Source of the DNA: Parapedobacter koreensis
GTDB lineage: Bacteria; Bacteroidota; Bacteroidia; Sphingobacteriales; Sphingobacteriaceae
Assembly: GCF_900109365.1 (NCBI RefSeq)
Contig: NZ_FNZR01000005.1
Span: 186,001 to 250,000, forward strand
DNA length: 64,000 bases
Reading direction: 5' to 3'
In this document: positions 1 to 64,000 of the stretch, in pieces
How positions within the stretch are numbered: position 1 is the first letter of the stretch
How the letters are laid out: each line of letters begins with the position of its first letter
Made by a program: the position numbers and the translations under genes
The notes under the pieces: generated by a model
What the model saw: the letters and a program-made list of their open reading frames with translations, nothing else
What the model was told of the DNA's origin: nothing
The model's database searches: none

Positions 1-589
1 CGGAAGCAAAGTGGATATCCGGGCCGAGATTAAGCAACGCTATGCGCCGATAACCATTGGCGATCAAATGCTGTGTTGCCTGAAAAGCACCTTGATAATT
101 GTCTATCCCAACTTGATAGGATTCGAATTGTTCGCTAATCCGGTCAAACAGTACAATGGGCATACCGGTGTCTTTCAGGGCGGTAAGGTGGCCAAAATGA
201 ACCGTCTCAGCCGACGGGGATATGAGAATGCCTTCTACACCTCGGGCTTCCAACTGTTTGAGGCAGGATTTTTCCTGGGCCAGGGATTCTTTGCTCTGCA
301 TGATGATGATGTCGTAACCCGCTGCTGTGCAAGCCCCATCGATCCCATCCAACATGCGCGAGACAAAGCTATTGTCAATGGAACAGATAACTACACCAAT
401 GGACCCGCTCTTGCCTTCTTTTAGGCTCTTGGCCATCCTGTTGGGCAAATAATGATTTGCCTGGGCGTAAGCAGCCACCCGGCTTTTGGTTGTTTCGCCG
501 ATTTCATAACTGTCACGCAAGGCTTTGGAAACCGTGGAAACCGATAAATCCAATGCTTTGGCAATATCCCGTAAAGTCATCGTGGCCAT
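1..589 (-). CDS. LacI-family transcriptional regulator (C-terminus cut by window edge)
   Basis: Translating the minus strand from the ATG at 587-589 gives a protein that stays open to the window edge. It begins MATMTLRDIAKALDLSVSTV, the LacI-type helix-turn-helix (roughly residues 4-24), followed by a hinge with LPNRMAKSLKEGK and then the periplasmic-binding-protein-like effector domain (SIGVVICSIDNSFVSRMLDG, GILISPS, IVLFDRI). About 196 residues are visible of a usual 330-350, so the end of the effector domain lies outside. LacI regulators of this class usually bind a sugar and repress a catabolic gene set, which would be to the left of the window; the ligand cannot be told. An ATG three codons downstream is an alternative start. 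The gene is divergent from the small membrane protein gene that follows. The family call is secure. Confidence 0.93.
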   Translation of the reverse strand, partial: MATMTLRDIAKALDLSVSTVSKALRDSYEIGETTKSRVAAYAQANHYLPNRMAKSLKEGKSGSIGVVICSIDNSFVSRMLDGIDGACTAAGYDIIIMQSKESLAQEKSCLKQLEARGVEGILISPSAETVHFGHLTALKDTGMPIVLFDRISEQFESYQVGIDNYQGAFQATQHLIANGYRRIALLNLGPDIHFAS

Positions 590-649
590 CACACAAAATA
601 GAAGCTAAAGATAGGTATTCTCCATGTAATTACATCAAGAGGTAAACCT

Positions 650-657
650 TATCTTTG
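650..657 (+). promoter_or_regulatory. -7 promoter box (TATCTTTG)
   Basis: Matches the Bacteroidota consensus TAnnTTTG and lies 31 bases before the ATG of the small membrane protein gene. It probably drives the plus-strand run from there through dgkA, recO and beyond. The match is exact, but the consensus is short, so this is a prediction. Confidence 0.5.
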
Positions 658-688
658 TCTAATTGTCTTCGTTTTAAAAGCAAAAACT

Positions 689-919
689 ATGAATAAATAT
701 TTACGTAGGGGATTGTTATACACCATTGCCGGCCTGGTATTGGGTGCAGTGGGTTATTACCTCATGGCTTTGGAGATCAGGCTATATAAATGGGTGATGA
801 TTATTGGCGTCATCCTATTTGGCATTGGTTTTCTAACCATTTTCTATAGCTTTATCCGGAAAATCGAACGACAAAGCATCCTCGAAGAACGCAAAGAACG
901 GCAAAACGACAATGAGTAA
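689..919 (+). CDS. Small two-helix inner-membrane protein, function unknown
   Basis: A 76-residue protein with two hydrophobic segments, about residues 9-27 (LYTIAGLVLGAVGYYLMAL) and 34-55 (KWVMIIGVILFGIGFLTIFYS), and a charged tail rich in Arg, Glu and Lys. Start at the ATG at 689 is supported by a -7 box 31 bases upstream. Its last 8 bases overlap the start of dgkA (ATGAGTAA arrangement), so the two are translationally coupled. No motif identifies a function; the charged C-terminal tail is likely cytoplasmic. Real gene because of the membrane pattern and coupling. Confidence 0.8.
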   Translation: MNKYLRRGLLYTIAGLVLGAVGYYLMALEIRLYKWVMIIGVILFGIGFLTIFYSFIRKIERQSILEERKERQNDNE

Positions 920-1277
920 AAAAAACTCAAATCCATTCGCCCATGCTTGGGTCGGCATCTCGGCGACTTTCCATACGGAGCGGAATTTTAAAATCCATGT
1001 GGCTTGTTCGCTGCTGGTGATCATCCTTGGAATATGGCTGCCACTGACTACTTCAGACTGGTACTGGATTGCACTGTGTATCGCGCTGGTACTCGTGACC
1101 GAATTGTTGAATACCGCCGTAGAATCGATAGTGGATTTGGTGTCGCCAACCTATCACCCGTTGGCCAAAAAAGCCAAAGATGCTGCCGCTGGAGCGGTAC
1201 TGATAGCTGCTATTTTTTCACTGATCATTGGCGGAATGATTTTTATTCCGAAATTGTGCTCCTATTTTGGGGGGTGA
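912..1277 (+). CDS. dgkA: Diacylglycerol kinase family protein (DgkA type)
   Basis: A 121-residue integral membrane kinase of the DgkA / undecaprenol kinase family, which phosphorylates a lipid alcohol with ATP in the inner membrane. The signature ELLNTAVESIVDL is at residues 64-76, with the conserved catalytic Glu at 64 and metal ligand Glu at 71, followed by KAKDAAAGAVL at 87-97. An N-terminal amphipathic stretch (NPFAHAWVGI) and three membrane helices fit the family and its usual length. In Gram-negative bacteria it recycles diacylglycerol; in others it acts on undecaprenol, and the sequence alone does not decide. It overlaps the upstream membrane gene by 8 bases and is followed closely by recO. 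Confidence 0.93.
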   Translation: MSKKNSNPFAHAWVGISATFHTERNFKIHVACSLLVIILGIWLPLTTSDWYWIALCIALVLVTELLNTAVESIVDLVSPTYHPLAKKAKDAAAGAVLIAAIFSLIIGGMIFIPKLCSYFGG

Positions 1278-1298
1278 TTTAGAATCCCTGCTGTTGCT

Positions 1299-2021
1299 AT
1301 GTTGCACAAAACCAGAGGTATCGTATTAAAGGTGACCAACTATTCCGAAAGCAGTGTGGTGGTGCAGGTATTTACGGAAAAATTCGGGCTCCAGTCGTAC
1401 ATCATCAACGGAGCCCGCAAACCGAAAGCGAAAATCAGCATCACGCTCCTGCAAGCCTTGCACTTGCTTGATATGGTGGTCTATCATCGGGGGAACACGT
1501 CGCTGCAACGGATAGCCGAAGCCCGGCAAATGCCACATTTCCAAACGATTCCCTACGATATTGCCAAAAGCACCGTCGTACTTTTCTTAAATGAGATACT
1601 CTACAAATGCCTGCGCCAGCAATCACCGGATGAACCGCTGTTCGATTACCTGTTTAATGCCATTTCGTGGTTGGATACACTGGAGAAGATGCCTCCTAAT
1701 TTCCATCTTTTTTTTCTGTTGAAGCTCTCCCGTTACCTGGGGTTTAATCCGGCCCTGCCCAAAGCCGGACAAACTTTTTTTGATTTAAAAGATGGCGTTT
1801 TCTGCCATACACTCCCCGCACATAGCCTGGTACTGCAAGATCCGCATAGCGCCCAGCTGGCAACCTTGCTGGGCTGCTCTTTTGATGAGTTGGCCGCTGT
1901 GCGCATCCCGCTAGCCGATAGGCGGCTCCTACTCGATAAAATCATCGACTTCTACCGGCTCCATATCGACCACCTGGGTGAGATCAAGTCCCATGAAGTA
2001 CTTGAAGAAGTGCTCGGATGA
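1299..2021 (+). CDS. recO: DNA repair protein RecO
   Basis: A 240-residue protein with the RecO N-terminal OB fold: residues 1-45 contain KTRGIVLKVTNYSESSVVV and FTEKFGLQSYIINGARK, followed by the helical C-terminal domain. RecO binds single-stranded DNA and RecR, loads RecA on SSB-coated gaps and anneals complementary strands in the RecFOR pathway. Length matches the family. No cysteine zinc knuckle of the CxxC type is evident, as is usual in Bacteroidota. The gene lies 21 bases after dgkA on the same strand and is probably cotranscribed. Confidence 0.95.
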   Translation: MLHKTRGIVLKVTNYSESSVVVQVFTEKFGLQSYIINGARKPKAKISITLLQALHLLDMVVYHRGNTSLQRIAEARQMPHFQTIPYDIAKSTVVLFLNEILYKCLRQQSPDEPLFDYLFNAISWLDTLEKMPPNFHLFFLLKLSRYLGFNPALPKAGQTFFDLKDGVFCHTLPAHSLVLQDPHSAQLATLLGCSFDELAAVRIPLADRRLLLDKIIDFYRLHIDHLGEIKSHEVLEEVLG

Positions 2022-2064
2022 GCAAACAAAATCAATCCTTCAGTTGTTTCAATGATGCAAATCC

Positions 2065-2325
2065 ATGATTCATAAACAACCAAATACCAACGGAATGTGG
2101 CAGGAAAAAGATAACACCCTCTACCGCGCGTTTACATTCGGAGATTTTTCGGAAGCTTTTGCTTTTATGCTCCGTGTAGCGCTGTTGGCCGAGCAGCATA
2201 ATCACCACCCGACGTGGACCAATACTTGGAATAAGGTTGAAATTTGGCTAACTACACACGACGCGGGAAATACGGTTACCGAAAAAGATCGGAAACTCGC
2301 CGGAGCAATAGATAACATACTGTAA
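2065..2325 (+). CDS. 4a-hydroxytetrahydrobiopterin dehydratase (pterin-4-alpha-carbinolamine dehydratase)
   Basis: An 86-residue single-domain protein. Its core contains the active-site motif AEQHNHHPTW (residues 43-52; His45, His47 and His48) and LTTHDAGNTVTEKD (62-75), the standard signature of PCD/DCoH dehydratases. These regenerate quinonoid dihydropterin from the carbinolamine formed by aromatic amino acid hydroxylases, or act in other pterin recycling. Slightly shorter at the N-terminus than typical 95-105 residue homologues but all catalytic positions are present. It abuts the AI-2E permease gene (its stop overlaps the next ATG by one base). No hydroxylase gene is present here. Confidence 0.92.
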   Translation: MIHKQPNTNGMWQEKDNTLYRAFTFGDFSEAFAFMLRVALLAEQHNHHPTWTNTWNKVEIWLTTHDAGNTVTEKDRKLAGAIDNIL

Positions 2326-3422
2326 TGCCGTCCAAAAGTAACCCTGTTTCCCGATTCAATGATGTGCTGCTTTTCATTGTTTTGGTCTTTGGTGTACTTT
2401 ATGTAGCTAAGTTATTTCTTATTCCTATTGCCATTGGGGGCATGATGGCCATGCTGTTGGTTCCGTTATGCCGTCGATTGGAAAGACGGAAAATTCCACG
2501 TGGTTTATCAGCCGTAATCTGTGTCCTGTTGCTATTGGCATTGTTGTTAAGCATTTGCTATTTGCTCGTTAACCAGGTCGTTGCATTAGGAAAAGATTTG
2601 CCGATGGTTGGTGCCAAATTAAATGATATGCTCAACTCCGGCCACAACTACATTTCCGAACATTTCCAGTTGCCGGTAGATCAGCAAAAAGCCTATTTGC
2701 AAAAGCAGGTTACCGGATTGACCAACCTCGCTGGGAAATTTGTAGGGGATATTTTTAGATCCTTGCTTTCGCTTTTGGTTCACCTGCTGGTCATTACGGC
2801 TTATACGGCGTTACTGCTGATTTACCGACGCCGTATTAAAAATTTTGTGTTGGATTTGGTAGGTCGGTACGCCGGGACAACTAATCTCGAGGAAGCCCAT
2901 CATGTTGTCGATAAAACGACAGATGTGGCCAGTGCGTATTTGGCGGGTGTGTGTTCGGTAGCACTGATTTTTTCAGTTATTAATACCATTGGCCTTGCCA
3001 TCATTGGCATAGAAAATGCCTTGTTTTTTGGAATGTTGGTAGCCTTTATTAACATTATCCCTTACATCGGCTCGGTGGCCGGTAGTTCTATCGTGATCCT
3101 GTATACATTTATCACCCGCGACACGCTGATGACACCCATCATTGTGGCCCTGTTTTTCATCGTCATGCAACAGATTGACAGCTATATTTTGACGCCTAAG
3201 ATCACCGGTGGAAAAATACAGCTAAATGCGCTTGCTACCCTCATGGCCCTCTTGCTGGGCAATCTGGTATGGGACGTGGCCGGGATGATCCTCTTTGTTC
3301 CGTTCCTTGGTGTGGCCAAAGTGATCTTCGACCATGTAGATGCGCTGAAACCTTACGGCACCCTCATCGGTGACCGGGATACCGAAATAAAAACAACAAA
3401 AAAGCCGACTATCACAAGATAG
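2325..3422 (+). CDS. AI-2E family transporter (permease)
   Basis: A 365-residue polytopic membrane protein of the AI-2E transporter (PerM/TqsA-like) family. Hydrophobic segments cluster at about residues 9-55 (paired N-terminal helices), 61-84, 145-167 and in several C-terminal helices, including the family-typical VAFINIIPYIGSVAGSS around 240-256 and LTPKITGGKIQLNALATL near 288. Family members export AI-2 or act as Na+/H+ antiporters or general permeases; the substrate here is unknown. Its start overlaps the preceding stop by one base. Unusually, the last nine codons double as the 5' arm, loop and 3' arm of the terminator for the opposite-strand cold-shock gene. Confidence 0.9.
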   Translation: MPSKSNPVSRFNDVLLFIVLVFGVLYVAKLFLIPIAIGGMMAMLLVPLCRRLERRKIPRGLSAVICVLLLLALLLSICYLLVNQVVALGKDLPMVGAKLNDMLNSGHNYISEHFQLPVDQQKAYLQKQVTGLTNLAGKFVGDIFRSLLSLLVHLLVITAYTALLLIYRRRIKNFVLDLVGRYAGTTNLEEAHHVVDKTTDVASAYLAGVCSVALIFSVINTIGLAIIGIENALFFGMLVAFINIIPYIGSVAGSSIVILYTFITRDTLMTPIIVALFFIVMQQIDSYILTPKITGGKIQLNALATLMALLLGNLVWDVAGMILFVPFLGVAKVIFDHVDALKPYGTLIGDRDTEIKTTKKPTITR

Positions 3423-3428
3423 CCGGCT
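3390..3428 (-). terminator. Intrinsic terminator of the cold-shock gene
   Basis: Read on the minus strand, AGCCGGCTAT, loop CTTGTG, ATAGTCGGCT forms a 10-bp stem (one G-U pair) followed by TTTTTTGTTGTTTTT. The stem is at 3403-3412 and 3419-3428. The T tract is only on the minus-strand side, so it terminates the cold-shock transcript. It overlaps the 3' end of the convergent permease gene. Confidence 0.85.
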
Positions 3429-3459
3429 AAATACAATAAATATAATTAGTGGGTAATCC

Positions 3460-3651
3460 TTAGATCACCTTAACATTTACCGCATTTAAACCTTTTCTGC
3501 CTCTTTCGACATCGTAGGAAACATTGTCCTTTTCACGGATTTTGTCGATAAGACCTGATGAATGAACAAAAATTTCACTATCACCAGAATTTGGAACGAT
3601 GAAACCAAAACCCTTAGTTTCATTGAAGAATTTAACTACTCCTTCTGCCAT
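3460..3651 (-). CDS. Cold-shock protein (CspA family)
   Basis: A 63-residue single cold-shock domain. RNP1 is KGFGFI (residues 13-18) and RNP2 is IFVHSS (27-32), the RNA/ssDNA-binding motifs. These proteins melt RNA structure and are often the most expressed small proteins of the cell, with or without cold induction. The gene stands alone on the minus strand between two plus-strand genes, with its own promoter box at 3682-3689 and its own terminator. Length and motifs match the family fully. Confidence 0.96.
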   Translation of the reverse strand: MAEGVVKFFNETKGFGFIVPNSGDSEIFVHSSGLIDKIREKDNVSYDVERGRKGLNAVNVKVI

Positions 3652-3681
3652 TGTATTGAAAAATTAAAAAATAATAAAAAT

Positions 3682-3689
3682 CAAAGGTA
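3682..3689 (-). promoter_or_regulatory. -7 promoter box of the cold-shock gene (TACCTTTG)
   Basis: Exact TAnnTTTG match on the minus strand, 30 bases before the ATG, with a TTTG about 21 bases further upstream as a possible -33 element. The leader between them is very AT-rich. Confidence 0.6.
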
Positions 3690-3900
3690 TATAATTATTT
3701 GTAAATCAGACAAAAAAATTTGAATTTAATGCCATACCTTTATCGTTCACAGTTTTATGCATCGATTATTTTGGTTATTTTAGCACAGCACGTGGCTATC
3801 CCAAAACATGAAGGATCCCTAGCCAAACGATGGAGAGACTTGGCATCAAACAATCAAGAAGAAAACGTATTATTCTAAATATAAACGCTAACTAAACGTC

Positions 3901-6630
3901 ATGAAGTACCAGATAGCATCCTTGAAAAAATTGGAAGATGAGGGCAAAGAGGTGAGCAAATTGCCGTTTTCTATCCGCATATTATTAGAGAATGTATTGC
4001 GCAACCACGATAACTTTGCCATTACAGACGAACACTTAGATACTTTGATTTACTGGAATCCTGCAGGCACGGACAAGGAAATCCCTTTTAAACCGGCGCG
4101 CGTATTGATGCAGGATTTTACTGGCGTGCCTGCCGTGGTAGATATGGCTTCTATACGGGCCGAAGTCATCCGGAAAGGCGGAGATGGCAGCAAAATCAAT
4201 CCGGCCATCCCTGTTGATTTAGTCATTGACCATTCTGTACAGGTTGACTATTTCGGCACGGACTACTCCTACCACAACAATGTGGCGCTGGAATACGAGC
4301 GCAATGCCGAACGTTATGAATTACTTAAATGGGGCCAGCAGGCACTGGATAATTTTACGGTGGTGCCACCAGGCATGGGCATTTGCCACCAAGTAAACCT
4401 CGAATACCTGGCAAAGGGCGTGATCGCCCGTGATGGCTGGGCATTTCCCGATACGTTGGTAGGAACGGACTCCCATACGCCCATGGTAAACGGTATCGGT
4501 GTCATCGCATGGGGTGTAGGGGGAATTGAAGCCGAAGCGGCCATGCTTGGACAACCCATCTATTTTACCTGCCCACAGGTCATTGGCCTGAAACTCACTG
4601 GAAAGATACCTCCGGGCTGCACCGCCACGGACATGGTGCTCACCATTACCAAGCTGCTGCGTGATTATGGCGTAGTCGGTAAATTTGTTGAAGTTTTTGG
4701 CGATGCGCTGGATCAGCTGAGCGTGACCGACCGGGCTACCATATCCAACATGTCGCCTGAATTTGGTTGTACGGTTACCTATTTCCCGATAGATGGACAG
4801 ACACTTGAATATATGCGACGTACCAATCGCTCAGCGGAGCAAATCGAATTGGTGGAAGAATACTGCAAGGAAAATTTATTATGGCGTACGGGGAAGGAGG
4901 AAATCGTTTATTCGGATGTGCTGGAGCTCGACTTGGATACCCTGGAACCAACGGTCTCCGGCCCGAAACGTCCCCAAGATAAGATATTGGTGAAAGACCT
5001 TTCCCCGCAATTTTCCTTTTTACTGGAAAAAGAATATCGAAGAAACTATTTGCCCATTAAAAATCGCCAAGAACAGGCTTGGCTTTCCGAAGGTGGATCG
5101 GGAAGTGAATTTACCTACGAAGACCAACATGTAGCTTCTGGCGTGGAGGTGGAAACCGAAGACATCCGATCCGTACGGATAAAGATTAAAAACAAGGAGT
5201 ATGTACTTAGTGACGGCAGTATTGTGATTGCAGCTATCACCAGCTGTACCAATACGTCAAATCCGGCAGTCATGGTGGGTGCGGGATTGGTCGCCCGCAA
5301 AGCGGTAGCAAAGGGGTTGCGCACAAAATCTTGGGTCAAAACAAGCTTGGCTCCGGGTTCAAAGGTGGTGACGGAATACCTGCACCGGGCAAACCTGCTG
5401 GAAGACCTGGAGGCCCTCCGTTTCCATACGGTAGGTTATGGCTGTACATCTTGCATCGGAAATAGCGGACCGCTGCCTCCTCATATCGCAGAGGCAGTGG
5501 ACAAGGGCGATTTGGTGGTGGCTTCCGTACTTTCCGGAAACCGCAATTTCGAAGCACGGGTGCACCCGCAGGTAAAGATGAATTTCCTGATGTCACCCAT
5601 GCTGGTAGTGGCCTACGCCCTGGTAGGCCGGGTAGACGTGGATCTGCTCAATGAGCCGCTGGATTATGATCCAAATGGGAATCCGGTATACTTGCACGAT
5701 ATCTGGCCCACGCAGCAGGAAATCTTAGATACCATCAATGCTTGTTTGCGCGTAGAAGACTTCAAGAAAGTATACGATGTCATTTTCGATGGTGGTGAGG
5801 ACTGGAAACAGCTGATAGCCCCGCAGGGAAAAAATTTCAGCTGGAATACGCATTCAACATATGTACAGGAAGCTCCGTTTTTCAAGGATATCAGTAGCGA
5901 ACCACAGCCTACCGCCGATATCCGCGACGCAAGGGTACTGTTATATTTGGGCGATTCGGTGACAACCGACCACATTTCGCCAGCGGGATCATTTAAACCC
6001 GAATCCACCGCAGGACAATACTTACTTTCTAAAGAGGTGGCCTTCAAAGATTTTAACTCCTATGGTTCACGACGGGGAAACCATGAGGTAATGATGCGGG
6101 GCACATTTGCAAACGTACGCATCCGCAACAAAATTACAACGAAAGAAGGTGGCTATACAACTTACTTTCCCACAAGTGAAACGCTGTCGGTCTACGACGC
6201 TGCCATGAAATACCAAATGGATAATACATCACTGGTTATTTTAGCGGGCAAAGAATATGGCAGTGGATCCTCGCGCGATTGGGCTGCCAAAGGAACCAAC
6301 TTATTAGGGGTAAAAGCGGTTATTGCTGAAAGTTTTGAACGCATACACCGCAGCAACCTAGTGGGAATGGGTGTCATACCGATGGAATTCCCAGAAGGGG
6401 AAAATGCGGAATCTTTGGGGCTGGATGGAACGGAAACGTTTGATATAACGGGTATATCCACCGATTTAATACCCCATAAACTGCTTGAAGTCAAAGCGAT
6501 AAAGGCCAATGGCCAAATTATTTCATTTCAGGCAAAGGCCAGGTTTGATTCCGCTATCGAAATTGAATATTACCGCCATGGCGGTATTTTGCAGTACGTA
6601 TTGCGGGGATTCCTTAAACCTGCGGTTTAG
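3901..6630 (+). CDS. acnA: Aconitate hydratase A
   Basis: A 909-residue aconitase of the AcnA/IRP1 branch that interconverts citrate and isocitrate in the TCA cycle. The [4Fe-4S] ligands are Cys449 (SCTNTSNP), Cys515 and Cys518 (GYGCTSCIGNSGPL), with the same 66-residue spacing as in Escherichia coli AcnA. N-terminal landmarks LMQDFTGVPAVVDMA and VDLVIDHSVQVD are present; the swivel domain has GSGSSRDWAAKG near residue 788. The N-terminus is some 15-20 residues shorter than many homologues; an in-frame TAA lies 12 bases upstream of the ATG, so no extension is possible. About 160 bases of leader precede it. The 3' end overlaps convergent thiL by 17 bases. Confidence 0.97.
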   Translation: MKYQIASLKKLEDEGKEVSKLPFSIRILLENVLRNHDNFAITDEHLDTLIYWNPAGTDKEIPFKPARVLMQDFTGVPAVVDMASIRAEVIRKGGDGSKINPAIPVDLVIDHSVQVDYFGTDYSYHNNVALEYERNAERYELLKWGQQALDNFTVVPPGMGICHQVNLEYLAKGVIARDGWAFPDTLVGTDSHTPMVNGIGVIAWGVGGIEAEAAMLGQPIYFTCPQVIGLKLTGKIPPGCTATDMVLTITKLLRDYGVVGKFVEVFGDALDQLSVTDRATISNMSPEFGCTVTYFPIDGQTLEYMRRTNRSAEQIELVEEYCKENLLWRTGKEEIVYSDVLELDLDTLEPTVSGPKRPQDKILVKDLSPQFSFLLEKEYRRNYLPIKNRQEQAWLSEGGSGSEFTYEDQHVASGVEVETEDIRSVRIKIKNKEYVLSDGSIVIAAITSCTNTSNPAVMVGAGLVARKAVAKGLRTKSWVKTSLAPGSKVVTEYLHRANLLEDLEALRFHTVGYGCTSCIGNSGPLPPHIAEAVDKGDLVVASVLSGNRNFEARVHPQVKMNFLMSPMLVVAYALVGRVDVDLLNEPLDYDPNGNPVYLHDIWPTQQEILDTINACLRVEDFKKVYDVIFDGGEDWKQLIAPQGKNFSWNTHSTYVQEAPFFKDISSEPQPTADIRDARVLLYLGDSVTTDHISPAGSFKPESTAGQYLLSKEVAFKDFNSYGSRRGNHEVMMRGTFANVRIRNKITTKEGGYTTYFPTSETLSVYDAAMKYQMDNTSLVILAGKEYGSGSSRDWAAKGTNLLGVKAVIAESFERIHRSNLVGMGVIPMEFPEGENAESLGLDGTETFDITGISTDLIPHKLLEVKAIKANGQIISFQAKARFDSAIEIEYYRHGGILQYVLRGFLKPAV

Positions 6631-7663
6631 CAAATGCATTCCATCCCTGCGCGGTGATGGGATGCACGTTTCCGGATTTTGAAATCAATTCACAGCCCGC
6701 CGCCTGTTCAGTAATATGGCCAATGATGCTGATATCCGGTTGGCTTTTTATCTTGTCATAGTCGGCTTGGCTGACGGTGAAGAGCAATTCGTAGTCTTCT
6801 CCGCCATTTAATGCACAAATCGTGGGATCGATGCCAAATTCCCTCGCGGTATCATACGTCATGGGATCAATTGGGATTTTTTCTTCATACAATCTGCATC
6901 CCTTTCCAGAAGCTTCGCAAATGTGCAGGATTTCCGAGGCCAGCCCATCTGAAATATCAATCATGGCCGTCGGTTTGATACCGATGTCTGCCAGCAGTTG
7001 GACGATGTCTTTCCGGGCTTCGGGCTTCAGCTGGCGCTCGATGATGTAATCCTTTCCTTCAAGATCAGGTTGTATATTTGGATTCTCCAAAAATATACGT
7101 TTTTCCCGTTCCAGTAGCTGCAAACCAATATAGGCACCACCCAAATCACCGGATACACAAACTAAATCGCCTTCTTGTGCACCATGACGGTAAGCAATGT
7201 CCGCCTCTTTTGCATGGCCTATGCTGGTCACGCTAATGATCAACCCTTGCTGAGATGTAGAGGTATCACCACCTACCAAATCTACGTTGTATGCGTTACA
7301 GGCCAAGAGCACGCCGGCATAAAGCTCCTCCACCGCCTCAAGCGGAAAGCGGCTTGATAGTCCAATGGAAAAGGTTACCTGCGAAGCTATGCCATTCATG
7401 GCATAAATGTCACTGAGATTTACCTGCACGGCTTTATAGCCCAAATGCTTAAGTGGTACATAGCGCAGATCGAAATGGACACCTTCCAATAGTAAATCCG
7501 TGGATACCAGCGTTTTTTTGCCAGAAAAATCCAGTACTGCAGCATCGTCGCCGATACCTTTTAGCGTGGATTTTTCAGTGAGTTCAACGGCTTTGGTGAT
7601 GTGCGCTATCAAACCAAACTCGCCCAAATGCTCCAAATCGGTCTTTTCCTTATTATCAAACAT
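6614..7663 (-). CDS. thiL: Thiamine-monophosphate kinase
   Basis: A 349-residue PurM/AIR-synthase-fold kinase that phosphorylates thiamine monophosphate to thiamine diphosphate with ATP. The N-terminal GIGDDAAVLDF (residues 37-47), STDLLLEGVHFDL, VNLSDIYAMNG, LVGGDTS (near 129-135) and the C-terminal MIDISDGLASE and LNGGEDYELLF are family landmarks for metal and nucleotide binding. It lies 29 bases after nadA on the minus strand, so the two probably form a cofactor operon (NAD and thiamine). No TPP riboswitch was seen upstream. Its last 17 bases overlap the end of acnA tail to tail. Confidence 0.96.
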   Translation of the reverse strand: MFDNKEKTDLEHLGEFGLIAHITKAVELTEKSTLKGIGDDAAVLDFSGKKTLVSTDLLLEGVHFDLRYVPLKHLGYKAVQVNLSDIYAMNGIASQVTFSIGLSSRFPLEAVEELYAGVLLACNAYNVDLVGGDTSTSQQGLIISVTSIGHAKEADIAYRHGAQEGDLVCVSGDLGGAYIGLQLLEREKRIFLENPNIQPDLEGKDYIIERQLKPEARKDIVQLLADIGIKPTAMIDISDGLASEILHICEASGKGCRLYEEKIPIDPMTYDTAREFGIDPTICALNGGEDYELLFTVSQADYDKIKSQPDISIIGHITEQAAGCELISKSGNVHPITAQGWNAFAKPQV

Positions 7664-7692
7664 CTTCTCTTTTTAATAAATCCAGCACATGC

Positions 7693-8688
7693 TTACAGTC
7701 CTAAGCGGGCTGAAATTTCCAACATACGCACGATGGGCTGTTTAGCCCTAGCAATGATATCAGCAGGCAAATCGACCTCTGGGAGGTCAAATTTCATGCA
7801 ATTATACACCTTTTCCAGGGTATTGAGCTTCATATAGGGACAATCGTTACAGGCACAGGCATTGTTTGGCGGCGCAGGTATAAAAGTCTTCCAAGGCGTA
7901 GCCTTTTGCATCTGGTGGATGATGCCGCTTTCGGTAGCGACGATAAACGTATCCGAAGGGTTTTCTTGTGTATATTTTAATAATCCTGCGGTAGATCCGA
8001 TATAGTCTGCAGCTTCCAGCAACTCCTTTTCACACTCTGGGTGCGCAATGAATTTGGCATGTGGATACTCACTTCTCAATTGGGCTATGCGCTCCTGCGA
8101 AAAAAGTTCATGCACCATGCAGGCGCCATTCCACAGTACCAGATCGCGTCCGGTTTTTTTCCTCACGTAGTCACCCAGGTTCTTGTCCGGACCAAAGATG
8201 ATTTTCTGATCCCGGGGCAAACTATCCACAATTTGTACCGCATTGCTTGATGTGCAGACAATGTCGCTGAGCGCTTTTAGTTCAGCTGTACAATTGACAT
8301 ACGTAATGGCAATGTGATCTGGATATTGCTCCTTGAATTTAGCAAAAAGATGGGGCGGACAGCTGTCGGAAAGCGAACAACCAGCCTTGAGATCGGGAAG
8401 CAATACTTTTTTCTGAGGCGAAAGAATCTTGGCTGTTTCAGCCATGAAATGCACACCGGCAAACACAATGACATCCGCTTCTGTTTTGGCAGCCTGCTGG
8501 GAAAGTCCCAAACTGTCGCCAATGTAGTCGGCTATGTCTTGTATCTCCGGCTCTTGGTAATAATGCGCCAAGAGCACAGCATTTTTTTCTTTTTTTAGCT
8601 TGTTTATCTCATCTACCAAATCGAGTGTTGGATCGATTGGTTCATCGATATAGCCTTTTGTATCCAGTTCAGTTAGATAAGCATTCAT
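7693..8688 (-). CDS. nadA: Quinolinate synthase A
   Basis: A 331-residue NadA that condenses iminoaspartate with dihydroxyacetone phosphate to quinolinate in de novo NAD synthesis. The three ligands of the oxygen-sensitive [4Fe-4S] cluster are Cys104 (GCSLSDSC), Cys190 (NGACMVHE) and Cys283 ([12 protein letters not shown]). The substrate motif [20 protein letters not shown] is at residues 41-60. The ATG at 8686-8688 is preferred over a TTG at 8697 because the TTG is inside the promoter box. The partner nadB is divergent across 447 bases of AT-rich DNA; thiL follows in the same transcript. Confidence 0.97.
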
Positions 8689-8694
8689 GATATA

Positions 8695-8702
8695 CAAAGG
8701 TA
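8695..8702 (-). promoter_or_regulatory. -7 promoter box of nadA-thiL (TACCTTTG)
   Basis: Exact TAnnTTTG on the minus strand, only 6 bases from the nadA ATG. Transcription should begin at or next to the start codon, giving a leaderless or nearly leaderless message. Confidence 0.6.
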
Positions 8703-9135
8703 GCTAAACAATTTGACATGGTTTTCATCATTCCCACAGGGGCAATAAGTAATAAATGATCTTTAATATAAATGTTCTTATTGTTTGTTAGGGTGTTGGT
8801 TTTGTGAAGAATCGATGTCGATTTTATTTTGTTTTATGACTTAGATCTTTTTTTTAACATGTTATTAACAATATTTTAATCTTTTATAGCTGATTTTCAA
8901 TGGCTTTTATTTTACTTAAAATTGTTTTCCATGGCGTGATGTATAGCAATTATTGGATGATATTTGTTAATATTGTGACCTGTTGGTGGGGATTTTTTGC
9001 GTGTCTTTGTTTAAAAATTGACACATGTGTGGTAAACTGATGAGTTTTCATTTTTATTCAACGTTTTGTTTACAGGTTTTTCACAGGTTTTCTTGTCGAA
9101 CGCGGCAGTTGTGATTTTGCCGCTTATTCTATTTT
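8703..9135. other. AT-rich divergent intergenic region nadA/nadB
   Basis: A gene-free stretch with strong T bias on the plus strand. It holds the palindromes ACACATGTGT (near 9021-9031) and AACATGTT, and a direct repeat ACAGGTTTT in TTACAGGTTTTTCACAGGTTTTC (near 9071-9094). No ORF with recognisable content and no clear -7 box for nadB was found. It could hold operator sites for NAD-responsive control or a small RNA; nothing in the sequence decides this. TTTTTCACA is a poor match to a DnaA box. Confidence 0.5.
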
Positions 9136-10722
9136 ATGCATACTGTTGATTTTTTGGTTATCGGTTCGGGCATTGCAGGACTGAGTTTTGCGCTTAAGGC
9201 CGCTAATCACGGCAAAGTGATGATTATCACGAAAGCAAACGAAGATGAGTCTAATACAAAATATGCACAAGGAGGCGTAGCCGTAGTTGTGGATAAAAGT
9301 GATTCCTTTGAGAAGCATATCACTGATACACTGGTAGCTGGCGATGGTTTGTGTGATGTGAAAGTTGTGGAAAACGTTGTGAAGGAAGGTCCGAAACGTA
9401 TTCAGGAAGTCATCGATTACGGAACTCATTTCGATAAGACGACTAGCGGTGTCTATGATTTGGCTAAGGAGGGCGGTCATTCTGAACATCGGGTATTGCA
9501 TTATAAGGATATTACAGGTTTTGAAATTGAACGGGTATTGCTGGAGAAGGTTCATGAAAATCCTAATATCACGTTGTTTACGCATTATTTTGCAGTGGAT
9601 TTAATCACGCAGCATCATTTAGGTGTATTTGTAGATAAAAGTACTCCGGATATTACTTGTTATGGGGTGTATGCGCTAAATACGGTGGATAGCAGGGTGG
9701 AAAAGATTTTGAGTAAGGTGACGGTAATGGCTTCTGGTGGAGCGGGGCATGTTTATTCGAGTACAACGAATCCGGTGATAGCTACCGGCGATGGTATTGC
9801 CATGGTCTACCGAGCCAAGGGAAAGGTACGGAATATGGAGTTTATTCAGTTTCATCCAACAGCATTATATAATCCTGGGGAGTATCCGTCTTTTTTGATA
9901 TCAGAAGCGGTGCGTGGCTATGGAGGTGTGCTTCGACGAAAGAATGGTGAAAGTTTCATGGAGGAGTATGATGTACGGGGTTCATTGGCATCAAGGGATA
10001 TTGTGGCAAGAGCTATTGATTCGGAGATGAAAAAATCCGGTGATGATTTTGTTTTTTTGGACATCGCGCATCGGAGTAAAGAAGAGATCTTGAAGCATTT
10101 TCCCAATATCTATGCAAAGTGTCTATCTATTGGCATTGATATGTCCAGGGACTATATTCCAGTGACGCCCGCTGCCCATTATTTGTGCGGTGGTATTATG
10201 GTGGATGAGCACGGTCGATCATTTATTCAACACCTCTATGCATGCGGTGAGTGTTCGTCTACGGGTTTACATGGTGCTAATAGGCTGGCTTCTAATTCGT
10301 TATTGGAGGCAACGGTGTTTGCTCATCGAATTTATGAAGATGCGATACGGAAGTTCCGAAACATTGTTGTACCTGATGGGATACCGGATTGGGACGATTC
10401 CAACACGGCGCTATCAAATGAAGATATTTTGGTGACCCACAATCTGCGGGAGACGCAGAAGGTGATGAGTGATTATGTAGGCATTGTGCGTTCTGATTTT
10501 AGGTTGGAGCGTGCCATGCGCAGGCTTGGGCTGTTGTATGATGAAACAGAAAGTTTTTATAAGAATACGAGGCTCTCTGTGAAGCTTTGTGAGTTGCGAA
10601 ACGTTATCCAAGTCGCGTACCTGGTCATTAAGTCGGCCATGGCGAGAAAGGAAAGCCGGGGTTTGCATTACACAACTGATTATCCGGATCGATCTGCTAC
10701 GTTAGTGGACACGGTCTTTTGA
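9136..10722 (+). CDS. nadB: L-aspartate oxidase
   Basis: A 528-residue flavoprotein of the succinate dehydrogenase/fumarate reductase family that oxidises L-aspartate to iminoaspartate, the substrate of NadA. The FAD Rossmann motif GSGIAGLSFALKA is at residues 8-20, TKYAQGGVAVV at about 36-46, MEFIQFHPTALYNPG and AVRGYGGVLRR carry the active-site region, and HYLCGGIMVDEHG plus GLHGANRLASNSLLEA close the FAD domain. The C-terminal helical domain is present. Length is normal. Its partner nadA is divergent. The gene seems somewhat more AT-rich in wobble positions than its neighbours (visual impression). The gamma carbonic anhydrase follows 27 bases later. Confidence 0.96.
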   Translation: MHTVDFLVIGSGIAGLSFALKAANHGKVMIITKANEDESNTKYAQGGVAVVVDKSDSFEKHITDTLVAGDGLCDVKVVENVVKEGPKRIQEVIDYGTHFDKTTSGVYDLAKEGGHSEHRVLHYKDITGFEIERVLLEKVHENPNITLFTHYFAVDLITQHHLGVFVDKSTPDITCYGVYALNTVDSRVEKILSKVTVMASGGAGHVYSSTTNPVIATGDGIAMVYRAKGKVRNMEFIQFHPTALYNPGEYPSFLISEAVRGYGGVLRRKNGESFMEEYDVRGSLASRDIVARAIDSEMKKSGDDFVFLDIAHRSKEEILKHFPNIYAKCLSIGIDMSRDYIPVTPAAHYLCGGIMVDEHGRSFIQHLYACGECSSTGLHGANRLASNSLLEATVFAHRIYEDAIRKFRNIVVPDGIPDWDDSNTALSNEDILVTHNLRETQKVMSDYVGIVRSDFRLERAMRRLGLLYDETESFYKNTRLSVKLCELRNVIQVAYLVIKSAMARKESRGLHYTTDYPDRSATLVDTVF

Positions 10723-10749
10723 TGTTTTGGGCTGATAAAAATACTTGAG

Positions 10750-11259
10750 ATGGCATTAGTTCTTCCCGTAAAGGGTGTTTATCCACAGATAGCTGCGAAT
10801 TGTTTTGTTGCAGATAATGCAACCATTGTGGGTGATGTGGAGCTGGGCGAACACTGTTCGGTGTGGTTCAATGCGGTTATTCGCGGTGATGTGAATAGTA
10901 TTAAGATAGGGCGCTGTACGAATATACAGGATGGCGTGGTGATTCACTGTACGTATCAAACCGCAGAGACGGTGATTGGATCATTCGTTAACATCGGACA
11001 CCAAGCAATGGTGCACGGCTGCACACTAGAAGACCGGGTATTGATTGGCATGGGGGCCATCATTATGGATCACGTCGTGGTGGAAGCATATGTAATTGTT
11101 GCTGCAGGGGCGGTAGTACTGGAAGGAACCCGATGTGAAAGTGGGTATTTGTATGCTGGAATTCCTGCAAAGAAAATTAAACCTATTACAGACGAACAAC
11201 GGCAGTTGCTTAATGAATTGCCACAGCGGTACGTCATGTATTCGAGCTGGTTTTCTTAA
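10750..11259 (+). CDS. Gamma-class carbonic anhydrase family protein (left-handed beta-helix)
   Basis: A 169-residue hexapeptide-repeat protein. The repeats (IVGDVELGEHC, VNSIKIGRCTNIQDG, VIGSFVNIGHQ, VLIGMGAIIMD) build a left-handed beta-helix that trimerises. Zinc-ligand histidines of the gamma carbonic anhydrase / YrdA / PaaY group are His66 (VIHCTYQ), His84 and His89 (NIGHQAMVHG). Whether this member hydrates CO2 cannot be told; the acidic loop of the archaeal Cam enzyme is absent. It sits 27 bases after nadB and is probably cotranscribed, though no functional link is known. Confidence 0.93.
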   Translation: MALVLPVKGVYPQIAANCFVADNATIVGDVELGEHCSVWFNAVIRGDVNSIKIGRCTNIQDGVVIHCTYQTAETVIGSFVNIGHQAMVHGCTLEDRVLIGMGAIIMDHVVVEAYVIVAAGAVVLEGTRCESGYLYAGIPAKKIKPITDEQRQLLNELPQRYVMYSSWFS

Positions 11260-11278
11260 TGGCTGGTCCTCGAGACTA

Positions 11279-12943
11279 TCATTCGGGTACGTTAATGATT
11301 TCTTCCTGTTCCCAGTTGGCCCGGATAATAAACGTTTTGCCAATGTACCATACTCGCTCTGGTTGCCGCCTATCATAGACGTTGCCTGGATCCCATTCGG
11401 CATTGTTATTTTCATCATAGATAATACGTACGGTATATTTACCGCCTGGCATTTGCCGAAAAGGTATGCTGGTAGATGTCTTTACCGGGACGCTTCGGTA
11501 GACAAAATCCATTTTTTCGTTGGTTATTTGGACGAGGTATTGGTGTACGGTATCGGGTATGTTTATTTTTAGGATAATATCGCCGAAATTTTCGGTTTCA
11601 TCCATGGTAAACGATTTGGATACGCTCTTGTTTTTATCACCAAAGAAGCCGGTGAATGCGCTTTCTTCCAACGTCAGCGAATAATTTCTTTTGGGTCGCC
11701 AATTATAGCGCAGGATATATCGGCGCTGTGCAGTAGTGTCCTTGGCAAGCTGGAAATTTGTCCTTGGTACCGAATCTTCCAAAAGGATAATTTTACTCCT
11801 ATCAATAGCCTGTACGGGCGAGCTGGCTGTAAGTTCAATGTGGCGGATTCGGTTCACTTTATTTCCAGTGAGGTTATCCGTAATAATGAAGTCGCGGTCA
11901 TACTTTTCGTTTCGGCCGCGACGCATGGTGACGGAATCCAGCAGGTTGCCGTTGTCGAGGAAACGAACTTTTAACGAATCAAAGGTTAAGTCGCTGAGCC
12001 ACACAATGGCAGAATCGCGTTTTGGTGAGTACTCAATCTGTTTGTCTGTGTTGAGAGGAGAGGGATGCGTGATGATGATATCCGGATTTGCTAGTGGCTT
12101 ATTGAAGGCAAACAAGATGCGGCCGTTTTGCTCTATTTTCCGGTCGAGCAGCCGGAAGTCCCGTGCGATACCTTGTGATATTTGGAGCAGGATGCCGGTG
12201 GTATCTTTATTTAATACGATGGAATCATTGAGAAATCCAATCAGTTCGCTGGGATCATTATACACGCGGTCGTTATTTTCTTCTTTAAGGGCGTAGATGC
12301 GGTATGCGTCTTCCCGCAGATTTTTTAATTGGAAATTCCCGGCAGTATCTGTCAACGTAAATATGTTGGCTTTGCGTTTACCGAAGATAGAATCTTGGCT
12401 AATGGGAATGAGCATGACCGTAATTTCTTTTTCCGGTAGTTTCGTTAGCGCGTTCGCTACCCGCCCGCTTACCGCCAATGAGTCGATAACGTCTCCTGTG
12501 GAAAAGACATAGCTATAATTGAGCAAGGGGTTGTTTTCATTAAAGTCCCCAATGGCTTTTCCGAAATTGATGGTATATGTCGTATTTTCCGCCAGTGAGT
12601 CTGGCAAGGTTATTTCGATATTCCGTCTGCGGACACGGGGACTGATGGGTTGGTCGATATCCGGCGATACACTGATTTCCTTCAGCGGATTGGTTAGCCG
12701 GATGTATTCGTCAAACTCGATGATGATTTCATTCGCACTGAAATTACGGGTCAGGTTTGCGGGTGTTTCATTGATGATCGTTGGCGGTATCGAATCTTTG
12801 GGGCCACCGGTAGGCTGTTGTATACTTGCGCACTGCCAAGTGAGTAAAATAAGACCCAAAAAAAAGGTGAAAATAACCCATTTTGAATTTAAGGCTATTT
12901 TTAGGCGATTGGAGCGATTTTTTCTTTGAAACGATTCGTACAT
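11279..12943 (-). CDS. Ig-like domain lipoprotein (Bacteroidota 'PTGGPKD' family)
   Basis: A 554-residue outer-membrane or surface lipoprotein. The N-terminus has a long charged segment, a hydrophobic helix (WVIFTFFLGLILLTW) and a lipobox-like QC at about residues 37-38, followed by ASIQQPTGGPKDSIPPTI, the conserved opening of this family. Next comes a bacterial Ig-like (Big_5) domain with IIIEFDEYIRLTNP, followed by further beta-rich repeats ending in KYTVRIIYDENNNAEWDPGN. Members are nearly universal in Bacteroidota but their role is unknown; cell-envelope structure is inferred. It is a single gene on the minus strand after mnmG. Confidence 0.85.
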   Translation of the reverse strand: MYESFQRKNRSNRLKIALNSKWVIFTFFLGLILLTWQCASIQQPTGGPKDSIPPTIINETPANLTRNFSANEIIIEFDEYIRLTNPLKEISVSPDIDQPISPRVRRRNIEITLPDSLAENTTYTINFGKAIGDFNENNPLLNYSYVFSTGDVIDSLAVSGRVANALTKLPEKEITVMLIPISQDSIFGKRKANIFTLTDTAGNFQLKNLREDAYRIYALKEENNDRVYNDPSELIGFLNDSIVLNKDTTGILLQISQGIARDFRLLDRKIEQNGRILFAFNKPLANPDIIITHPSPLNTDKQIEYSPKRDSAIVWLSDLTFDSLKVRFLDNGNLLDSVTMRRGRNEKYDRDFIITDNLTGNKVNRIRHIELTASSPVQAIDRSKIILLEDSVPRTNFQLAKDTTAQRRYILRYNWRPKRNYSLTLEESAFTGFFGDKNKSVSKSFTMDETENFGDIILKINIPDTVHQYLVQITNEKMDFVYRSVPVKTSTSIPFRQMPGGKYTVRIIYDENNNAEWDPGNVYDRRQPERVWYIGKTFIIRANWEQEEIINVPE

Positions 12944-13024
12944 CAGCTATGTTGAAGAAAGTGTCTTATAACTAAATTATGAAAGCCTATTTTTTAACCA
13001 ATTAAAATATTGAAAATAAGACAA

Positions 13025-14884
13025 TTAGCTCATATGAACCATTAAAACGGATATATCCGATGGGGAAACCCCGGAAATACGGGATGCTTGCCCGAGTGTG
13101 CGGGGTTTGACTTTAATTAATTTTTCCCGCGCCTCCTTCGAAAGCGATACGAGGTTTGTATAATCAAAATCGGGATTAATTTCCTGATCTTCCATGCGGC
13201 GCATTTTATTTACAATTTCAATTTCCTTTTCAAAGTAGCTATCGTATTTGACTTTGATTTCGGCTTGCTCGATGACGGCCTTGTCGTACCGGGCTAACAG
13301 GTTTGCTAATGTACTGTCTGCTCGGGCAATGTCGGCGATGCTTACCTGTGGCCGGGTGAGGATATGGAATAAGCGCGTCTTCTGCGTAAGCGGGCTTGTA
13401 TGCAATTCCTGGAGAACAGGATTTATGGCTTCGGTATCGATGGAATGTGTACGGAGGTGCTCAACGATTAAATCCGCGGAAGCGACTTTTTGTTTCACTT
13501 GTTCAAGGCGCTCGTCGGATACTAATCCCAATTGGTGGGCAATAGGTGTAAGCCGGGCATCCGCATTGTCTTGTCGAAGGAGAAGCCGATGCTCTGCTCG
13601 GGATGTAAACATCCGGTAAGGTTCTTCGGTACCTTTAGTTACCAAATCATCGATGAGTACGCCAATATAAGATTCTGATCGCTTAAGAATCAACTCATGT
13701 AAATCATTGATGCGCTGGTGAGCATTAATACCGGCGATGAATCCTTGGCTGGCCGCCTCCTCATATCCTGTGGTACCATTGATTTGTCCTGCGAAGAAAA
13801 GGTGCTTGATTCGATGAGTCTCCAATGTTAAATCCAATTGCATTGGCGGGAAATAATCGTATTCGATCGCATAGCCGGGTCGGAACATACGTGCATGTTC
13901 GAAGCCTGGAATTAAGTGGAGTGCCTTGAGTTGAACATCCTCGGGAAGGGAAGTGGAGAATCCGTTGACATAGATTTCTACCGTCTTCCAACCTTCAGGC
14001 TCCACGAATATTTGATGACGGTCGCGTTCAGCAAAACGATTTATCTTATCTTCAATGGATGGACAATAGCGAGGCCCCAACCCTTTAATGCGGCCGGTAA
14101 ACATGGGTGATTTTTCGAAACCTTCCTTCAGTGTTTCGTGTACCGCCTCATTGGTGTATGTGATCCAGCAGCAACGTTGTTCGGTAGGTAATGTAACATC
14201 GGTGAAAGAAAATCGTCCGCGTTCATCGTCGCCCCATTGCTCTTCCATCTTGGTATAATCGAGGCTTCTTCCGTCTACACGTGGAGGTGTACCAGTCTTC
14301 ATGCGTCCCGATTGAAACCCTGAAGCGACCAATTGTTCAGTGAGACCTGTTGCTGCCTTTTCTCCGGTACGTCCACCTCCGAAACGCTTCTCGCCGATAT
14401 GGATGGTGCCATTGAGGAAGGTGCCGTTGGTCAACACTACTGCGTCACCTTCAATAGCGAGGCCAAGTGATGTCACTACACCATTAGCTTTGCCGTCTTT
14501 GACGATGATTTCTTTAACAGTGTCTTGCCAAATGTCGATGTTTGGCAATGCTTCCAGTTGTAACCGCCATTCTTCCGCAAAGCGCATACGGTCGTTCTGT
14601 GAGCGGGGACTCCACATCGCAGGCCCTTTGGAACGGTTAAGCATGCGGAATTGGAGGGTTGTTTTGTCGGCAATAATACCTGAATATCCCCCCATCGCGT
14701 CAATTTCTCGCACAATTTGACCTTTTGCAACGCCCCCCATTGCGGGATTGCAACTCATTTGAGCGATGGTAGCCATATTCATTGTAATGAGTAAGACAGA
14801 AGAACCCAAGTTAGCTGCAGCTGCAGCTGCTTCGCATCCTGCATGGCCCCCTCCTACTACAATGACATTATATTTTTTAAACAT
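13025..14884 (-). CDS. mnmG: tRNA uridine-5-carboxymethylaminomethyl modification enzyme MnmG (GidA)
   Basis: A 619-residue FAD enzyme that, with MnmE, installs the (carboxymethyl)aminomethyl group on wobble U34 of several tRNAs. The FAD motif [15 protein letters not shown] is at residues 10-24, [20 protein letters not shown] at about 43-62, the NAD-binding and insertion parts follow ([10 protein letters not shown]-like [15 protein letters not shown]), GINAHQR-containing FIAGINAHQ near 400, and the C-terminal MnmE-binding helical domain ends at [20 protein letters not shown]. Full length. It lies downstream of the ABC-F gene with two parS sites in the 76-base gap. gidA near the origin and near parS is a common bacterial arrangement. 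Confidence 0.97.
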
Positions 14885-14899
14885 GTTTTCTTTGGGTTT

Positions 14900-14915
14900 T
14901 GTTCCACGTGGAACA
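14900..14915. other. parS centromere site 1 (TGTTCCACGTGGAACA)
   Basis: A perfect 16-bp palindrome matching the chromosomal ParB-binding consensus TGTTNCACGTGAAACA with the core CACGTG and the symmetric flanks. It is in the ABC-F/mnmG gap, 15 bases upstream of the mnmG start. Such sites nucleate ParB and SMC loading near the replication origin. Confidence 0.9.
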
Positions 14916-14921
14916 TTAAAT

Positions 14922-14937
14922 GAAGTTTTTTAACTTC
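14922..14937. repeat. Short inverted repeat between the two parS sites
   Basis: GAAGTT, TTTT, AACTTC: a 6-bp stem with a 4-base loop set almost exactly midway between the parS palindromes. It could be a weak stem-loop in the ABC-F to mnmG message or a chance feature; it lacks a good T tract. Confidence 0.5.
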
Positions 14938-14941
14938 TTCA

Positions 14942-14957
14942 TGTTCCACGTGGAACA
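14942..14957. other. parS centromere site 2 (TGTTCCACGTGGAACA)
   Basis: Identical to site 1, its start 42 bp away, close to four helical turns, so both palindromes face the same side of the DNA. It ends 3 bp before the stop codon of the ABC-F gene. No third copy was noticed in the window. Confidence 0.9.
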
Positions 14958-14960
14958 TCA

Positions 14961-16820
14961 TTACATATACGACGCCAAATCCAGCCATCGCGCCGTTTTG
15001 GCGTCGAGATTTCTATTTAATTGCTCGATTTCAGTGGCAATTTCAGTTATCGAAGTATAATCACTTGTCTCATTCAAAGCGGTAGTTCGTTCAGTTATTC
15101 GCTGCTCAAGCAACGGGATCTCCGTATCCAAAGACTCATACTCTTTTAATTCGGCAAAAGTCAGCTTCTTTTTCGTGGTTGCTTTTTCTGCTTTTGGCAA
15201 AGCTTTCTGTTCAATGGCTGCCTTGGCTTGCTGATTGAGAATCCCTTGATCTGTTTTGTAATCTGCATAGTTGCCATTGTAAATAGTAACAGTACCATTA
15301 CCTTCGAAAATGAATAGTTGGTCAGTAAGCCGATCAAGTAAATAACGATCATGGGAAACCATGAGCAGTATGCCTGGATAATTTGCTAAAAAAGCTTCTA
15401 ACACATTTAATGTGTCGATATCTAAATCATTGGCCGGCTCATCAAGGATGAGAAAATTAGGGTTTTGCATGAGTACACGCATCAGCTGCAGCCGCTTGCG
15501 TTCTCCCCCACTGAGCTTGCTGACCATGCTGAATTGTTTTTCCGGAGGAAATAGAAATTGTGTAAGGAGTTGTGAAGCGGATAGTGCATCACCGTTGGCC
15601 ATATCGATATATTCAGCAACATTCTTTACGACATCAATTACCCGTTCATTTTCCGAAGGTACCAAACCGCTCTGTTTGTAATAGCCGAATACTGTCGTAT
15701 CACCCGGTGTGATAGTCCCACTATCCGCTTGTTCCAATCCAGTGATCAGATTGAGGAAAGTGGATTTGCCGGTACCGTTTCGACCGGCAAGGCCTATGCG
15801 ATCCCCTTTTTTGAAAACATAGGAAAAATCACTAATGAGTGTCTGCCCTTGGTAGCCTTTGGATACGTTTTCCAGTTCCAATATTTTATTGCCCTGCCTG
15901 CTTATCTTTACACTGAGCTGGACGCTATTGCTTTGTTTTTGCGTTTTTGTTTTATCCTCCAATTCATGGAAAGCATCAATTCGGGCCTTGGATTTGGTGC
16001 CCCTTGCCTGGGGTTGCCTGCGCATCCATTCCAGTTCCTTACGAAGCAGATTCCGATTGCGCTCCAACAGGATGCCTGCCGCCTCTTCCTGTTCCGCTTT
16101 CTTTTCTAAATAATAACTGTAATTGCCTGTATAAGCCGTGAGTTTACCGTTGTCCAGTTCGCGAATTTCTGTACTTACGGCGTCAAGAAAATACCGGTCG
16201 TGCGTAACGAGTAATACCGTCTTCTGCCCGGACGTAAGCAACTTTTCCAACCATTCGATGGTTTCAATGTCAAGATGATTGGTTGGCTCGTCTAAGATGT
16301 AGACATCCGGTTCATCGATGAGCAGCTTGGCTAATGAAAGGCGCTTACGTTGCCCGCCGGAAAGTTTGGCGACTTCCCGGGAGAAATCGGTAATCTGCAA
16401 ACGGGAAAGAATACTCTTGATAGTGTGCTCATATTCCCATGCATTTAACGCACTCAGTTGGTCGCTCAGCACCATCAGCCGATCCGTATCTGCTTGGGGA
16501 TCCGAAACTAATTCTTCATATAACCGGATAAGCCGCTGCTGTTCGTTGTCTGCGCTATAGATGAAATCATTGATAGATGCGTAAGCACTTAGATCGGGAT
16601 CTTGGGGAAGAAACCCGATACGGATGCCCTTTTCCTTGACCACGATTCCCTCGACGGGATCCAGTGCTCCAGCAAGGATACGGAGCAAAGATGATTTGCC
16701 CGTTCCATTGATCCCGACCAATGCCACCCTATCCCCCCGCTGCAGGCCGAAATGAAGATTCCTAAATAGCCACCTGTCATGATAGCTATGTCCCAACCGT
16801 TCTGTAGATAAAATACTCAC
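14961..16820 (-). CDS. ABC-F family ATP-binding protein (Uup-like)
   Basis: A 619-residue soluble protein with two ABC domains and no membrane segment. First domain: Walker A GINGTGKSS near residue 37, signature KLSGGQRKRLSLAK, Walker B VYILDEPTNHLD. The linker has the arm and charged helix (LRKELEWMRRQPQARGTKSK) typical of ABC-F proteins. Second domain: GRNGTGKST, LSGGERKRLQL, FLILDEPANDLD. The C-terminus is a Lys/Glu-rich coiled coil (KATTKKKLTFAELKEYESLD) as in Uup. These proteins act on the ribosome; Uup-like members influence translation or recombination intermediates. The gene overlaps the upstream reductase gene by 4 bases and ends 76 bases before mnmG. Confidence 0.93.
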   Translation of the reverse strand: MSILSTERLGHSYHDRWLFRNLHFGLQRGDRVALVGINGTGKSSLLRILAGALDPVEGIVVKEKGIRIGFLPQDPDLSAYASINDFIYSADNEQQRLIRLYEELVSDPQADTDRLMVLSDQLSALNAWEYEHTIKSILSRLQITDFSREVAKLSGGQRKRLSLAKLLIDEPDVYILDEPTNHLDIETIEWLEKLLTSGQKTVLLVTHDRYFLDAVSTEIRELDNGKLTAYTGNYSYYLEKKAEQEEAAGILLERNRNLLRKELEWMRRQPQARGTKSKARIDAFHELEDKTKTQKQSNSVQLSVKISRQGNKILELENVSKGYQGQTLISDFSYVFKKGDRIGLAGRNGTGKSTFLNLITGLEQADSGTITPGDTTVFGYYKQSGLVPSENERVIDVVKNVAEYIDMANGDALSASQLLTQFLFPPEKQFSMVSKLSGGERKRLQLMRVLMQNPNFLILDEPANDLDIDTLNVLEAFLANYPGILLMVSHDRYLLDRLTDQLFIFEGNGTVTIYNGNYADYKTDQGILNQQAKAAIEQKALPKAEKATTKKKLTFAELKEYESLDTEIPLLEQRITERTTALNETSDYTSITEIATEIEQLNRNLDAKTARWLDLASYM

Positions 16821-17473
16821 ACTACGTTCTTAATGTCGTTCCAATAATAGATAAATGTCCCTTTTGTTTTGCGCTGGGCGGCGCTATCCATAGCCTTGGC
16901 CACGTCTGCAGCCGGAATGCTCCGATATCGTTTCATCCGGCCCACTAAAAACGGATTAATGATAGTGAAAACCCCTTCGGAAATGGATTCAAGCCCCCTG
17001 CGTTCCTTTCGCTGGCCTGTAAGCAATGACGGCCGGAAAATATGTAGGTAATCAAACCCAACCGCTGAGATGTCCCGTTCGGTTTCTCCCTTCATCCGCA
17101 AGTAAAAGTTAGCCGATCGGGGATCGGCACCAATGGCTGAAACCAGCATAAAGGAGCTGGCTCCGTTTTTTTTCGTTAGTGATGCAGCAGCCAGCGGATA
17201 ATCGTGGTCTACTTGATAATATGCCGCCAAATCTGGGGTTTTTTTCCTTGTTGTACCTAAACAGCAGAATACATCGTCCGCAACCAATTGGGTTTCTATT
17301 TTCGTAATTGACTGTAAATCAGCAATTAACTGTATTAATTTAGGATGCTTAATAGCCAAATCCCTACGGGATATGACGATTATTCGATCATAAGCCGGGT
17401 TATCGAGCAGGTGTCTTAATAGTGCAGCGCCGATAAGTCCAGTTGCCCCGAATAACATTGCCGTTTTTTGCAT
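16817..17473 (-). CDS. NAD(P)H-binding reductase-like protein (TIP30/HTATIP2-type SDR)
   Basis: A 218-residue atypical short-chain dehydrogenase. The N-terminal nucleotide motif is LFGATGLIGAALLRHLL, residues 7-23, followed by IVISRRDL. CCLGTTRKKTPDLAAYYQVDHDYPLAAA and FMLVSAIGADPRSANFYLRMKGETE correspond to the conserved core of the TIP30/YwnB group, with SAIGAD and YLRMKGE around the Tyr-x-x-x-Lys region. Substrate unknown. The ATG at 17471-17473 is preferred because the upstream TTG lies within the promoter box. It overlaps the ABC-F gene by 4 bases and heads that transcript. Confidence 0.88.
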   Translation of the reverse strand: MQKTAMLFGATGLIGAALLRHLLDNPAYDRIIVISRRDLAIKHPKLIQLIADLQSITKIETQLVADDVFCCLGTTRKKTPDLAAYYQVDHDYPLAAASLTKKNGASSFMLVSAIGADPRSANFYLRMKGETERDISAVGFDYLHIFRPSLLTGQRKERRGLESISEGVFTIINPFLVGRMKRYRSIPAADVAKAMDSAAQRKTKGTFIYYWNDIKNVV

Positions 17474-17488
17474 CGCATAAATTTTGTG

Positions 17489-17496
17489 CAAAAATA
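17489..17496 (-). promoter_or_regulatory. -7 promoter box of the reductase/ABC-F operon (TATTTTTG)
   Basis: Exact TAnnTTTG on the minus strand, 15 bases before the ATG. A second match, TATATTTG, overlaps nearby at 17499-17506, so either may be used. Confidence 0.5.
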
Positions 17497-17627
17497 CGCA
17501 AATATATTGGTACTCTATTGAATAGGTGCTTTGTGGATATGTGGCTCATGCTGTGGACTCAAACGGGCTTCCCTATTTCCAATACTGGCAAGGCTGACGT
17601 TGGCAAGTTACTTTCTGCGGTGAAAAA

Positions 17628-18014
17628 TTAATTTAAACGATGGGGAGCAATCAGGTCAAATTTAGGGATACTGACTTCAAAGAGGCATCCGTCGAACTCG
17701 CGGAGCATTTGATACGTTCCTTTCATGGCACCCATATCGCTTTTGAGGTTGCAACCGGATACATATTCGTGCTGTTCGCCGGGTTCGATAATGGGTTGCT
17801 GGCCGACAACCCCTTCTCCTTCCACTTCCCGGTGTGAGCCGTTTGAGTCAAAGATATACCAATGCCTGCGCAAAAGCTGTACGCTGTAATCACTTAAATT
17901 TTCAATGGTGATTTTGTAGGCAAACATGAAATGCTCGTTTTCCGGATTGGAATATTCGGGCTGATACACGGTTTCAACTGAAACTTTTACCCCGTCAGTA
18001 GTTTGCGTGACCAT
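17628..18014 (-). CDS. apaG: ApaG domain protein (Co2+/Mg2+ efflux-associated)
   Basis: A 128-residue single ApaG domain, an immunoglobulin/fibronectin-like beta fold. Landmarks: VSVETVYQPEYSNPENEHFMFAYKITIENLS, VQLLRRHWYIFDSNG, VVGQQPIIEPGEQHEYVSGC and MKGTYQML. In proteobacteria ApaG is linked to the corA/apaH region and its loss affects Co2+ resistance; the biochemical role is not settled. Normal length. It stands alone on the minus strand, divergent from the RsmI-like gene. Confidence 0.94.
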   Translation of the reverse strand: MVTQTTDGVKVSVETVYQPEYSNPENEHFMFAYKITIENLSDYSVQLLRRHWYIFDSNGSHREVEGEGVVGQQPIIEPGEQHEYVSGCNLKSDMGAMKGTYQMLREFDGCLFEVSIPKFDLIAPHRLN

Positions 18015-18100
18015 GCGTATAGCAGATTTTTGGCCAATTTAATAAATGTGTTTGAATAAATAAAGTATACCACACGAAAAAAGCCGTACCACAATTTCAT

Positions 18101-18108
18101 TACCTTTG
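18101..18108 (+). promoter_or_regulatory. -7 promoter box of the RsmI-like gene (TACCTTTG)
   Basis: Exact TAnnTTTG, 3 bases before the ATG at 18112. A transcript from it would start at about the start codon, so it should be leaderless. Confidence 0.6.
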
Positions 18109-18111
18109 TAC

Positions 18112-18819
18112 ATGCCTTATGGAACATTATACTTGATTCCCGTGCCGCTTGCAGATGATGCCGTTGCAGCGTCTTTTACGCCATACCTTGTACATATCAT
18201 CAATACCATCGACGAATATATTGTGGAAAATGAGAAAACCGCCCGTAAGTTTCTCAAACAAGCGGGACTCCAGAAGGCTCAACGAGAGTTGGTGTTGCAT
18301 GATTATGGCAAACATGCCCGGGACAAGGCGGACACAACATCTTTTTTTTCAGGCTTGCTTGACGGCAAAGACGTGGGCCTGATGAGTGAGGCCGGGTGCC
18401 CAGGCGTGGCGGATCCCGGGGCAGACATCGTGGCAGAAGCCCACCGCAGGGGTATCGATGTGGCTCCTTTGGTTGGTCCCAGTGCTATCCTGTTGGCATT
18501 GATGGCTTCAGGGTTCAATGGACAAAGTTTTGTATTCCACGGCTATCTGCCTATTGACAAAGCGGAACGGAGCAAAAAAATCAAAGCGCTGGAACAGGCT
18601 GCCCAACGCGAACGACAGACGCAACTGTTCATTGAAACACCTTTCCGCAACAATCAGTTGCTGGAGGAAATTTTGCGCATAGGTAAACCGCAAACGCGGC
18701 TTTGCGTGGCATGTAACCTCACCGCTGCGGATGAGCGAATCGTCAGTCAGCCGATACAACAATGGAAAAAAGGGAACCATGACTTTCACAAAAAACCGGC
18801 AATCTTCCTGATTTTCTAA
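18112..18819 (+). CDS. SAM-dependent methyltransferase, RsmI-like tetrapyrrole methylase fold
   Basis: A 235-residue protein of the tetrapyrrole (corrin/porphyrin) methylase superfamily, closest in pattern to RsmI, which 2'-O-methylates C1402 of 16S rRNA. Landmarks: GTLYLIPVPLADDA at the N-terminus, GLMSEAGCPGVADPGADIVAEAHRRG (SAM-binding loop), VAPLVGPSAILLALMASGFNG and FIETPFRNNQLLEEI. It is shorter than canonical RsmI (about 280), as are many Bacteroidota paralogues, so the rRNA target is not assured. A TTG at 18106 is rejected as start because it is in the promoter box. The next gene starts 2 bases after its stop. Confidence 0.88.
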   Translation: MPYGTLYLIPVPLADDAVAASFTPYLVHIINTIDEYIVENEKTARKFLKQAGLQKAQRELVLHDYGKHARDKADTTSFFSGLLDGKDVGLMSEAGCPGVADPGADIVAEAHRRGIDVAPLVGPSAILLALMASGFNGQSFVFHGYLPIDKAERSKKIKALEQAAQRERQTQLFIETPFRNNQLLEEILRIGKPQTRLCVACNLTAADERIVSQPIQQWKKGNHDFHKKPAIFLIF

Positions 18820-18821
18820 CC

Positions 18822-20444
18822 GTGGATAGTGTCAAATACACCGATGTGCTCATTGTAGGTGCCGGCCCTTCGGGTTTGATGATGGCCGCCCAGCTGCTTC
18901 GCTTTGGCATACAGCCGGTGATCATCGACGCCAAGCCGGGGCCGGATAGGATGTCCAAAGCCATTGCGGTGCACGCCCGTTCACTGGAATTACTGAGGCA
19001 AATGGGATTGGCCGATCAGCTGCTTGCCCAAGGAGCACCCTGCTATGGCTTACAGTTACAGGGGCAGAAAACGACATTAGGCAAGCTGGATTTCTCCCAA
19101 ATGGATAGTCCCAATACCGCATTTCCATTTATTCACATCATTGGGCAAGACAAGACGGAAAAACTGTTGATAGATCGATTGACGGAAAAAGCATGTCCTG
19201 TAAGGTGGGAGACACGGCTGGTATCGCTCCAGCAAGATGATAACATGGCCAGTGTGGAGCTGATGCACCAAAACACCATTCAGAAATGGGAATGTAAGTG
19301 GGTAATCGGAGCCGATGGCACAAATAGCACCGTAAGGGACAGCATCGGTGTTTCGTTTGAAGGAAGATCGTATAACGGATATTTTTTTCTAGCGGATGTC
19401 CAGATAGATGGACCCTATAAACGCTTCGTCCATTTTTTTCTGTCGAAGAAGGGGTTTTTGGGCATTTTTCCATACGGCGTAAGCGGCCAATACCGACTTT
19501 TTGGACGATTACCCAAGAATAGGGAAAAGCAATCGCTATGTGACATCCAATATGCCGATATCAAACCTGCTATAGACGAGGTGATAGGCTTTGAGCTTCC
19601 GGTAAGCAAGAGTTTTTGGATCAATCGATTTCTCCTGCACAAGCGCATGGCCGAACAATTCGCCCGCCAACGTTGTTTTTTGATAGGTGATGCAGCACAT
19701 ATACATTCACCAATTGGGGGCCAAGGAATGAATAGCGGAATGCAGGATGCCGCGAACTTGGCCTGGAAGCTCGCCGGCGTGATAAATGGCAGGATGGATC
19801 GCCTGGTGCTGCATAGCTATGAACAAGAACGTGTGCCTGTGGCAAGGGCTACCCTCCGGGCCACCAGTCGGGCATTTGCGATCATCTCGGCTATGCCACC
19901 TTGGCTTGCCCCGTTGAGGGACGCATTGTTGTCTTTGGGATTGTATTATATCAACAAAAAAACTGCAAGGCTCGGTCGTTTTTTTGACCGTATCGCACAA
20001 TTGGATATACATTACCGCAAAGCCCCGCTTGCTATCCACCACGCCACGGGCCGTGGTGTACAGGCTGGAGATAGGCTCCCCTTTTTGCCGATATTTGATG
20101 AGAAGACAAAAAGCCGGACAGACTTGCACCGATGGTGCGAAAAACCAGGTTTTGTACTGCTCCTCTTAGGAACCATCAGCCAGCATCAGCTTCATGTAAT
20201 TGGGCAGTGGGTGCGGCAGAAATATCCAAGGGAGATGCACCTCTACTACTTGCCGTATTCCGCAAAGAACAATGGTGTCTTTAGTGCGTTTGACGTAAAG
20301 GCGGATGGGACAAAAATTATTCTCGTCAGGCCTGACATGCACATTGGTTATGTCAACGATATGCTTAACGTGAGCCTTATCGACACCTATATGGAGGGGA
20401 TTTTGGGATGGAAAAATTTTGGTCATTTGTCGAAAAACCACTAA
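18822..20444 (+). CDS. FAD-dependent aromatic-ring monooxygenase (PheA/MhpA type)
   Basis: A 540-residue group A flavoprotein monooxygenase. The FAD Rossmann motif VGAGPSGLMMAAQLLRFG is at about residues 12-29, the dual FAD/NADPH motif VIGADGTNSTVRD near 160, and the second FAD motif CFLIGDAAHIHSPIGGQGMN at about 284-303. The C-terminal thioredoxin-like extension (LHRWCEKPGFVLLLLGT) matches phenol hydroxylase and MhpA relatives. Substrate unknown; usually a phenol or polyketide-like ring. The start is GTG at 18822, 2 bases after the previous stop, so it is coupled to the methylase gene. The alpha/beta hydrolase that follows may act in the same pathway (inference). Confidence 0.9.
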   Translation: MDSVKYTDVLIVGAGPSGLMMAAQLLRFGIQPVIIDAKPGPDRMSKAIAVHARSLELLRQMGLADQLLAQGAPCYGLQLQGQKTTLGKLDFSQMDSPNTAFPFIHIIGQDKTEKLLIDRLTEKACPVRWETRLVSLQQDDNMASVELMHQNTIQKWECKWVIGADGTNSTVRDSIGVSFEGRSYNGYFFLADVQIDGPYKRFVHFFLSKKGFLGIFPYGVSGQYRLFGRLPKNREKQSLCDIQYADIKPAIDEVIGFELPVSKSFWINRFLLHKRMAEQFARQRCFLIGDAAHIHSPIGGQGMNSGMQDAANLAWKLAGVINGRMDRLVLHSYEQERVPVARATLRATSRAFAIISAMPPWLAPLRDALLSLGLYYINKKTARLGRFFDRIAQLDIHYRKAPLAIHHATGRGVQAGDRLPFLPIFDEKTKSRTDLHRWCEKPGFVLLLLGTISQHQLHVIGQWVRQKYPREMHLYYLPYSAKNNGVFSAFDVKADGTKIILVRPDMHIGYVNDMLNVSLIDTYMEGILGWKNFGHLSKNH

Positions 20445-20469
20445 TTATGTGTCATAATTTGTCTTCAAT

Positions 20470-21219
20470 ATGAAAAGGGTGGTCTATATCTTGCTTATTG
20501 GTGGATTGCTGTTAGCGACATGGGCTAAGGCCCAGCAAACGACCTACGTGTTGGTGCATGGCGCCTGGGGTGGCGGATGGTCGTTTAAGAAAACGGATTC
20601 ATTGCTCCGCTTGCAGGGAAATATCGTATATCGTCCTACCCTGTCGGGTTTAGGCGAACGGGTGCATTTGGCATCACCGGAGATTGACCTAAGCATGCAC
20701 ATCGCTGATGTGGTCAACACCATCTTGTTCGAGAACCTGCATGATGTCGTTTTACTGGGCCACAGCTACGGAGGAATGGTGGTGACCGGCGTGGCTGACA
20801 GCATTCCCGAACGAGTCCGGCAGTTGATTTATTTGGATGCCTTTGTACCGGAGGATGGGCAAAGTGTGGCCACGGCACATGGGCAAGAAAGCCCGGGCGG
20901 GGAAATGCCGTCGAAGGACGGCCTGGTTTACCCGTTTTGGAATACGGATGGCCAGGGTTTCCCGCGGGATGTACCGCAACCCGCCAAGACATTTTCTCAA
21001 CCACTCGTACTAAAAAACAAGAATCGGCTGGAAATACCGACCACGTATATATTGACCTATGAAGGTGAAGATCCCGAAAAGGATGCATTTGCCTTTTTCG
21101 CTAGCCGGGCGAAGGGATATGGGTGGAAAATCATTCACATGCAAGCAGACCACAACCCGCAGATGACCATGCCGGACAAACTGGCCCAACTGCTGGCTGA
21201 GGTAGGAGACGAAAACTAA
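20470..21219 (+). CDS. Secreted alpha/beta hydrolase
   Basis: A 249-residue hydrolase with a signal peptide (MKRVVYILLIGGLLLATWAKAQ, predicted cleavage after residue 21). The oxyanion region VHGAWGGGWSF comes early, the nucleophile Ser99 is in LLGHSYGGMVV, and HMQADHNPQMTMPD near the C-terminus provides the likely catalytic His. It resembles salicylate-esterase-like or EstC-like periplasmic hydrolases of about 230-260 residues. The substrate is unknown. It lies 26 bases after the monooxygenase. Confidence 0.9.
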   Translation: MKRVVYILLIGGLLLATWAKAQQTTYVLVHGAWGGGWSFKKTDSLLRLQGNIVYRPTLSGLGERVHLASPEIDLSMHIADVVNTILFENLHDVVLLGHSYGGMVVTGVADSIPERVRQLIYLDAFVPEDGQSVATAHGQESPGGEMPSKDGLVYPFWNTDGQGFPRDVPQPAKTFSQPLVLKNKNRLEIPTTYILTYEGEDPEKDAFAFFASRAKGYGWKIIHMQADHNPQMTMPDKLAQLLAEVGDEN

Positions 21220-21228
21220 CCGCTAATC

Positions 21229-21693
21229 ATGGATAAACAGATACATGCATGGGACATAAAGCCCTTTGATGCCCTGTCGCTTGAGGAACTTTATAAAATC
21301 TTGCAACTAAGGCAGGAAGTCTTCATTTTGGAGCAAGCCTGTGTATACAGTGACCTGGACAACAAAGATCAGAAATCTTTCCACTTGATGGGATGGCATG
21401 GGGACGTGCTTGCTGCCTATACGCGGCTCATTCCTTGGGGTATTTCCTATCCGGACGCGACAAGCATTGGCCGGGTATTGGTGGCCAAGGATTTCCGGGG
21501 CATACGGCTTGGCGAGGAACTGATGCTACGGAGTATTGAAGCGATCTATGCACGGTATGGACGACACACCATAAAAATCGGTGCCCAACAACATTTGAAA
21601 GCATTTTACAATCACCTTGGTTTCGAGCAGACCAGCGAACCCTATATGGATGCAGGCATCCTGCATATTGAGATGACACGCGCTTGCGAATGA
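21229..21693 (+). CDS. elaA: GNAT N-acetyltransferase, ElaA family
   Basis: A 154-residue acetyltransferase. ElaA hallmarks: LYKILQLRQEVFILEQACVY, LDNKDQKSFHLMG, the acetyl-CoA pyrophosphate loop IGRVLVAKDFRGIRLGEELM and the C-terminal AFYNHLGFEQTSEPYMDAGILHIEM. The substrate is not known for the family. Start at the ATG at 21229, 10 bases after the hydrolase stop. Length is normal. Confidence 0.93.
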   Translation: MDKQIHAWDIKPFDALSLEELYKILQLRQEVFILEQACVYSDLDNKDQKSFHLMGWHGDVLAAYTRLIPWGISYPDATSIGRVLVAKDFRGIRLGEELMLRSIEAIYARYGRHTIKIGAQQHLKAFYNHLGFEQTSEPYMDAGILHIEMTRACE

Positions 21694-21791
21694 AACACGG
21701 CTGATGCAAATTAAACGAATTAGCGTCATCCGTGTTCAATCAAATGCGGAGACATTGGGTATTGTGCCTAAATCACCGTAATTTAGCGACG

Positions 21792-22253
21792 ATGAATATC
21801 GACTACGAGAATCTTTCGCCGGAAATGATGCAATTGGCGGCTGCAGTATTCCTAATCCGGCTGCTTATATGGGTATTTTATGCGAATACGGTGCGGAAAA
21901 CACTATTGTCAATCAGTCCCGAAAACCGGTTAATGAATCCGGATCAGGCGTGGCTGCTGATCATCCCTTTTTTCAATATCTACTGGAATTTCTCCGTCGC
22001 TTCCCGCCTGGCCGACTCGCTAACCAATGAGTTTTTCGACCGGAAGATAGCCGAGGAAGAAAACCCGGGGCGCGCGGCAGGCATGTGGTATGCTTGGTTG
22101 TTTCTGCTCGCTAATATCCCGTTTCCGCCGTTTATACTAATCACCATCTTTTTGCTAAGCACGGTTTATTTCATTGTGTATTGGGTGAAAGTAAGCAATT
22201 TCAGAAACCTGCTGATGGAACACGAAAAATTCAGAAACAAACAACAAGATTGA
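21792..22253 (+). CDS. Membrane protein of unknown function (DUF4328-like pattern)
   Basis: A 153-residue protein from the ATG at 21792, preferred over 21732 because the extra residues encoded upstream are not membrane-like and overlap a region with no coding look. Four hydrophobic segments are visible: about 14-34, 58-72 (AWLLIIPFFNIYWNF), 100-120 and 123-140. The pattern of NPDQAWLLIIPFFNIYWNF resembles DUF4328-like proteins; the family call is tentative. It abuts the NIF3 gene: the stop ends 6 bases before the next ATG. Confidence 0.75.
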   Translation: MNIDYENLSPEMMQLAAAVFLIRLLIWVFYANTVRKTLLSISPENRLMNPDQAWLLIIPFFNIYWNFSVASRLADSLTNEFFDRKIAEEENPGRAAGMWYAWLFLLANIPFPPFILITIFLLSTVYFIVYWVKVSNFRNLLMEHEKFRNKQQD

Positions 22254-22259
22254 TTGGCT

Positions 22260-23357
22260 ATGTATCTGCAGGAACTGACGGCTTACCTGGAATCATTGGC
22301 ACCCTTGGATTACCAAGAACCCTATGATAATGCTGGCTTACTAGTGGGTAGCCCGAGCAAGGAAGTCAACCTGGCGTTGGTATCGCTGGATTGCACGGAG
22401 GAGGTAGTCGATGAGGCCATCGGCCTAGGCTGTGATTTGATTATTTCCCACCACCCCATCGTGTTCAAAGGGCTCAAGCGCTTCAACGGGAATACTTATG
22501 TAGAGCGCGTGGTGATGAAAGCCATCAAGCATGATATAGCCCTGTATGCCATCCACACCAACCTCGACAACGTAAAGGGAGGTGTAAACAGCAAAATAGC
22601 AGAACGACTCGGCTTGCAAAATACAGCTATACTGAGCCCTAAAAGCGAATTGCTCCGCAAACTTTCGGTATTTGTGCCAACAAGCCATGCGGAGCCGGTA
22701 CGGGCGGCGTTATTTGCTGCCGGTGCAGGCCATATTGGGAATTATGACGAGTGCAGCTTTAATATGACGGGCTATGGCACATTCCGTGGCAATGAAGAAA
22801 CTAACCCATTCGTGGGTAGCCCGGGGAAGCAACACCGTGAGGAAGAAGTGCGGGTAGAGGTGATATATCCGGCCAACAGAGAACGGAAGATACTGCTTGG
22901 TCTTTTTGAAGCCCACCCCTATGAAGAGGTGGCCTATGACATATACCCCTTGCAAAACAACCATCCGCAGGTGGGTAGCGGCATTATCGGCCAACTGGAA
23001 CGCCCGTTGCCGGAACTTGAATTCCTCCGCCTACTGAGAGAACAGCTCAGTGCGACTGTAATCCGGCATACGGCTCTCCTCGGGACACCGGTGACCCGTG
23101 TTGCCGTTTGTGGCGGAGCCGGAGGCTTTCTGCTCAGCCAGGCTATCCGCTCGGGGGCCGATGCGTTTGTGACGGCGGATTACAAATACCACGAGTTTTT
23201 CGATGCGGAGGGAAAAATTGTGATTGCAGATGTGGGACATTTTGAAAGCGAACAATTTACGCAGCAATTATTGTTGGAAATTATTCGAAAAAAATTTCCT
23301 ACCTTTGCAGTCCGTTTGACGGAAATAGATACGAATCCGATAAAATACTACAGTTAA
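22260..23357 (+). CDS. NIF3-like dinuclear metal-centre hexameric protein
   Basis: A 365-residue NIF3/YbgI/YqfO family protein. The metal-binding HHP motif is in LIISHHPIVFKGLKRF (about residues 60-75), AIHTNLDNVKGGVN at about 98-111 and the C-terminal GHFESEQFTQQ supplies the other ligands. The central insertion (PII-like domain, ANRERKILLGLFEAHPYEEVAYDIY) is typical of long bacterial members. Function is unsettled; sometimes annotated as GTP cyclohydrolase type 2. The ATG at 22260 is chosen over TTG at 22254. It is directly followed by the zinc-ribbon coiled-coil gene, a pairing seen widely in Bacteroidota. Confidence 0.93.
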   Translation: MYLQELTAYLESLAPLDYQEPYDNAGLLVGSPSKEVNLALVSLDCTEEVVDEAIGLGCDLIISHHPIVFKGLKRFNGNTYVERVVMKAIKHDIALYAIHTNLDNVKGGVNSKIAERLGLQNTAILSPKSELLRKLSVFVPTSHAEPVRAALFAAGAGHIGNYDECSFNMTGYGTFRGNEETNPFVGSPGKQHREEEVRVEVIYPANRERKILLGLFEAHPYEEVAYDIYPLQNNHPQVGSGIIGQLERPLPELEFLRLLREQLSATVIRHTALLGTPVTRVAVCGGAGGFLLSQAIRSGADAFVTADYKYHEFFDAEGKIVIADVGHFESEQFTQQLLLEIIRKKFPTFAVRLTEIDTNPIKYYS

Positions 23358-24110
23358 ATGGAACAGACCATTGAACAAAAGCTAAGGGCCCTCTGGCAAT
23401 TGCAAACCATACACACGAAGATAGACAAAATTCGCCAGGTAAGGGGCGAGTTGCCTATGGAAGTGGGTGATTTGGAAGATGAAATTGCTGGACTGGAAAC
23501 CCGCATTGAGAAAATCCGGGGCGAATTAGATGAGTTGGAAGACTCCATCGTCAATCGCCGCAACATGATTAGAGATGCACAGGCTGCCATCAAAAAGTAT
23601 GAAGGACAACTCAATGAGGTAAAAAACAACCGGGAATACGATGCCATTACCAAGGAAATCGAAATCCAAGGGCTAGATATTCAGGTGAGCGAAAAGAAAA
23701 TCCGTGAGTTTGAATTTGAAATCAAGAACAAAACGGAAGCTTACGAAAATACGCAGGCGACGCTTGAAACGGCCAAAAAAGACCTCGAAGTAAAAAAGGG
23801 CGAGTTGGATACCATCACTGGAGAAACCCAAAAGGAAGAAGACGAATTCTTAAAGCAGGCCGATGAAGCTGAAACGGAGATTGAGGATCGCTTGATTCGC
23901 GTATACCGTAGACTTAGGACGTCTTATAAAAACGGGCTGGCCGTGGTTTCCATTGACCGCGACAGCTGCTCAGGATGCCACAATAAAATACCACCCCAAA
24001 TGCAACTCGAAATCCGGCAACGCAAAAAAATCATCGTTTGCGAGCATTGCGGCCGTATACTCGTTGACGAAGCATTGGTACAGGAAGCGGAGTCGCCCGC
24101 AGTCGCCTAA
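23358..24110 (+). CDS. Zinc-ribbon coiled-coil protein (CT398/CdsZ-like)
   Basis: A 250-residue protein made of a long alpha-helical coiled coil (residues about 5-180, rich in Glu/Lys with heptads such as LEDEIAGLETRIEKIRGELD) and a C-terminal C4 zinc ribbon: CSGCHNKIPP and CEHCGRIL. The family includes chlamydial CT398 and mycobacterial relatives; nucleic acid or protein binding is proposed. It starts immediately after the NIF3 stop codon (no gap), so it is translationally coupled. A strong terminator follows. Confidence 0.9.
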   Translation: MEQTIEQKLRALWQLQTIHTKIDKIRQVRGELPMEVGDLEDEIAGLETRIEKIRGELDELEDSIVNRRNMIRDAQAAIKKYEGQLNEVKNNREYDAITKEIEIQGLDIQVSEKKIREFEFEIKNKTEAYENTQATLETAKKDLEVKKGELDTITGETQKEEDEFLKQADEAETEIEDRLIRVYRRLRTSYKNGLAVVSIDRDSCSGCHNKIPPQMQLEIRQRKKIIVCEHCGRILVDEALVQEAESPAVA

Positions 24111-24137
24111 GACGATAAGATAAGAACTATTCAACCG

Positions 24138-24172
24138 CGGCCTTCATTCGGAAAGATGAAGGCCGTTTTTTT
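24138..24172 (+). terminator. Intrinsic terminator after the NIF3/zinc-ribbon operon
   Basis: CGGCCTTCAT, loop TCGGAAAG, ATGAAGGCCG then seven T residues: a perfect 10-bp stem. It works only on the plus strand and ends the transcript before the convergent restriction endonuclease gene. Confidence 0.93.
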
Positions 24173-24180
24173 ATCGAGGA

Positions 24181-25473
24181 CTACGCTTCAATGAGCCCCA
24201 TGATCCAATTTATCCAATGGGAAATGGTTGATGCCCTGCGTCTAAATGTGTTTTCTGCCGCAACACCGTAAATATGGCTGGCTTTCATGATTTCAACAAT
24301 CTTACCTTTATTGGGCACCTCTGCCTCTTCAATGTATGATAGGAAGGATGAGCGAAATGCCGCATGTGCAAGAATAGCGGCGACCAAAGCCAGCTGTCTT
24401 TTTTTGATGTCTAATTGAAAGAGTGCATTACCCTTGTCGGTAAGATAAAACAAAGGTTCTCCTCCCTCATGTGTTTTGTCAATTAATCCCAGATACCTTC
24501 CTGCATCGCTATAGTAGTTGGTCTGCCGCCTATCAAAATCATAATTTGAGGTTATTTGCTGATGGGATAGTGCCTTTTCATCAAACAGCAATTCACATAG
24601 GTTAATCACCCGTTGAAATGAATCGGCTTGAGGAAATGGAACATTGGGTTCTGCAACAACCGATGTCCGGTGCAATACGTCCAGGATGGTCTGTAAATTA
24701 ATAGGGGGTTCGCCTTCATCGATGATGTATTTTTTTTGGCGATGCAAGCGCAGGGAATTATAGGTGCGAAAATCTTCAAAAACATACTCCCTGAGCTGAA
24801 AAATGCCATTCGTATACGTCAAAAACAAGGGTCTAATCGGCTTGTTTATTTGCCCATGCCAAAGCCTGAAAGGGTAATACAGCTGTCTAATCAGGAAATC
24901 TCCGGCGATGTAATTCTTTGCTTCAATAAGACTTAGGGAACGTGCGCCTTCATATCCTGCATCAATTTCGATCTGGGCATTTTTGACAGCCACATTTCTC
25001 GTTTGCCCATCCGCACAACGGACATTAAAATCGAAAGCGGAAGAGCTCATCCTGCCATTGACCGTCGCAAACAAGGTGTCATCATTGACGAAATCCTGGA
25101 TAATCCCGGTGATAAAGGCGCAGTTTAACGCGGTTGACTCGCTTGTGATGTTCCTGAAATCCAAGCTTTCAATATGGCTGGGAAATTTTATTTTATGAAC
25201 GGTCACATCATCATCCGGTTCAAAAGGGTGAAATGCGTTAAAAGAGGAAATTAGGTAGTTTCTTCGCGTGACAGGAAGGATGGAAAGATGATGGGCAGCA
25301 AATAAGCGGGGAAGTTGGGATTGGTGGTCAAATTTGGTCATTAACCGGGCTTCCCTAATGGCATTAATTTCGGTAGAAGTAATCAGGTAATAACCCGTTT
25401 TTTCTATTGCTTTTAGGATTTGATGCCGCTCAAACAACAACTTCCAGGCGGCCTCATTCTTGGAATCAGCCAT
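24181..25473 (-). CDS. Type II restriction endonuclease, PD-(D/E)XK type
   Basis: A 430-residue protein from the ATG at 25471-25473, which overlaps the end of the methylase gene by 8 bases. The middle carries a PD-(D/E)xK-like core: IEIDAGYEGARSLSLIEAKN (Asp and Glu-Ala-Lys spacing) at about residues 170-190, followed by FLIRQLYYPFRLW. The C-terminal part contains helical segments that look like winged helices (DFDRRQTNYYSDAGRYLGLI, LTDKGNALFQL). It resembles restriction enzymes coupled to Dam-like methylases. The recognised site cannot be read from the sequence; GATC or a site containing an adenine is possible. The upstream TTG/ATG at 25518 is rejected because it lies within the methylase. 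Confidence 0.82.
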   Translation of the reverse strand: MADSKNEAAWKLLFERHQILKAIEKTGYYLITSTEINAIREARLMTKFDHQSQLPRLFAAHHLSILPVTRRNYLISSFNAFHPFEPDDDVTVHKIKFPSHIESLDFRNITSESTALNCAFITGIIQDFVNDDTLFATVNGRMSSSAFDFNVRCADGQTRNVAVKNAQIEIDAGYEGARSLSLIEAKNYIAGDFLIRQLYYPFRLWHGQINKPIRPLFLTYTNGIFQLREYVFEDFRTYNSLRLHRQKKYIIDEGEPPINLQTILDVLHRTSVVAEPNVPFPQADSFQRVINLCELLFDEKALSHQQITSNYDFDRRQTNYYSDAGRYLGLIDKTHEGGEPLFYLTDKGNALFQLDIKKRQLALVAAILAHAAFRSSFLSYIEEAEVPNKGKIVEIMKASHIYGVAAENTFRRRASTISHWINWIMGLIEA

Positions 25474-26299
25474 AATTGCAGATGAGGTATTCGTCGACTT
25501 CCCCCCGTTTGGCAGCATCGGAGTTGACGGATCGGGTTGCTTTCACAGTATGGATGCGGTAATTCGCATATAAATCGCCGATAAACGGAGTAGCGGAATT
25601 AGAAAGCAAAAATTTGACACCCCTTGCATTCAACTCATCACATACATTCCGAAGGCGTATTTGGTCGTCCTCGTCCCATCCTCCCTGGACATATCCCGTA
25701 AAGTTCGCGGTTTGTGATACCGGATGATAAGGCGGGTCTAAATAAACAAAATCATTGCGGGAGGCGTCAGCTAAGGCCTTCTCATAATCAACATTCAATA
25801 TCCGGATAGTCGGTGTATTCAGGTATTTACTAACGGCTTTTATCGTAGGCGCATTGATAAAATTGGGGTTTTTGTACCGGCCAAACGGCGTATTGAACTC
25901 CCCGGCACTGTTGACCCGGTACAAGCCGTTATAGCAAGTCTTATTGAGATAGATCAGCCGCGACGCTCGCCTTACAGCCGGCAAATCCGCATAGGCCGGG
26001 AGTCGATCAAGCGCCCTTATCCGATAAAAGTAGTCCGCCTCATTTTCATGCGTGACTAAGTCTTCGACTAACTCATTGGGTGTATTCCGTATGACGTTGT
26101 AGACATTTATTAACTCGGCATTCGCATCATTGATGGTCGCTCTTTTTGGCTGTAGGTGGAACAATACGGCTCCCCCACCTACAAAGGGCTCGTAATACGA
26201 ACCGAATTGGGCGGGCTTCATTGAGCTAATGGCGTCAAGCAGTTGCCTTTTGCCCCCCACCCATTTCAAAAATGGTGCAACCAATTTATTTTTTGCCAA
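25466..26299 (-). CDS. DNA adenine methylase, Dam/DpnM type (type II modification subunit)
   Basis: A 277-residue alpha-class N6-adenine methyltransferase. SAM motif I is FLKWVGGKRQLLDAI at residues 10-24, then YYEPFVGGGAVLFHL at about 35-49 and the catalytic DPPY in FVYLDPPYHPVS near 195. The start is TTG at 26297-26299: motif I needs it and an in-frame TAG precedes it by 9 bases. The restriction gene follows with 8 bases of overlap, so methylase is made first. It protects the host DNA from the partner nuclease. Dam-like enzymes mostly act on GATC or GATATC; the target here is unproven. The pair sits between the NIF3 operon and uvrA, which looks like an insertion. Confidence 0.9.
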   Translation of the reverse strand: MAKNKLVAPFLKWVGGKRQLLDAISSMKPAQFGSYYEPFVGGGAVLFHLQPKRATINDANAELINVYNVIRNTPNELVEDLVTHENEADYFYRIRALDRLPAYADLPAVRRASRLIYLNKTCYNGLYRVNSAGEFNTPFGRYKNPNFINAPTIKAVSKYLNTPTIRILNVDYEKALADASRNDFVYLDPPYHPVSQTANFTGYVQGGWDEDDQIRLRNVCDELNARGVKFLLSNSATPFIGDLYANYRIHTVKATRSVNSDAAKRGEVDEYLICNYG

Positions 26300-26421
26300 A
26301 ACGTGATGCTAAGCTATTTAGTTGCAAAAATCGTAAATTTTGAGCGTAAAAACAATTATTTCACAGACTATTCGAAAGGACATTCCTCTTTCCTTTACTA
26401 ATAAAATTCACAAAAAATGTG

Positions 26422-26429
26422 TATTTTTG
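26422..26429 (+). promoter_or_regulatory. -7 promoter box of uvrA-mutL (TATTTTTG)
   Basis: Exact TAnnTTTG, 31 bases before the uvrA ATG, within the divergent 161-base gap shared with the methylase gene. Confidence 0.55.
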
Positions 26430-26460
26430 CTTACCACATGATTTTTATTGATTAGGGTAA

Positions 26461-29319
26461 ATGACGAAACAAACGACGCCCGACTTGGGTGAACAACATG
26501 AAATACAAGTTTTTGGCGCACGAGTACATAACCTCAGGGACATTGACGTAAGCTTTCCTCGTAATGAATTGGTGGTCATAACCGGCTTAAGCGGTAGCGG
26601 CAAGTCGTCGCTGGCCTTTGACACCATCTATGCAGAAGGCCAGCGCCGGTATATGGAAACATTCAGTGCATACAGCCGCCAGTTTCTGGGGGGCATGGAA
26701 CGCCCGGATGTAGACAAAATTTCGGGACTTAGCCCCGTGATTTCCATTGAACAAAAGACCACCAGCAAGAATCCCCGTTCTACGGTAGGGACGATCACCG
26801 AGGTGTATGATTTTATGCGCCTGCTTTTTGCCCGTGCCGGGGAGGCCTATTCCTACGTGACGGGAAAAAAGATGGAACGCATGTCGGAAGATCAGGTCGT
26901 AGACCGCATCATCCAACAGTTTGAGGGGCAAGCAATCAATGTACTGGCGCCCGTGGTGAAGGGCCGCAAAGGTCACTACCGCGAGCTGTTTGAGCAGATC
27001 CGCAAACAGGGTTATGTGAAGGTGCGCGTGGATGGTGAATTGTTGGACATCGCCCCTAAAATGCAGGTCGACCGGTACAAAATCCACGATATCGAAATGG
27101 TCGTTGATCGGCTTATGGTCTCGGAAAAGGATCGGAAACGGCTTTACACATCGGTGATGCAGGCCATGAAGGCGGCGAAGGGCATCATCAAGGTCAGCGA
27201 CAAGGCCAACAACGAATACTTCTACAGCCGTTATTTGATGGATGCAGAATCGGGCATCTCCTATGACGAGCCACAACCCAATACATTTTCCTTCAATTCA
27301 CCTTATGGTGCTTGTCCACATTGTGGCGGACTGGGATACGTATACGAAATAGACCGCCATGCGGTCATTCCGGATCCAAAGCTCAGTATCGTGAAAGGTG
27401 GGCTAGCCCCGCTTGGCGAATACCGTGATACCTGGAATTTTCAGGTACTGAAAGCCATTGCCAAAAAATACGATTTCTCCCTAACTACTCCCATCGAAAA
27501 GCTCTCAGACAAGCAACTCGATACCCTGTTGTATGGTGCGGAGGAAGATATCACCGTACCGGTCACTTATAGTAGCTGGAATACGAAGGATTATAAGATT
27601 ACCTTTGAGGGCATTTTCAAAATGCTTGAAGAACAAAATGAACGGCTCGGCGTCAGCGGGCAGAACCTGGATGACTACCGCGTACAGAAAGTGTGCCCGG
27701 TGTGCCAGGGTGCCCGTCTCAAGAAAGAGTCGCTCCACTTTAAAATAGGTGGCAAAAACATCCACGAGCTGGCGGTAATGGATATTACCACGCTGGCGGC
27801 ATGGTTTGACGCTGTCGAGCAGCTACTGGATGAAAGGCAGCTCATCATCGCTACGGAAATCCTGAAAGAGATCCGCGCACGATTGGGCTTTTTGCTGGAT
27901 GTGGGACTCAATTACCTGACGCTTGACCGTACAGCAAAAACACTTTCCGGTGGGGAGGCACAACGTATCCGGCTGGCCACCCAGATTGGCTCGCAGCTGG
28001 TCAATGTGTTGTATATCTTGGATGAGCCCAGTATCGGGCTGCACCAGCGCGACAACGAACGACTTATCAAGGCCTTGAAAAACCTGCGTGATATCGGCAA
28101 TTCCGTATTGGTGGTGGAGCACGATAAGGATATGATCCTCCATGCCGATTATGTAATCGACATGGGTCCTGCAGCAGGCGCACATGGTGGGCTGGTGGTG
28201 GCACAGGGCAGACCCGAAGCCATCAAATCTGCTAATACACTCACTGCGGCATACCTCAACGGAACAAAGGCCATCGCTGTACCGGCAAAACGGCGGGCGG
28301 GCAACGGCCACATACTACATCTTTCCGGTGCCTCCGGTAATAATCTGCGCAATGTTTCCGCTGACTTTCCGTTGGGCAAACTTATCGTCGTTACCGGCGT
28401 ATCGGGAAGCGGCAAGTCCAGCTTGATTACAGAAACGCTGTATCCCATCTTAAACCGACATTTCTTCCGGGCAAAAAAGACTCCCCTACCCTATAAGAAG
28501 CTCGATGGATTGCAACATGTCGATAAGGTCATCGAGATAGACCAGACCCCCATAGGCCGTACACCCCGTTCTAACCCGTCTACCTATACGGGCGTTTTTT
28601 CGGATATCCGGGCGCTTTTTGTGCAACTGCCCGAGTCCAAAATTCGGGGTTACAAGCCCGGGCGTTTTTCTTTTAACGTAAAGGGCGGACGGTGTGAAAC
28701 CTGCCAAGGTGCGGGAATGAAGGTCATCGAAATGAATTTCCTGCCGGATGTGCAAGTGCCTTGCGAGACCTGCAATGGCAAGCGCTACAACCGTGAAACG
28801 CTGGAGGTACGCTATCGCGGCAAATCCATCAGTGATGTGCTCGATATGCGCATCGATGAGGCGGTTTCCTTCTTTGAAAATATCCCATCGATATATCGTA
28901 AAATCAAGACCTTGCAAGACGTGGGACTTGGTTATCTCACGTTGGGCCAATCGTCCGTAACATTGTCCGGAGGCGAAGCGCAGCGCGTGAAACTGGCCAC
29001 GGAACTCTCCAAGAAAGATACGGGAAAGACCTTTTATATCCTCGATGAGCCGACGACAGGGCTTCATTTTGAAGATGTGAATGTATTGCTCGAAGTGCTC
29101 AATCGGTTGGTAGATCGCGGAAATACCGTATTGGTGATTGAGCACAACCTGGATGTCATCAAAGTGGCCGATTGGGTAGTGGATCTTGGCCCTGAGGGGG
29201 GCGCAGGTGGTGGAGAAATCCTTTTTAGCGGTACGCCCGAAGACCTGACTCAATGCAAAAGGAGCCAGACAGCACGCTTTCTTGAACAAGAAATGCGGGG
29301 AGTAGGGACGTTTTCGTAA
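26461..29319 (+). CDS. uvrA: Excinuclease ABC subunit UvrA
   Basis: A 952-residue ABC ATPase that recognises damaged DNA in nucleotide excision repair and loads UvrB. Walker A motifs GLSGSGKSS (about residue 42) and GVSGSGKSS (about 649), zinc sites CPHCGGLGY and CETCQGAG with [10 protein letters not shown], and ABC signatures [12 protein letters not shown] and [12 protein letters not shown] are all present, with Walker [14 protein letters not shown] and [13 protein letters not shown]. Full length. mutL starts 10 bases later, so excision and mismatch repair are one transcript. Confidence 0.98.
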
Positions 29320-29329
29320 CTTCGCAGGC

Positions 29330-31153
29330 ATGTCAGATATTATCCAACTGTTGCCGGATGCCGTAGCCAACCAGATTGCCGCAGGAGAGGTGGTACAACG
29401 TCCGGCGTCCGCAGTGAAGGAATTGATCGAAAATGCCATAGATGCCGGGGCCGATAAGATCAGGCTGATTGTGAAGGACGCCGGTAAATCGCTCATCCAG
29501 GTGATAGACAACGGATGTGGCATGAGCGTGACCGATGCCAGGTTGTGTTTTGAGCGTCATGCGACCTCCAAAATCCGCAAGGCGGAGGATTTGTTTGCCA
29601 TCCGTACCATGGGATTTCGCGGGGAAGCGCTGGCTTCCATCGCGGCTATTGCGCATGTCGAACTCAAGACCCGTCGTGTAGAAGATGAGCTGGGCACATT
29701 GATTGAAATTGAAGGGGCCGAAGTGGTACGGCAAGAACCGGCAGGCCTTGCCGCAGGCACCAGCATCTGCGTGAAAAACCTGTTTTACAACATTCCGGCG
29801 AGGCGCAACTTTCTTAAAAGCAACCCGGTTGAGATGCGCCATATTGTGGATGAATTCCAGCGGATAGCCTTGGCATACCCGCATATTTTTTTCAGCCTCC
29901 ATAGCGACGACCAAGAGCTGTTTCACCTGCCCGGTGAAAGCCTGAAGCAACGTATCGTGCATGTATTTGGAAACGGCTACAACCAACGGCTGGTACCGGT
30001 GGAGGAAGAAACAACCATTATCAACCTCAAGGGCTTTATTGGAAAACCTGAATTTGCGAAGAAAACCCGGGGGGAGCAGTTTTTTTTCGTGAACAACCGC
30101 TTTGTGAAAGACCCCTATCTCAATCATGCGATCGTCAAGGCTTACGAGGGCATCCTGCCGTCGGACAGTTTCCCCCTGTATGTCTTGTTTATAGAAATCG
30201 ACCCGGCAAAAATTGATATCAATGTCCACCCCACCAAAACGGAAATCAAATACGAAGATGAACGGGCGATCTATGCGATTTTGCAATCGGCGGTAAAGCG
30301 TTCACTGGGGCGCTATAACATTACACCTACGCTTGATTTCAATCAGGAAACCGGTTTCAGCAATATGATCAGTCCGAAGCCGCTGGAAGAAATCACTCCG
30401 CCTTCCATTACCTTTAATCCCAATTTTAATCCATTTGACCGCGGGAAGCCCAGTGGCGGGACGCAGTCGGCAGCTATCCCACAAAATTGGGACACCCTTT
30501 ATCAAATCACGGAAAAGGCCGCAGATACCCAACTAACGCTTCATGGAAAAGATGATTTATCCAATGAATATACTCAGCCGCCCAAGAAACAGCCCTTCCA
30601 GCTACATAGCCGCTATATTATTTCGCAGATCCACTCGGGATTTATCCTAATTGACCAACAAGCTGCACACGAGCGCATTTTGTTTGAGCAGTTTTGCCAG
30701 CAACTTGAAAACCGACAGGGTGCAAGCCAGCAAAGTTTGTTTCCACAGACTATCGCGCTTACCGGCTCGGATTTCCAATTGATTACCGATTTACTTCCAG
30801 ACATCCAGGCGTTGGGTTTCCAGATCAGGGAGTTTGGAAAGCATACGTTTGTCGTTGAAGGTATCCCAGCAGACTTGACATCCGGTGTAAACGAACGGCA
30901 GGTATTGGAACAACTGCTGGAAGACTATAAAAACAACCAAGCAGAATTGAAACTTCCGAAACGTGAAAAACTGGCCAGAAGCTTGGCCCGGCATGCCGCT
31001 ATCAAACCCGGTATGGCACTGTCGGTTGATGATATGGTCGAACTGATTGATCGGCTCTTTGCCTGCGAGATGCCAAATGTGTCATTGAATGGCAAACCGA
31101 TAATCCTTACTTTTACATTGCAAGAACTATCAGCGCGCTTCGAGCGCAACTAA
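29330..31153 (+). CDS. mutL: DNA mismatch repair protein MutL
   Basis: A 607-residue GHKL ATPase. ATP-site motifs: ENAIDAGA (Glu34, Asn35) , DNGCGM, GFRGEAL and the ATP-lid; HPTKTEIKY marks the transducer domain. The C-terminal dimerisation domain has DQQAAHERILFEQF, the endonuclease metal motif in which the usual His of DQHA is Gln, and RSLARHAAIKPG plus ACEMPNVSLNGKP, which correspond to the other endonuclease motifs in altered form. Whether it nicks DNA is therefore unclear. A Gln/Pro-rich linker lies between. It follows uvrA by 10 bases. Confidence 0.97.
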   Translation: MSDIIQLLPDAVANQIAAGEVVQRPASAVKELIENAIDAGADKIRLIVKDAGKSLIQVIDNGCGMSVTDARLCFERHATSKIRKAEDLFAIRTMGFRGEALASIAAIAHVELKTRRVEDELGTLIEIEGAEVVRQEPAGLAAGTSICVKNLFYNIPARRNFLKSNPVEMRHIVDEFQRIALAYPHIFFSLHSDDQELFHLPGESLKQRIVHVFGNGYNQRLVPVEEETTIINLKGFIGKPEFAKKTRGEQFFFVNNRFVKDPYLNHAIVKAYEGILPSDSFPLYVLFIEIDPAKIDINVHPTKTEIKYEDERAIYAILQSAVKRSLGRYNITPTLDFNQETGFSNMISPKPLEEITPPSITFNPNFNPFDRGKPSGGTQSAAIPQNWDTLYQITEKAADTQLTLHGKDDLSNEYTQPPKKQPFQLHSRYIISQIHSGFILIDQQAAHERILFEQFCQQLENRQGASQQSLFPQTIALTGSDFQLITDLLPDIQALGFQIREFGKHTFVVEGIPADLTSGVNERQVLEQLLEDYKNNQAELKLPKREKLARSLARHAAIKPGMALSVDDMVELIDRLFACEMPNVSLNGKPIILTFTLQELSARFERN

Positions 31154-31170
31154 TTGAATAATGAATAACC

Positions 31171-31902
31171 ATGTATAACAACTCCGCATCTCCTTTTGCA
31201 GGGCTACCCCCGGTAGTCAAAAATCTGCTTATCATTAACATCATTTGCTTTGTTGGCACAATGATTTTCGAACAGGCCAACCGTTTTTTCGGCGTATACT
31301 ATCCGGATTCACCTTTCTTTAAAATATGGCAGGTTGTTACTTACATGTTTATGCATGGCGGGTTTATGCATATTTTTTTCAATATGTTTGCGCTTTTCAT
31401 GTTTGGGCCGGTATTGGAGCAGGTGTTAGGTTCCAAGCGATTTTTGAATTATTATTTGATTACCGGCCTTGGCGCGTTGGTGTTGCAATTTGCGGTACAG
31501 GCCGCAGAGGTTTATCAGATAACGGGCACGGTAGTCGCCAGGGGTTGGCTGCGCTTCGATATGCTTGAGGGGGTGGTGCATGGCAACCATCCTGAATTGA
31601 CGCAGGGAAGTTTTGAAAAACTGGTATCTATTTATAATACCCCCATGGTGGGAGCTTCCGGCGCTATATATGGGCTTTTGATCGCGTTTGGCTACCTCTT
31701 TCCCAACACCCCGTTGATGTTGATTTTTCTGCCGGTGCCTATTAAGGCGAAATATTTTATTCCGGTCATGATTCTTATCGAGCTCTATTTGGGTATATCG
31801 CGCACGGGCACATCCATTGCGCATTTTGCACATATTGGCGGCGCATTGTTCGGATTCTTGCTCATCAAGTTATGGGGAATCAGGCGGCCCAATTATTGGT
31901 AA
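31171..31902 (+). CDS. Rhomboid family intramembrane serine protease 1
   Basis: A 243-residue six-helix membrane protein. The catalytic dyad is Ser163 in GASGAIYG and His221 in AHFAHIGGALFGF; the first-loop motif HGGFMHIFFNMFALFMFGP is intact. It cleaves transmembrane substrates that are not known here. It starts 17 bases after mutL and is probably in the same transcript. A second rhomboid follows 104 bases later. Confidence 0.94.
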   Translation: MYNNSASPFAGLPPVVKNLLIINIICFVGTMIFEQANRFFGVYYPDSPFFKIWQVVTYMFMHGGFMHIFFNMFALFMFGPVLEQVLGSKRFLNYYLITGLGALVLQFAVQAAEVYQITGTVVARGWLRFDMLEGVVHGNHPELTQGSFEKLVSIYNTPMVGASGAIYGLLIAFGYLFPNTPLMLIFLPVPIKAKYFIPVMILIELYLGISRTGTSIAHFAHIGGALFGFLLIKLWGIRRPNYW

Positions 31903-32006
31903 AATGAAACAAGCGCTGATTTTGTTATATCTTCGATGAAAACGATTAAAAAAAATTTTTGCTATATTAGCCACTGTTATCTGGAAATTACACAGGAAGC
32001 ACAGCG

Positions 32007-32882
32007 ATGAAAAGGTCATGGATTGGCGGTCTATGGGATAAGGCTTTCCGTTCAGGAAGTCCTTTATATCTGTTTATTGCTATCAACATTTTGGTGTTTG
32101 TTGGTATCAATATGCTATCGCTGATTACTGCCCTACGTTTTACGGACATCCCGTTGTCCGGTTATTTGATGTCATGGCTGCAGCTTCCGGCATCAATAAC
32201 GGCATGGCTATATAAGCCGTGGACCATTGCCACCTACATGTTTACACAACAGGGGTTGTTCCATGTGCTTTTCAATATGCTATGGTTGTTTTGGCTGGGT
32301 ATTATTTTCCTTGATTTTCTCAAAAAGCGGCAATTCACCTTCGTGTACCTCGCCGGGGGGCTCGCGGGCGGGCTGCTTTACCTACTGGCCTTTAACCTAA
32401 TACCTATATTTAAAGCAGAAGCATTCCGAACAGTTATGATTGGTTCGTCGGCCAGTGTGAGCGCCATCGTGTTTGCAACGGCAACCCTATTGCCAGACTA
32501 CACCATCCGGATGCTGTTTTTTGGCAATGTAAGGCTGAAATACCTGGCATTGGCATTTATTGCTATTGATGTGCTGGCCATTGGCGGGTTTAATGCTGGG
32601 GGAAGTATCGCACACATTGGCGGGGCATTGTTCGGCTTTGTATACATCAAACGATTACAGAACGGGCAAGACTGGAGCCGTATTTTGGGCGTTGAACGTA
32701 AGAAAAGAAAATTACGTGTTGTACGGAATGATGCGCCCCCATACGAAGAACCTTTGGTACCCAATCAGGAAGTCATCGATCGGATTTTGGACAAAATTTC
32801 GCAATCCGGTTATGAAAGCCTTACCAAAGCCGAGAAAGAAGCCTTGTTTAAAGCCAGCAAACAGGGCCAAAATGAGTACTGA
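32007..32882 (+). CDS. Rhomboid family intramembrane serine protease 2, with cytoplasmic tail
   Basis: A 291-residue paralogue of the preceding protease. The probable dyad is Ser148 in IGSSASVSA and His203 in AHIGGALFGF; the motif reads GSSA instead of the usual GASG. The loop motif QQGLFHVLFNMLWLFWLGI is present. A charged C-terminal tail of about 75 residues (RKKRKLRVVRNDAP and DRILDKISQSGYESLTKAEKE) is predicted to be cytoplasmic. The stop shares a base with the next ATG. The two rhomboids followed by an EEP protein form a conserved-looking cluster. Confidence 0.92.
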   Translation: MKRSWIGGLWDKAFRSGSPLYLFIAINILVFVGINMLSLITALRFTDIPLSGYLMSWLQLPASITAWLYKPWTIATYMFTQQGLFHVLFNMLWLFWLGIIFLDFLKKRQFTFVYLAGGLAGGLLYLLAFNLIPIFKAEAFRTVMIGSSASVSAIVFATATLLPDYTIRMLFFGNVRLKYLALAFIAIDVLAIGGFNAGGSIAHIGGALFGFVYIKRLQNGQDWSRILGVERKKRKLRVVRNDAPPYEEPLVPNQEVIDRILDKISQSGYESLTKAEKEALFKASKQGQNEY

Positions 32883-34006
32883 TGGTATCGAAACCACGTC
32901 GCAAGAAAGCACTGAATTTTTTCGGTAAGTCTGTTTTATTCGCCAATTTCCTTGCAGTCTTAGCGCTGCTGTTAAGTTATTCGGCTCCGTTTATCAATCC
33001 AAAAGCCTTTTGGCCCAGTGCCTTTTTTGGTATTGCTTACCTACCCTTGCTGATCATCAACATCGTGTTTATCGTATATTGGCTGACATTGAGGGCCCGT
33101 TACGCAGCCATTTCTTTTTTGGCCATTTTATTGGGTTGGGGCACATTGAGCAAGCATGTAGGCTTCAACAGCAAAGTGCCCGAAGCGGTAGTTGCTACGC
33201 CGGATGCCGCCCATGTCCGGCTGTTGACCTATAATGTGCATTTTTTCAGGGCTTTCGAACAGCAAGATACCGAGCTTACCATTTGGGAGGATGCCATGAA
33301 ACTTATGGACAGCATTTCTCCTGATGTGATATGTATCCAGGAATACTATACCCGCCAAAAAGGGCGGTATAAAATGGTTAAAGAATTTGAACGGAAAATC
33401 AAAACGCCTTACCATTACATTTCTCCTACAGCAGAAAACGAATATGAAGCTTATGGTATTGCGATATTTTCGCGCTACCCCATTGTTGCTTCTGGCTATT
33501 TGCCTCAACATGAACTTGGCGTGAATCGGATTATCTACGCAGATATTGATAAAGGCGGCAAGATTTTCCGGGTATACAATGTCCACTTGCGTTCGTTCGG
33601 CTTCCAGAAAGAAGACTATGATTTTATAAAAAGGCCATCAAAGACCATCGAAAAAGATGCTGCCTCTACCAGACGCATCGGATCGCGCCTGAAACATGCG
33701 TTCAATGCCCGGAGTGATCAGGCCGAGATACTGCGCGAACATAGCAGGGCTTGTGAAACCCCATACATTATTGCCGGCGATTTTAACGACACACCTTTAT
33801 CTTATTCGGTAAACAAAGTTTCCGCGGGATTACAGAATGCTTTCCATGAAAAGGGACGAGGCTGGGGGGTTACCTATAATGGGGATTTTCCTAATTTCCA
33901 AATCGACTATATTTTGGCAAGCAAGGAATTTAAGATACATCATTATCAAATCATCAAAGCAAAGCTTTCGGATCATTATCCCGTGTGGGCTGACGTGCAG
34001 TTTTGA
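32882..34006 (+). CDS. Endonuclease/exonuclease/phosphatase family protein with N-terminal membrane helices
   Basis: A 374-residue protein. Residues 15-100 carry three hydrophobic segments; the rest is a metal-dependent EEP domain of the DNase I/sphingomyelinase superfamily: LLTYNVHFF, VICIQEYYTR (Glu ligand), AIFSRYPIV, IAGDFNDTPLS and LSDHYPVWADVQF (catalytic His and Asp). The active site should lie outside the inner membrane (inference). Members cleave phosphodiesters in lipids, sugars or nucleic acids; substrate unknown. It overlaps the rhomboid stop by one base and ends at a terminator. Confidence 0.9.
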   Translation: MVSKPRRKKALNFFGKSVLFANFLAVLALLLSYSAPFINPKAFWPSAFFGIAYLPLLIINIVFIVYWLTLRARYAAISFLAILLGWGTLSKHVGFNSKVPEAVVATPDAAHVRLLTYNVHFFRAFEQQDTELTIWEDAMKLMDSISPDVICIQEYYTRQKGRYKMVKEFERKIKTPYHYISPTAENEYEAYGIAIFSRYPIVASGYLPQHELGVNRIIYADIDKGGKIFRVYNVHLRSFGFQKEDYDFIKRPSKTIEKDAASTRRIGSRLKHAFNARSDQAEILREHSRACETPYIIAGDFNDTPLSYSVNKVSAGLQNAFHEKGRGWGVTYNGDFPNFQIDYILASKEFKIHHYQIIKAKLSDHYPVWADVQF

Positions 34007-34028
34007 TTGGAACAAGGGCAGGGATAAC

Positions 34029-34072
34029 AAAAAACGGAGAACCGCCTCTTTCGATTTGAATCCTCCGTTTTT
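34029..34072 (+). terminator. Probable terminator after the EEP gene
   Basis: AAAAACGGAG and CTCCGTTTTT form a 10-bp stem with a long loop of about 24 bases; the 3' arm ends in T residues. It closes the uvrA-to-EEP run. A second small inverted repeat AATTACA/TGTAATT follows at 34079-34100. Confidence 0.65.
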
Positions 34073-34106
34073 AACCTTAATTACAACCGTAGCTGTAATT
34101 TAGGCA

Positions 34107-34714
34107 TCAAGTCTTAGTCATTGTCGGCATCTGTCCTATGCTTGCCAAGAGGCTGCATTTACATGATGCAATTTTGCCATTCGTTGCTTTCCCCGTGGGG
34201 ACTGCGATAATGCACAAAATCCACTGCGTATGTTTTGATTGGGTTGCTCCTTTTTCAAGGCAGCGAACAAATCTCCATCGGCATGATACCGCTAAGAGCC
34301 AATCCATCGCTAAAGCCATCCGGAATAACAGCCTTTCGGCATTACTCCATCTTGGATACTTTATTATGGGCGATTCAAAGAACTCCGTACTTGATATTGA
34401 CTAAGGTAAGAACAAAAAGTATCGGTGTCAAGGAAAAGTGATTTATTTTGTTAACAAGTTTTCCACCTTTGAAGCCGCTTTTATCAACAATGCTTCGGGG
34501 TCTATATGCGCCGTTTTGGGTTGAATAAGGTATTAATTGCAAATAGAAATCTATCTTATCCACATGTTGGTTAAGTAAACTTATCAACAATTTAGTGTTA
34601 AGTTTGTCGCTATGTCCAGTTGTTTTCGTCATTTAAACCCCCGTTTTTTAAAAAACGTCACGAGAAAAAGTCGTATTTTTATACCTTCATTTGGATAAGG
34701 AAAGTAGGTTACTG
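34107..34714. other. Gene-free stretch with DnaA-box-like sites; possible oriC
   Basis: No recognisable gene. The first part, to about 34440, is of ordinary composition and holds only short open frames without family features. The second part is AT-rich and holds TTATCCACA at 34556-34564 (a perfect DnaA box) and two one-mismatch versions, TTATCAACA at 34481-34489 and 34581-34589, exactly 100 bp apart, plus TTTTCCACC near 34460. The cluster could be a replication origin or a DnaA-regulated site. GC-skew data are needed to decide. Confidence 0.4.
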
Positions 34715-36043
34715 ATGGCGGCATCCCGCAAAATTTTTGTGTTAGATACTTCGGTCATTTTGTATGACCACAATGCGCTGAACAATTTTCAGGAGCATGA
34801 CGTGGCTATTCCAATACAGGTACTTGAAGAACTCGACAATATGAAGGGGGGCAATGAAACAAGGAATTTCGAAGCCCGTGGTTTTATTCGATTGATTGAT
34901 AGTCTTTCCAAGAAAAAACTCATCAACCAATGGGTGCATCTCAATGGGCAAACCAAAGGAAAATTCAGGGTCATCCTTTCAGGGAATCCCCAGCGTACTG
35001 ACGCAGCGGCGATCTTTGGGAATGAAAAATATGACCATCAGATCATCAATGCCGCACTTATTCTGATGGAAGAAAACCCGGAAAAGAAGGTTGTCTTGGT
35101 TTCAAAGGATATCTGTTTAAGGCTTAAAGCAAAGGCGTTGAACCTGATGGCAGAAGATTACGAAACAGGAAAGATAAAAAATGTAGCGGAGCTCTATACC
35201 GGCAAGACCGTACGGAGGGATCTGCCTGACGAGTTGGTGGAGGCCCTGAAAAACCGGACAACCATAGCCGTGGAAAATATGCCCTTCAATCACATTGGAG
35301 CCAATCAATTTTATGTGCTGAAGCAACACCGTAAGACGTTTCATGCTTTTTACCATAAAAGCACGCAGACATTAGCCCCGGTATCAACAGCCCCGGTATT
35401 CCGCATCAAGCCCAGAAATCCGGAGCAGGCGTTCGCGCTCCATGCCCTGCTTGACCCCGCTATCCGCTTAGTGAGTATCCAAGGCAATGCGGGCACGGGA
35501 AAGACGCTGCTGGCATTGGCGAGCGCGTTGGAGCAGCGGAAGAATTACCGGCAAATTTATATCACGCGTCCGGTTATCCCATTGAGCAATAAAGAAATTG
35601 GGTTTTTGCCGGGGGATGCTAAATCCAAAACGGATCCGTTTCTTGCTCCTATCTGGGACAACCTCCGTTTCATCAAAGAGCAATATGCGGATGATGAAAA
35701 GATGCTTGAAAAGATAGATGAACTAATTGCTACGGAAAAAATAGCGATTACGCCGTTGGCTTTCATCCGTGGGCGCACGCTTACCAAAATTTTCTTTATT
35801 GTAGATGAAGCCCAGAACCTGACGCCCCATGAAATCAAGACGATTATTTCCCGGGCGGGTGAACATACCAAAATTGTCTTCACGGGCGATATTTATCAAA
35901 TTGATACGCCTTACCTTGATGCCGAAAGCAATGGACTGTCGTATCTCATCGAAAATGTGAAAAACCATCCCCTATACGCCCACATCACCCTGCAAAAGGG
36001 CGAACGTAGCGAGTTGGCCAATTTAGCGAATGATTTGTTATAG
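34715..36043 (+). CDS. PIN-PhoH fusion protein (YlaK-like ATPase)
   Basis: A 442-residue protein from the ATG at 34715; a TTG at 34691 is possible but less likely. The N-terminal PIN ribonuclease domain (FVLDTSVILYDHNAL, residues 8-22, with the Asp ligand) is joined to a C-terminal PhoH ATPase with Walker A GNAGTGKTLLALA at about residue 256 and Walker B FFIVDEAQNLT, then VFTGDIYQID. Related PhoH2 proteins from mycobacteria couple RNA unwinding to cleavage. Its 3' end overlaps the convergent rRNA methylase gene by 6 bases. Confidence 0.93.
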   Translation: MAASRKIFVLDTSVILYDHNALNNFQEHDVAIPIQVLEELDNMKGGNETRNFEARGFIRLIDSLSKKKLINQWVHLNGQTKGKFRVILSGNPQRTDAAAIFGNEKYDHQIINAALILMEENPEKKVVLVSKDICLRLKAKALNLMAEDYETGKIKNVAELYTGKTVRRDLPDELVEALKNRTTIAVENMPFNHIGANQFYVLKQHRKTFHAFYHKSTQTLAPVSTAPVFRIKPRNPEQAFALHALLDPAIRLVSIQGNAGTGKTLLALASALEQRKNYRQIYITRPVIPLSNKEIGFLPGDAKSKTDPFLAPIWDNLRFIKEQYADDEKMLEKIDELIATEKIAITPLAFIRGRTLTKIFFIVDEAQNLTPHEIKTIISRAGEHTKIVFTGDIYQIDTPYLDAESNGLSYLIENVKNHPLYAHITLQKGERSELANLANDLL

Positions 36044-37402
36044 CGTGGCAATGCGCCATTCTTTGGGGTAATAATTGTTGATGCGGGCGGGAAGTACCTT
36101 CACCCAGCCTAAGGGCGTGCCCTTATAGGAAGCCAGTGCCCAGCCCTTGGGGCCATTCGGATCATGCATTGCAGGAAGATTGCCTTTGCGGAGGTATTCC
36201 AAGGCGTATTCTTTATCCAATGCCAGTTGGGGAAGGTCGGGGTGCTGTGCGTTGCTCAATGCCAGATCATGTGCAGGGATAAGTTCGCCTTTGGCCGGGC
36301 GACCCACGCGTGTGCCAGCATTGCGCAAGTAGAGCATATCCCGCAGGATACGCAGATCCGCCTCACGTCCCTTGGGCAAGATGTGCAGGTCGTCTCCTAC
36401 CGTAAACGAAAAGAAAGCGTCGCTTTCAGCAAGCCAATTTGTTAGCACCATGGGTGCAAGGGCTTTTTCCGTTTTTACCTTACGCTGATCAAAGGAAGAC
36501 TGCGGGGCAACTTTGCGGAAAGCCGCAAGGTAAAAACCCTCTCCGCGCAACTTGTGCGGATAAAAGCGGTAGCCTGGGCAGGCATGTTTTTCCGATAGTG
36601 TTTGTTCGATTCCCCAGCCCTCGTCTATCGGGATACCGATCGGCTCCATGCCCTGCGTATCACATAGCCAATCGGCTATCTCTTCGTTTTCTTCCACCGA
36701 ATATGAACAGGTGGAATACAAAAGGATGCCCTCCTCCTTCAGTGTGGGCAGGCTATCAGCAAGGATGCGCCGCTGGCGTTCGCTGCACAGCATCACGGCT
36801 CCTTCAGACCATTCGGCGATGGCCGCGTGGTCTTTGCGGAACATGCCCGAACCTGAACAAGGGGCATCCACCAACAGCATATCCACGTAGCCGGGCAAAT
36901 GCCTGAATGCCGACGGATCGTTGTTCGTGACAACGGTATTGGTATGCCCCCAGCGAACAAGATTGTCGGCCAGGGTGGTCACCCGGGTCTTGATGAGTTC
37001 ATTGGCGATGAGCAAGCTATCTGGATGCAGGTACGTATTCAGCAGCGTGCTCTTACCGCCGGGTGCGGCACAGAGGTCTAATGCTACCAAGGGTCGCTCG
37101 TCCAATGCCAGCTTGCTTATCGCATGGGCAATAAACATGGAGGAAGCTTCCTGTACGTAGTAGCAGCCGGCATGGAATAGCGGATCCAGCGTGAATACAG
37201 GCCGTTGTGCAAGGTAAAACCCCTTGTCGCACCAAGGCACACGTTCAAGGGATGCGGTATCCACGTTATTTGCCTTCGCCGGATTAATCCGGATGGACGT
37301 AATGCCTCCTTCCTGTTCATGTATGGCCTCAAAAGCCACAGTGTCAAACCCGGCCAGGTTGCCTAATCGGCGAACTAACGCAGGTGGTATGATGTTGCTC
37401 AT
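36038..37402 (-). CDS. RsmF/RsmB-like RNA (cytosine-5) methyltransferase
   Basis: A 454-residue SAM enzyme. SAM motif I is LDLCAAPGGKSTLL near residue 108, motif IV VDAPCSGSGMFRKD near 177-190 and motif VI YSTCSYSVEENEEIADWL near 229 hold the two catalytic cysteines of m5C methylases. The C-terminal extension (PUA-like RNA-binding, LRNAGTRVGRPAKG and WALASYKGTPLGWVK) matches RsmF/YebU. The likely target is 16S rRNA. It is a single gene on the minus strand. Confidence 0.92.
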   Translation of the reverse strand: MSNIIPPALVRRLGNLAGFDTVAFEAIHEQEGGITSIRINPAKANNVDTASLERVPWCDKGFYLAQRPVFTLDPLFHAGCYYVQEASSMFIAHAISKLALDERPLVALDLCAAPGGKSTLLNTYLHPDSLLIANELIKTRVTTLADNLVRWGHTNTVVTNNDPSAFRHLPGYVDMLLVDAPCSGSGMFRKDHAAIAEWSEGAVMLCSERQRRILADSLPTLKEEGILLYSTCSYSVEENEEIADWLCDTQGMEPIGIPIDEGWGIEQTLSEKHACPGYRFYPHKLRGEGFYLAAFRKVAPQSSFDQRKVKTEKALAPMVLTNWLAESDAFFSFTVGDDLHILPKGREADLRILRDMLYLRNAGTRVGRPAKGELIPAHDLALSNAQHPDLPQLALDKEYALEYLRKGNLPAMHDPNGPKGWALASYKGTPLGWVKVLPARINNYYPKEWRIATL

Positions 37403-37445
37403 GTGGATACAAACTTAAGGATTTAATGGCTACCCTCTTGCGTAT

Positions 37446-37904
37446 ATGCATGAAAAGAAATACTTTCGGATCTTAAAGAATCAATACATGGAACCACCGC
37501 TCATGGAAGAACCCGTCTACCAAGTCCCTGCCCGCTTCCGTTTTACGGAAAATTTGCACATTGTCTTTTGGTTAATCAAAGACATCAGCTGGGCGATGCT
37601 TTGGCAGCCATTGGGAATGGTGATGATTATTCCAACGCTGTTATTAGCCGTCCGGATCACCATCCAGACCCGATACATCAAAAGCGAGCTGTACCACAAC
37701 TTGGCCATTTTATGCTGGATATGCGCCAACTGCACGTGGATGACCTTCGAGTTTTTCTGGCCGGAATACGATTTCCTTCGTTATTATACAGCCATACCAT
37801 TCAGCTTTGGCATCGGTTTTATTTCCTATTATTATTTTGTCCTTTTGCCGGCGGCCGGAAGACACACTGCGGAAGCTGTGGAAAAAATTGACGTTACACC
37901 TTGA
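37446..37904 (+). CDS. Small membrane protein of unknown function
   Basis: A 152-residue protein with four hydrophobic segments (about 36-50, 55-72, 86-105 and 117-135), rich in aromatic residues such as CWICANCTWMTFEFFW. The start is uncertain: ATGs at 37446, 37488 and 37503 are all in frame. No function can be assigned. Proteins of this look occur in other Sphingobacteriaceae (from general knowledge, not searched). Confidence 0.7.
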   Translation: MHEKKYFRILKNQYMEPPLMEEPVYQVPARFRFTENLHIVFWLIKDISWAMLWQPLGMVMIIPTLLLAVRITIQTRYIKSELYHNLAILCWICANCTWMTFEFFWPEYDFLRYYTAIPFSFGIGFISYYYFVLLPAAGRHTAEAVEKIDVTP

Positions 37905-37952
37905 AATGACACGCCTTTGTCCTGCTAACATAAACTTAATACGAATTGCATA

Positions 37953-37966
37953 TTAACTTTAGTTAA
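37953..37966. promoter_or_regulatory. Palindrome in the promoter of the ECF sigma gene
   Basis: TTAACT-TT-AGTTAA is a perfect inverted repeat with 6-base arms. It ends 6 bases before the -7 box at 37973, in the spacer between the -33 and -7 positions, where a repressor would act. No regulator can be named. Confidence 0.45.
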
Positions 37967-37972
37967 CCCCGC

Positions 37973-37980
37973 TATTTTTG
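37973..37980 (+). promoter_or_regulatory. -7 promoter box of the sigma factor gene (TATTTTTG)
   Basis: Exact TAnnTTTG, 99 bases before the ATG of the ECF sigma gene, leaving a leader that contains further inverted repeats (for example CAAC...GTTG around 38010-38030). Confidence 0.5.
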
Positions 37981-38079
37981 TTTGTGAAACATATCCTTGT
38001 GTGGTTTAAAAAACAACATTAAGTTTGTTGATACCAAGGATAACCCTGCAATTCAAAATTAATTAGGTTATTGTTTGCT

Positions 38080-38637
38080 ATGTCTACTCCTGTCGATCCA
38101 GCGTTGATTACCCGTTTGCGGGATGGGGAGGAAGCTGCTTTTCGCGCGATTTATGATCAGCTGCATGGGCAGATTTATCGGATGATATTGGCCTTGGTCA
38201 AGGACACAGCGAAGACCGAAGAGCTTTTGCAGGAAACATTTGTTTCCCTGTGGCTGAACAGGCAGAAGCTGGATGCTGAGCAACCACTGTACCCTTATCT
38301 TTACCTGACGGCCAAGCGGCTTGCCATAGACCATTTCCGGAAAAAATTGGTAGAAGCCAATGCCTCAGATTATGCGAAAAAATCTGTAGCCAACAGCACA
38401 AACAATACCGAAGAAGCGGTTTTTTTTGAAGATCTCAATCGTTTTGCACGAGAAACCATCAATGCCTTACCGATGCAGCAGCAGCTGGTCTTCACGCTAA
38501 GCAGGGATGAGGGGCTCTCGTATGACGAAATAGCCGAACGGCTTCAGATTTCTCCCAATACGGTAAGGAACCACATGGTCAGCGCATTAAGGACGCTGAA
38601 ACTCCGCTTTACCCAACATGGTATGATTTATTCCTAA
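38080..38637 (+). CDS. ECF RNA polymerase sigma factor (FecI/SigE-like, Bacteroidota type)
   Basis: A 185-residue sigma-70 family member. Region 2 has the -10 recognition helix (EELLQETFVSLWLNRQKL then LYLTAKRLAIDHFRK), region 4 has the helix-turn-helix LSYDEIAERLQISPNTVRNHM. A TTG at 38071 is also possible; ATG at 38080 is chosen. It heads a sigma / FecR / SusC / SusD order: the anti-sigma factor next to it and the STN domain of the SusC protein predict transport-triggered activation of the susC operon. Confidence 0.93.
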   Translation: MSTPVDPALITRLRDGEEAAFRAIYDQLHGQIYRMILALVKDTAKTEELLQETFVSLWLNRQKLDAEQPLYPYLYLTAKRLAIDHFRKKLVEANASDYAKKSVANSTNNTEEAVFFEDLNRFARETINALPMQQQLVFTLSRDEGLSYDEIAERLQISPNTVRNHMVSALRTLKLRFTQHGMIYS

Positions 38638-38746
38638 AAAAACAAATCTCAATAGTCCTTCCTCACGACCTATTCGTTTATAATATTAAAGGCGGAGACT
38701 GCCCCCCATGGGGTGGTTGCTTGCATACTATTAAGGAAGTACCACG

Positions 38747-39985
38747 ATGGATAAAGCACATTTACGCTATTTGCTTCAACGTTATCTCGCAAACGAAATC
38801 AATGCGGATGAGCTGTCGGAATTAAAGCGGCATGTGCAACAGGGAGATAATGGCACCTTAAGTGATGCCGTGGATGAATTATGGCAGCAGTTGGACGAAG
38901 GCCTCCTCCCAGAACCTGCTTCCAGTGAGCGGATGTATCAAGGTATCCTCCGCCATCCAAGTGTCGCGACTGATCCGCCGTTAGCACCGCCGGAAACACC
39001 GAAGATATCGCAATTAAGCCGCTGGCGATGGCTGGCCGGAATTGCCGCATTGCTGTGCGCCGGTATGTTGCTCTTTCGGTATGGGCGTTGGCCCAATCAA
39101 ACAGCAAAGGAAAACCATGCTGATGTGGCGGATGTTGCATTGCCCATTGTGCCCGGAGGTAATAAGGCCATATTGAGGTTGGCCGACGGACGGGAAATAA
39201 ACCTGAGCTCAGATCAGGCAGGCATTGTGGTGGGCGACCATATCACCTACGTGGATGGAAGTATCGTTTTGGACGACAGGCTTTTGGTGCCAAGCGGGAC
39301 GCAGAAAAGAAAGCTCCCGGAGCCGATGTCGATGACTATTCCCCGAGGCGGCATCTATCAAATCACCCTGCCTGATGGTACCAATGTATGGCTCAACTCG
39401 GCCTCTACACTGAAATACCCAAGCCAGTTTGTTGGAGATGAGCGTGTCGTTGAACTTGAAGGAGAGGCCTACTTTGAAGTAAGCGAACAATGGTTGGAAG
39501 GGGCTGGGCAGACACCGCGCAAAAAAATGCCATTTCTGGTGAAAACGAAGGATCAAATCGTGGAAGTCCTTGGTACCCAATTCAATATTACAGCTTATGC
39601 AGACGAACCCGTTGTCAAAACCACGTTGGTAGAAGGGTGGGTACAAATTGTCAACCATCAATCCAAAAAAACAAATAAGTTGATCCCGGGGCAACAAAGC
39701 ATCGTCCGTGGCGCAACGACGCGTGTCTCCGTTGTGGATGTAGAACAATATATCGCATGGAAAAACGGATATTTTGCCTTTGCTGATGAGCATATCAGCC
39801 AAGTGATGAATGTCATCGCACGGTGGTATGATATTGAGGTAGAGTATCAGGGCGATATGACAAATAAGTATTTCGGAGGTACCATTTCAAGGTTCGAAGA
39901 TTTCGAAACGCTATTAAAAACCATTGCGCTCACCGGATCCATCCGGTTTAAGATAGCAGGAAGGAGGGTGATAGTCATGACTTAG
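38747..39985 (+). CDS. FecR family anti-sigma factor
   Basis: A 412-residue membrane-bound anti-sigma regulator. The N-terminal cytoplasmic part (to about residue 90) binds the sigma factor, a transmembrane helix is at about 92-112 (LAGIAALLCAGMLLFRYG), then the FecR domain with PRGGIYQITLPDGTNVWLN (a hallmark), ELEGEAYFEVSE, and the C-terminal DUF4974 domain GYFAFADEHISQVMNVIARWYDIEVEY. It transduces the signal from the SusC STN domain in the periplasm to the sigma factor. A 109-base gap separates it from the sigma gene. Confidence 0.95.
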   Translation: MDKAHLRYLLQRYLANEINADELSELKRHVQQGDNGTLSDAVDELWQQLDEGLLPEPASSERMYQGILRHPSVATDPPLAPPETPKISQLSRWRWLAGIAALLCAGMLLFRYGRWPNQTAKENHADVADVALPIVPGGNKAILRLADGREINLSSDQAGIVVGDHITYVDGSIVLDDRLLVPSGTQKRKLPEPMSMTIPRGGIYQITLPDGTNVWLNSASTLKYPSQFVGDERVVELEGEAYFEVSEQWLEGAGQTPRKKMPFLVKTKDQIVEVLGTQFNITAYADEPVVKTTLVEGWVQIVNHQSKKTNKLIPGQQSIVRGATTRVSVVDVEQYIAWKNGYFAFADEHISQVMNVIARWYDIEVEYQGDMTNKYFGGTISRFEDFETLLKTIALTGSIRFKIAGRRVIVMT

Positions 39986-40118
39986 CCTGGACAGATGCAG
40001 AGCTCAAGGCTAAAAAGGCAATCAGGAGCGTTGCGACCGCCCCTGAATGCGAATGGCTTTGGGCCAAATGGATTTAACTAAAATAACTGGAAAATCATTT
40101 TTTATAAACCCTATTCAA

Positions 40119-43100
40119 ATGTACGAAATTTTTACCGCACATTACTTACATCTTCGTAACTGTGTGAAGCCCAAATATTTATTGGTTATGAAACTGTCCT
40201 GTATTTTGTTGCTAATCAGCTGTTTGCAGGTGAGCGCGTTTACGTATGCCCAACGTGTTACTTTGCAAAAACAACAAGCAACGCTTGTAGAGGTGTTTAA
40301 GGATATCAAAAAGCAGACGGGTTATCATATTTTCTATGACACATGGACGATTCGGAATACGAAACCCATTTCCATCAACGTGAAGGAAGCCACCATCGAA
40401 GAGGTGCTTTCAGAAAGCCTTAAGGGGCAGGGATTGGGGTACAAATTGGTGGCGCAGAATATCATCATCACCTCCGGATCAATAAACCTCCCGATGAGAG
40501 AAGGGGAAAACAGGCAGGAAATCACCATCACAGGCAAGGTGACGGACGAACAAGGTCGGCCTTTGGAGGGAGTGACTGTCATCGTAAAAGGAGGCACACG
40601 CGCGGTGACGACAGATCCCGAAGGCAATTATCGCATTCAACTACCAAACCGCAGTGAAGTGCTGGTCTTTTCGATCATTGGCTATGCACCAGTAGAAATT
40701 TCGGCTTCGGCAGGCAACACGATCAACGTAACCCTTAAAGAGCAAGTGAGTGGACTGGATGAGGTGGTGGTGGTTGGCTACGGCACGCAGCGGATAGCGA
40801 CCGTTACGGGATCCGTGGCGACGGTGAAGGGCGAGACACTCACGAAAGCCCCGGCCATTAACTTGTCTAATGCCATGGTTGGCCGCTTGCCCGGCTTGGT
40901 CGCCGTTACCCGCTCGGGCGAACCCGGCGGAGATGGATCTACCTTCCGCATTCGCGGGGCCAACACATTGGGAGATAATTCGCCGCTTATCGTAGTAGAT
41001 GGGGTGGCTAATCGACCTTTGGAGCGGTTGAATGCGACGGATATCGAAAGCGTAACAATACTGAAAGATGCATCAGCCGCCATCTATGGGGCACAGGCTG
41101 CCAACGGTGTAATTTTGGTGACTACGCGCAGGGGTAAGCAGGGGAAGCCCCAGATTTCATTTTCCTACAATGAGGGGTGGAGCATGCCCACCGTTATCCC
41201 GAATACGGCTGATGCGGCAACTTACCTACAAATGTTGAATGAAATCAGTATGTACGCCGGACAACCAGCCAAGTATTCTGAAGAAGAAATACAGCATTTC
41301 CGGAATGGCGACGATCCATGGTTATATCCCAATACCAATTGGTATGATGCTACGTTCAAGGACGCAGCAGCACAGCGCACGGCCAACCTTACCATCTCCG
41401 GCGGGCAGGAAAACCTCACCTACTTTATCTCGGCAGGAACCAACTACCAAGATGCCATCTATAAAAACAGCGCAACGAATTATAAGCAGATGAATTTCCG
41501 CATCAACTTGGACGGGAAAATGTCGGACTATGTTAAATACAGTGTCAATGTGGCTGGGCGGGAAGAAAACCGAAATTACCCCACCCGCTCCGCATCTGAC
41601 ATCTTTGTCATGCTGCGCCGTGGCAAACCCAATATGCCGGCATACTGGCCCAACGGCATGAATGGCCCGGACATTGAATACGGCAATAACCCGGTGGTGG
41701 TAACAACCAACCAGACCGGTTATGATCGGAATAAAGCGACCATGCTGGAGTCCAAGGCAACCTTGGATATTTCCATTCCGGGGGTAAAAGGGTTGACATT
41801 AACGGGCAGCGCCGCTTATGACCGTCGCCTGAACAATGACAAATTGTGGCGTACACCTTGGTATTTGTATGCATGGGATGGCGTGAGCCGCGATGATAAT
41901 GGAGAGCCTATACTGGTAGAGGGACAAAAGGGCTATACCAATCCTGAACTCACGCAGGAAATGTCGGATGGCGATTTGCTTACCTTGAATACGTTGCTGA
42001 ACTACCAATTGAACCTGCAGGATAAACACCATATTAAGGCCCTATTTGGGGTGGAACGCATTTCTGGTGAGTCCATGAATTTTAACGCTTACCGGAAAAA
42101 TTTCGTTTCCACGGCGCTGGATCAGCTATTTGCTGGGGGTGACGCCGAGAAAAACAACGGTGGTTCGGCATCCCTTCAGGCGCGGTTGAACTATTTCGGC
42201 CGGGTCAATTATGATTTCAGCAATAAGTACCTGTTTGAATTTGTATGGCGGTATGATGGTTCATACATCTTCCCAGAGGCAAAACGGTTTGGCTTTTTCC
42301 CCGGTGTGTCATTGGGATGGCGTGTTTCAGACGAGACCTTCTGGCAGCCCTTGAAACCCGTCGTCAGCGATTTCAAAATCCGTGGATCTTGGGGTCAAAC
42401 CGGTAATGACCGGATCGGGACGTATCAATACTTGGCTAGCTATGGATTTGCTTCAGCGGCCAATCAGATTTATGTCTTCAACGGCAACGTAGAATCGAAA
42501 ATTCTGAGCGAGCTTCGCATTCCCAACCCAAATGTCACTTGGGAGGTGGCCAACCAATCCAACGTCGGTTTTGACGTTGGTTTGTTCAACAACACCGTGA
42601 CATTATCGGCCGAGTACTTCCATAATGTCCGGACAGACATCCTGTGGAGGCGGAATGCTTCGGTGCCGCAATCCTCTGGATTCACACTTCCAAGCGAAAA
42701 TATCGGCGAAGTGACCAACCAAGGAGCGGAATTCCAATTGGGTTACCAAAATAGTCTTGGGCAATTCCAATATTCGCTGTCGGCCAATATCAACTTCAAT
42801 AAAAACAGAATCCAGTTTTGGGATGAAACCCCCGGGTCGCCTGATTACCAGCAATCTACCGGGCATCCGATGAATACCAACTTGTATTATAAAGCCATCG
42901 GTATTTTTCGTGACCAAGCAGCCGTGGATGCCTATCCGCACTGGACAAATGCCCGTCCTGGCGATGTCATTTTCGAAGACGTAAACAATGATGGCGAAAT
43001 CAATGCGCTGGATCGCATCCGCATATATGAAACCGACCTGCCTACGCAAACAGGAGGATTGAATATCGACCTTTCTTATAAAGGTTTCTATACGTCATTA

Positions 43101-43502
43101 TTCTTCCAATGGGCTACAGGAGCAGTTCGGAATAATTACTATGAGCATCAGGGAGAGACAGGCAACTTCCTCACGCAGGATGTTGAGGGGCGCTGGACAC
43201 CGGATAACCTTGACGCCAATAAACCGCGTGCATGGAACCGCTATAGTGAATATTGGCGCAACAATCAAAATACCTACTGGCTACAAAATTCCGACTACAT
43301 CCGCTTGAAAACAGTTGATTTCGGATATCAAATTCCGGCAGCCATCTGCAAAAAAATGCGGATGAGCAGCGCCCAGGTTTATTTCTCGGGATTGAACCTG
43401 TTGACGTTTACCGACGTGAAGGATTTTGATCCGGAAACGACGTCTGCAACAGCCTACCCCTTGAACAAGGTGTATAATCTTGGTGTAACACTAACTTTCT
43501 AA
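40119..43502 (+). CDS. SusC/RagA-type TonB-linked outer-membrane transporter with STN domain
   Basis: A 1127-residue transporter from the ATG at 40119; more upstream ATGs only add atypical residues. The signal peptide (LSCILLLISCLQVSAFTYAQ) ends near residue 48, followed by the STN secretin/TonB domain (VTLQKQQATLVEVFKDIKKQ), a carboxypeptidase-like regulatory domain (ITGKVTDEQGRPLEGVTV), the plug with VVVVGYGTQ near 215 and the 22-strand barrel ending in GVTLTF. The STN domain contacts FecR, so uptake of the substrate activates expression. SusD overlaps by one base. The substrate is probably phosphorylated (see metallophosphoesterases downstream); this is inference. Confidence 0.96.
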   Translation: MYEIFTAHYLHLRNCVKPKYLLVMKLSCILLLISCLQVSAFTYAQRVTLQKQQATLVEVFKDIKKQTGYHIFYDTWTIRNTKPISINVKEATIEEVLSESLKGQGLGYKLVAQNIIITSGSINLPMREGENRQEITITGKVTDEQGRPLEGVTVIVKGGTRAVTTDPEGNYRIQLPNRSEVLVFSIIGYAPVEISASAGNTINVTLKEQVSGLDEVVVVGYGTQRIATVTGSVATVKGETLTKAPAINLSNAMVGRLPGLVAVTRSGEPGGDGSTFRIRGANTLGDNSPLIVVDGVANRPLERLNATDIESVTILKDASAAIYGAQAANGVILVTTRRGKQGKPQISFSYNEGWSMPTVIPNTADAATYLQMLNEISMYAGQPAKYSEEEIQHFRNGDDPWLYPNTNWYDATFKDAAAQRTANLTISGGQENLTYFISAGTNYQDAIYKNSATNYKQMNFRINLDGKMSDYVKYSVNVAGREENRNYPTRSASDIFVMLRRGKPNMPAYWPNGMNGPDIEYGNNPVVVTTNQTGYDRNKATMLESKATLDISIPGVKGLTLTGSAAYDRRLNNDKLWRTPWYLYAWDGVSRDDNGEPILVEGQKGYTNPELTQEMSDGDLLTLNTLLNYQLNLQDKHHIKALFGVERISGESMNFNAYRKNFVSTALDQLFAGGDAEKNNGGSASLQARLNYFGRVNYDFSNKYLFEFVWRYDGSYIFPEAKRFGFFPGVSLGWRVSDETFWQPLKPVVSDFKIRGSWGQTGNDRIGTYQYLASYGFASAANQIYVFNGNVESKILSELRIPNPNVTWEVANQSNVGFDVGLFNNTVTLSAEYFHNVRTDILWRRNASVPQSSGFTLPSENIGEVTNQGAEFQLGYQNSLGQFQYSLSANINFNKNRIQFWDETPGSPDYQQSTGHPMNTNLYYKAIGIFRDQAAVDAYPHWTNARPGDVIFEDVNNDGEINALDRIRIYETDLPTQTGGLNIDLSYKGFYTSLFFQWATGAVRNNYYEHQGETGNFLTQDVEGRWTPDNLDANKPRAWNRYSEYWRNNQNTYWLQNSDYIRLKTVDFGYQIPAAICKKMRMSSAQVYFSGLNLLTFTDVKDFDPETTSATAYPLNKVYNLGVTLTF

Positions 43503-43513
43503 TGATACAAGAC

Positions 43514-45307
43514 ATGAATAAGATAACAAAAGGGTTTATCGCATTGATAAGTATGGTGATGGTATCCTGTAATCAAGATTTTTTGGAAACCACGCCGTTC
43601 ACAGAATTTTCGGAAACCGCGGTATGGAGCGACCCCGCGTTGGTGGAGACGTTCATCAACCAGATTTATTTCCGCTTGGACGATCCCCTGTCAGATGGCC
43701 GGATGAAATCAAACATTGTGGACGAGTCGCATTACCGTGGGAACGCTGCATCGCTTGATTTTAATAACAGCGTCATTACACAAGACAACCTGCCCGCCTG
43801 GGGAAGCGCTACCCGCTACCGCTCTTGGGAAGACCTGTATAAATCCATCCGTTATTGCAACATCTTCTTCCAGAAATTCGAAGAGGTGCCATTTGGTACG
43901 GAAGTGGTCGATGGAAAAACATTAAAGGATCGGATGGCTGGCGAAGCCCACTTCCTCCGCGCCTACCTCTATTTTTTTCTGGTAAGTACGTATGGCGGGG
44001 TACCTTTGGTGACCGATGTCTACGAACTTGACGACGATTTCAGTGTCGCCCGGGGTACGTTTGCCGAATGTGTGGACTTCATCGTCAGTGAATGCGACCA
44101 AGCAGCGGAATTGCTGCCTGTGCAGCACAGCGGCAACAACATAGGCCGTGCTACTAAAGGGGCGGCACTAGCACTGAAATCACGAATATTGCTTTATGCG
44201 GCAAGCGACCTGTATCATACACCATCCATTTTTTCGGGTTATGCCAATCCGGAATTGGTGAGTTATACCGACGGCGATCAGACCGAACGTTGGCGTGCAG
44301 CAAAAAATGCGGCCAAAGCCGTGATCGACCTCAATGAATACAGCCTTTTCCGTGCTGAACCGGGGCCAGGCGATTCCGTGGCCCAGAATATGGTTGATCT
44401 CTTCATTTCCAAACAGACCGAAGAGGATATTTTCATCAAATTTTTCACCACCCCTATGGCCCAGAACTTCGGCCTCTATACATCACCCAATGGCTATCAC
44501 GGCTGGGGTACCAACGCTCCGATAGGTGAAATGGTGGATGCCTTTGAGATGGCTGATGGTACGAAATTCGACTGGAATAATCCAGTGCATGCCGCAGAAC
44601 CCTATCAAGATCGGGAGCCACGCTTTTATGCAACCATCTTTTACAATGAAGCCCCTTGGCGGGAACGCCCGGACGACGCAAAGGGCTTGGATCCGCTGAA
44701 TAAAGTGCAAACAGGCTCCTGGGAGCGATGGGACAACGCAACCAACAGTGTCGTGATTGTGCCTGGTGTGGATACGCGGCAAAGCAGTATCGAAGACTGG
44801 AACGGATCCTATACGGGCTACTATTGCCGCAAATACATAGACCCGGCTATTGATGCCCAATACATCAAGCAAACGGTTACTTGGCGATTCATCCGCTATG
44901 CGGAAATATTACTCAACTATGCCGAAGCCTGTATCGAATTGGGAGAGGATGCGGAAGCCCGCACCTATATCAATAGAATACGTAAACGGGCGGGGCTACA
45001 GGACATCACGGAGTCGGGTGATGCATTGCGCGCGCGCTACCGCAATGAACGCCGTGTTGAGCTGGCATTCGAAGATCACCGGTTCTTTGATGTCCGCCGT
45101 TGGGCTATTGGCCCAGAAGCGTACAAACCTGCCCATATTGCTAAAGTGGTATACAAACTCAATCCAGACAAAACAACGGCCACGAGACCAACGGTATCCC
45201 ACGAATTGTTTGAAAACCGTTCGTGGAATGATAAGGCCTATTTTTTGCCAATCACAAGGGATGAGTTGAATAAAAACAACTTACTGATCCAAAACCCCGG
45301 ATATTAG
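43514..45307 (+). CDS. SusD/RagB-type nutrient-binding outer-membrane lipoprotein
   Basis: A 597-residue lipoprotein from the ATG at 43514; an ATG at 43502, overlapping the susC stop, is an alternative. Lipobox MVSC (Cys at residue 19 of the short form) follows a signal peptide. The SusD N-terminal TPR-like part (QDFLETTPFTEFSETAVWSD, GEAHFLRAYLYFFLVSTYGGVPLV) and C-terminal part (YAEILLNYAEACIELGEDAEARTYINRIRKRAG, NERRVELAFEDHRFFDVRRW) are canonical. It caps the SusC barrel and captures the substrate at the cell surface. Confidence 0.96.
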   Translation: MNKITKGFIALISMVMVSCNQDFLETTPFTEFSETAVWSDPALVETFINQIYFRLDDPLSDGRMKSNIVDESHYRGNAASLDFNNSVITQDNLPAWGSATRYRSWEDLYKSIRYCNIFFQKFEEVPFGTEVVDGKTLKDRMAGEAHFLRAYLYFFLVSTYGGVPLVTDVYELDDDFSVARGTFAECVDFIVSECDQAAELLPVQHSGNNIGRATKGAALALKSRILLYAASDLYHTPSIFSGYANPELVSYTDGDQTERWRAAKNAAKAVIDLNEYSLFRAEPGPGDSVAQNMVDLFISKQTEEDIFIKFFTTPMAQNFGLYTSPNGYHGWGTNAPIGEMVDAFEMADGTKFDWNNPVHAAEPYQDREPRFYATIFYNEAPWRERPDDAKGLDPLNKVQTGSWERWDNATNSVVIVPGVDTRQSSIEDWNGSYTGYYCRKYIDPAIDAQYIKQTVTWRFIRYAEILLNYAEACIELGEDAEARTYINRIRKRAGLQDITESGDALRARYRNERRVELAFEDHRFFDVRRWAIGPEAYKPAHIAKVVYKLNPDKTTATRPTVSHELFENRSWNDKAYFLPITRDELNKNNLLIQNPGY

Positions 45308-45319
45308 ACGATTGATAAG

Positions 45320-46492
45320 ATGAACAGATTGATCCTTTTTTTTCTATGCAGCCTCCTTCCTATTGGGGAGGGCTTTGCACAAAGCGATTTTTCCATTACC
45401 CATGGCCCCTATCTACAAGCATTGCACGATACGGGCGTTACGATTGTATGGACAACCGATAAAGACGCCATTGCCTGGGTGGAGCTGGCCCCTGATGATA
45501 GCAGCCACTTCTATTTGCAAGAGCGGCCAAAGTATTTCGCTTCCAGCCATGGCTTTAAGGATGTGTCCAAATTGCATAAGGTCACCCTTCGCAACCTCCA
45601 ACCCGGCGTTAAATACCGCTATCGGGTGTATGCTCAGGAGGTGACCAGCCACGTGGGTACCGATGTGCAGTATGGCCGGGTGGTCGCAACACAGGTATAT
45701 CGCCAAGGGCCATTGACCTTTACGACCAGCAATCCAGCGCAGGCGAATTTGTCGTTTTCCATCATTAATGACATCCATGGGCGCAATGACGTCATGAAAA
45801 ACCTATTGGGGCAGGTAGACTGGGCAGGGACAGACCTCCTTTTTTTCAACGGCGATATGGCCAATGACCTGCGGAGTGAGGAGCAGCTTTTTGCACATTA
45901 CATGGATACGGCTACCCTGTTGTTCGCAGGCGAAAAGCCCATGTACTATGCGCGGGGCAACCATGAGACCCGGGGAAATTTTGCCGAAAAATTCCCAGAT
46001 TATTTTCCCACCTTATCCGGCCATTTGTATTACCTGATGCGCCGGGGTCCCGTTTGCTTCGTCGTGTTGGACTGTGGAGAAGACAAACCCGACACGGATA
46101 TCGAGTACAGCGGCATCGTCAATATGGATGAATACCGTACCCAACAGGCTGCTTGGTTGAAACTGGCGCTGCAAAGTCCGGAATACCGCGACGCCCCCTA
46201 CAAGGTAGTCATCTGCCATATGCCCCCAATCGGAGGCTGGCACGGCGAACAGGAAATTGCCGATAAGTTTGTCCCGCTGCTGAATGACGCCGGTGCCCAA
46301 ATCATGATCAGTGGCCATCTCCACCGCCATATCAAGGTAGATCCCCAGCCTGGAGCCAATCGATTCCCGGTGTTGGTTAATTCCAACAATGCCATGGTGA
46401 GGGCTATCGCCGATGGCGGGCGGCTCCGGTTTGAAGTGGTCGATCAACAAGGCAAGGTCGTAGACACCATCGTACTAAATCCAACGCGTTGA
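45320..46492 (+). CDS. Secreted metallophosphoesterase, purple acid phosphatase-like
   Basis: A 390-residue secreted enzyme with a signal peptide (LILFFLCSLLPIGEGFAQ), an N-terminal fibronectin-III-like domain (about 25-135, THGPYLQALHDTGVTIVWTT, LRNLQPGVKYRYRVYAQEV) and a calcineurin-type phosphoesterase domain. Metal motifs: SFSIINDIHGRND, LLFFNGDMAND, ARGNHETRG, VVICHMPPI and ISGHLHRHIKV. It lies 13 bases after SusD. It should release phosphate or dephosphorylate an organic phosphate at the surface or in the periplasm; the substrate is unknown. Confidence 0.92.
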   Translation: MNRLILFFLCSLLPIGEGFAQSDFSITHGPYLQALHDTGVTIVWTTDKDAIAWVELAPDDSSHFYLQERPKYFASSHGFKDVSKLHKVTLRNLQPGVKYRYRVYAQEVTSHVGTDVQYGRVVATQVYRQGPLTFTTSNPAQANLSFSIINDIHGRNDVMKNLLGQVDWAGTDLLFFNGDMANDLRSEEQLFAHYMDTATLLFAGEKPMYYARGNHETRGNFAEKFPDYFPTLSGHLYYLMRRGPVCFVVLDCGEDKPDTDIEYSGIVNMDEYRTQQAAWLKLALQSPEYRDAPYKVVICHMPPIGGWHGEQEIADKFVPLLNDAGAQIMISGHLHRHIKVDPQPGANRFPVLVNSNNAMVRAIADGGRLRFEVVDQQGKVVDTIVLNPTR

Positions 46493-46509
46493 TGTAACTG
46501 AATATAGCT

Positions 46510-47400
46510 ATGAATATTAGAAATAAATGCGTGGCTGTATTGGGCTGCCTTGTTATGCTTTATGTACAGGCTGCCGCACAAGCCACTCCCGCACACCCGC
46601 TTGACAGCTTTTCTTTTGTATTCATTTCAGATGCTCACTTAACATTCCGTGATTCCTCTTTGCATTATTTTCGTAAGGCCGTAGATAGCATTAACCGGCT
46701 AAAACCAGATTTTGTTATTTCGGGTGGCGACCTCGTTCGTGACGTTAATGCAGCGAGTGAGTCGCTCGCAGATTCATTGTACGATCTGTACCTAAGTGAG
46801 GTTAAACAGTTCAATATGCCCATTTATCACGCTATTGGCAACCACGAATTATTCGGAATAGCCAAACAAAACAAGGAAGATCCATCCCATCCGCTTTATG
46901 CTAAAAAAATGTATGAAAAAAAAGTAGGCAAACGTTATTACACTTTTGAACATAAGGGATGGCGGTTTTTTGTACTGGACAACCTCAAATTGCTTGAAGC
47001 GGAAAACAGGGTAGTGGGTCATGTAGATGAAGAACAAATGGCCTGGCTGAAACAGGAATTGGCCACTGTATTACCGACGGCACCTATTGCGGTATGTGGC
47101 CATATCCCGTTTGTCACCACCCGCAAACTATTTGAATTGGGGGCGCTCGTAGCGACTCCCGACTTTTCCAGCATCGACAATTCGTTGGATTTCTTCCGCC
47201 TTTTTGAAGGCAAAAACCTAAAATTGATCATGCAAGGTCATGAGCATTTTCATGAAGTGATTTATACCTTGGGAAGGTATATCATCACGAATAACTCCGT
47301 TTCTTCCAGTTGGTGGGTAAAACCGCCCGTGCATCGGGGATTTATGCACTTCACCTTATTGGGCGATCAATTGGAGTGGAGGCATATTGAAAATAAATAA
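46510..47400 (+). CDS. Secreted calcineurin-like metallophosphoesterase
   Basis: A 296-residue enzyme with a signal peptide (VAVLGCLVMLYVQAAAQA) and the five metal motifs of the class: FVFISDAHL, VISGGDLVRD, AIGNHELFG, AVCGHIPFV and IMQGHEHFHEV. It has no fibronectin domain and is not a duplicate of its neighbour. It begins 17 bases after the first enzyme, completing the sigma/FecR/SusC/SusD locus, and ends just before a perfect hairpin. Possible substrates include phosphomonoesters, phosphodiesters and glycerophosphodiesters. Confidence 0.92.
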   Translation: MNIRNKCVAVLGCLVMLYVQAAAQATPAHPLDSFSFVFISDAHLTFRDSSLHYFRKAVDSINRLKPDFVISGGDLVRDVNAASESLADSLYDLYLSEVKQFNMPIYHAIGNHELFGIAKQNKEDPSHPLYAKKMYEKKVGKRYYTFEHKGWRFFVLDNLKLLEAENRVVGHVDEEQMAWLKQELATVLPTAPIAVCGHIPFVTTRKLFELGALVATPDFSSIDNSLDFFRLFEGKNLKLIMQGHEHFHEVIYTLGRYIITNNSVSSSWWVKPPVHRGFMHFTLLGDQLEWRHIENK

Positions 47401-47405
47401 CATAA

Positions 47406-47439
47406 CCAAACACACCACGCGCTAGCGTGGTGTGTTTGG
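47406..47439. terminator. Perfect 15-bp hairpin at the end of the phosphoesterase locus
   Basis: CCAAACACACCACGC, loop GCTA, GCGTGGTGTGTTTGG, without mismatch. It starts 5 bases after the stop of the last phosphoesterase gene. No T tract follows on either strand, so it may be a terminator of the factor-assisted kind, an mRNA 3' stabiliser, or a scar of the event that left the PorP remnant. Confidence 0.6.
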
Positions 47440-47441
47440 CT

Positions 47442-47673
47442 TCACAACTGGGATGGGCATATAAGGCGATGGTGTTCGTGAAGCGGTCACTGGGTGTTGG
47501 GGTAAACGTGCGGAGCGGCGGCGGGCATGGCACAGATAAATGTGCAGCGTCTGGGTATTGGTTACAGCTACCAGTTCGGCACGCGCAACGAGGCCCTGAA
47601 CCGGGGCATCAGCAATGCCACCCATGAGATAGGCATCAGCTACCGCTTCGGCGGAATCACTAGATTGTTATAA
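47442..47673 (+). pseudogene. Frameshifted 3' remnant of a PorP/SprF-family gene
   Basis: In one plus frame 47442-47525 reads SQLGWAYKAMVFVKRSLGVG then VNVRSGGG; in the next frame 47527-47673 continues INVQRLGIGYSYQFGTRNEA, LNRGISNATHEIGISYRFGG, then a stop. The order LGIGYSYQFG...THEIGISYRF is the C-terminal beta-strand signature of PorP/SprF-family outer-membrane proteins of the type IX secretion and gliding system. Only about 75 residues of some 300 remain, split by a shift near the GGCGGCGGG run at 47515-47525. No promoter, no N-terminus: a dead fragment. Confidence 0.7.
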
Positions 47674-47739
47674 GGTAAAATGCACGACATTTCGTCGATT
47701 CTCGTTATTTTGGCTGGCGATTTGCAATAAATCAAGGCA

Positions 47740-48039
47740 ATGGCGAGTAAAGACCACATCAAACACCTCAATATCATAGTATCTGGCAAGGTGCAGGGTG
47801 TCTATTTCCGGCTGACGACCAAGGCTGTGGCCGACCAGTTGGGTGTAAAAGGATTTGCCCAAAATACACCTGGTGGTACGGTATACATTGAAGCAGAAGG
47901 CGACCCATTTGCACTGGAATCTTTTCTGGAGTGGTGCCATGAAGGTCCCGAAGCGGCTGTAGTCGAAAAAGTGGATCACGTGGCGGGCGAAGTGAAAAAC
48001 TATCGTAACTTTGAGGTCATCAGGAAATCGCGTGGTTGA
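47740..48039 (+). CDS. Acylphosphatase
   Basis: A 99-residue alpha/beta sandwich enzyme. The phosphate-binding loop SGKVQGVYFR (residues 15-24, catalytic Arg24) and Asn42 in FAQNTPGGTVYIEAEGD are both present. It hydrolyses acyl phosphates such as carbamoyl phosphate or acetyl phosphate. Normal length. It is 19 bases upstream of the flippase gene. Confidence 0.94.
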   Translation: MASKDHIKHLNIIVSGKVQGVYFRLTTKAVADQLGVKGFAQNTPGGTVYIEAEGDPFALESFLEWCHEGPEAAVVEKVDHVAGEVKNYRNFEVIRKSRG

Positions 48040-48057
48040 CCTTAATGTTTTAAGAAC

Positions 48058-49554
48058 TTGTCTGTACTTCGAAAATTCGCCGGACAAACCGCTATCTATG
48101 GGCTGAGCACCATCGTCGCTCGGCTTATTAACTTTGTGCTTACACCGCTGTATGTAAGCAAGTTCGCCCCTTCAATATATGGAATTTTTACCAACATGTA
48201 TAGCTGGGCAGCGATGCTCAATGCCGTACTGGCCTTTGGTATGGAGACCACCTATTTCCGGTATTTGCAAAAACACGAAGAAAACAAGGCACAGGTATAT
48301 AATAACAGTTTTATCATCACACTGTTTACCTCATTGGTGTTCATTGTGATGGCTCACTTTTTTTCGGAGAGTATTGCTACATGGCTGAACAATGGCCGTT
48401 ATGATGCGAATTATAATCGGTATGTGCGCTATTTTGCATGGATTTTAGTGGCGGACGCGTTGGCTGTTATTCCGTTTGCTCGCCTGCGTGCCGAGGGGCG
48501 GGCGATACGTTTTGCACTGCTCAAGTTGATTAATATCTTGACATTCGTGGGGCTCAACCTCCTGTTCATTGTAGTCATCCCTTGGTTTCTCGCTTTGGAT
48601 ACCGCGTATACAGCCTATGTTGCGGAGTGGTATCAAGAAGGTTGGGTGGGATATGTTTTCCTGTCCAACCTGGTGGCCAGCGGCCTTACGTTACTGCTAC
48701 TGCTACCCGAGGTGGTGAAAATGAAACTACGCTTGGAGCGCAAGTTGGCTATGGATATGGTTGTTTATAGTTTCCCTGTTCTGATAGCCAACATCTCGTT
48801 CATCATCAATGAGCATATCGACAAAATCTTGATCCCTAAATTGCTTCCCAGCGAAGCGGGCGATCGGGATCTGGGGATTTATGGCGCGGTGTCCAAAATT
48901 GCTGTTTTCCTGAGTATCGGCGTTCAGGCGTTCCGGTTGGGGGCCGAACCTTTTTTCTTCAGTTATGCCAAAAACGAAAATGCACGCAAGATCTATGCGC
49001 TTATCATGGATTATTTCATTATTGCCATGGTATTGGTGATGGTAGGCATTACGGTGAATATGGAATGGCTTAAATATTTCATAAAAAGCGATAGCCCTAT
49101 GGCGCGGGACGAATATTGGTCTGGTCTCCGTATTGTACCCGTCCTGCTACTGAATTACGTGCTGCTGGGCATTTATATGAACCTGTCGATTTGGTACAAA
49201 CTGTCTGATCAGACGCGGTTTGCACTATACATTTCTGGCATTGGGGCCCTCATCACGCTGGCCTTCAATTTCATTTTTATTCCACAATACAGTTACGTAG
49301 CCTCAGCTTGGGTGACCCTCTTGGCTTATGGCAGCATGGTGTTGATTTCATATTTATGGGGGCAGCACCACTACCCTATCCCGTATCATGTCGGCAAAAA
49401 CATTACCTATATCCTGATTGGTGTAGTCATTTGCTGGCTGGGATTCGATGTATTTGATCGCCATCTGATCATCGGCAACCTGTTATTCATCGTCTTTGCG
49501 GTGGTGACATTGCTCATCGAGCGTAAACAGCTCTTGGCACTCATGCGCAGGTAA
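48058..49554 (+). CDS. Polysaccharide flippase (Wzx/MATE-like oligosaccharide exporter)
   Basis: A 498-residue polytopic protein of the MOP superfamily polysaccharide biosynthesis group. The N-terminus FAGQTAIYGLSTIVARLINFV and YGIFTNMYSWAAMLNAVLAFG is typical, with about 12-14 hydrophobic segments. It should flip a lipid-linked glycan across the inner membrane. The start is TTG at 48058; an ATG at 48045 runs straight into a stop. No other glycan genes are nearby, so it may belong to a dispersed or housekeeping glycan (inference). Confidence 0.9.
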   Translation: MSVLRKFAGQTAIYGLSTIVARLINFVLTPLYVSKFAPSIYGIFTNMYSWAAMLNAVLAFGMETTYFRYLQKHEENKAQVYNNSFIITLFTSLVFIVMAHFFSESIATWLNNGRYDANYNRYVRYFAWILVADALAVIPFARLRAEGRAIRFALLKLINILTFVGLNLLFIVVIPWFLALDTAYTAYVAEWYQEGWVGYVFLSNLVASGLTLLLLLPEVVKMKLRLERKLAMDMVVYSFPVLIANISFIINEHIDKILIPKLLPSEAGDRDLGIYGAVSKIAVFLSIGVQAFRLGAEPFFFSYAKNENARKIYALIMDYFIIAMVLVMVGITVNMEWLKYFIKSDSPMARDEYWSGLRIVPVLLLNYVLLGIYMNLSIWYKLSDQTRFALYISGIGALITLAFNFIFIPQYSYVASAWVTLLAYGSMVLISYLWGQHHYPIPYHVGKNITYILIGVVICWLGFDVFDRHLIIGNLLFIVFAVVTLLIERKQLLALMRR

Positions 49555-49558
49555 AGAC

Positions 49559-50551
49559 TTATGCCTCTTCCAGTTCGAATTGCTCGCTGATTTCATCGAG
49601 CACGGCATGTATATCGGCAATGTCGGCGAGTGATACCAGCTTCATGCGGTATTCCTTGAAATGTGGTATGCCCTTGAAATAGTTGGCATAATGACGGCGC
49701 ATCTCGAAGATACCGGTTTTCTCCCCTTTCCATTCCACGGACTGCTTAAGGTGTGTACGGCAGATAGCCACCCGCTCGGCGATGGTGGGTCCGGGCAAAT
49801 ATTCACCCGTGTGGAAGAAGTGTTTGATTTCGCGGAATATCCACGGGTAGCCGATGGATGCGCGGCCAATCATGATGCCGTCTACCTCGTATTCCATGCG
49901 CCATGCGGCGGCTTTTTCCACGCTGTCGACGTCGCCGTTGCCGAAGATGGGGATGCGTATCCGGGGATTTTGCTTCACTTCACGGATAAGGTGCCAGTCG
50001 GCCTGCCCCTTGTAGAGCTGTGCCCGCGTGCGCCCGTGGATGCTGAGGGCTTGGATGCCCACATCCTGCAAGCGTTCAGCCACTTCATATACATTCTTGG
50101 TATTATCATCCCACCCGAGGCGAGTCTTGACGGTCACGGGCAGGTGCGTGGCGTCTACCACGGCTTTCGTCATAGCCGTCATCTTGTCGATATCCTGTAG
50201 CAGGCTTGCTCCCGCGCCCCGGCAGGCTACGTTTTTGACGGGACAACCATAGTTGATATCAATTAGGTCGGGCCCTGCCTGCGAGGCGATTTCGGTGGCC
50301 TCACGCATCGTATTGATGTCACTGCCGAAAATCTGGATGCCGATAGGGCGTTCGTATTCGAAAATGTCCAGTTTCTGCCGGCTCTTGGCGGCATCGCGGA
50401 TGAGTCCCTCGGAGGAGATGAATTCGGTATACATCATATCCACCCCGTTTTGTTTGCATACAAAACGGAAAGGCGGGTCGCTTACGTCCTCCATCGGTGC
50501 GAGGAGCAAGGGAAATTCACCAAGGTCGATATTGCCTATCTTGACAGCCAT
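49559..50551 (-). CDS. tRNA-dihydrouridine synthase (Dus, DusB-like)
   Basis: A 330-residue FMN enzyme that reduces uridines in the D-loop of tRNA with NADPH. N-terminal LLLAPMEDVSDPPFR, the catalytic cysteine Cys103 in DINYGCPVKNVACRGAGASLL, KTRLGWDD and GRTRAQLYKGQADW, and GIMIGRASIGYPWIF match DusB-type proteins; the C-terminal helical tRNA-binding domain follows. The gene has its own promoter box between it and trpC, so it is a separate unit. Ends 4 bases from the convergent flippase stop. Confidence 0.94.
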   Translation of the reverse strand: MAVKIGNIDLGEFPLLLAPMEDVSDPPFRFVCKQNGVDMMYTEFISSEGLIRDAAKSRQKLDIFEYERPIGIQIFGSDINTMREATEIASQAGPDLIDINYGCPVKNVACRGAGASLLQDIDKMTAMTKAVVDATHLPVTVKTRLGWDDNTKNVYEVAERLQDVGIQALSIHGRTRAQLYKGQADWHLIREVKQNPRIRIPIFGNGDVDSVEKAAAWRMEYEVDGIMIGRASIGYPWIFREIKHFFHTGEYLPGPTIAERVAICRTHLKQSVEWKGEKTGIFEMRRHYANYFKGIPHFKEYRMKLVSLADIADIHAVLDEISEQFELEEA

Positions 50552-50574
50552 GCGGAATCTTTTGGTATCCGGCG

Positions 50575-50582
50575 CAAAAATA
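50575..50582 (-). promoter_or_regulatory. -7 promoter box of dus (TATTTTTG)
   Basis: Exact TAnnTTTG on the minus strand, 23 bases before the dus ATG and in the 54-base gap after trpC, which makes dus independent of the trp operon. Confidence 0.5.
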
Positions 50583-50605
50583 CGGAAATTTTGCTAATCG
50601 GATGA

Positions 50606-51388
50606 CTATAAAGACACTACAAAGTGCTGTATTGCTTGCGTAGGATCTTCGGTCTTCATGAAATTCTCGCCAATCAAGAAAGCCTGGAAACCGGCTTGGC
50701 GTAAGTTTCGGATGGTAGCGGGATCGCTGATGCCGCTTTCGGAAACCTTGATAAACTGGTCGGGAATTAAATCAACTAATTCCAAGGAATGCGCTAATGA
50801 AACAGTGAAGTCCTTCAGGTTTCGGTTGTTTACGCCAATGGCATCCACGCTGTCCATCATGCTGCGCTCCAGTTCGTCGCGCTCATGCACTTCCAGCAGT
50901 ACGCTAAGGCCGAGCGATTGGGCGGCTTCCGACAAGGATTTAAGCTCGGCAGGTTGGAGTACCGCCGCGATCAGCAGAATGATATCCGCCCCATGGGCCT
51001 TGGCCTCCACCAGCTGGTATGCATCAATGATAAACTCCTTGCGAAGCAGCGGGATGTGTAATGCTGCCCGTGCGGCTACCAAATCGTCAAGGCTGCCCTT
51101 AAAGAACTCCTGATCCGTGAGTACCGATATCGCCGACACGCCGGCGGCTTGGTAACCCGCCACCACTTCGGCCACGGGTGAGCGGTCGTTGATGATTCCC
51201 TTTGACGGCGAAGCCCGCTTGTATTCAGCGATGATGCCGTTTGTGGTGGGCGACAGCACAGATTCGCGCAACGAAAGGCATTCGCGGGCAAACAGCGGCT
51301 TCTTTTCCAGATCGGCTATTGTAACGGCTTTTTTTGCCTGCTTGACTTCCTGTCTTTTGTTGGCGACGATGGTTTCTAAGATGGTCAT
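50606..51388 (-). CDS. trpC: Indole-3-glycerol phosphate synthase
   Basis: A 260-residue TIM-barrel enzyme that closes the indole ring in tryptophan synthesis. Landmarks: IIAEYKRASPSKGIIND (substrate loop with Lys), LTDQEFFKGSLDDL, LLRKEFIIDAYQLVEAKAHGAD and VNNRNLKDF and KVSESGI. The ATG overlaps the trpG stop by 4 bases. No trpD is found between trpG and trpC, and trpF, trpB and trpA are not in the window either. Confidence 0.96.
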   Translation of the reverse strand: MTILETIVANKRQEVKQAKKAVTIADLEKKPLFARECLSLRESVLSPTTNGIIAEYKRASPSKGIINDRSPVAEVVAGYQAAGVSAISVLTDQEFFKGSLDDLVAARAALHIPLLRKEFIIDAYQLVEAKAHGADIILLIAAVLQPAELKSLSEAAQSLGLSVLLEVHERDELERSMMDSVDAIGVNNRNLKDFTVSLAHSLELVDLIPDQFIKVSESGISDPATIRNLRQAGFQAFLIGENFMKTEDPTQAIQHFVVSL

Positions 51389-52047
51389 ATTTCTTCGGCA
51401 GTCAGTGATTGGAGATCCGTAAATGGGGGGTTAGTGGTCTGTGGGGGGCGGCCGTTTGTGAGTGACAACCAGTTGGCGATCATTTCCTTGCCATATTGGG
51501 TAAGTACCGATTCGGGATGGAATTGCAACCCCTTGACATCCAGCGTACGGTGGGAAAGGCCCATGATGACCCCTTGCTCGTCTTCGGCAGTGATACGAAG
51601 CGTGTCGGGTAGTCCATCCCGTGATACGGCCCAGGAGTGATAGCGTCCCACGGAAAACGACAGGGGCAACCCGCTAAAAATGGGCTCATCGGATGCGGTG
51701 ATCGACAGCGGCGTGGCGGTGCCATGTACGGGCTTGGCGAGGTTGTACAGCGAACCGCCATATACTTCGGCAATGGCCTGCTGGCCGAGGCAGATGCCGA
51801 GGATGCTTTTGCTTGGGCCGTATTTGCGGATGACATCCAGCAATAGGCCAGCTTCCTCCGGGATGCCCGGGCCGGGCGATAGCAAGATTTTATCGAAAGC
51901 GGCCACCTCTTCAAGCGCGAATTTATCGTTGCGCCACACGGTGGCCTCATGCCCGCATTCGTGCAGGAGGTGTACGAGATTGAAGGTGAACGAATCGTAA
52001 TTGTCTATCACCAATATTCGGAGTGATGGTTGTTGTGGGGTGCTCAT
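51385..52047 (-). CDS. trpG: Anthranilate synthase component II (glutamine amidotransferase)
   Basis: A 220-residue class I glutaminase that feeds ammonia to TrpE. The catalytic triad is visible in ILGICLGQQAIAEVYGG (Cys nucleophile) and GLQFHPESVLTQYG (His, Glu); the N-terminal VIDNYDSFTFNLVHLLHE and LLSPGPGIPEEAGL are typical. The ATG at 52045-52047, 7 bases after the trpE stop, is chosen over an upstream start inside trpE because the extra residues are not family-like. Such proteins also serve PabB in folate synthesis in some bacteria. Confidence 0.96.
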   Translation of the reverse strand: MSTPQQPSLRILVIDNYDSFTFNLVHLLHECGHEATVWRNDKFALEEVAAFDKILLSPGPGIPEEAGLLLDVIRKYGPSKSILGICLGQQAIAEVYGGSLYNLAKPVHGTATPLSITASDEPIFSGLPLSFSVGRYHSWAVSRDGLPDTLRITAEDEQGVIMGLSHRTLDVKGLQFHPESVLTQYGKEMIANWLSLTNGRPPQTTNPPFTDLQSLTAEEI

Positions 52048-52054
52048 TATCGTA

Positions 52055-53464
52055 TTAAATATCTTGTGCCAGCTCCAGCGCTCTGCGCAGGGCAGCAATT
52101 TTGTTGTTGACTTCCTGAAGTTCGTTTTCGGGGTTGGAATCTGCCACAATACCTGCTCCTGCTTGATAATGGAGGGTATTGTTGCGGCTTAAGAATGAGC
52201 GTATCATAATGGCATGGTTAAAGTCGCCATTGAAGCCCATATACCCGATAGCCCCGCTATAAAAGCTCCGTTGCTGGTTTTCGTAGCGATCGATCAGCTG
52301 CATGGCCATATGTTTGGGTGCCCCGCTGAGCGTACCGGCTGGATAGGTATCGCCCACGACGTCGAAAGGGTTTACACCCGCTTTCAATACCCCGCAAACT
52401 TTGGAAACCAGGTGGATGATGTGCGAATAATACTGCGTCTCCTTGTAGGATTTGACATGAACATGTTCGCAATGGCGGCTCAAATCATTCCGGGCGAGGT
52501 CAACCAGCATGACATGCTCGGCACTTTCCTTGGGATCTTCTTTAAGCGCTTCTGCTATTTTTTCATCCTGTTCTTGGTTGCCGCTACGCTTGAATGTGCC
52601 AGCGATGGGATAAATGGTCGCTTCGTTGTTGCGGATGGTCAACTGGGCTTCAGGAGAAGAGCCGAAGAGTTTGAAATCACCGTAGTCAAAATAAAACAGG
52701 TAAGGAGAAGGGTTGATGGAACGCAACGTGCGGTATACGTTGAATTCATCGCCTAAAAAGGGTCGCGAAAAGCTTCTGGAAGGCACAATCTGGAACACAT
52801 CGCCCCGGTAGATGTGGGTTTTCATTTTTTCAACAAGTGCCCTGAACCCTTCATCGGTCATATTGGATGTTTCCTCCCCATTGATGGAAAAGCTATATTC
52901 CGGAAAATTTTTATTTTGGATAAGGTATTGGATTTTTTCCAGGCCGGAGGGGCCTTCTTCGTTTTCAAGCTGGTGTTCAAAGATATAAAGCTGATTGCGG
53001 AAATGATCGATGGCAATCACGTACCGATAAACATGATACTGCAAGAAAGGAATATTCCGGTTGGGATCCATTGGGCTTTTCAGCTCGATATCCTCGAAGT
53101 GGCTTACTGTGTCAAAGGTGAAAAATCCAAATAACCCATTGGATATGGCCTTAAAGTCCGATACCGGTGTTTCTTCAAAGGCTTGCCTGAATAGGGAGAC
53201 TTCTTCGCGAAGGTTGATATCTGCGGCGGGTTTTCTTTCAATGGGGCTGCCAGGGTATTGTATTTCGAGGAAATTCCCGTCCAGCTTGATACCGGCAATG
53301 GGCTGGCAACAAATATAACTCATGTTGTTTTCGCGGCTGTGGTACTCTGAGCTTTCCAGCAACAAGCTATTAGGGAATACATCGCGCAGCCTGAGATAAG
53401 TACTTACCGGCGTGGTCGTATCCGCCAGCAAGTGTTTGTAGTTGGTTTTAAATCGATAAGCCAT
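52055..53464 (-). CDS. trpE: Anthranilate synthase component I
   Basis: A 469-residue enzyme, first step of tryptophan synthesis from chorismate. The feedback-binding LLESSEYHS (residues 35-43) fits tryptophan inhibition. Core motifs: GDVFQIVPSRSFSRP, IYPIAGTFKRSGNQEQDE, LVDLARNDLSRH, GAPKHMAMQLIDRYE and QAGAGIVADSNPENE. First structural gene after the attenuator; its ATG is 21 bases past the terminator T tract. Slightly shorter than proteobacterial TrpE, normal for Bacteroidota. Confidence 0.97.
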   Translation of the reverse strand: MAYRFKTNYKHLLADTTTPVSTYLRLRDVFPNSLLLESSEYHSRENNMSYICCQPIAGIKLDGNFLEIQYPGSPIERKPAADINLREEVSLFRQAFEETPVSDFKAISNGLFGFFTFDTVSHFEDIELKSPMDPNRNIPFLQYHVYRYVIAIDHFRNQLYIFEHQLENEEGPSGLEKIQYLIQNKNFPEYSFSINGEETSNMTDEGFRALVEKMKTHIYRGDVFQIVPSRSFSRPFLGDEFNVYRTLRSINPSPYLFYFDYGDFKLFGSSPEAQLTIRNNEATIYPIAGTFKRSGNQEQDEKIAEALKEDPKESAEHVMLVDLARNDLSRHCEHVHVKSYKETQYYSHIIHLVSKVCGVLKAGVNPFDVVGDTYPAGTLSGAPKHMAMQLIDRYENQQRSFYSGAIGYMGFNGDFNHAIMIRSFLSRNNTLHYQAGAGIVADSNPENELQEVNNKIAALRRALELAQDI

Positions 53465-53484
53465 ATTTTCCTTTTAATGGACAA

Positions 53485-53517
53485 CAAAAAACCCGACGGA
53501 TTTTTAAAACGTCGGGG
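53485..53517 (-). terminator. trp attenuator terminator
   Basis: On the minus strand CCCGACG (53516-53510), loop, CGTCGGG (53498-53492) then TTTTTTG. It is the termination state of the trp leader. Its 5' arm, together with flanking bases (53518-53508), is also complementary to the leader segment AACGTCGGGC (53580-53571), which is the alternative antiterminator pairing. Confidence 0.92.
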
Positions 53518-53544
53518 CATATATGTTAAAAATCTGAATTGTGA

Positions 53545-53631
53545 TTAGCCACATGTAACCGTTCCAGCCTGCCCGACGTTATTTCCATCGAGCCACCACC
53601 ATAATGCGATGCGGAACTTATTCATTAACAT
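53545..53631 (-). CDS. trpL: trp leader peptide with three consecutive Trp codons
   Basis: A 28-codon ORF on the minus strand, starting at ATG 53629-53631 (a second ATG follows at 53623-53625) and ending at TAA 53545-53547. The peptide reads MLMNKFRIALWWWLDGNNVG then QAGTVTCG. Codons 11-13 (53601-53593) are TGG TGG TGG. Such Trp clusters in a short ORF upstream of trpE are the mark of ribosome-mediated attenuation: scarce Trp-tRNA stalls the ribosome and the downstream RNA folds as antiterminator. The segment that pairs with the terminator arm begins at codon 18 of this same ORF. Nearly leaderless: its ATG is 7 bases from the -7 box. Confidence 0.9.
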   Translation of the reverse strand: MLMNKFRIALWWWLDGNNVGQAGTVTCG

Positions 53632-53638
53632 AGTGAGG

Positions 53639-53646
53639 CAAAAATA
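53639..53646 (-). promoter_or_regulatory. -7 promoter box of the trp operon (TATTTTTG)
   Basis: Exact TAnnTTTG on the minus strand. A TTG (53661-53663 or 53665-53667) lies at about -33 spacing. It sits directly upstream of the leader peptide and so drives trpL, trpE, trpG and trpC. Confidence 0.65.
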
Positions 53647-53694
53647 TAAAAAAAAACCACCAAACAAATTTTTTGCAATAAAAATCAAAAAAAA

Positions 53695-54372
53695 TCATTC
53701 ATCCAGCAGATCCGGTCTTCGGGATTTCGTGCGGGCGAGGGCCTGCTCGTCCCGCCATTGATCGATGGCACTTTGGTTGCCACTGAGCAGCACATCAGGT
53801 ACCTTGTGCCCAAACCAGTCGGCAGGCCGGGTATATACGGGAGCATCCAACAAACCGCCTTGAAATGAATCAGAAAGCGCGGATGTTTCATCGGAGAGGA
53901 CACCGGGGAGGAGGCGTACCACAGCATCTACTAGGACTGCCGCAGGCAACTCGCCGCCCGATAGGACATAATCGCCGATGGATAGCTCGCGGGTCACATA
54001 GATGTCACGTATTCGCTGGTCAATACCCTTATAATGGCCACAGAGAATAATGAGGTTGGTTTTGACAGACAAGTGGTTGGCAATGGTCTGATTGAGCGTT
54101 TCGCCGTCGGGTGTCATGAAGATGATCTCGTCATATGCCCGTTCGGCCCGGAGCTTCTCAATGCATGCAGCAAAAGGTGCCACCTGCATCACCATGCCGC
54201 TGCCACCGCCGTATGGATAATCGTCTACGCTTTTATGCTTGTTATCGGCATAATCGCGCAAGTTGTGCACCACGATTTCACAAAGCCCTTTTTTTTGCGC
54301 GCGTTGTAATATAGAGTGAGCGAAGGGACTTTCCAATAGGCCCGGCAATACCGTGATGATGTCAAACCGCAT
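53695..54372 (-). CDS. trmD: tRNA (guanine-N1-)-methyltransferase
   Basis: A 225-residue knotted SPOUT methylase forming m1G37 in tRNA. Landmarks: [67 protein letters not shown] (SAM knot) and [14 protein letters not shown]. Normal length. Own promoter box 4 bases before the ATG, and no evident terminator before the trp operon promoter 48 bases after its end. The usual rpsP, rimM and rplS neighbours are not in the window. Confidence 0.96.
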
Positions 54373-54376
54373 AGGG

Positions 54377-54384
54377 CAAAGATA
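54377..54384 (-). promoter_or_regulatory. -7 promoter box of trmD (TATCTTTG)
   Basis: Exact TAnnTTTG on the minus strand, 4 bases before the trmD ATG, so the trmD transcript is probably leaderless. Confidence 0.6.
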
Positions 54385-54482
54385 GGATTTTATCGGCTAC
54401 CTTATTCCTTATTTGCTGAGAAGTCAATACCGAAACCCTTGTGTAAATAATGATGATAGCTGCTAGATTGCTCTTTAATCAG

Positions 54483-54490
54483 TATCTTTG
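54483..54490 (+). promoter_or_regulatory. -7 promoter box of the AraC-type gene (TATCTTTG)
   Basis: Exact TAnnTTTG, 9 bases before the ATG at 54500, predicting a very short leader. Confidence 0.55.
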
Positions 54491-54499
54491 CGGGGAGAG

Positions 54500-55306
54500 A
54501 TGGCAACACAGGCAAACACTTTTTTTCATGGTGAGGCGATTTCCGCTCAAAAAATAAACGATTGCTTACTGGAAAAAACAGTCTACGGGGGTAACGACGC
54601 CTTCGAAGATTGGCACGCTCATGATTACCCCAGTATAAGTCTATTAGTAAATGGCGCTTACACAGAGGAAATCCAAGGACGTAACTATCAACGAATAGTG
54701 GGCAACCTGAAGTATATTGAGGCAGGTGTAACCCATCGGTGCCGTAATTACAGCGCCAACACCCGGAAAATCAACCTTACCTTTAGTCCGTTTTTTCTGA
54801 ATGAATTGGGCATGACGGAAGGTTCCCTCAAGCGGTTGACGGACGAGCCCAGGCGGACTAAGGTCTCGCTACTGAAGCTGTATCACAAACTTGAATACAG
54901 CCGTGTTTCCTGCGCTGATACCCTGGGAGCAATGTTTTACGACCTATTCCTATCCCCATCCGCCCCCCCTCGGACTAAACGCGAAAAGAATTTACCGCTG
55001 TGGGCAAAACGACTTCGGGAAATCCTGGAGGACGAGGGGCATACACCTATACACCTGGAGGAGTTAGCCCGCCGAGTGGGCGTGCATCCAGTGACCATCT
55101 CGCGGTATTTCCCGGTCTATTTTTCAGCGACTTTCACAGAGTTCGTTCAACGGATAAGGATAGATAAAGCGATGCGCACAATCAAGTCAACCGATGCTTC
55201 ACTTACGGCTACTGCTTACGCGTGTGGTTTTGCCGACCAAGCCCATTTCACCCGCACCTTCAAGGCCATCACAGGTTTTCTACCCAAGCAATTTAGTAAG
55301 CTATAA
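54500..55306 (+). CDS. AraC-family transcriptional regulator
   Basis: A 268-residue protein from the ATG at 54500; a TTG at 54488 is inside the promoter box. The N-terminal cupin-like domain has YPSISLLVNGAYTEEIQGRN, and the C-terminal double helix-turn-helix is GHTPIHLEELARRVGVHPVTISRYF and TATAYACGFADQAHFTRTFKAITGFLP. The ligand and targets are unknown. Possible targets include the S41 peptidase 51 bases downstream on the same strand, but that gene has its own promoter box. Confidence 0.92.
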   Translation: MATQANTFFHGEAISAQKINDCLLEKTVYGGNDAFEDWHAHDYPSISLLVNGAYTEEIQGRNYQRIVGNLKYIEAGVTHRCRNYSANTRKINLTFSPFFLNELGMTEGSLKRLTDEPRRTKVSLLKLYHKLEYSRVSCADTLGAMFYDLFLSPSAPPRTKREKNLPLWAKRLREILEDEGHTPIHLEELARRVGVHPVTISRYFPVYFSATFTEFVQRIRIDKAMRTIKSTDASLTATAYACGFADQAHFTRTFKAITGFLPKQFSKL

Positions 55307-55345
55307 CAGGTTAAATCTGTTCAATTTCTGATGGCGGCTGTACGG

Positions 55346-55353
55346 TAGCTTTG
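55346..55353 (+). promoter_or_regulatory. -7 promoter box of the S41 peptidase gene (TAGCTTTG)
   Basis: Exact TAnnTTTG, 4 bases before the ATG at 55358, so the message should be leaderless. Confidence 0.55.
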
Positions 55354-55357
55354 CGCC

Positions 55358-57133
55358 ATGAAACGATTATTGTTATTCTTCCTGTCCTTCGTGGGTTTTA
55401 TTTCTTCGCTGCGTTCTTTTGGCCAGGAATTCCGCTACTATGAACGGATACTTGATGCAAGAAAATTGCTTTACGAAAAAAAGGACTATACGCAAGCGGT
55501 AGCGGCTTATGCGGCAATCTTTCAAGCAACCGATGACATCGAGCCGCCCGATAAATACGATGCAGCATGTGCGTTGGCCATGGCTGGCCGCACTCAGGAA
55601 GCATTGGCGTACCTAAAGTCCATCATCGGCGTTTCATATTTCAATTATGATTACCTGAAGAAGGATACTCTTCTGGTCGCTCTCCATCAATATCGAGCAT
55701 GGGATAAGTTGCTGGGCCGGGCCCATAAAACCAAACTCCAGCCTTTGACCAAGGCGCAGATGTACCGTGATTTCGATTTGCTGGTTCAATCGTTGATGGA
55801 AGCGCATACCGGCCTATTCTGGTACAATGCCAAACCACAGTTTGACAGCCTTTGTCTGGTGCTGCGGTCGAAGATTAAGCGGCGAGCTAATGTATTGGAG
55901 TTTTACAGGATTATCGCACCGCTTATCGGTTTTACCAAGGAGGCGCATACCTTCGTACAACTGGGCCGGGCGGCGCAGTCCTACATGCGGTATAAAGGTT
56001 GTTACTTCCCTTTGTTTGTCAGAATATTAGATGGCCAGTGCTACATCCTCAATGATGTCGGTAATGCAGGCACCAAAGGATTCCAGCTCACGGGGATAAA
56101 CGGGGTGAGTATCGACAGCATTATGGATACGTTTATGGCACTCGAACCGTCTGACGGCTATAATATCAGCAGCAAATACCGATGGATTGAATCGGGTTAT
56201 AACTTCAACGCATATTTCGGTCGATGTTTTCCGATGACCGGCAGTTTTGATATAGACGTAATCGATACAGCTACAGGCGCATCCCGTCGAATAAAGCGTA
56301 TACCATCGGTTTCGCTGAATGAACTGGCCAATCTGAACGACTCGCTGAACCGTGTGTATCCAGCCCGAAGCTTCGACCGGCCGGCGGTATTCTCAATAGA
56401 TACGATGAACTCAACAGCCGTAATGACGCTGAACACCTTTAGCGCTGCCGCCTACCGCAGTGCTGGAATGGATTTTGAACAATTCGTTGCGGAAGCGTTT
56501 CAGCAACTGCGTGACAACCAAATCCGCAATCTCATCCTGGATATCAGAAAAAATGAAGGCGGCAACGAAGGGTATGAAGACGAGGTGATGTCTTATTTGG
56601 TGAGTATCGATTACAACAAATTTAACTATGTGCAAGCTTCCGCATTTACGTATTCGTTTTATGCCTATTCTGATTACAAGCATGATTACCATAAATTGGA
56701 CAGTATCATGCGGACGGAGCATTACTTGGATATGGACGGACGGATTTTGCGGAAGCCCGGTATTCTAAAACATGCGAAAGCAAAACCGAATCCTTTCGAT
56801 GGAAAACTTGTAGTCCTCACAGGAGGCCTCACCTATTCTGCCGGGGCAACACTTGCTTCGTTGCTTAAAATCCATACGGACGCAACCTTCGTCGGCGAAG
56901 AGGCCGGCGGCGGTTATCATGGGAACACTTCCGGTTTAAGGATTGTCCTGAAACTGCCATACTCGAAACTGGAGATTGGTATTCCGTTGTTGAAATTCGT
57001 TTTGGATACCGATGGAAAAGATGCTCAATTTGGTCATGGGTTAATACCCGATTACCCGGTACAACCAACGATTGCAGATTTCATGCAGGGACATGATCCG
57101 GTAATGGAACGGGCAAAAGCCCTTTTGCAATAG
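55358..57133 (+). CDS. Secreted S41 family peptidase (C-terminal processing-like)
   Basis: A 591-residue protein with a signal peptide (LLLFFLSFVGFISSLRSFGQ), an N-terminal helical segment resembling tetratricopeptide-like repeats (KDYTQAVAAYAAIFQATDD, CALAMAGRTQEALAYL, residues about 40-90) and a C-terminal tail-specific-protease domain. The catalytic Ser494 lies in VVLTGGLTYSAGATLAS, with LILDIRKNEGGNEG and EEAGGGYHGNTSG as conserved strands. It has no clear PDZ domain in its short middle part. Substrates are unknown. Confidence 0.88.
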   Translation: MKRLLLFFLSFVGFISSLRSFGQEFRYYERILDARKLLYEKKDYTQAVAAYAAIFQATDDIEPPDKYDAACALAMAGRTQEALAYLKSIIGVSYFNYDYLKKDTLLVALHQYRAWDKLLGRAHKTKLQPLTKAQMYRDFDLLVQSLMEAHTGLFWYNAKPQFDSLCLVLRSKIKRRANVLEFYRIIAPLIGFTKEAHTFVQLGRAAQSYMRYKGCYFPLFVRILDGQCYILNDVGNAGTKGFQLTGINGVSIDSIMDTFMALEPSDGYNISSKYRWIESGYNFNAYFGRCFPMTGSFDIDVIDTATGASRRIKRIPSVSLNELANLNDSLNRVYPARSFDRPAVFSIDTMNSTAVMTLNTFSAAAYRSAGMDFEQFVAEAFQQLRDNQIRNLILDIRKNEGGNEGYEDEVMSYLVSIDYNKFNYVQASAFTYSFYAYSDYKHDYHKLDSIMRTEHYLDMDGRILRKPGILKHAKAKPNPFDGKLVVLTGGLTYSAGATLASLLKIHTDATFVGEEAGGGYHGNTSGLRIVLKLPYSKLEIGIPLLKFVLDTDGKDAQFGHGLIPDYPVQPTIADFMQGHDPVMERAKALLQ

Positions 57134-57164
57134 CGTAATGACCAAGGGGAAGCAGGTGACTGTA

Positions 57165-57200
57165 TAAAAAATCCTGTTACCTTGACAGGCAACAGGATTG
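57165..57200 (-). terminator. Intrinsic terminator of metE
   Basis: On the minus strand AATCCTGTT (57200-57192), inner CCT/AGG pair, AACAGGATT (57179-57171), followed by TTTTTTAT. It lies in the gap between metE and the convergent S41 peptidase gene. Confidence 0.88.
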
Positions 57201-57226
57201 AAAAATTTATTTATCTCGTTAACGGA

Positions 57227-59548
57227 TTACACCGCCTCCGTTACGCCACGCAGGGTTTTAGCGGCTTCCACCATGGCTTCCAAGGCGGCTTTGGTTTCCG
57301 GCCAAGCGCGGGTTTTCAAACCACAGTCGGGATTTACCCACAGTTGCTCAGCAGGAATGACCGCTTTGGCCTTTTCTAATAGGGCCACAATTTCTTCCTT
57401 GCTGGGTACGCGTGGTGAGTGGATGTCATAAACACCGGGACCGATATCATTCGGATAATTGAAGTCCGCAAAGGCATCCAGCAATTCCATCTGCGAACGG
57501 GAGGTCTCAATGGTGATAACGTCGGCATCCATGGCGGCAATATGCTCGATGATGTCATTGAACTCCGAATAGCACATGTGCGTGTGGATCTGGGTATCAT
57601 CATCGACATTGGATGAAGATACACGAAACGCACGTACAGCCCAATCGAGGTATGCTTTGTGGTCGGCCTTACGCAAGGGCAGTCCTTCGCGGATGGCGGG
57701 CTCATCGATTTGGATAATCTTGATGCCGGCTTTTTCCAAGGCTTGCACCTCGTCAAGGATGGCCAGTGCAATCTGGTAAGTGGTTTCCGAGCGAGGCTGG
57801 TCGTTGCGTACGAATGACCATTGCAGGATGGTCACCGGCCCAGTGAGCATGCCTTTTACGGGTCGGTCGGTGAGCGACTGCGCATAGGATGACCAACGTA
57901 CGGTCATGTCTTCGGGACGACTTACATCCCCATAGATGACAGGGGGTTTTACACAGCGTGAGCCATAGGACTGTACCCACCCGTTTTTGGTGAAAGCATA
58001 GCCGGAGAGCTGCTCACCGAAATATTCCACCATGTCGTTGCGTTCAAATTCGCCGTGTACCAGCACGTCAATATCCAACTGTTCTTGCAGGCGGATGGTA
58101 CGCTCGGTTTCTTCGGCAATGAGCTTATCGTATTCTTCTTGCGTGATGGCCCCTTTCTTTAAATCAGCGCGCCATTTGCGGACATCCCTTGTCTGCGGGA
58201 AAGAACCGATGGTGGTGGTAGCAAAAGCAGGAAGGTTGAACTTCGCCAGTTGCTTTGCTTTGCGTTCGGCAAATGGACTCGTCCGTTGCGCATCCGCGTC
58301 GGTAATGCTTTTTACACGTGCTTTCACCGCATCGCGGTGAATCAGCGCCGATGTACGGCGGCTTTCCTGTGCGGCTTTATTGGCCTCGAAGCGGGCCAAC
58401 GTGGCTTCATCGGCATCACTCGTTGCCAATACAGCCAAATCTTTTACTTCCGCCAGTTTTTGCTTGGCGAAGGCCAACCAATTTTTCACCTCGGCAGGCA
58501 GCGATTGCTCGTTATCTTCCAAATCCAGATCAAACGGCACATGGAGCAGCGAGCTCGACGGAGCTACCCACACGCGGTTGGCACCTAACGCATCTACCGC
58601 TTGTTTGATCTTTTGGAGCGATGCTTGGTAGTCGTTTTTCCAGATGTTGCGTCCATCCACTACGCCGAGTGAAAGGATGAGGTTGGTCGGCACGGCGGGC
58701 AACAGGTTATCCAATTGCTGTTCGCCACGCACCAAGTCTATATGCAATGCCTGCACGGGCAGGGTGAGGGCTGTTTGAGCATTTTCGAGCAGCGATTCGA
58801 AGTAAGTGGCCACCAACAAGTTGATGCCGTTGGCAGCCGCTGATAAGCGGTCGTATACGCGAGCGTATAACTCACGAACCTTGTTGTCGATATCCAATGC
58901 CAGGAAGGGCTCGTCAAACTGCACCCATTCTGCTCCGGCCTGCGCCAATTTGCCCAAAATCACTTCATAAATGGGCAATAAGCGGTCTATCAACTCCAAA
59001 CGGCTGAAGCCTGCTTCTTTCTCCTTGCCCAGCAGCAGGTAGCTGATAGGGCCTAGTACTACCGGCTTGGTAATAATGCCTAATTGTTTGGCTTCATTGA
59101 ATTCGTTGATGACCTTTTCCGAGGTAAGGCGGAATTGTTGATCCTTTACAAATTCGGGAACAATGTAATGGTAATTGGTATCAAACCATTTGGTCATTTC
59201 CATGGCGGTCACATCGAGGCCGTCTTGTTGGAAACCACGAGCCATGGCAAAATATAAATCGAGGTTGTAAGAAGAGGCTCCTTCCAATGAAAACCCTTGA
59301 TAGCGTGCTGGTATAGCGCCCACGGTAAGGGAGAGATCCAATACCTGATCGTAGAACGAAAAGTCATTTGATGGGATGAGGTCTATACCGGCCTCCTGTT
59401 GGGTTTTCCAATTGCTTTCGCGGATGGTTTGTGCAGCGTCCAATAGCTCTTGCTGGCCTATCTTTTTTGCCCAATAGGCTTCGTTAGCTTTCTTCAGCTC
59501 CCGTAGGGCACCGATGCGCGGGTAACCCAAATTGTTGGTTTTTAACAT
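57227..59548 (-). CDS. metE: Cobalamin-independent methionine synthase
   Basis: A 773-residue enzyme that transfers a methyl group from 5-methyltetrahydropteroyl-triglutamate to homocysteine, the last step of methionine synthesis. Start features NLGYPRIGALRELKKANEAYW; the C-terminal catalytic barrel has TTIGSFPQTRDVRKWR, VHGEFERNDMVEYFGEQLSGYAFTKNGWVQSYGSRC, LTGPVTILQWSF, the zinc ligands in IHTHMCYSEFNDI and NPDCGLKTR. Length is normal. Expression is governed by the SAM riboswitch upstream, so it is shut when SAM is plentiful. Confidence 0.98.
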   Translation of the reverse strand: MLKTNNLGYPRIGALRELKKANEAYWAKKIGQQELLDAAQTIRESNWKTQQEAGIDLIPSNDFSFYDQVLDLSLTVGAIPARYQGFSLEGASSYNLDLYFAMARGFQQDGLDVTAMEMTKWFDTNYHYIVPEFVKDQQFRLTSEKVINEFNEAKQLGIITKPVVLGPISYLLLGKEKEAGFSRLELIDRLLPIYEVILGKLAQAGAEWVQFDEPFLALDIDNKVRELYARVYDRLSAAANGINLLVATYFESLLENAQTALTLPVQALHIDLVRGEQQLDNLLPAVPTNLILSLGVVDGRNIWKNDYQASLQKIKQAVDALGANRVWVAPSSSLLHVPFDLDLEDNEQSLPAEVKNWLAFAKQKLAEVKDLAVLATSDADEATLARFEANKAAQESRRTSALIHRDAVKARVKSITDADAQRTSPFAERKAKQLAKFNLPAFATTTIGSFPQTRDVRKWRADLKKGAITQEEYDKLIAEETERTIRLQEQLDIDVLVHGEFERNDMVEYFGEQLSGYAFTKNGWVQSYGSRCVKPPVIYGDVSRPEDMTVRWSSYAQSLTDRPVKGMLTGPVTILQWSFVRNDQPRSETTYQIALAILDEVQALEKAGIKIIQIDEPAIREGLPLRKADHKAYLDWAVRAFRVSSSNVDDDTQIHTHMCYSEFNDIIEHIAAMDADVITIETSRSQMELLDAFADFNYPNDIGPGVYDIHSPRVPSKEEIVALLEKAKAVIPAEQLWVNPDCGLKTRAWPETKAALEAMVEAAKTLRGVTEAV

Positions 59549-59633
59549 GACAATGTATGGATAAAATATTTAATATACAGATCTTCTGTTTTTACATTGC
59601 TTTAGGGGAGAGGGCACAAGGTGAGTTGTGTCT

Positions 59634-59735
59634 GCTTATTTTTCCCCGATAAACCGAGGTAGAATTTAGCACCTTGTCTGGTGACAGGTTGCTAAGGCTT
59701 CACAGGGTCCATTCCCTCTGCCTTTCTCCATAAGC
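59634..59735 (-). promoter_or_regulatory. SAM-I (S-box) riboswitch controlling metE
   Basis: On the minus strand the RNA runs GCTTAT (P1 5' arm, 59735-59730), GCAGAGGG, GACCCTGTGAAGCCTTAGCA, ACC (P2 and the S-box core), the P3 hairpin ACCTGTC/GACAAGGT with loop ACCA, then GTGCTAAATTCTACC, the P4 hairpin CCTCG/CGGGG and ATAAGC (P1 3' arm, 59639-59634). The core GAAGCCTTAGCAACC and GGTGCTAAATTC match the S-box consensus. P1 closes exactly. Downstream, short hairpins (CACAA/TTGTG and ACAGA/TCTGT) before the metE ATG may be the expression platform, perhaps acting on translation, as no strong terminator is seen. Confidence 0.92.
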
Positions 59736-59768
59736 GGGCGCTAATATCGGAATTAAGATTGAGATACG

Positions 59769-59776
59769 CAAAAATA
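59769..59776 (-). promoter_or_regulatory. -7 promoter box of metE (TATTTTTG)
   Basis: Exact TAnnTTTG on the minus strand, 33 bases upstream of riboswitch P1 and 6 bases after the stop codon of the response regulator, so metE is transcribed independently. Confidence 0.6.
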
Positions 59777-59781
59777 ATTGA

Positions 59782-60471
59782 TCAGCTTACCAGTAGTTTA
59801 TACCCCTTGCCGTGTACATTCACGATTTCCACTTTGGGATCATCGCGCAGGTATTTGCGCAGCTTGCTCAGGAATACATCCATGCTACGGCCGTTGAAAT
59901 AATTGTCGTCATGCCAGATTTTGAGCAAGGCTTCTTCACGCGTAAGGACATCGTTTTTTTTGATGCAAAGTAAGCGTAGCAGCTCGGCCTCCTTGGTTGA
60001 TAGCTTCTGTTGGTATCCATTGCTGCTGATTTGCTGGGCAACGTAGTCGAATTGGTAGTCGCCGATTTGGAACTTGTCCGGGAGCTCTTCCTCGCCCGGT
60101 TTATCCCGAGAAGCACGCTTGAGCAAGGCATTGATACGGAGCAATAGTTCTTCCACGCGGAAGGGTTTGGTGATGTAATCATCGCCACCGAGCTCAAAAG
60201 CCTCGGTCTTGTCTTCCATCATTCCTTTTGCGGTGGCAAAGATAATGGGGATATCCGCGTTGGCATCCCGGATTTCTTTGCCCAGCGTAAACCCATCCTT
60301 GCGGGGCATCATTACGTCGAGTATGCAGAGGTCAAATTTTTCTTTGTTGAACTGGCGTAGCGCCTCATCGCCGTCTTTGCAAAGCGTAACGTCAAACTTT
60401 CCTTTCAGTTCGAGGTAATCTTTCAAAATGTCGCCCAAGTTGGGGTCGTCTTCTGCTAATAAGATTTTCAT
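59782..60471 (-). CDS. OmpR-family response regulator
   Basis: A 229-residue two-component regulator. The receiver domain has the acidic pair Glu7/Asp8 (LLAEDDPNLGD), phospho-acceptor Asp52 (CILDVMMPRKDG) and Lys102 (YITKPFRVEELL). The winged-helix DNA-binding domain is QKLSTKEAELLRLLCIKKNDVLTREEALLKIW and NYFNGRSMDVFLSKLRKYL. It follows the kinase gene by 98 bases and is its evident partner. Targets are unknown. Confidence 0.95.
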   Translation of the reverse strand: MKILLAEDDPNLGDILKDYLELKGKFDVTLCKDGDEALRQFNKEKFDLCILDVMMPRKDGFTLGKEIRDANADIPIIFATAKGMMEDKTEAFELGGDDYITKPFRVEELLLRINALLKRASRDKPGEEELPDKFQIGDYQFDYVAQQISSNGYQQKLSTKEAELLRLLCIKKNDVLTREEALLKIWHDDNYFNGRSMDVFLSKLRKYLRDDPKVEIVNVHGKGYKLLVS

Positions 60472-60569
60472 CCGAATTATTTGTTTTTAAGTGGCGATGA
60501 AGCTTGCATGAGCTAACTGTTTTCCTTTTTGTACGTGCTGCTCATGCAGGTTTCTGCATAATAGTTTTC

Positions 60570-62381
60570 CTATCCTTTGCACGGCAGCATGATTTCAAAT
60601 GCCGTTCCCTTGTCCTTCTCGCTTTTCACTTGCACCTTGCCACCGAATCGTTTTACAATGTCACTCACATAGCTCAGTCCAAGGCCAAATCCTTTTACAT
60701 CGTGGCGGTTCCCGGTAGGGATACGGTAAAACTGATCGAAAATCTTGGAGAGCTGATCGCGGTTCATTCCGATGCCTTTATCGGCCACGGTAATGTGAAT
60801 GTGGCCATTGGCATTTTTAGTTTTGATAGTAATAGCTGGATTTTCTGGACTGTACTTAATGGCATTGTCTATTAAGTTGAACAGCACGTTAGATAAATGC
60901 AGTTCGTCTCCTACCACGATGGCATGCTCGGCATCGAGCTGCATGTGTACATTGGCACCGTTTTTTAACAATTGCAACTCCATACTATCTACCACGGCTT
61001 GGGCAAGATCATTGATGTCCACATCGCGGCGCTCCAACTTTAAATTGCCCTTCTCAAGGCGGGCAATATTAAGCACGCGCTCGATGTGATCGCCCAAGCG
61101 TACATTCTCGTCATAGATGATATTGGCTAAGCGCGCCGCGCGCGTCTGATCAGATGCTATCTCGGGATCCCGCAAGGATTCACTGGCAATCATGATGGTC
61201 GCCACTGGCGTTTTAAACTCGTGGGTCATGTTGTTGATGAAATCTGTTTTCATCTCCGAAATTTTCTTCTGGCGCAGTATGGTAAAGATGGTGTAGGCAA
61301 AGCAGCCGATAAGGACGAGCAAAAGTGCTGCCGACGAAAACAGCATCACGGTCATATTACCCATGAGCATATTGGTTTTGTTGGGGAAATATACCGAAAG
61401 CCGACCCGAAGAGCTTTCGTTATCTGCACGGAACAATTCCGTGGTATAAAGGTTTTCGGGGGAAGGCGCTTCGCCCGATAAATTGGCGAAGGTATAAAGT
61501 GTCGTGTGCTTATCTTTTATTTCCAGGTTGAAAGCAGCATTGATATCCCTGCTCAACAGCTCTTTTTCCAACTCGCTTTTGATATAGCCCACGTCGATAC
61601 GCTGGCTTAATGGTCGTTTGTACAGCTCGATTTCTGCAGCAAAATCCTCCACCAATTGCGGGTTTTTGCCACTCAGGATGGCGATGGTATCCATCAATGT
61701 AGTAGCTTCCAGCAATTGAAGCTGGCGCTCTTTACGTAAAATCTCGTTTTTTAGCTTGAGATCCTGTCTGGGCGGTAAAGTCTTGATGGCGTAATTTAAA
61801 ATCTCAGCGTTGTAAGCGACAGGCCCCACCGGAATAAAATAACGCATACTATCATCCTTGGCTTTGAGCAACGGCACCTGTTGGATAGCGTAGAGGCTAA
61901 TCAGGTTTTCATTGCGTTGGAAAACGCCATTGACAGTGGCATTCGTTTGGAAATTGACCTTCACAAGGTCTTTATACCGGGAATCGTTGAGGTAAGTTTC
62001 ATAAAATTCATTGCTTTCAATGGGCAAGACAATGTCGTATTGTGCGATTAACGCTTCTTCTTGCCGTTTGAAAGCAGCGTATTGCTGCGCTTGCCGCTCC
62101 CGGAGGTGCTCGATTTCTGTTTTTATACGAAGTTGCTGTTCCAGCCTGCGCTGCTCCCGTTCCAGCTTTTCCTTGTTTTTCCGCTGGGCATCCGCAAGCT
62201 GCATGACCTCTCTTTTTTCGGCTTTGGCAGCAACCGCGTTGAGCGCGGCTTTCACCGATTCGTCAAATAACTGCGCTTTCAGGACGTACGATTGCCTGAT
62301 GAAAAAATATTGCATGGCCATCACCCCAAGAAGCGCCACCGTCATCAACCCGATAATTAATGCAATGCTTTTATGTTTCAT
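60570..62381 (-). CDS. Sensor histidine kinase, membrane-bound
   Basis: A 603-residue kinase from the ATG at 62379-62381, favoured over a TTG at 62390 that is inside the promoter box. TM1 is at about residues 5-24 (IALIIGLMTVALLGVMAMQYF), the long periplasmic or extracytoplasmic part includes a charged coiled coil (LEREQRRLEQQLRIKTEIEHL) and TM2 near 345-370 (AALLLVLIGCFAYTIFTIL). The H-box is MTHEFKTPVATIM, the N-box LFNLIDNAIKYSP, and DKGIGM and GFGLGLSYV form the ATP site. The signal is unknown. No HAMP domain is clear. Confidence 0.94.
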   Translation of the reverse strand: MKHKSIALIIGLMTVALLGVMAMQYFFIRQSYVLKAQLFDESVKAALNAVAAKAEKREVMQLADAQRKNKEKLEREQRRLEQQLRIKTEIEHLRERQAQQYAAFKRQEEALIAQYDIVLPIESNEFYETYLNDSRYKDLVKVNFQTNATVNGVFQRNENLISLYAIQQVPLLKAKDDSMRYFIPVGPVAYNAEILNYAIKTLPPRQDLKLKNEILRKERQLQLLEATTLMDTIAILSGKNPQLVEDFAAEIELYKRPLSQRIDVGYIKSELEKELLSRDINAAFNLEIKDKHTTLYTFANLSGEAPSPENLYTTELFRADNESSSGRLSVYFPNKTNMLMGNMTVMLFSSAALLLVLIGCFAYTIFTILRQKKISEMKTDFINNMTHEFKTPVATIMIASESLRDPEIASDQTRAARLANIIYDENVRLGDHIERVLNIARLEKGNLKLERRDVDINDLAQAVVDSMELQLLKNGANVHMQLDAEHAIVVGDELHLSNVLFNLIDNAIKYSPENPAITIKTKNANGHIHITVADKGIGMNRDQLSKIFDQFYRIPTGNRHDVKGFGLGLSYVSDIVKRFGGKVQVKSEKDKGTAFEIMLPCKG

Positions 62382-62387
62382 CCCACA

Positions 62388-62395
62388 CAAAAATA
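62388..62395 (-). promoter_or_regulatory. -7 promoter box of the two-component operon (TATTTTTG)
   Basis: Exact TAnnTTTG on the minus strand, 6 bases before the ATG, again predicting a leaderless start. Confidence 0.55.
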
Positions 62396-62471
62396 CATAA
62401 GCTTAAAAGCAAAATACAGCATTTAACATATTTTAACAAGGCAAGTTACGAAACTATGGGGTTCTTTTCGT

Positions 62472-62479
62472 TACTTTTG
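62472..62479 (+). promoter_or_regulatory. -7 promoter box of the small repeat protein gene (TACTTTTG)
   Basis: Exact TAnnTTTG, 20 bases before the ATG at 62500. Confidence 0.5.
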
Positions 62480-62499
62480 ATACACCAATTTGCATTTTT

Positions 62500-62850
62500 A
62501 TGAAACGGCTTTTTACGATCCTGTTTGCAGCACTTGGTCCCGTTGCAATTACAGTTGGACAGGAAGACAGTACCAAAGCGCGTGTAAGGGCAAGCCCATC
62601 CGGAAAAGTAACCGCGCCGCTTATCGATTCCGCGTTTTCCACCCACCCCATGCCGAATGCCTATCGCGGTGACAACTGTGTAGCCATGCCCAATGCGTAC
62701 AGGAGCGACAACGCTGTAGCCATGCCGAATCTTTACGACGTAGTGCCCCTCATTAAGAGGCATACCGCAGATAGCACAAAACAACCATTCGATAAAGATA
62801 AACGCAAAACAGAAAAGAAAGCGCGGGCGCAACAACCAACGCCAAGGTAG
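62500..62850 (+). CDS. Small secreted protein with a 12-residue tandem repeat
   Basis: A 116-residue protein with a signal peptide (MKRLFTILFAALGPVAITVG, cleavage about residue 20) and a low-complexity body. Residues 50-80 hold MPNAYRGDNCVA, MPNAYRSDNAVA and MPNLYD, two and a half units of a 12-residue (36-base) repeat. The C-terminus is Lys/Arg/Gln-rich (KDKRKTEKKARAQQPTPR). No family is recognised. Support for the plus strand: signal peptide and promoter box. An overlapping minus-strand ORF is judged spurious. It ends 2 bases from the convergent TylF gene. Confidence 0.7.
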   Translation: MKRLFTILFAALGPVAITVGQEDSTKARVRASPSGKVTAPLIDSAFSTHPMPNAYRGDNCVAMPNAYRSDNAVAMPNLYDVVPLIKRHTADSTKQPFDKDKRKTEKKARAQQPTPR

Positions 62851-62852
62851 TA

Positions 62853-63572
62853 TTATGATGCAGTTTTCTTCACGTGCAGCTTGCGGCCTTTCTTAATAAA
62901 GGTGTATCCCGCTTTATCGCTGAAATATTCATCTACTGCAGAGCGGCACCCCGACCAAGCGTAGTAGTCATCAAAAACAAGGACACCATTGGGCGACAAA
63001 CGGGGCTCGATTTGCATCAAACAACTCATGACAGAGGCATACCAATCGCAATCGATATGTGCGAAAGCTATCGGCTCTGTGAGATAAAGGGTGTCTTCAA
63101 AATACCCCTTTATCAGTTTGATATTGTTGGCCTCGATAGGCACGCCATGTTTGGCCAGGTTGGCGGTCACCACGTCTTTTAAATTTTCGGTATATCCGTA
63201 ATAGGGATTGTTGCCCAGGCCTTTTGACTTTCCCGTTTTAATTTCTTCATACCGCATATGCACGTCGGCATCATCTTTTTCAGAAGGAGGCGGGATCAAC
63301 CCGAAGGCGTCGTATACCCGAAACTCCCGTTGCTTGCTTTTCGCCTTAGCGATGGCAATGGCCGAGCCGCCGAGCGCACAACCGGTTTCGATAAACAATC
63401 CGGCGATTTGCGCGCGTTCTACCTCGGCGGCTGTATCATAGAGGTTAAAGAGATCGCTGGTGGCCAAATAGGTCAGGTGCTGCGTTTTTATCCGCATAAG
63501 AGCGGCCTTTTCTTTGTCTACGAACGAATAAAGCAAAGATTGCGCCTTTGTAAGGAGCTGCTCGGCAATCAT
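62853..63572 (-). CDS. TylF/MycF-like SAM-dependent methyltransferase
   Basis: A 239-residue class I methylase. SAM motif I is FIETGCALGGSAIAIAKAK, followed by FRVYDAFGLIPPPSEKDDADVHMRYEEI, the metal/acid site HIDCDWYASVMSCLMQIEPRLSPNG and VLVFDDYYAWSGCRSAVDEYF, which match macrocin O-methyltransferase (TylF) relatives. In Bacteroidota these act on unknown glycans or natural products. It is 13 bases after pyruvate kinase on the minus strand and probably cotranscribed. Confidence 0.88.
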   Translation of the reverse strand: MIAEQLLTKAQSLLYSFVDKEKAALMRIKTQHLTYLATSDLFNLYDTAAEVERAQIAGLFIETGCALGGSAIAIAKAKSKQREFRVYDAFGLIPPPSEKDDADVHMRYEEIKTGKSKGLGNNPYYGYTENLKDVVTANLAKHGVPIEANNIKLIKGYFEDTLYLTEPIAFAHIDCDWYASVMSCLMQIEPRLSPNGVLVFDDYYAWSGCRSAVDEYFSDKAGYTFIKKGRKLHVKKTAS

Positions 63573-63585
63573 TTTTTCCTCCTCC

Positions 63586-64000
63586 TTATTCCACCTCCGT
63601 GACCTTAATGGTATTGGTTTTTCCTTTTTTATGTAAGGGAGTCGATGCGGTATTGATCACGATTTGCCCGGGCTGTACGAGGTTTTTCGCCTTCAGCAAC
63701 GAGTTTACATCGTGGATACTGCCGTCCGTGCTCTCAAACTTGTCATAGAAAAAGGTCTTGACGCCCCATAGTAGGCTCAACGTATTGAGCAATACAGGGT
63801 TGCCGGTAAAAATATAAATATCCGCATTGGGCCGATAGCTTGATATTTCGAAAGCGGTATAGCCCGAATATGTCATCGCGACAATGGCTGAAGCACTGGT
63901 CTTCTCCGCCAAGTATACGGACGAACCACAGATGGCGTCCGGGATGACGGAATCTGTGCCATGATCGGATTTCTTGGAGTTGTAATAAGGATAAGAAGTC
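63586..64000 (-). CDS. pyk: Pyruvate kinase, C-terminal part (cut by window edge)
   Basis: The minus-strand frame is open to the window end. It carries CGSSVYLAEKTSASAIVAMTY (core of the allosteric C-terminal domain), GYTAFEISSYRPNADIYIFT, LSLLWGVKTFFYD and the closing LVQPGQIVINTAST then KTNTIKVTEVE. This is the PK_C domain, with the catalytic barrel lying beyond the window. A residue-109 start reported for the short frame is a TTG within the domain and is not real. Pyruvate kinase makes pyruvate and ATP from phosphoenolpyruvate. Confidence 0.93.
   Translation of the reverse strand, partial: TSYPYYNSKKSDHGTDSVIPDAICGSSVYLAEKTSASAIVAMTYSGYTAFEISSYRPNADIYIFTGNPVLLNTLSLLWGVKTFFYDKFESTDGSIHDVNSLLKAKNLVQPGQIVINTASTPLHKKGKTNTIKVTEVE

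Follow-up and report, generated by a model that had tools for sequence, protein, structure and literature searches.

The trp operon leader of Escherichia coli, trpL, encodes a leader peptide with adjacent tryptophan codons and comprises four RNA segments, numbered 1 to 4, and a T tract; in Rfam it is represented by family RF00513 (Trp_leader). In the alphaproteobacterium Sinorhizobium meliloti, attenuation of trpE(G) involves a leaderless trp leader ORF, trpL, on the RNA rnTrpL (PMC7298713). Within the Bacteroidota, the Rfam family RF01692 (Bacteroid-trp, "Bacteroidete tryptophan peptide leader RNA"; Weinberg et al. 2010, PMC2864571) is located upstream of trpE and combines a WWW leader peptide with a downstream arm and a terminator, and the relevant sections of two papers on Flavobacterium psychrophilum, a species of another family than Parapedobacter, discuss inferred leader-peptide attenuators of the same logic for amino-acid operons including trp, describing neither a near-leaderless start nor Parapedobacter (PMC6414381, PMC9723704). 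An earlier note on the DNA analyzed here had presented attenuation in a member of the Bacteroidota as notable. The attenuator is real and its kind is conserved across the phylum, but, as the work just cited makes clear, that kind is already described.

The window, i.e., the whole stretch of 64,000 nucleotides from Parapedobacter koreensis that was analyzed, carries the leader on the minus strand between trmD (53695-54372) and trpE. The genes trpE, trpG, trpC and then dusB follow 3' of the leader (Table 1). The closest TrpE to that of the window is found in Parapedobacter luteus (94% identical). For trpG, the listed ORF start was set mechanically, and the recognized domain starts at residue 44-46. 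The promoter box, the leader ORF of 28 codons with TGG at codons 11-13, three RNA arms and the T tract had been placed by the earlier note, and every coordinate proved right on reading the sequence. All the parts that led it to call the attenuator complete are indeed present, but segment 1 (53593-53586) and its pairing with segment 2 had been missed. On folding, GCTCGATG (53593-53586), the codons right after the Trp run, forms a hairpin of 8 bp (-11.1 kcal/mol) with CGTCGGGC (53578-53571), the 3' eight bases of arm 2, and the window thus holds the full classical set of a 1:2 anti-antiterminator, a 2:3 antiterminator and a 3:4 terminator. The element resembles E. coli trpL in its adjacent Trp codons, its segments 1-4 and its T tract. 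It differs in having no Shine-Dalgarno sequence, a near-leaderless start, a promoter of another class and an antiterminator arm that lies inside the leader ORF. The masking of segment 2 by a ribosome at the leader stop, a detail of the E. coli system that the mechanism can do without, is not to be expected in Parapedobacter, the window included, as the stop codon is located 23 nt downstream of arm 2.

Table 1. Coordinates of the trpE leader, the adjoining trp genes and the second trp leader of P. koreensis
Feature	Position	Strand	Basis and remarks
Putative -33 element TTTG	53665..53668	-	sequence; at about -33; AAAATTTGTTT retained by most Parapedobacter
-7 element TATTTTTG (TAnnTTTG), sigma-ABfr promoter	53639..53646	-	sequence; consensus per PMC6847099
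Predicted transcription start, 5'UTR of 3 nt	53634	-	inferred from F. johnsoniae spacing
Leader peptide ORF MLMNKFRIALWWWLDGNNVGQAGTVTCG*, 28 codons	53545..53631	-	sequence and 9/9 Parapedobacter species
Trp codons 11-13, TGG TGG TGG (TGGTGGTGG)	53593..53601	-	sequence; cluster kept in 81/81 trpE leaders
Segment 1 GCTCGATG, partner of segment 2 in the terminating conformer	53586..53593	-	folding
Segment 2 (arm 2) AACGTCGGGC, antiterminator 5' arm within the leader ORF	53571..53580	-	sequence; covaries with segment 3
Leader stop codon	53547-53545	-	sequence; 23 nt past arm 2
Segment 3 (arm 3) GCCCCGACGTT, common to antiterminator and terminator	53508..53518	-	sequence, covariation
Segment 4 (arm 4) CGTCGGG, terminator 3' arm	53492..53498	-	sequence, covariation
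T tract (T6) of the intrinsic terminator	53486..53491	-	sequence
trpE, anthranilate synthase component I	52055..53464	-	Pfam PF00425 and PF04715; NCBIfam TIGR00564 best hit
trpG, glutamine amidotransferase of anthranilate synthase	51385..52149	-	PF00117, TIGR00566
trpC, indole-3-glycerol phosphate synthase	50606..51388	-	PF00218, NF001377
Second trp attenuator, upstream of trpD-trpF-trpB	L208 (G000:C18:461915), bases about 1340-1500

We conclude, with a probability of roughly 0.9, that the element controls trpEGC by ribosome-mediated transcription attenuation, setting expression according to the supply of charged tRNA-Trp. Its anatomy, its conservation, the changes in its helices and its genomic context are shown by the sequences, and we infer how the element would depend on tryptophan, where its transcript would start, how far a stalled ribosome would reach and in which order the RNA would fold. 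Transcription would begin about 3 nt upstream of the leader's ATG, which would let a ribosome load nearly at the 5' end. With Trp-tRNA scarce, it would stall at Trp codons 11-13 and cover segment 1, leaving segment 2 free to capture segment 3, and RNA polymerase would continue into trpE. With plentiful tryptophan, the ribosome would pass and segment 2 would be locked by segment 1 or, in relatives whose leader stops early, by the ribosome at the stop codon; segment 3 would then pair with segment 4 and transcription would end at the T tract.

The folding energy of the 150-nt leader taken alone is only mildly unusual (z -1.6), and the case therefore rests on comparison between species. The comparison set comprised 80 loci fetched with TrpE from named genomes and the window itself, i.e., 81 trpE loci. 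An ATG-initiated ORF with clustered Trp codons no more than 16 codons from its start is present upstream of trpE in every one of them; dinucleotide shuffling left such an ORF in an average of 2.1 of 81, and the reverse strand has one in 1 of 81. The leader reads WWW in 60 of the 81 loci and in none of the shuffles. Both the Trp run and the two alternative stems, whose absence from relatives would have spoken against the earlier note, are kept in related genomes. In nine Parapedobacter species the leader ORF is exactly 28 codons long without a single indel, while the non-coding stretch that follows contains nine gapped columns. Thirteen further trpE loci (G011, G014 and other families of the class) were judged by eye; eleven or twelve of them have a leader with at least two Trp codons, one leader starting with TTG and one with GTG, and among the thirteen there is one WCC leader and one with only one Trp. 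The WCC leader, MNFNQKINWCCVAELRA* at G038:C55 (L153), with one Trp followed by two Cys codons, may be a sensor of another or a mixed type. P. luteus (L031), the closest relative, and several other species (L039, L065, L067 and L070) have Arg in place of the third Trp (WWR); the window keeps WWW.

Outside the WWW and the arm, the leader peptide is poorly conserved, and the variation is not concentrated at third codon positions, as is expected of an ORF that serves to place a ribosome. The distance from the last Trp codon to the start of arm 2 has a median of 13 nt (10-90% range 11-18) and is 12 nt in the window. Given the ribosome footprint, arm 2 is expected to start just outside the edge of a ribosome stalled on the Trp codons. 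A separate observation concerns the non-coding linker between the leader stop and arm 3, where 37 of the 81 leaders, from several genera (e.g., L043, L060 and L032), share a conserved box, AATCAACC(AAAACC), that has been lost from the linker of the window (53547-53519). On folding, this box gave no consistent single hairpin, and it has no role in the attenuator model. Conservation of such a box without a role in the switch, the constitutive production to be expected of a terminated leader RNA and the documented trans roles of rnTrpL and peTrpL in S. meliloti (PMC7298713) would all suit a plain intrinsic terminator or the source of a trans-acting small RNA or peptide, with a leader ORF that is no Trp sensor. 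We regard this as very unlikely, since the Trp cluster in all 81 loci, the poor conservation of the rest of the peptide and the constant spacing from Trp codons to arm point to ribosome position, and since the window itself lacks the box. Any trans roles would come in addition to attenuation, not in place of it.

The earlier note had stated that the middle segment can pair with either neighbor but not with both, and pairing, covariation and folding all bear out that the 2:3 and 3:4 helices are mutually exclusive. A terminator hairpin was detected in 79 of the 81 trpE loci; the scan missed two Fibrisoma loci, where one can be seen by eye. In 50 of the 81 loci, arms 2 and 3 pair better than shuffled sequences do (p<0.05). 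Covariation was assessed in an alignment of 44 leaders with 500 shuffles and slid versions as controls. Cells changed on both sides of the helix numbered 16 for 2:3 (5.1 +/- 2.8 in shuffles) and 10 for 3:4 (2.6 +/- 1.4), and the covariation scores of both helices were equalled by none of the 500 shuffles and lay above all slid versions; as the sequences are related, the shuffle counts are not independent tests and are inflated by relatedness, and we weigh them as supportive rather than as p-values. In the clearest case, seven Sphingobacterium loci display a three-way change from GCGTCGGG/CCCGACG/CGTCGGG to GCATCGGG/CCCGATG/CATCGGG with the core GTC/GAC/GTC to ATC/GAT/ATC, the fourth arm reading TATCGGG in two of the seven. 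The 1:2 helix is paired in 90.5% of cells over the 44 sequences; it shows no excess of compensatory changes among them and varies mostly between G-C and G-U on one side.

The same helices bear on the idea of a coupling device, in which translation of the leader would govern the access of Rho or the initiation of trpE rather than intrinsic termination. The distance of 70-190 nt between the leader stop and trpE in relatives would fit such a device, as would a terminator that is weaker in the window than the antiterminator (-10.4 kcal/mol for 3:4 vs -15.2 kcal/mol for 2:3 as a duplex). However, practically every leader has a GC hairpin with a T tract, and covariation is seen in the 3:4 pairs; we consider this alternative very improbable.

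RF01692 (gathering cut-off 49 bits) matches neither the window nor any Parapedobacter genome, and across the phylum it is confined to a single family, with matches in 17 of 198 genomes. In Flavobacterium-type genomes these matches precede trpE (example leader MQTILNNTWWWNNLRQTS*). They differ from the window in their arm sequences, and most of them have a longer stretch from promoter box to ATG. The element in the window is the positional and functional counterpart of RF01692, below the threshold of that model. A WWW leader that does score with RF01692 was also seen at a contig end (G022:C41:7443-7568, L160), beside a recR-like gene and with no trp gene directly after it on that contig. RF00513 matches two Fulvivirga-type relatives below its cut-off and has no match in the window. 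In Bacillota, trp genes are controlled by T-boxes sensing uncharged tRNA, by TRAP-like proteins or by riboswitches, and with any such sensor the Trp codons would be incidental. These readings were rejected on the lack of a family match and on the universal Trp codons of the relatives, and we give this alternative scarcely any credence: cmscan of positions 50000-56000 found no Rfam family, T-box included, even at E values up to 1, a search of the narrow stretch at E up to 10 gave only weak matches to unrelated families, and the predicted 5'UTR ahead of the leader ORF spans only a few nucleotides.

A TAnnTTTG box is located 6-7 nt before the leader ATG in 9/9 Parapedobacter species and within 3-12 nt of it in 67 of the 81 loci. 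In Flavobacterium johnsoniae, the G of the -7 box lies at -5 relative to the measured start (PMC6847099), and the two spacings together predict a 5'UTR of 2-3 nt in all nine Parapedobacter species. Ordinary genes of the phylum seldom have 5'UTRs this short: in Bacteroides thetaiotaomicron about 3.7% of 5'UTRs are below 10 nt (PMC7366714), and 5.5% of mRNAs are leaderless in F. psychrophilum (PMC9723704). In a loose control, 7 of the 44 window ORFs of at least 200 aa had a box 3-10 nt before some in-frame ATG within their first 40 codons. Judged from sequence, the predicted near-leaderless start is a conserved property of these trp leaders, most Flavobacterium-type trp leaders having a longer gap between promoter box and ATG. 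The earlier note was correct that the Shine-Dalgarno signal is missing and the start nearly leaderless, but overstated its case in calling this unusual: Bacteroidota mRNAs generally lack a Shine-Dalgarno sequence (PMC6847099), and a leaderless trp leader is known from S. meliloti (PMC7298713). The latter is unrelated in sequence, and its RNA begins at the ATG, as opposed to the predicted position about 3 nt upstream in the window.

The attenuator was also modeled by folding. With the leader of the window blocked to 10 nt past the last Trp codon as a model of the stall, P(1:2) fell from 0.95 in the free RNA to 0.00 and P(3:4) from 0.92 to 0.00, and P(2:3) rose from 0.04 to 0.81. This agrees with the earlier proposal that the antiterminator arm, placed inside the leader ORF 12 bases past the last Trp codon, is left free by a stalled ribosome. 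When full-length leaders were folded at equilibrium, the terminator persisted in most relatives even with a stalled ribosome. As the terminator nearly always wins at equilibrium, such folds are uninformative for most relatives as a test of the switch, which must be co-transcriptional, and transcripts truncated before arm 4 were used instead for 78 leaders. The mean probability of arm 3 being held by upstream pairing was 0.74 with a stalled ribosome, 0.47 with a ribosome at the stop and 0.50 in naked RNA; stall and stop differed by at least 0.2 in the expected direction in 43 of the 78 leaders, and by that much in the opposite direction in none. For the window the respective values were 0.90, 0.86 and 0.25, arm 3 not being released by a ribosome at the stop because the stop lies so far past arm 2, and some other Parapedobacter species showed little or a smaller difference between ribosome states. 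In early-stop relatives the leader stop abuts arm 2, giving the geometry for stop-codon masking; the expected correlation between 1:2 strength and stop-to-arm-2 distance, with stronger hairpins at more distant stops, was not seen (rho -0.10, p 0.38). On these models, termination in Parapedobacter probably depends on the 1:2 hairpin reforming behind a moving or released ribosome, and on kinetics. A tentative extension, which we consider rather doubtful at present, is that across the Bacteroidota the near-leaderless start might load the sensing ribosome as the RNA emerges, replacing Shine-Dalgarno-driven coupling of ribosome and RNA polymerase, with 1:2 refolding and not stop-codon masking enforcing termination in Parapedobacter.

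The trpE leader has a companion in its own genome, where another, divergent WWW leader, MNFQTEHITWWWHSN*, stands before trpD-trpF-trpB and has its own terminator, which differs in sequence. The eight other Parapedobacter species likewise have this second leader (one with GWW), and so do most of the other Sphingobacteriaceae that were inspected. When 100 relatives were searched with a covariance model of the trpE leaders, it matched trpE leaders and then trpD leaders, and in genomes with known trp positions nearly all matches at E up to 1e-3 were located, as judged by eye, at trpE or trpD leaders. Fulvivirga (L102, L105 and L106) carries two tandem WWW attenuators in the 400 bases upstream of trpE, with a separate leader ORF and terminator for each; two serial terminators could give a steeper response. 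For His-run leaders with the same promoter spacing, the pattern matches were scattered and none was identified as an operon leader. One near-leaderless ORF, MNNALIINNHHHHHH (G050:C9:490454-490507), resembles a his-operon leader.

Mildly new are the breadth of occurrence, the conserved near-leaderless start predicted for these leaders, the paired leaders of trpEGC and trpDFB and the tandem attenuators in Fulvivirga. The picture is one of a phylum that has its own promoter type, initiates without a Shine-Dalgarno sequence and by default controls tryptophan synthesis through classical ribosome-mediated attenuation; of its trp attenuators the Rfam model covers one family only. The conserved near-leaderless start is relevant to the way ribosome and RNA polymerase stay coordinated in the Bacteroidota.
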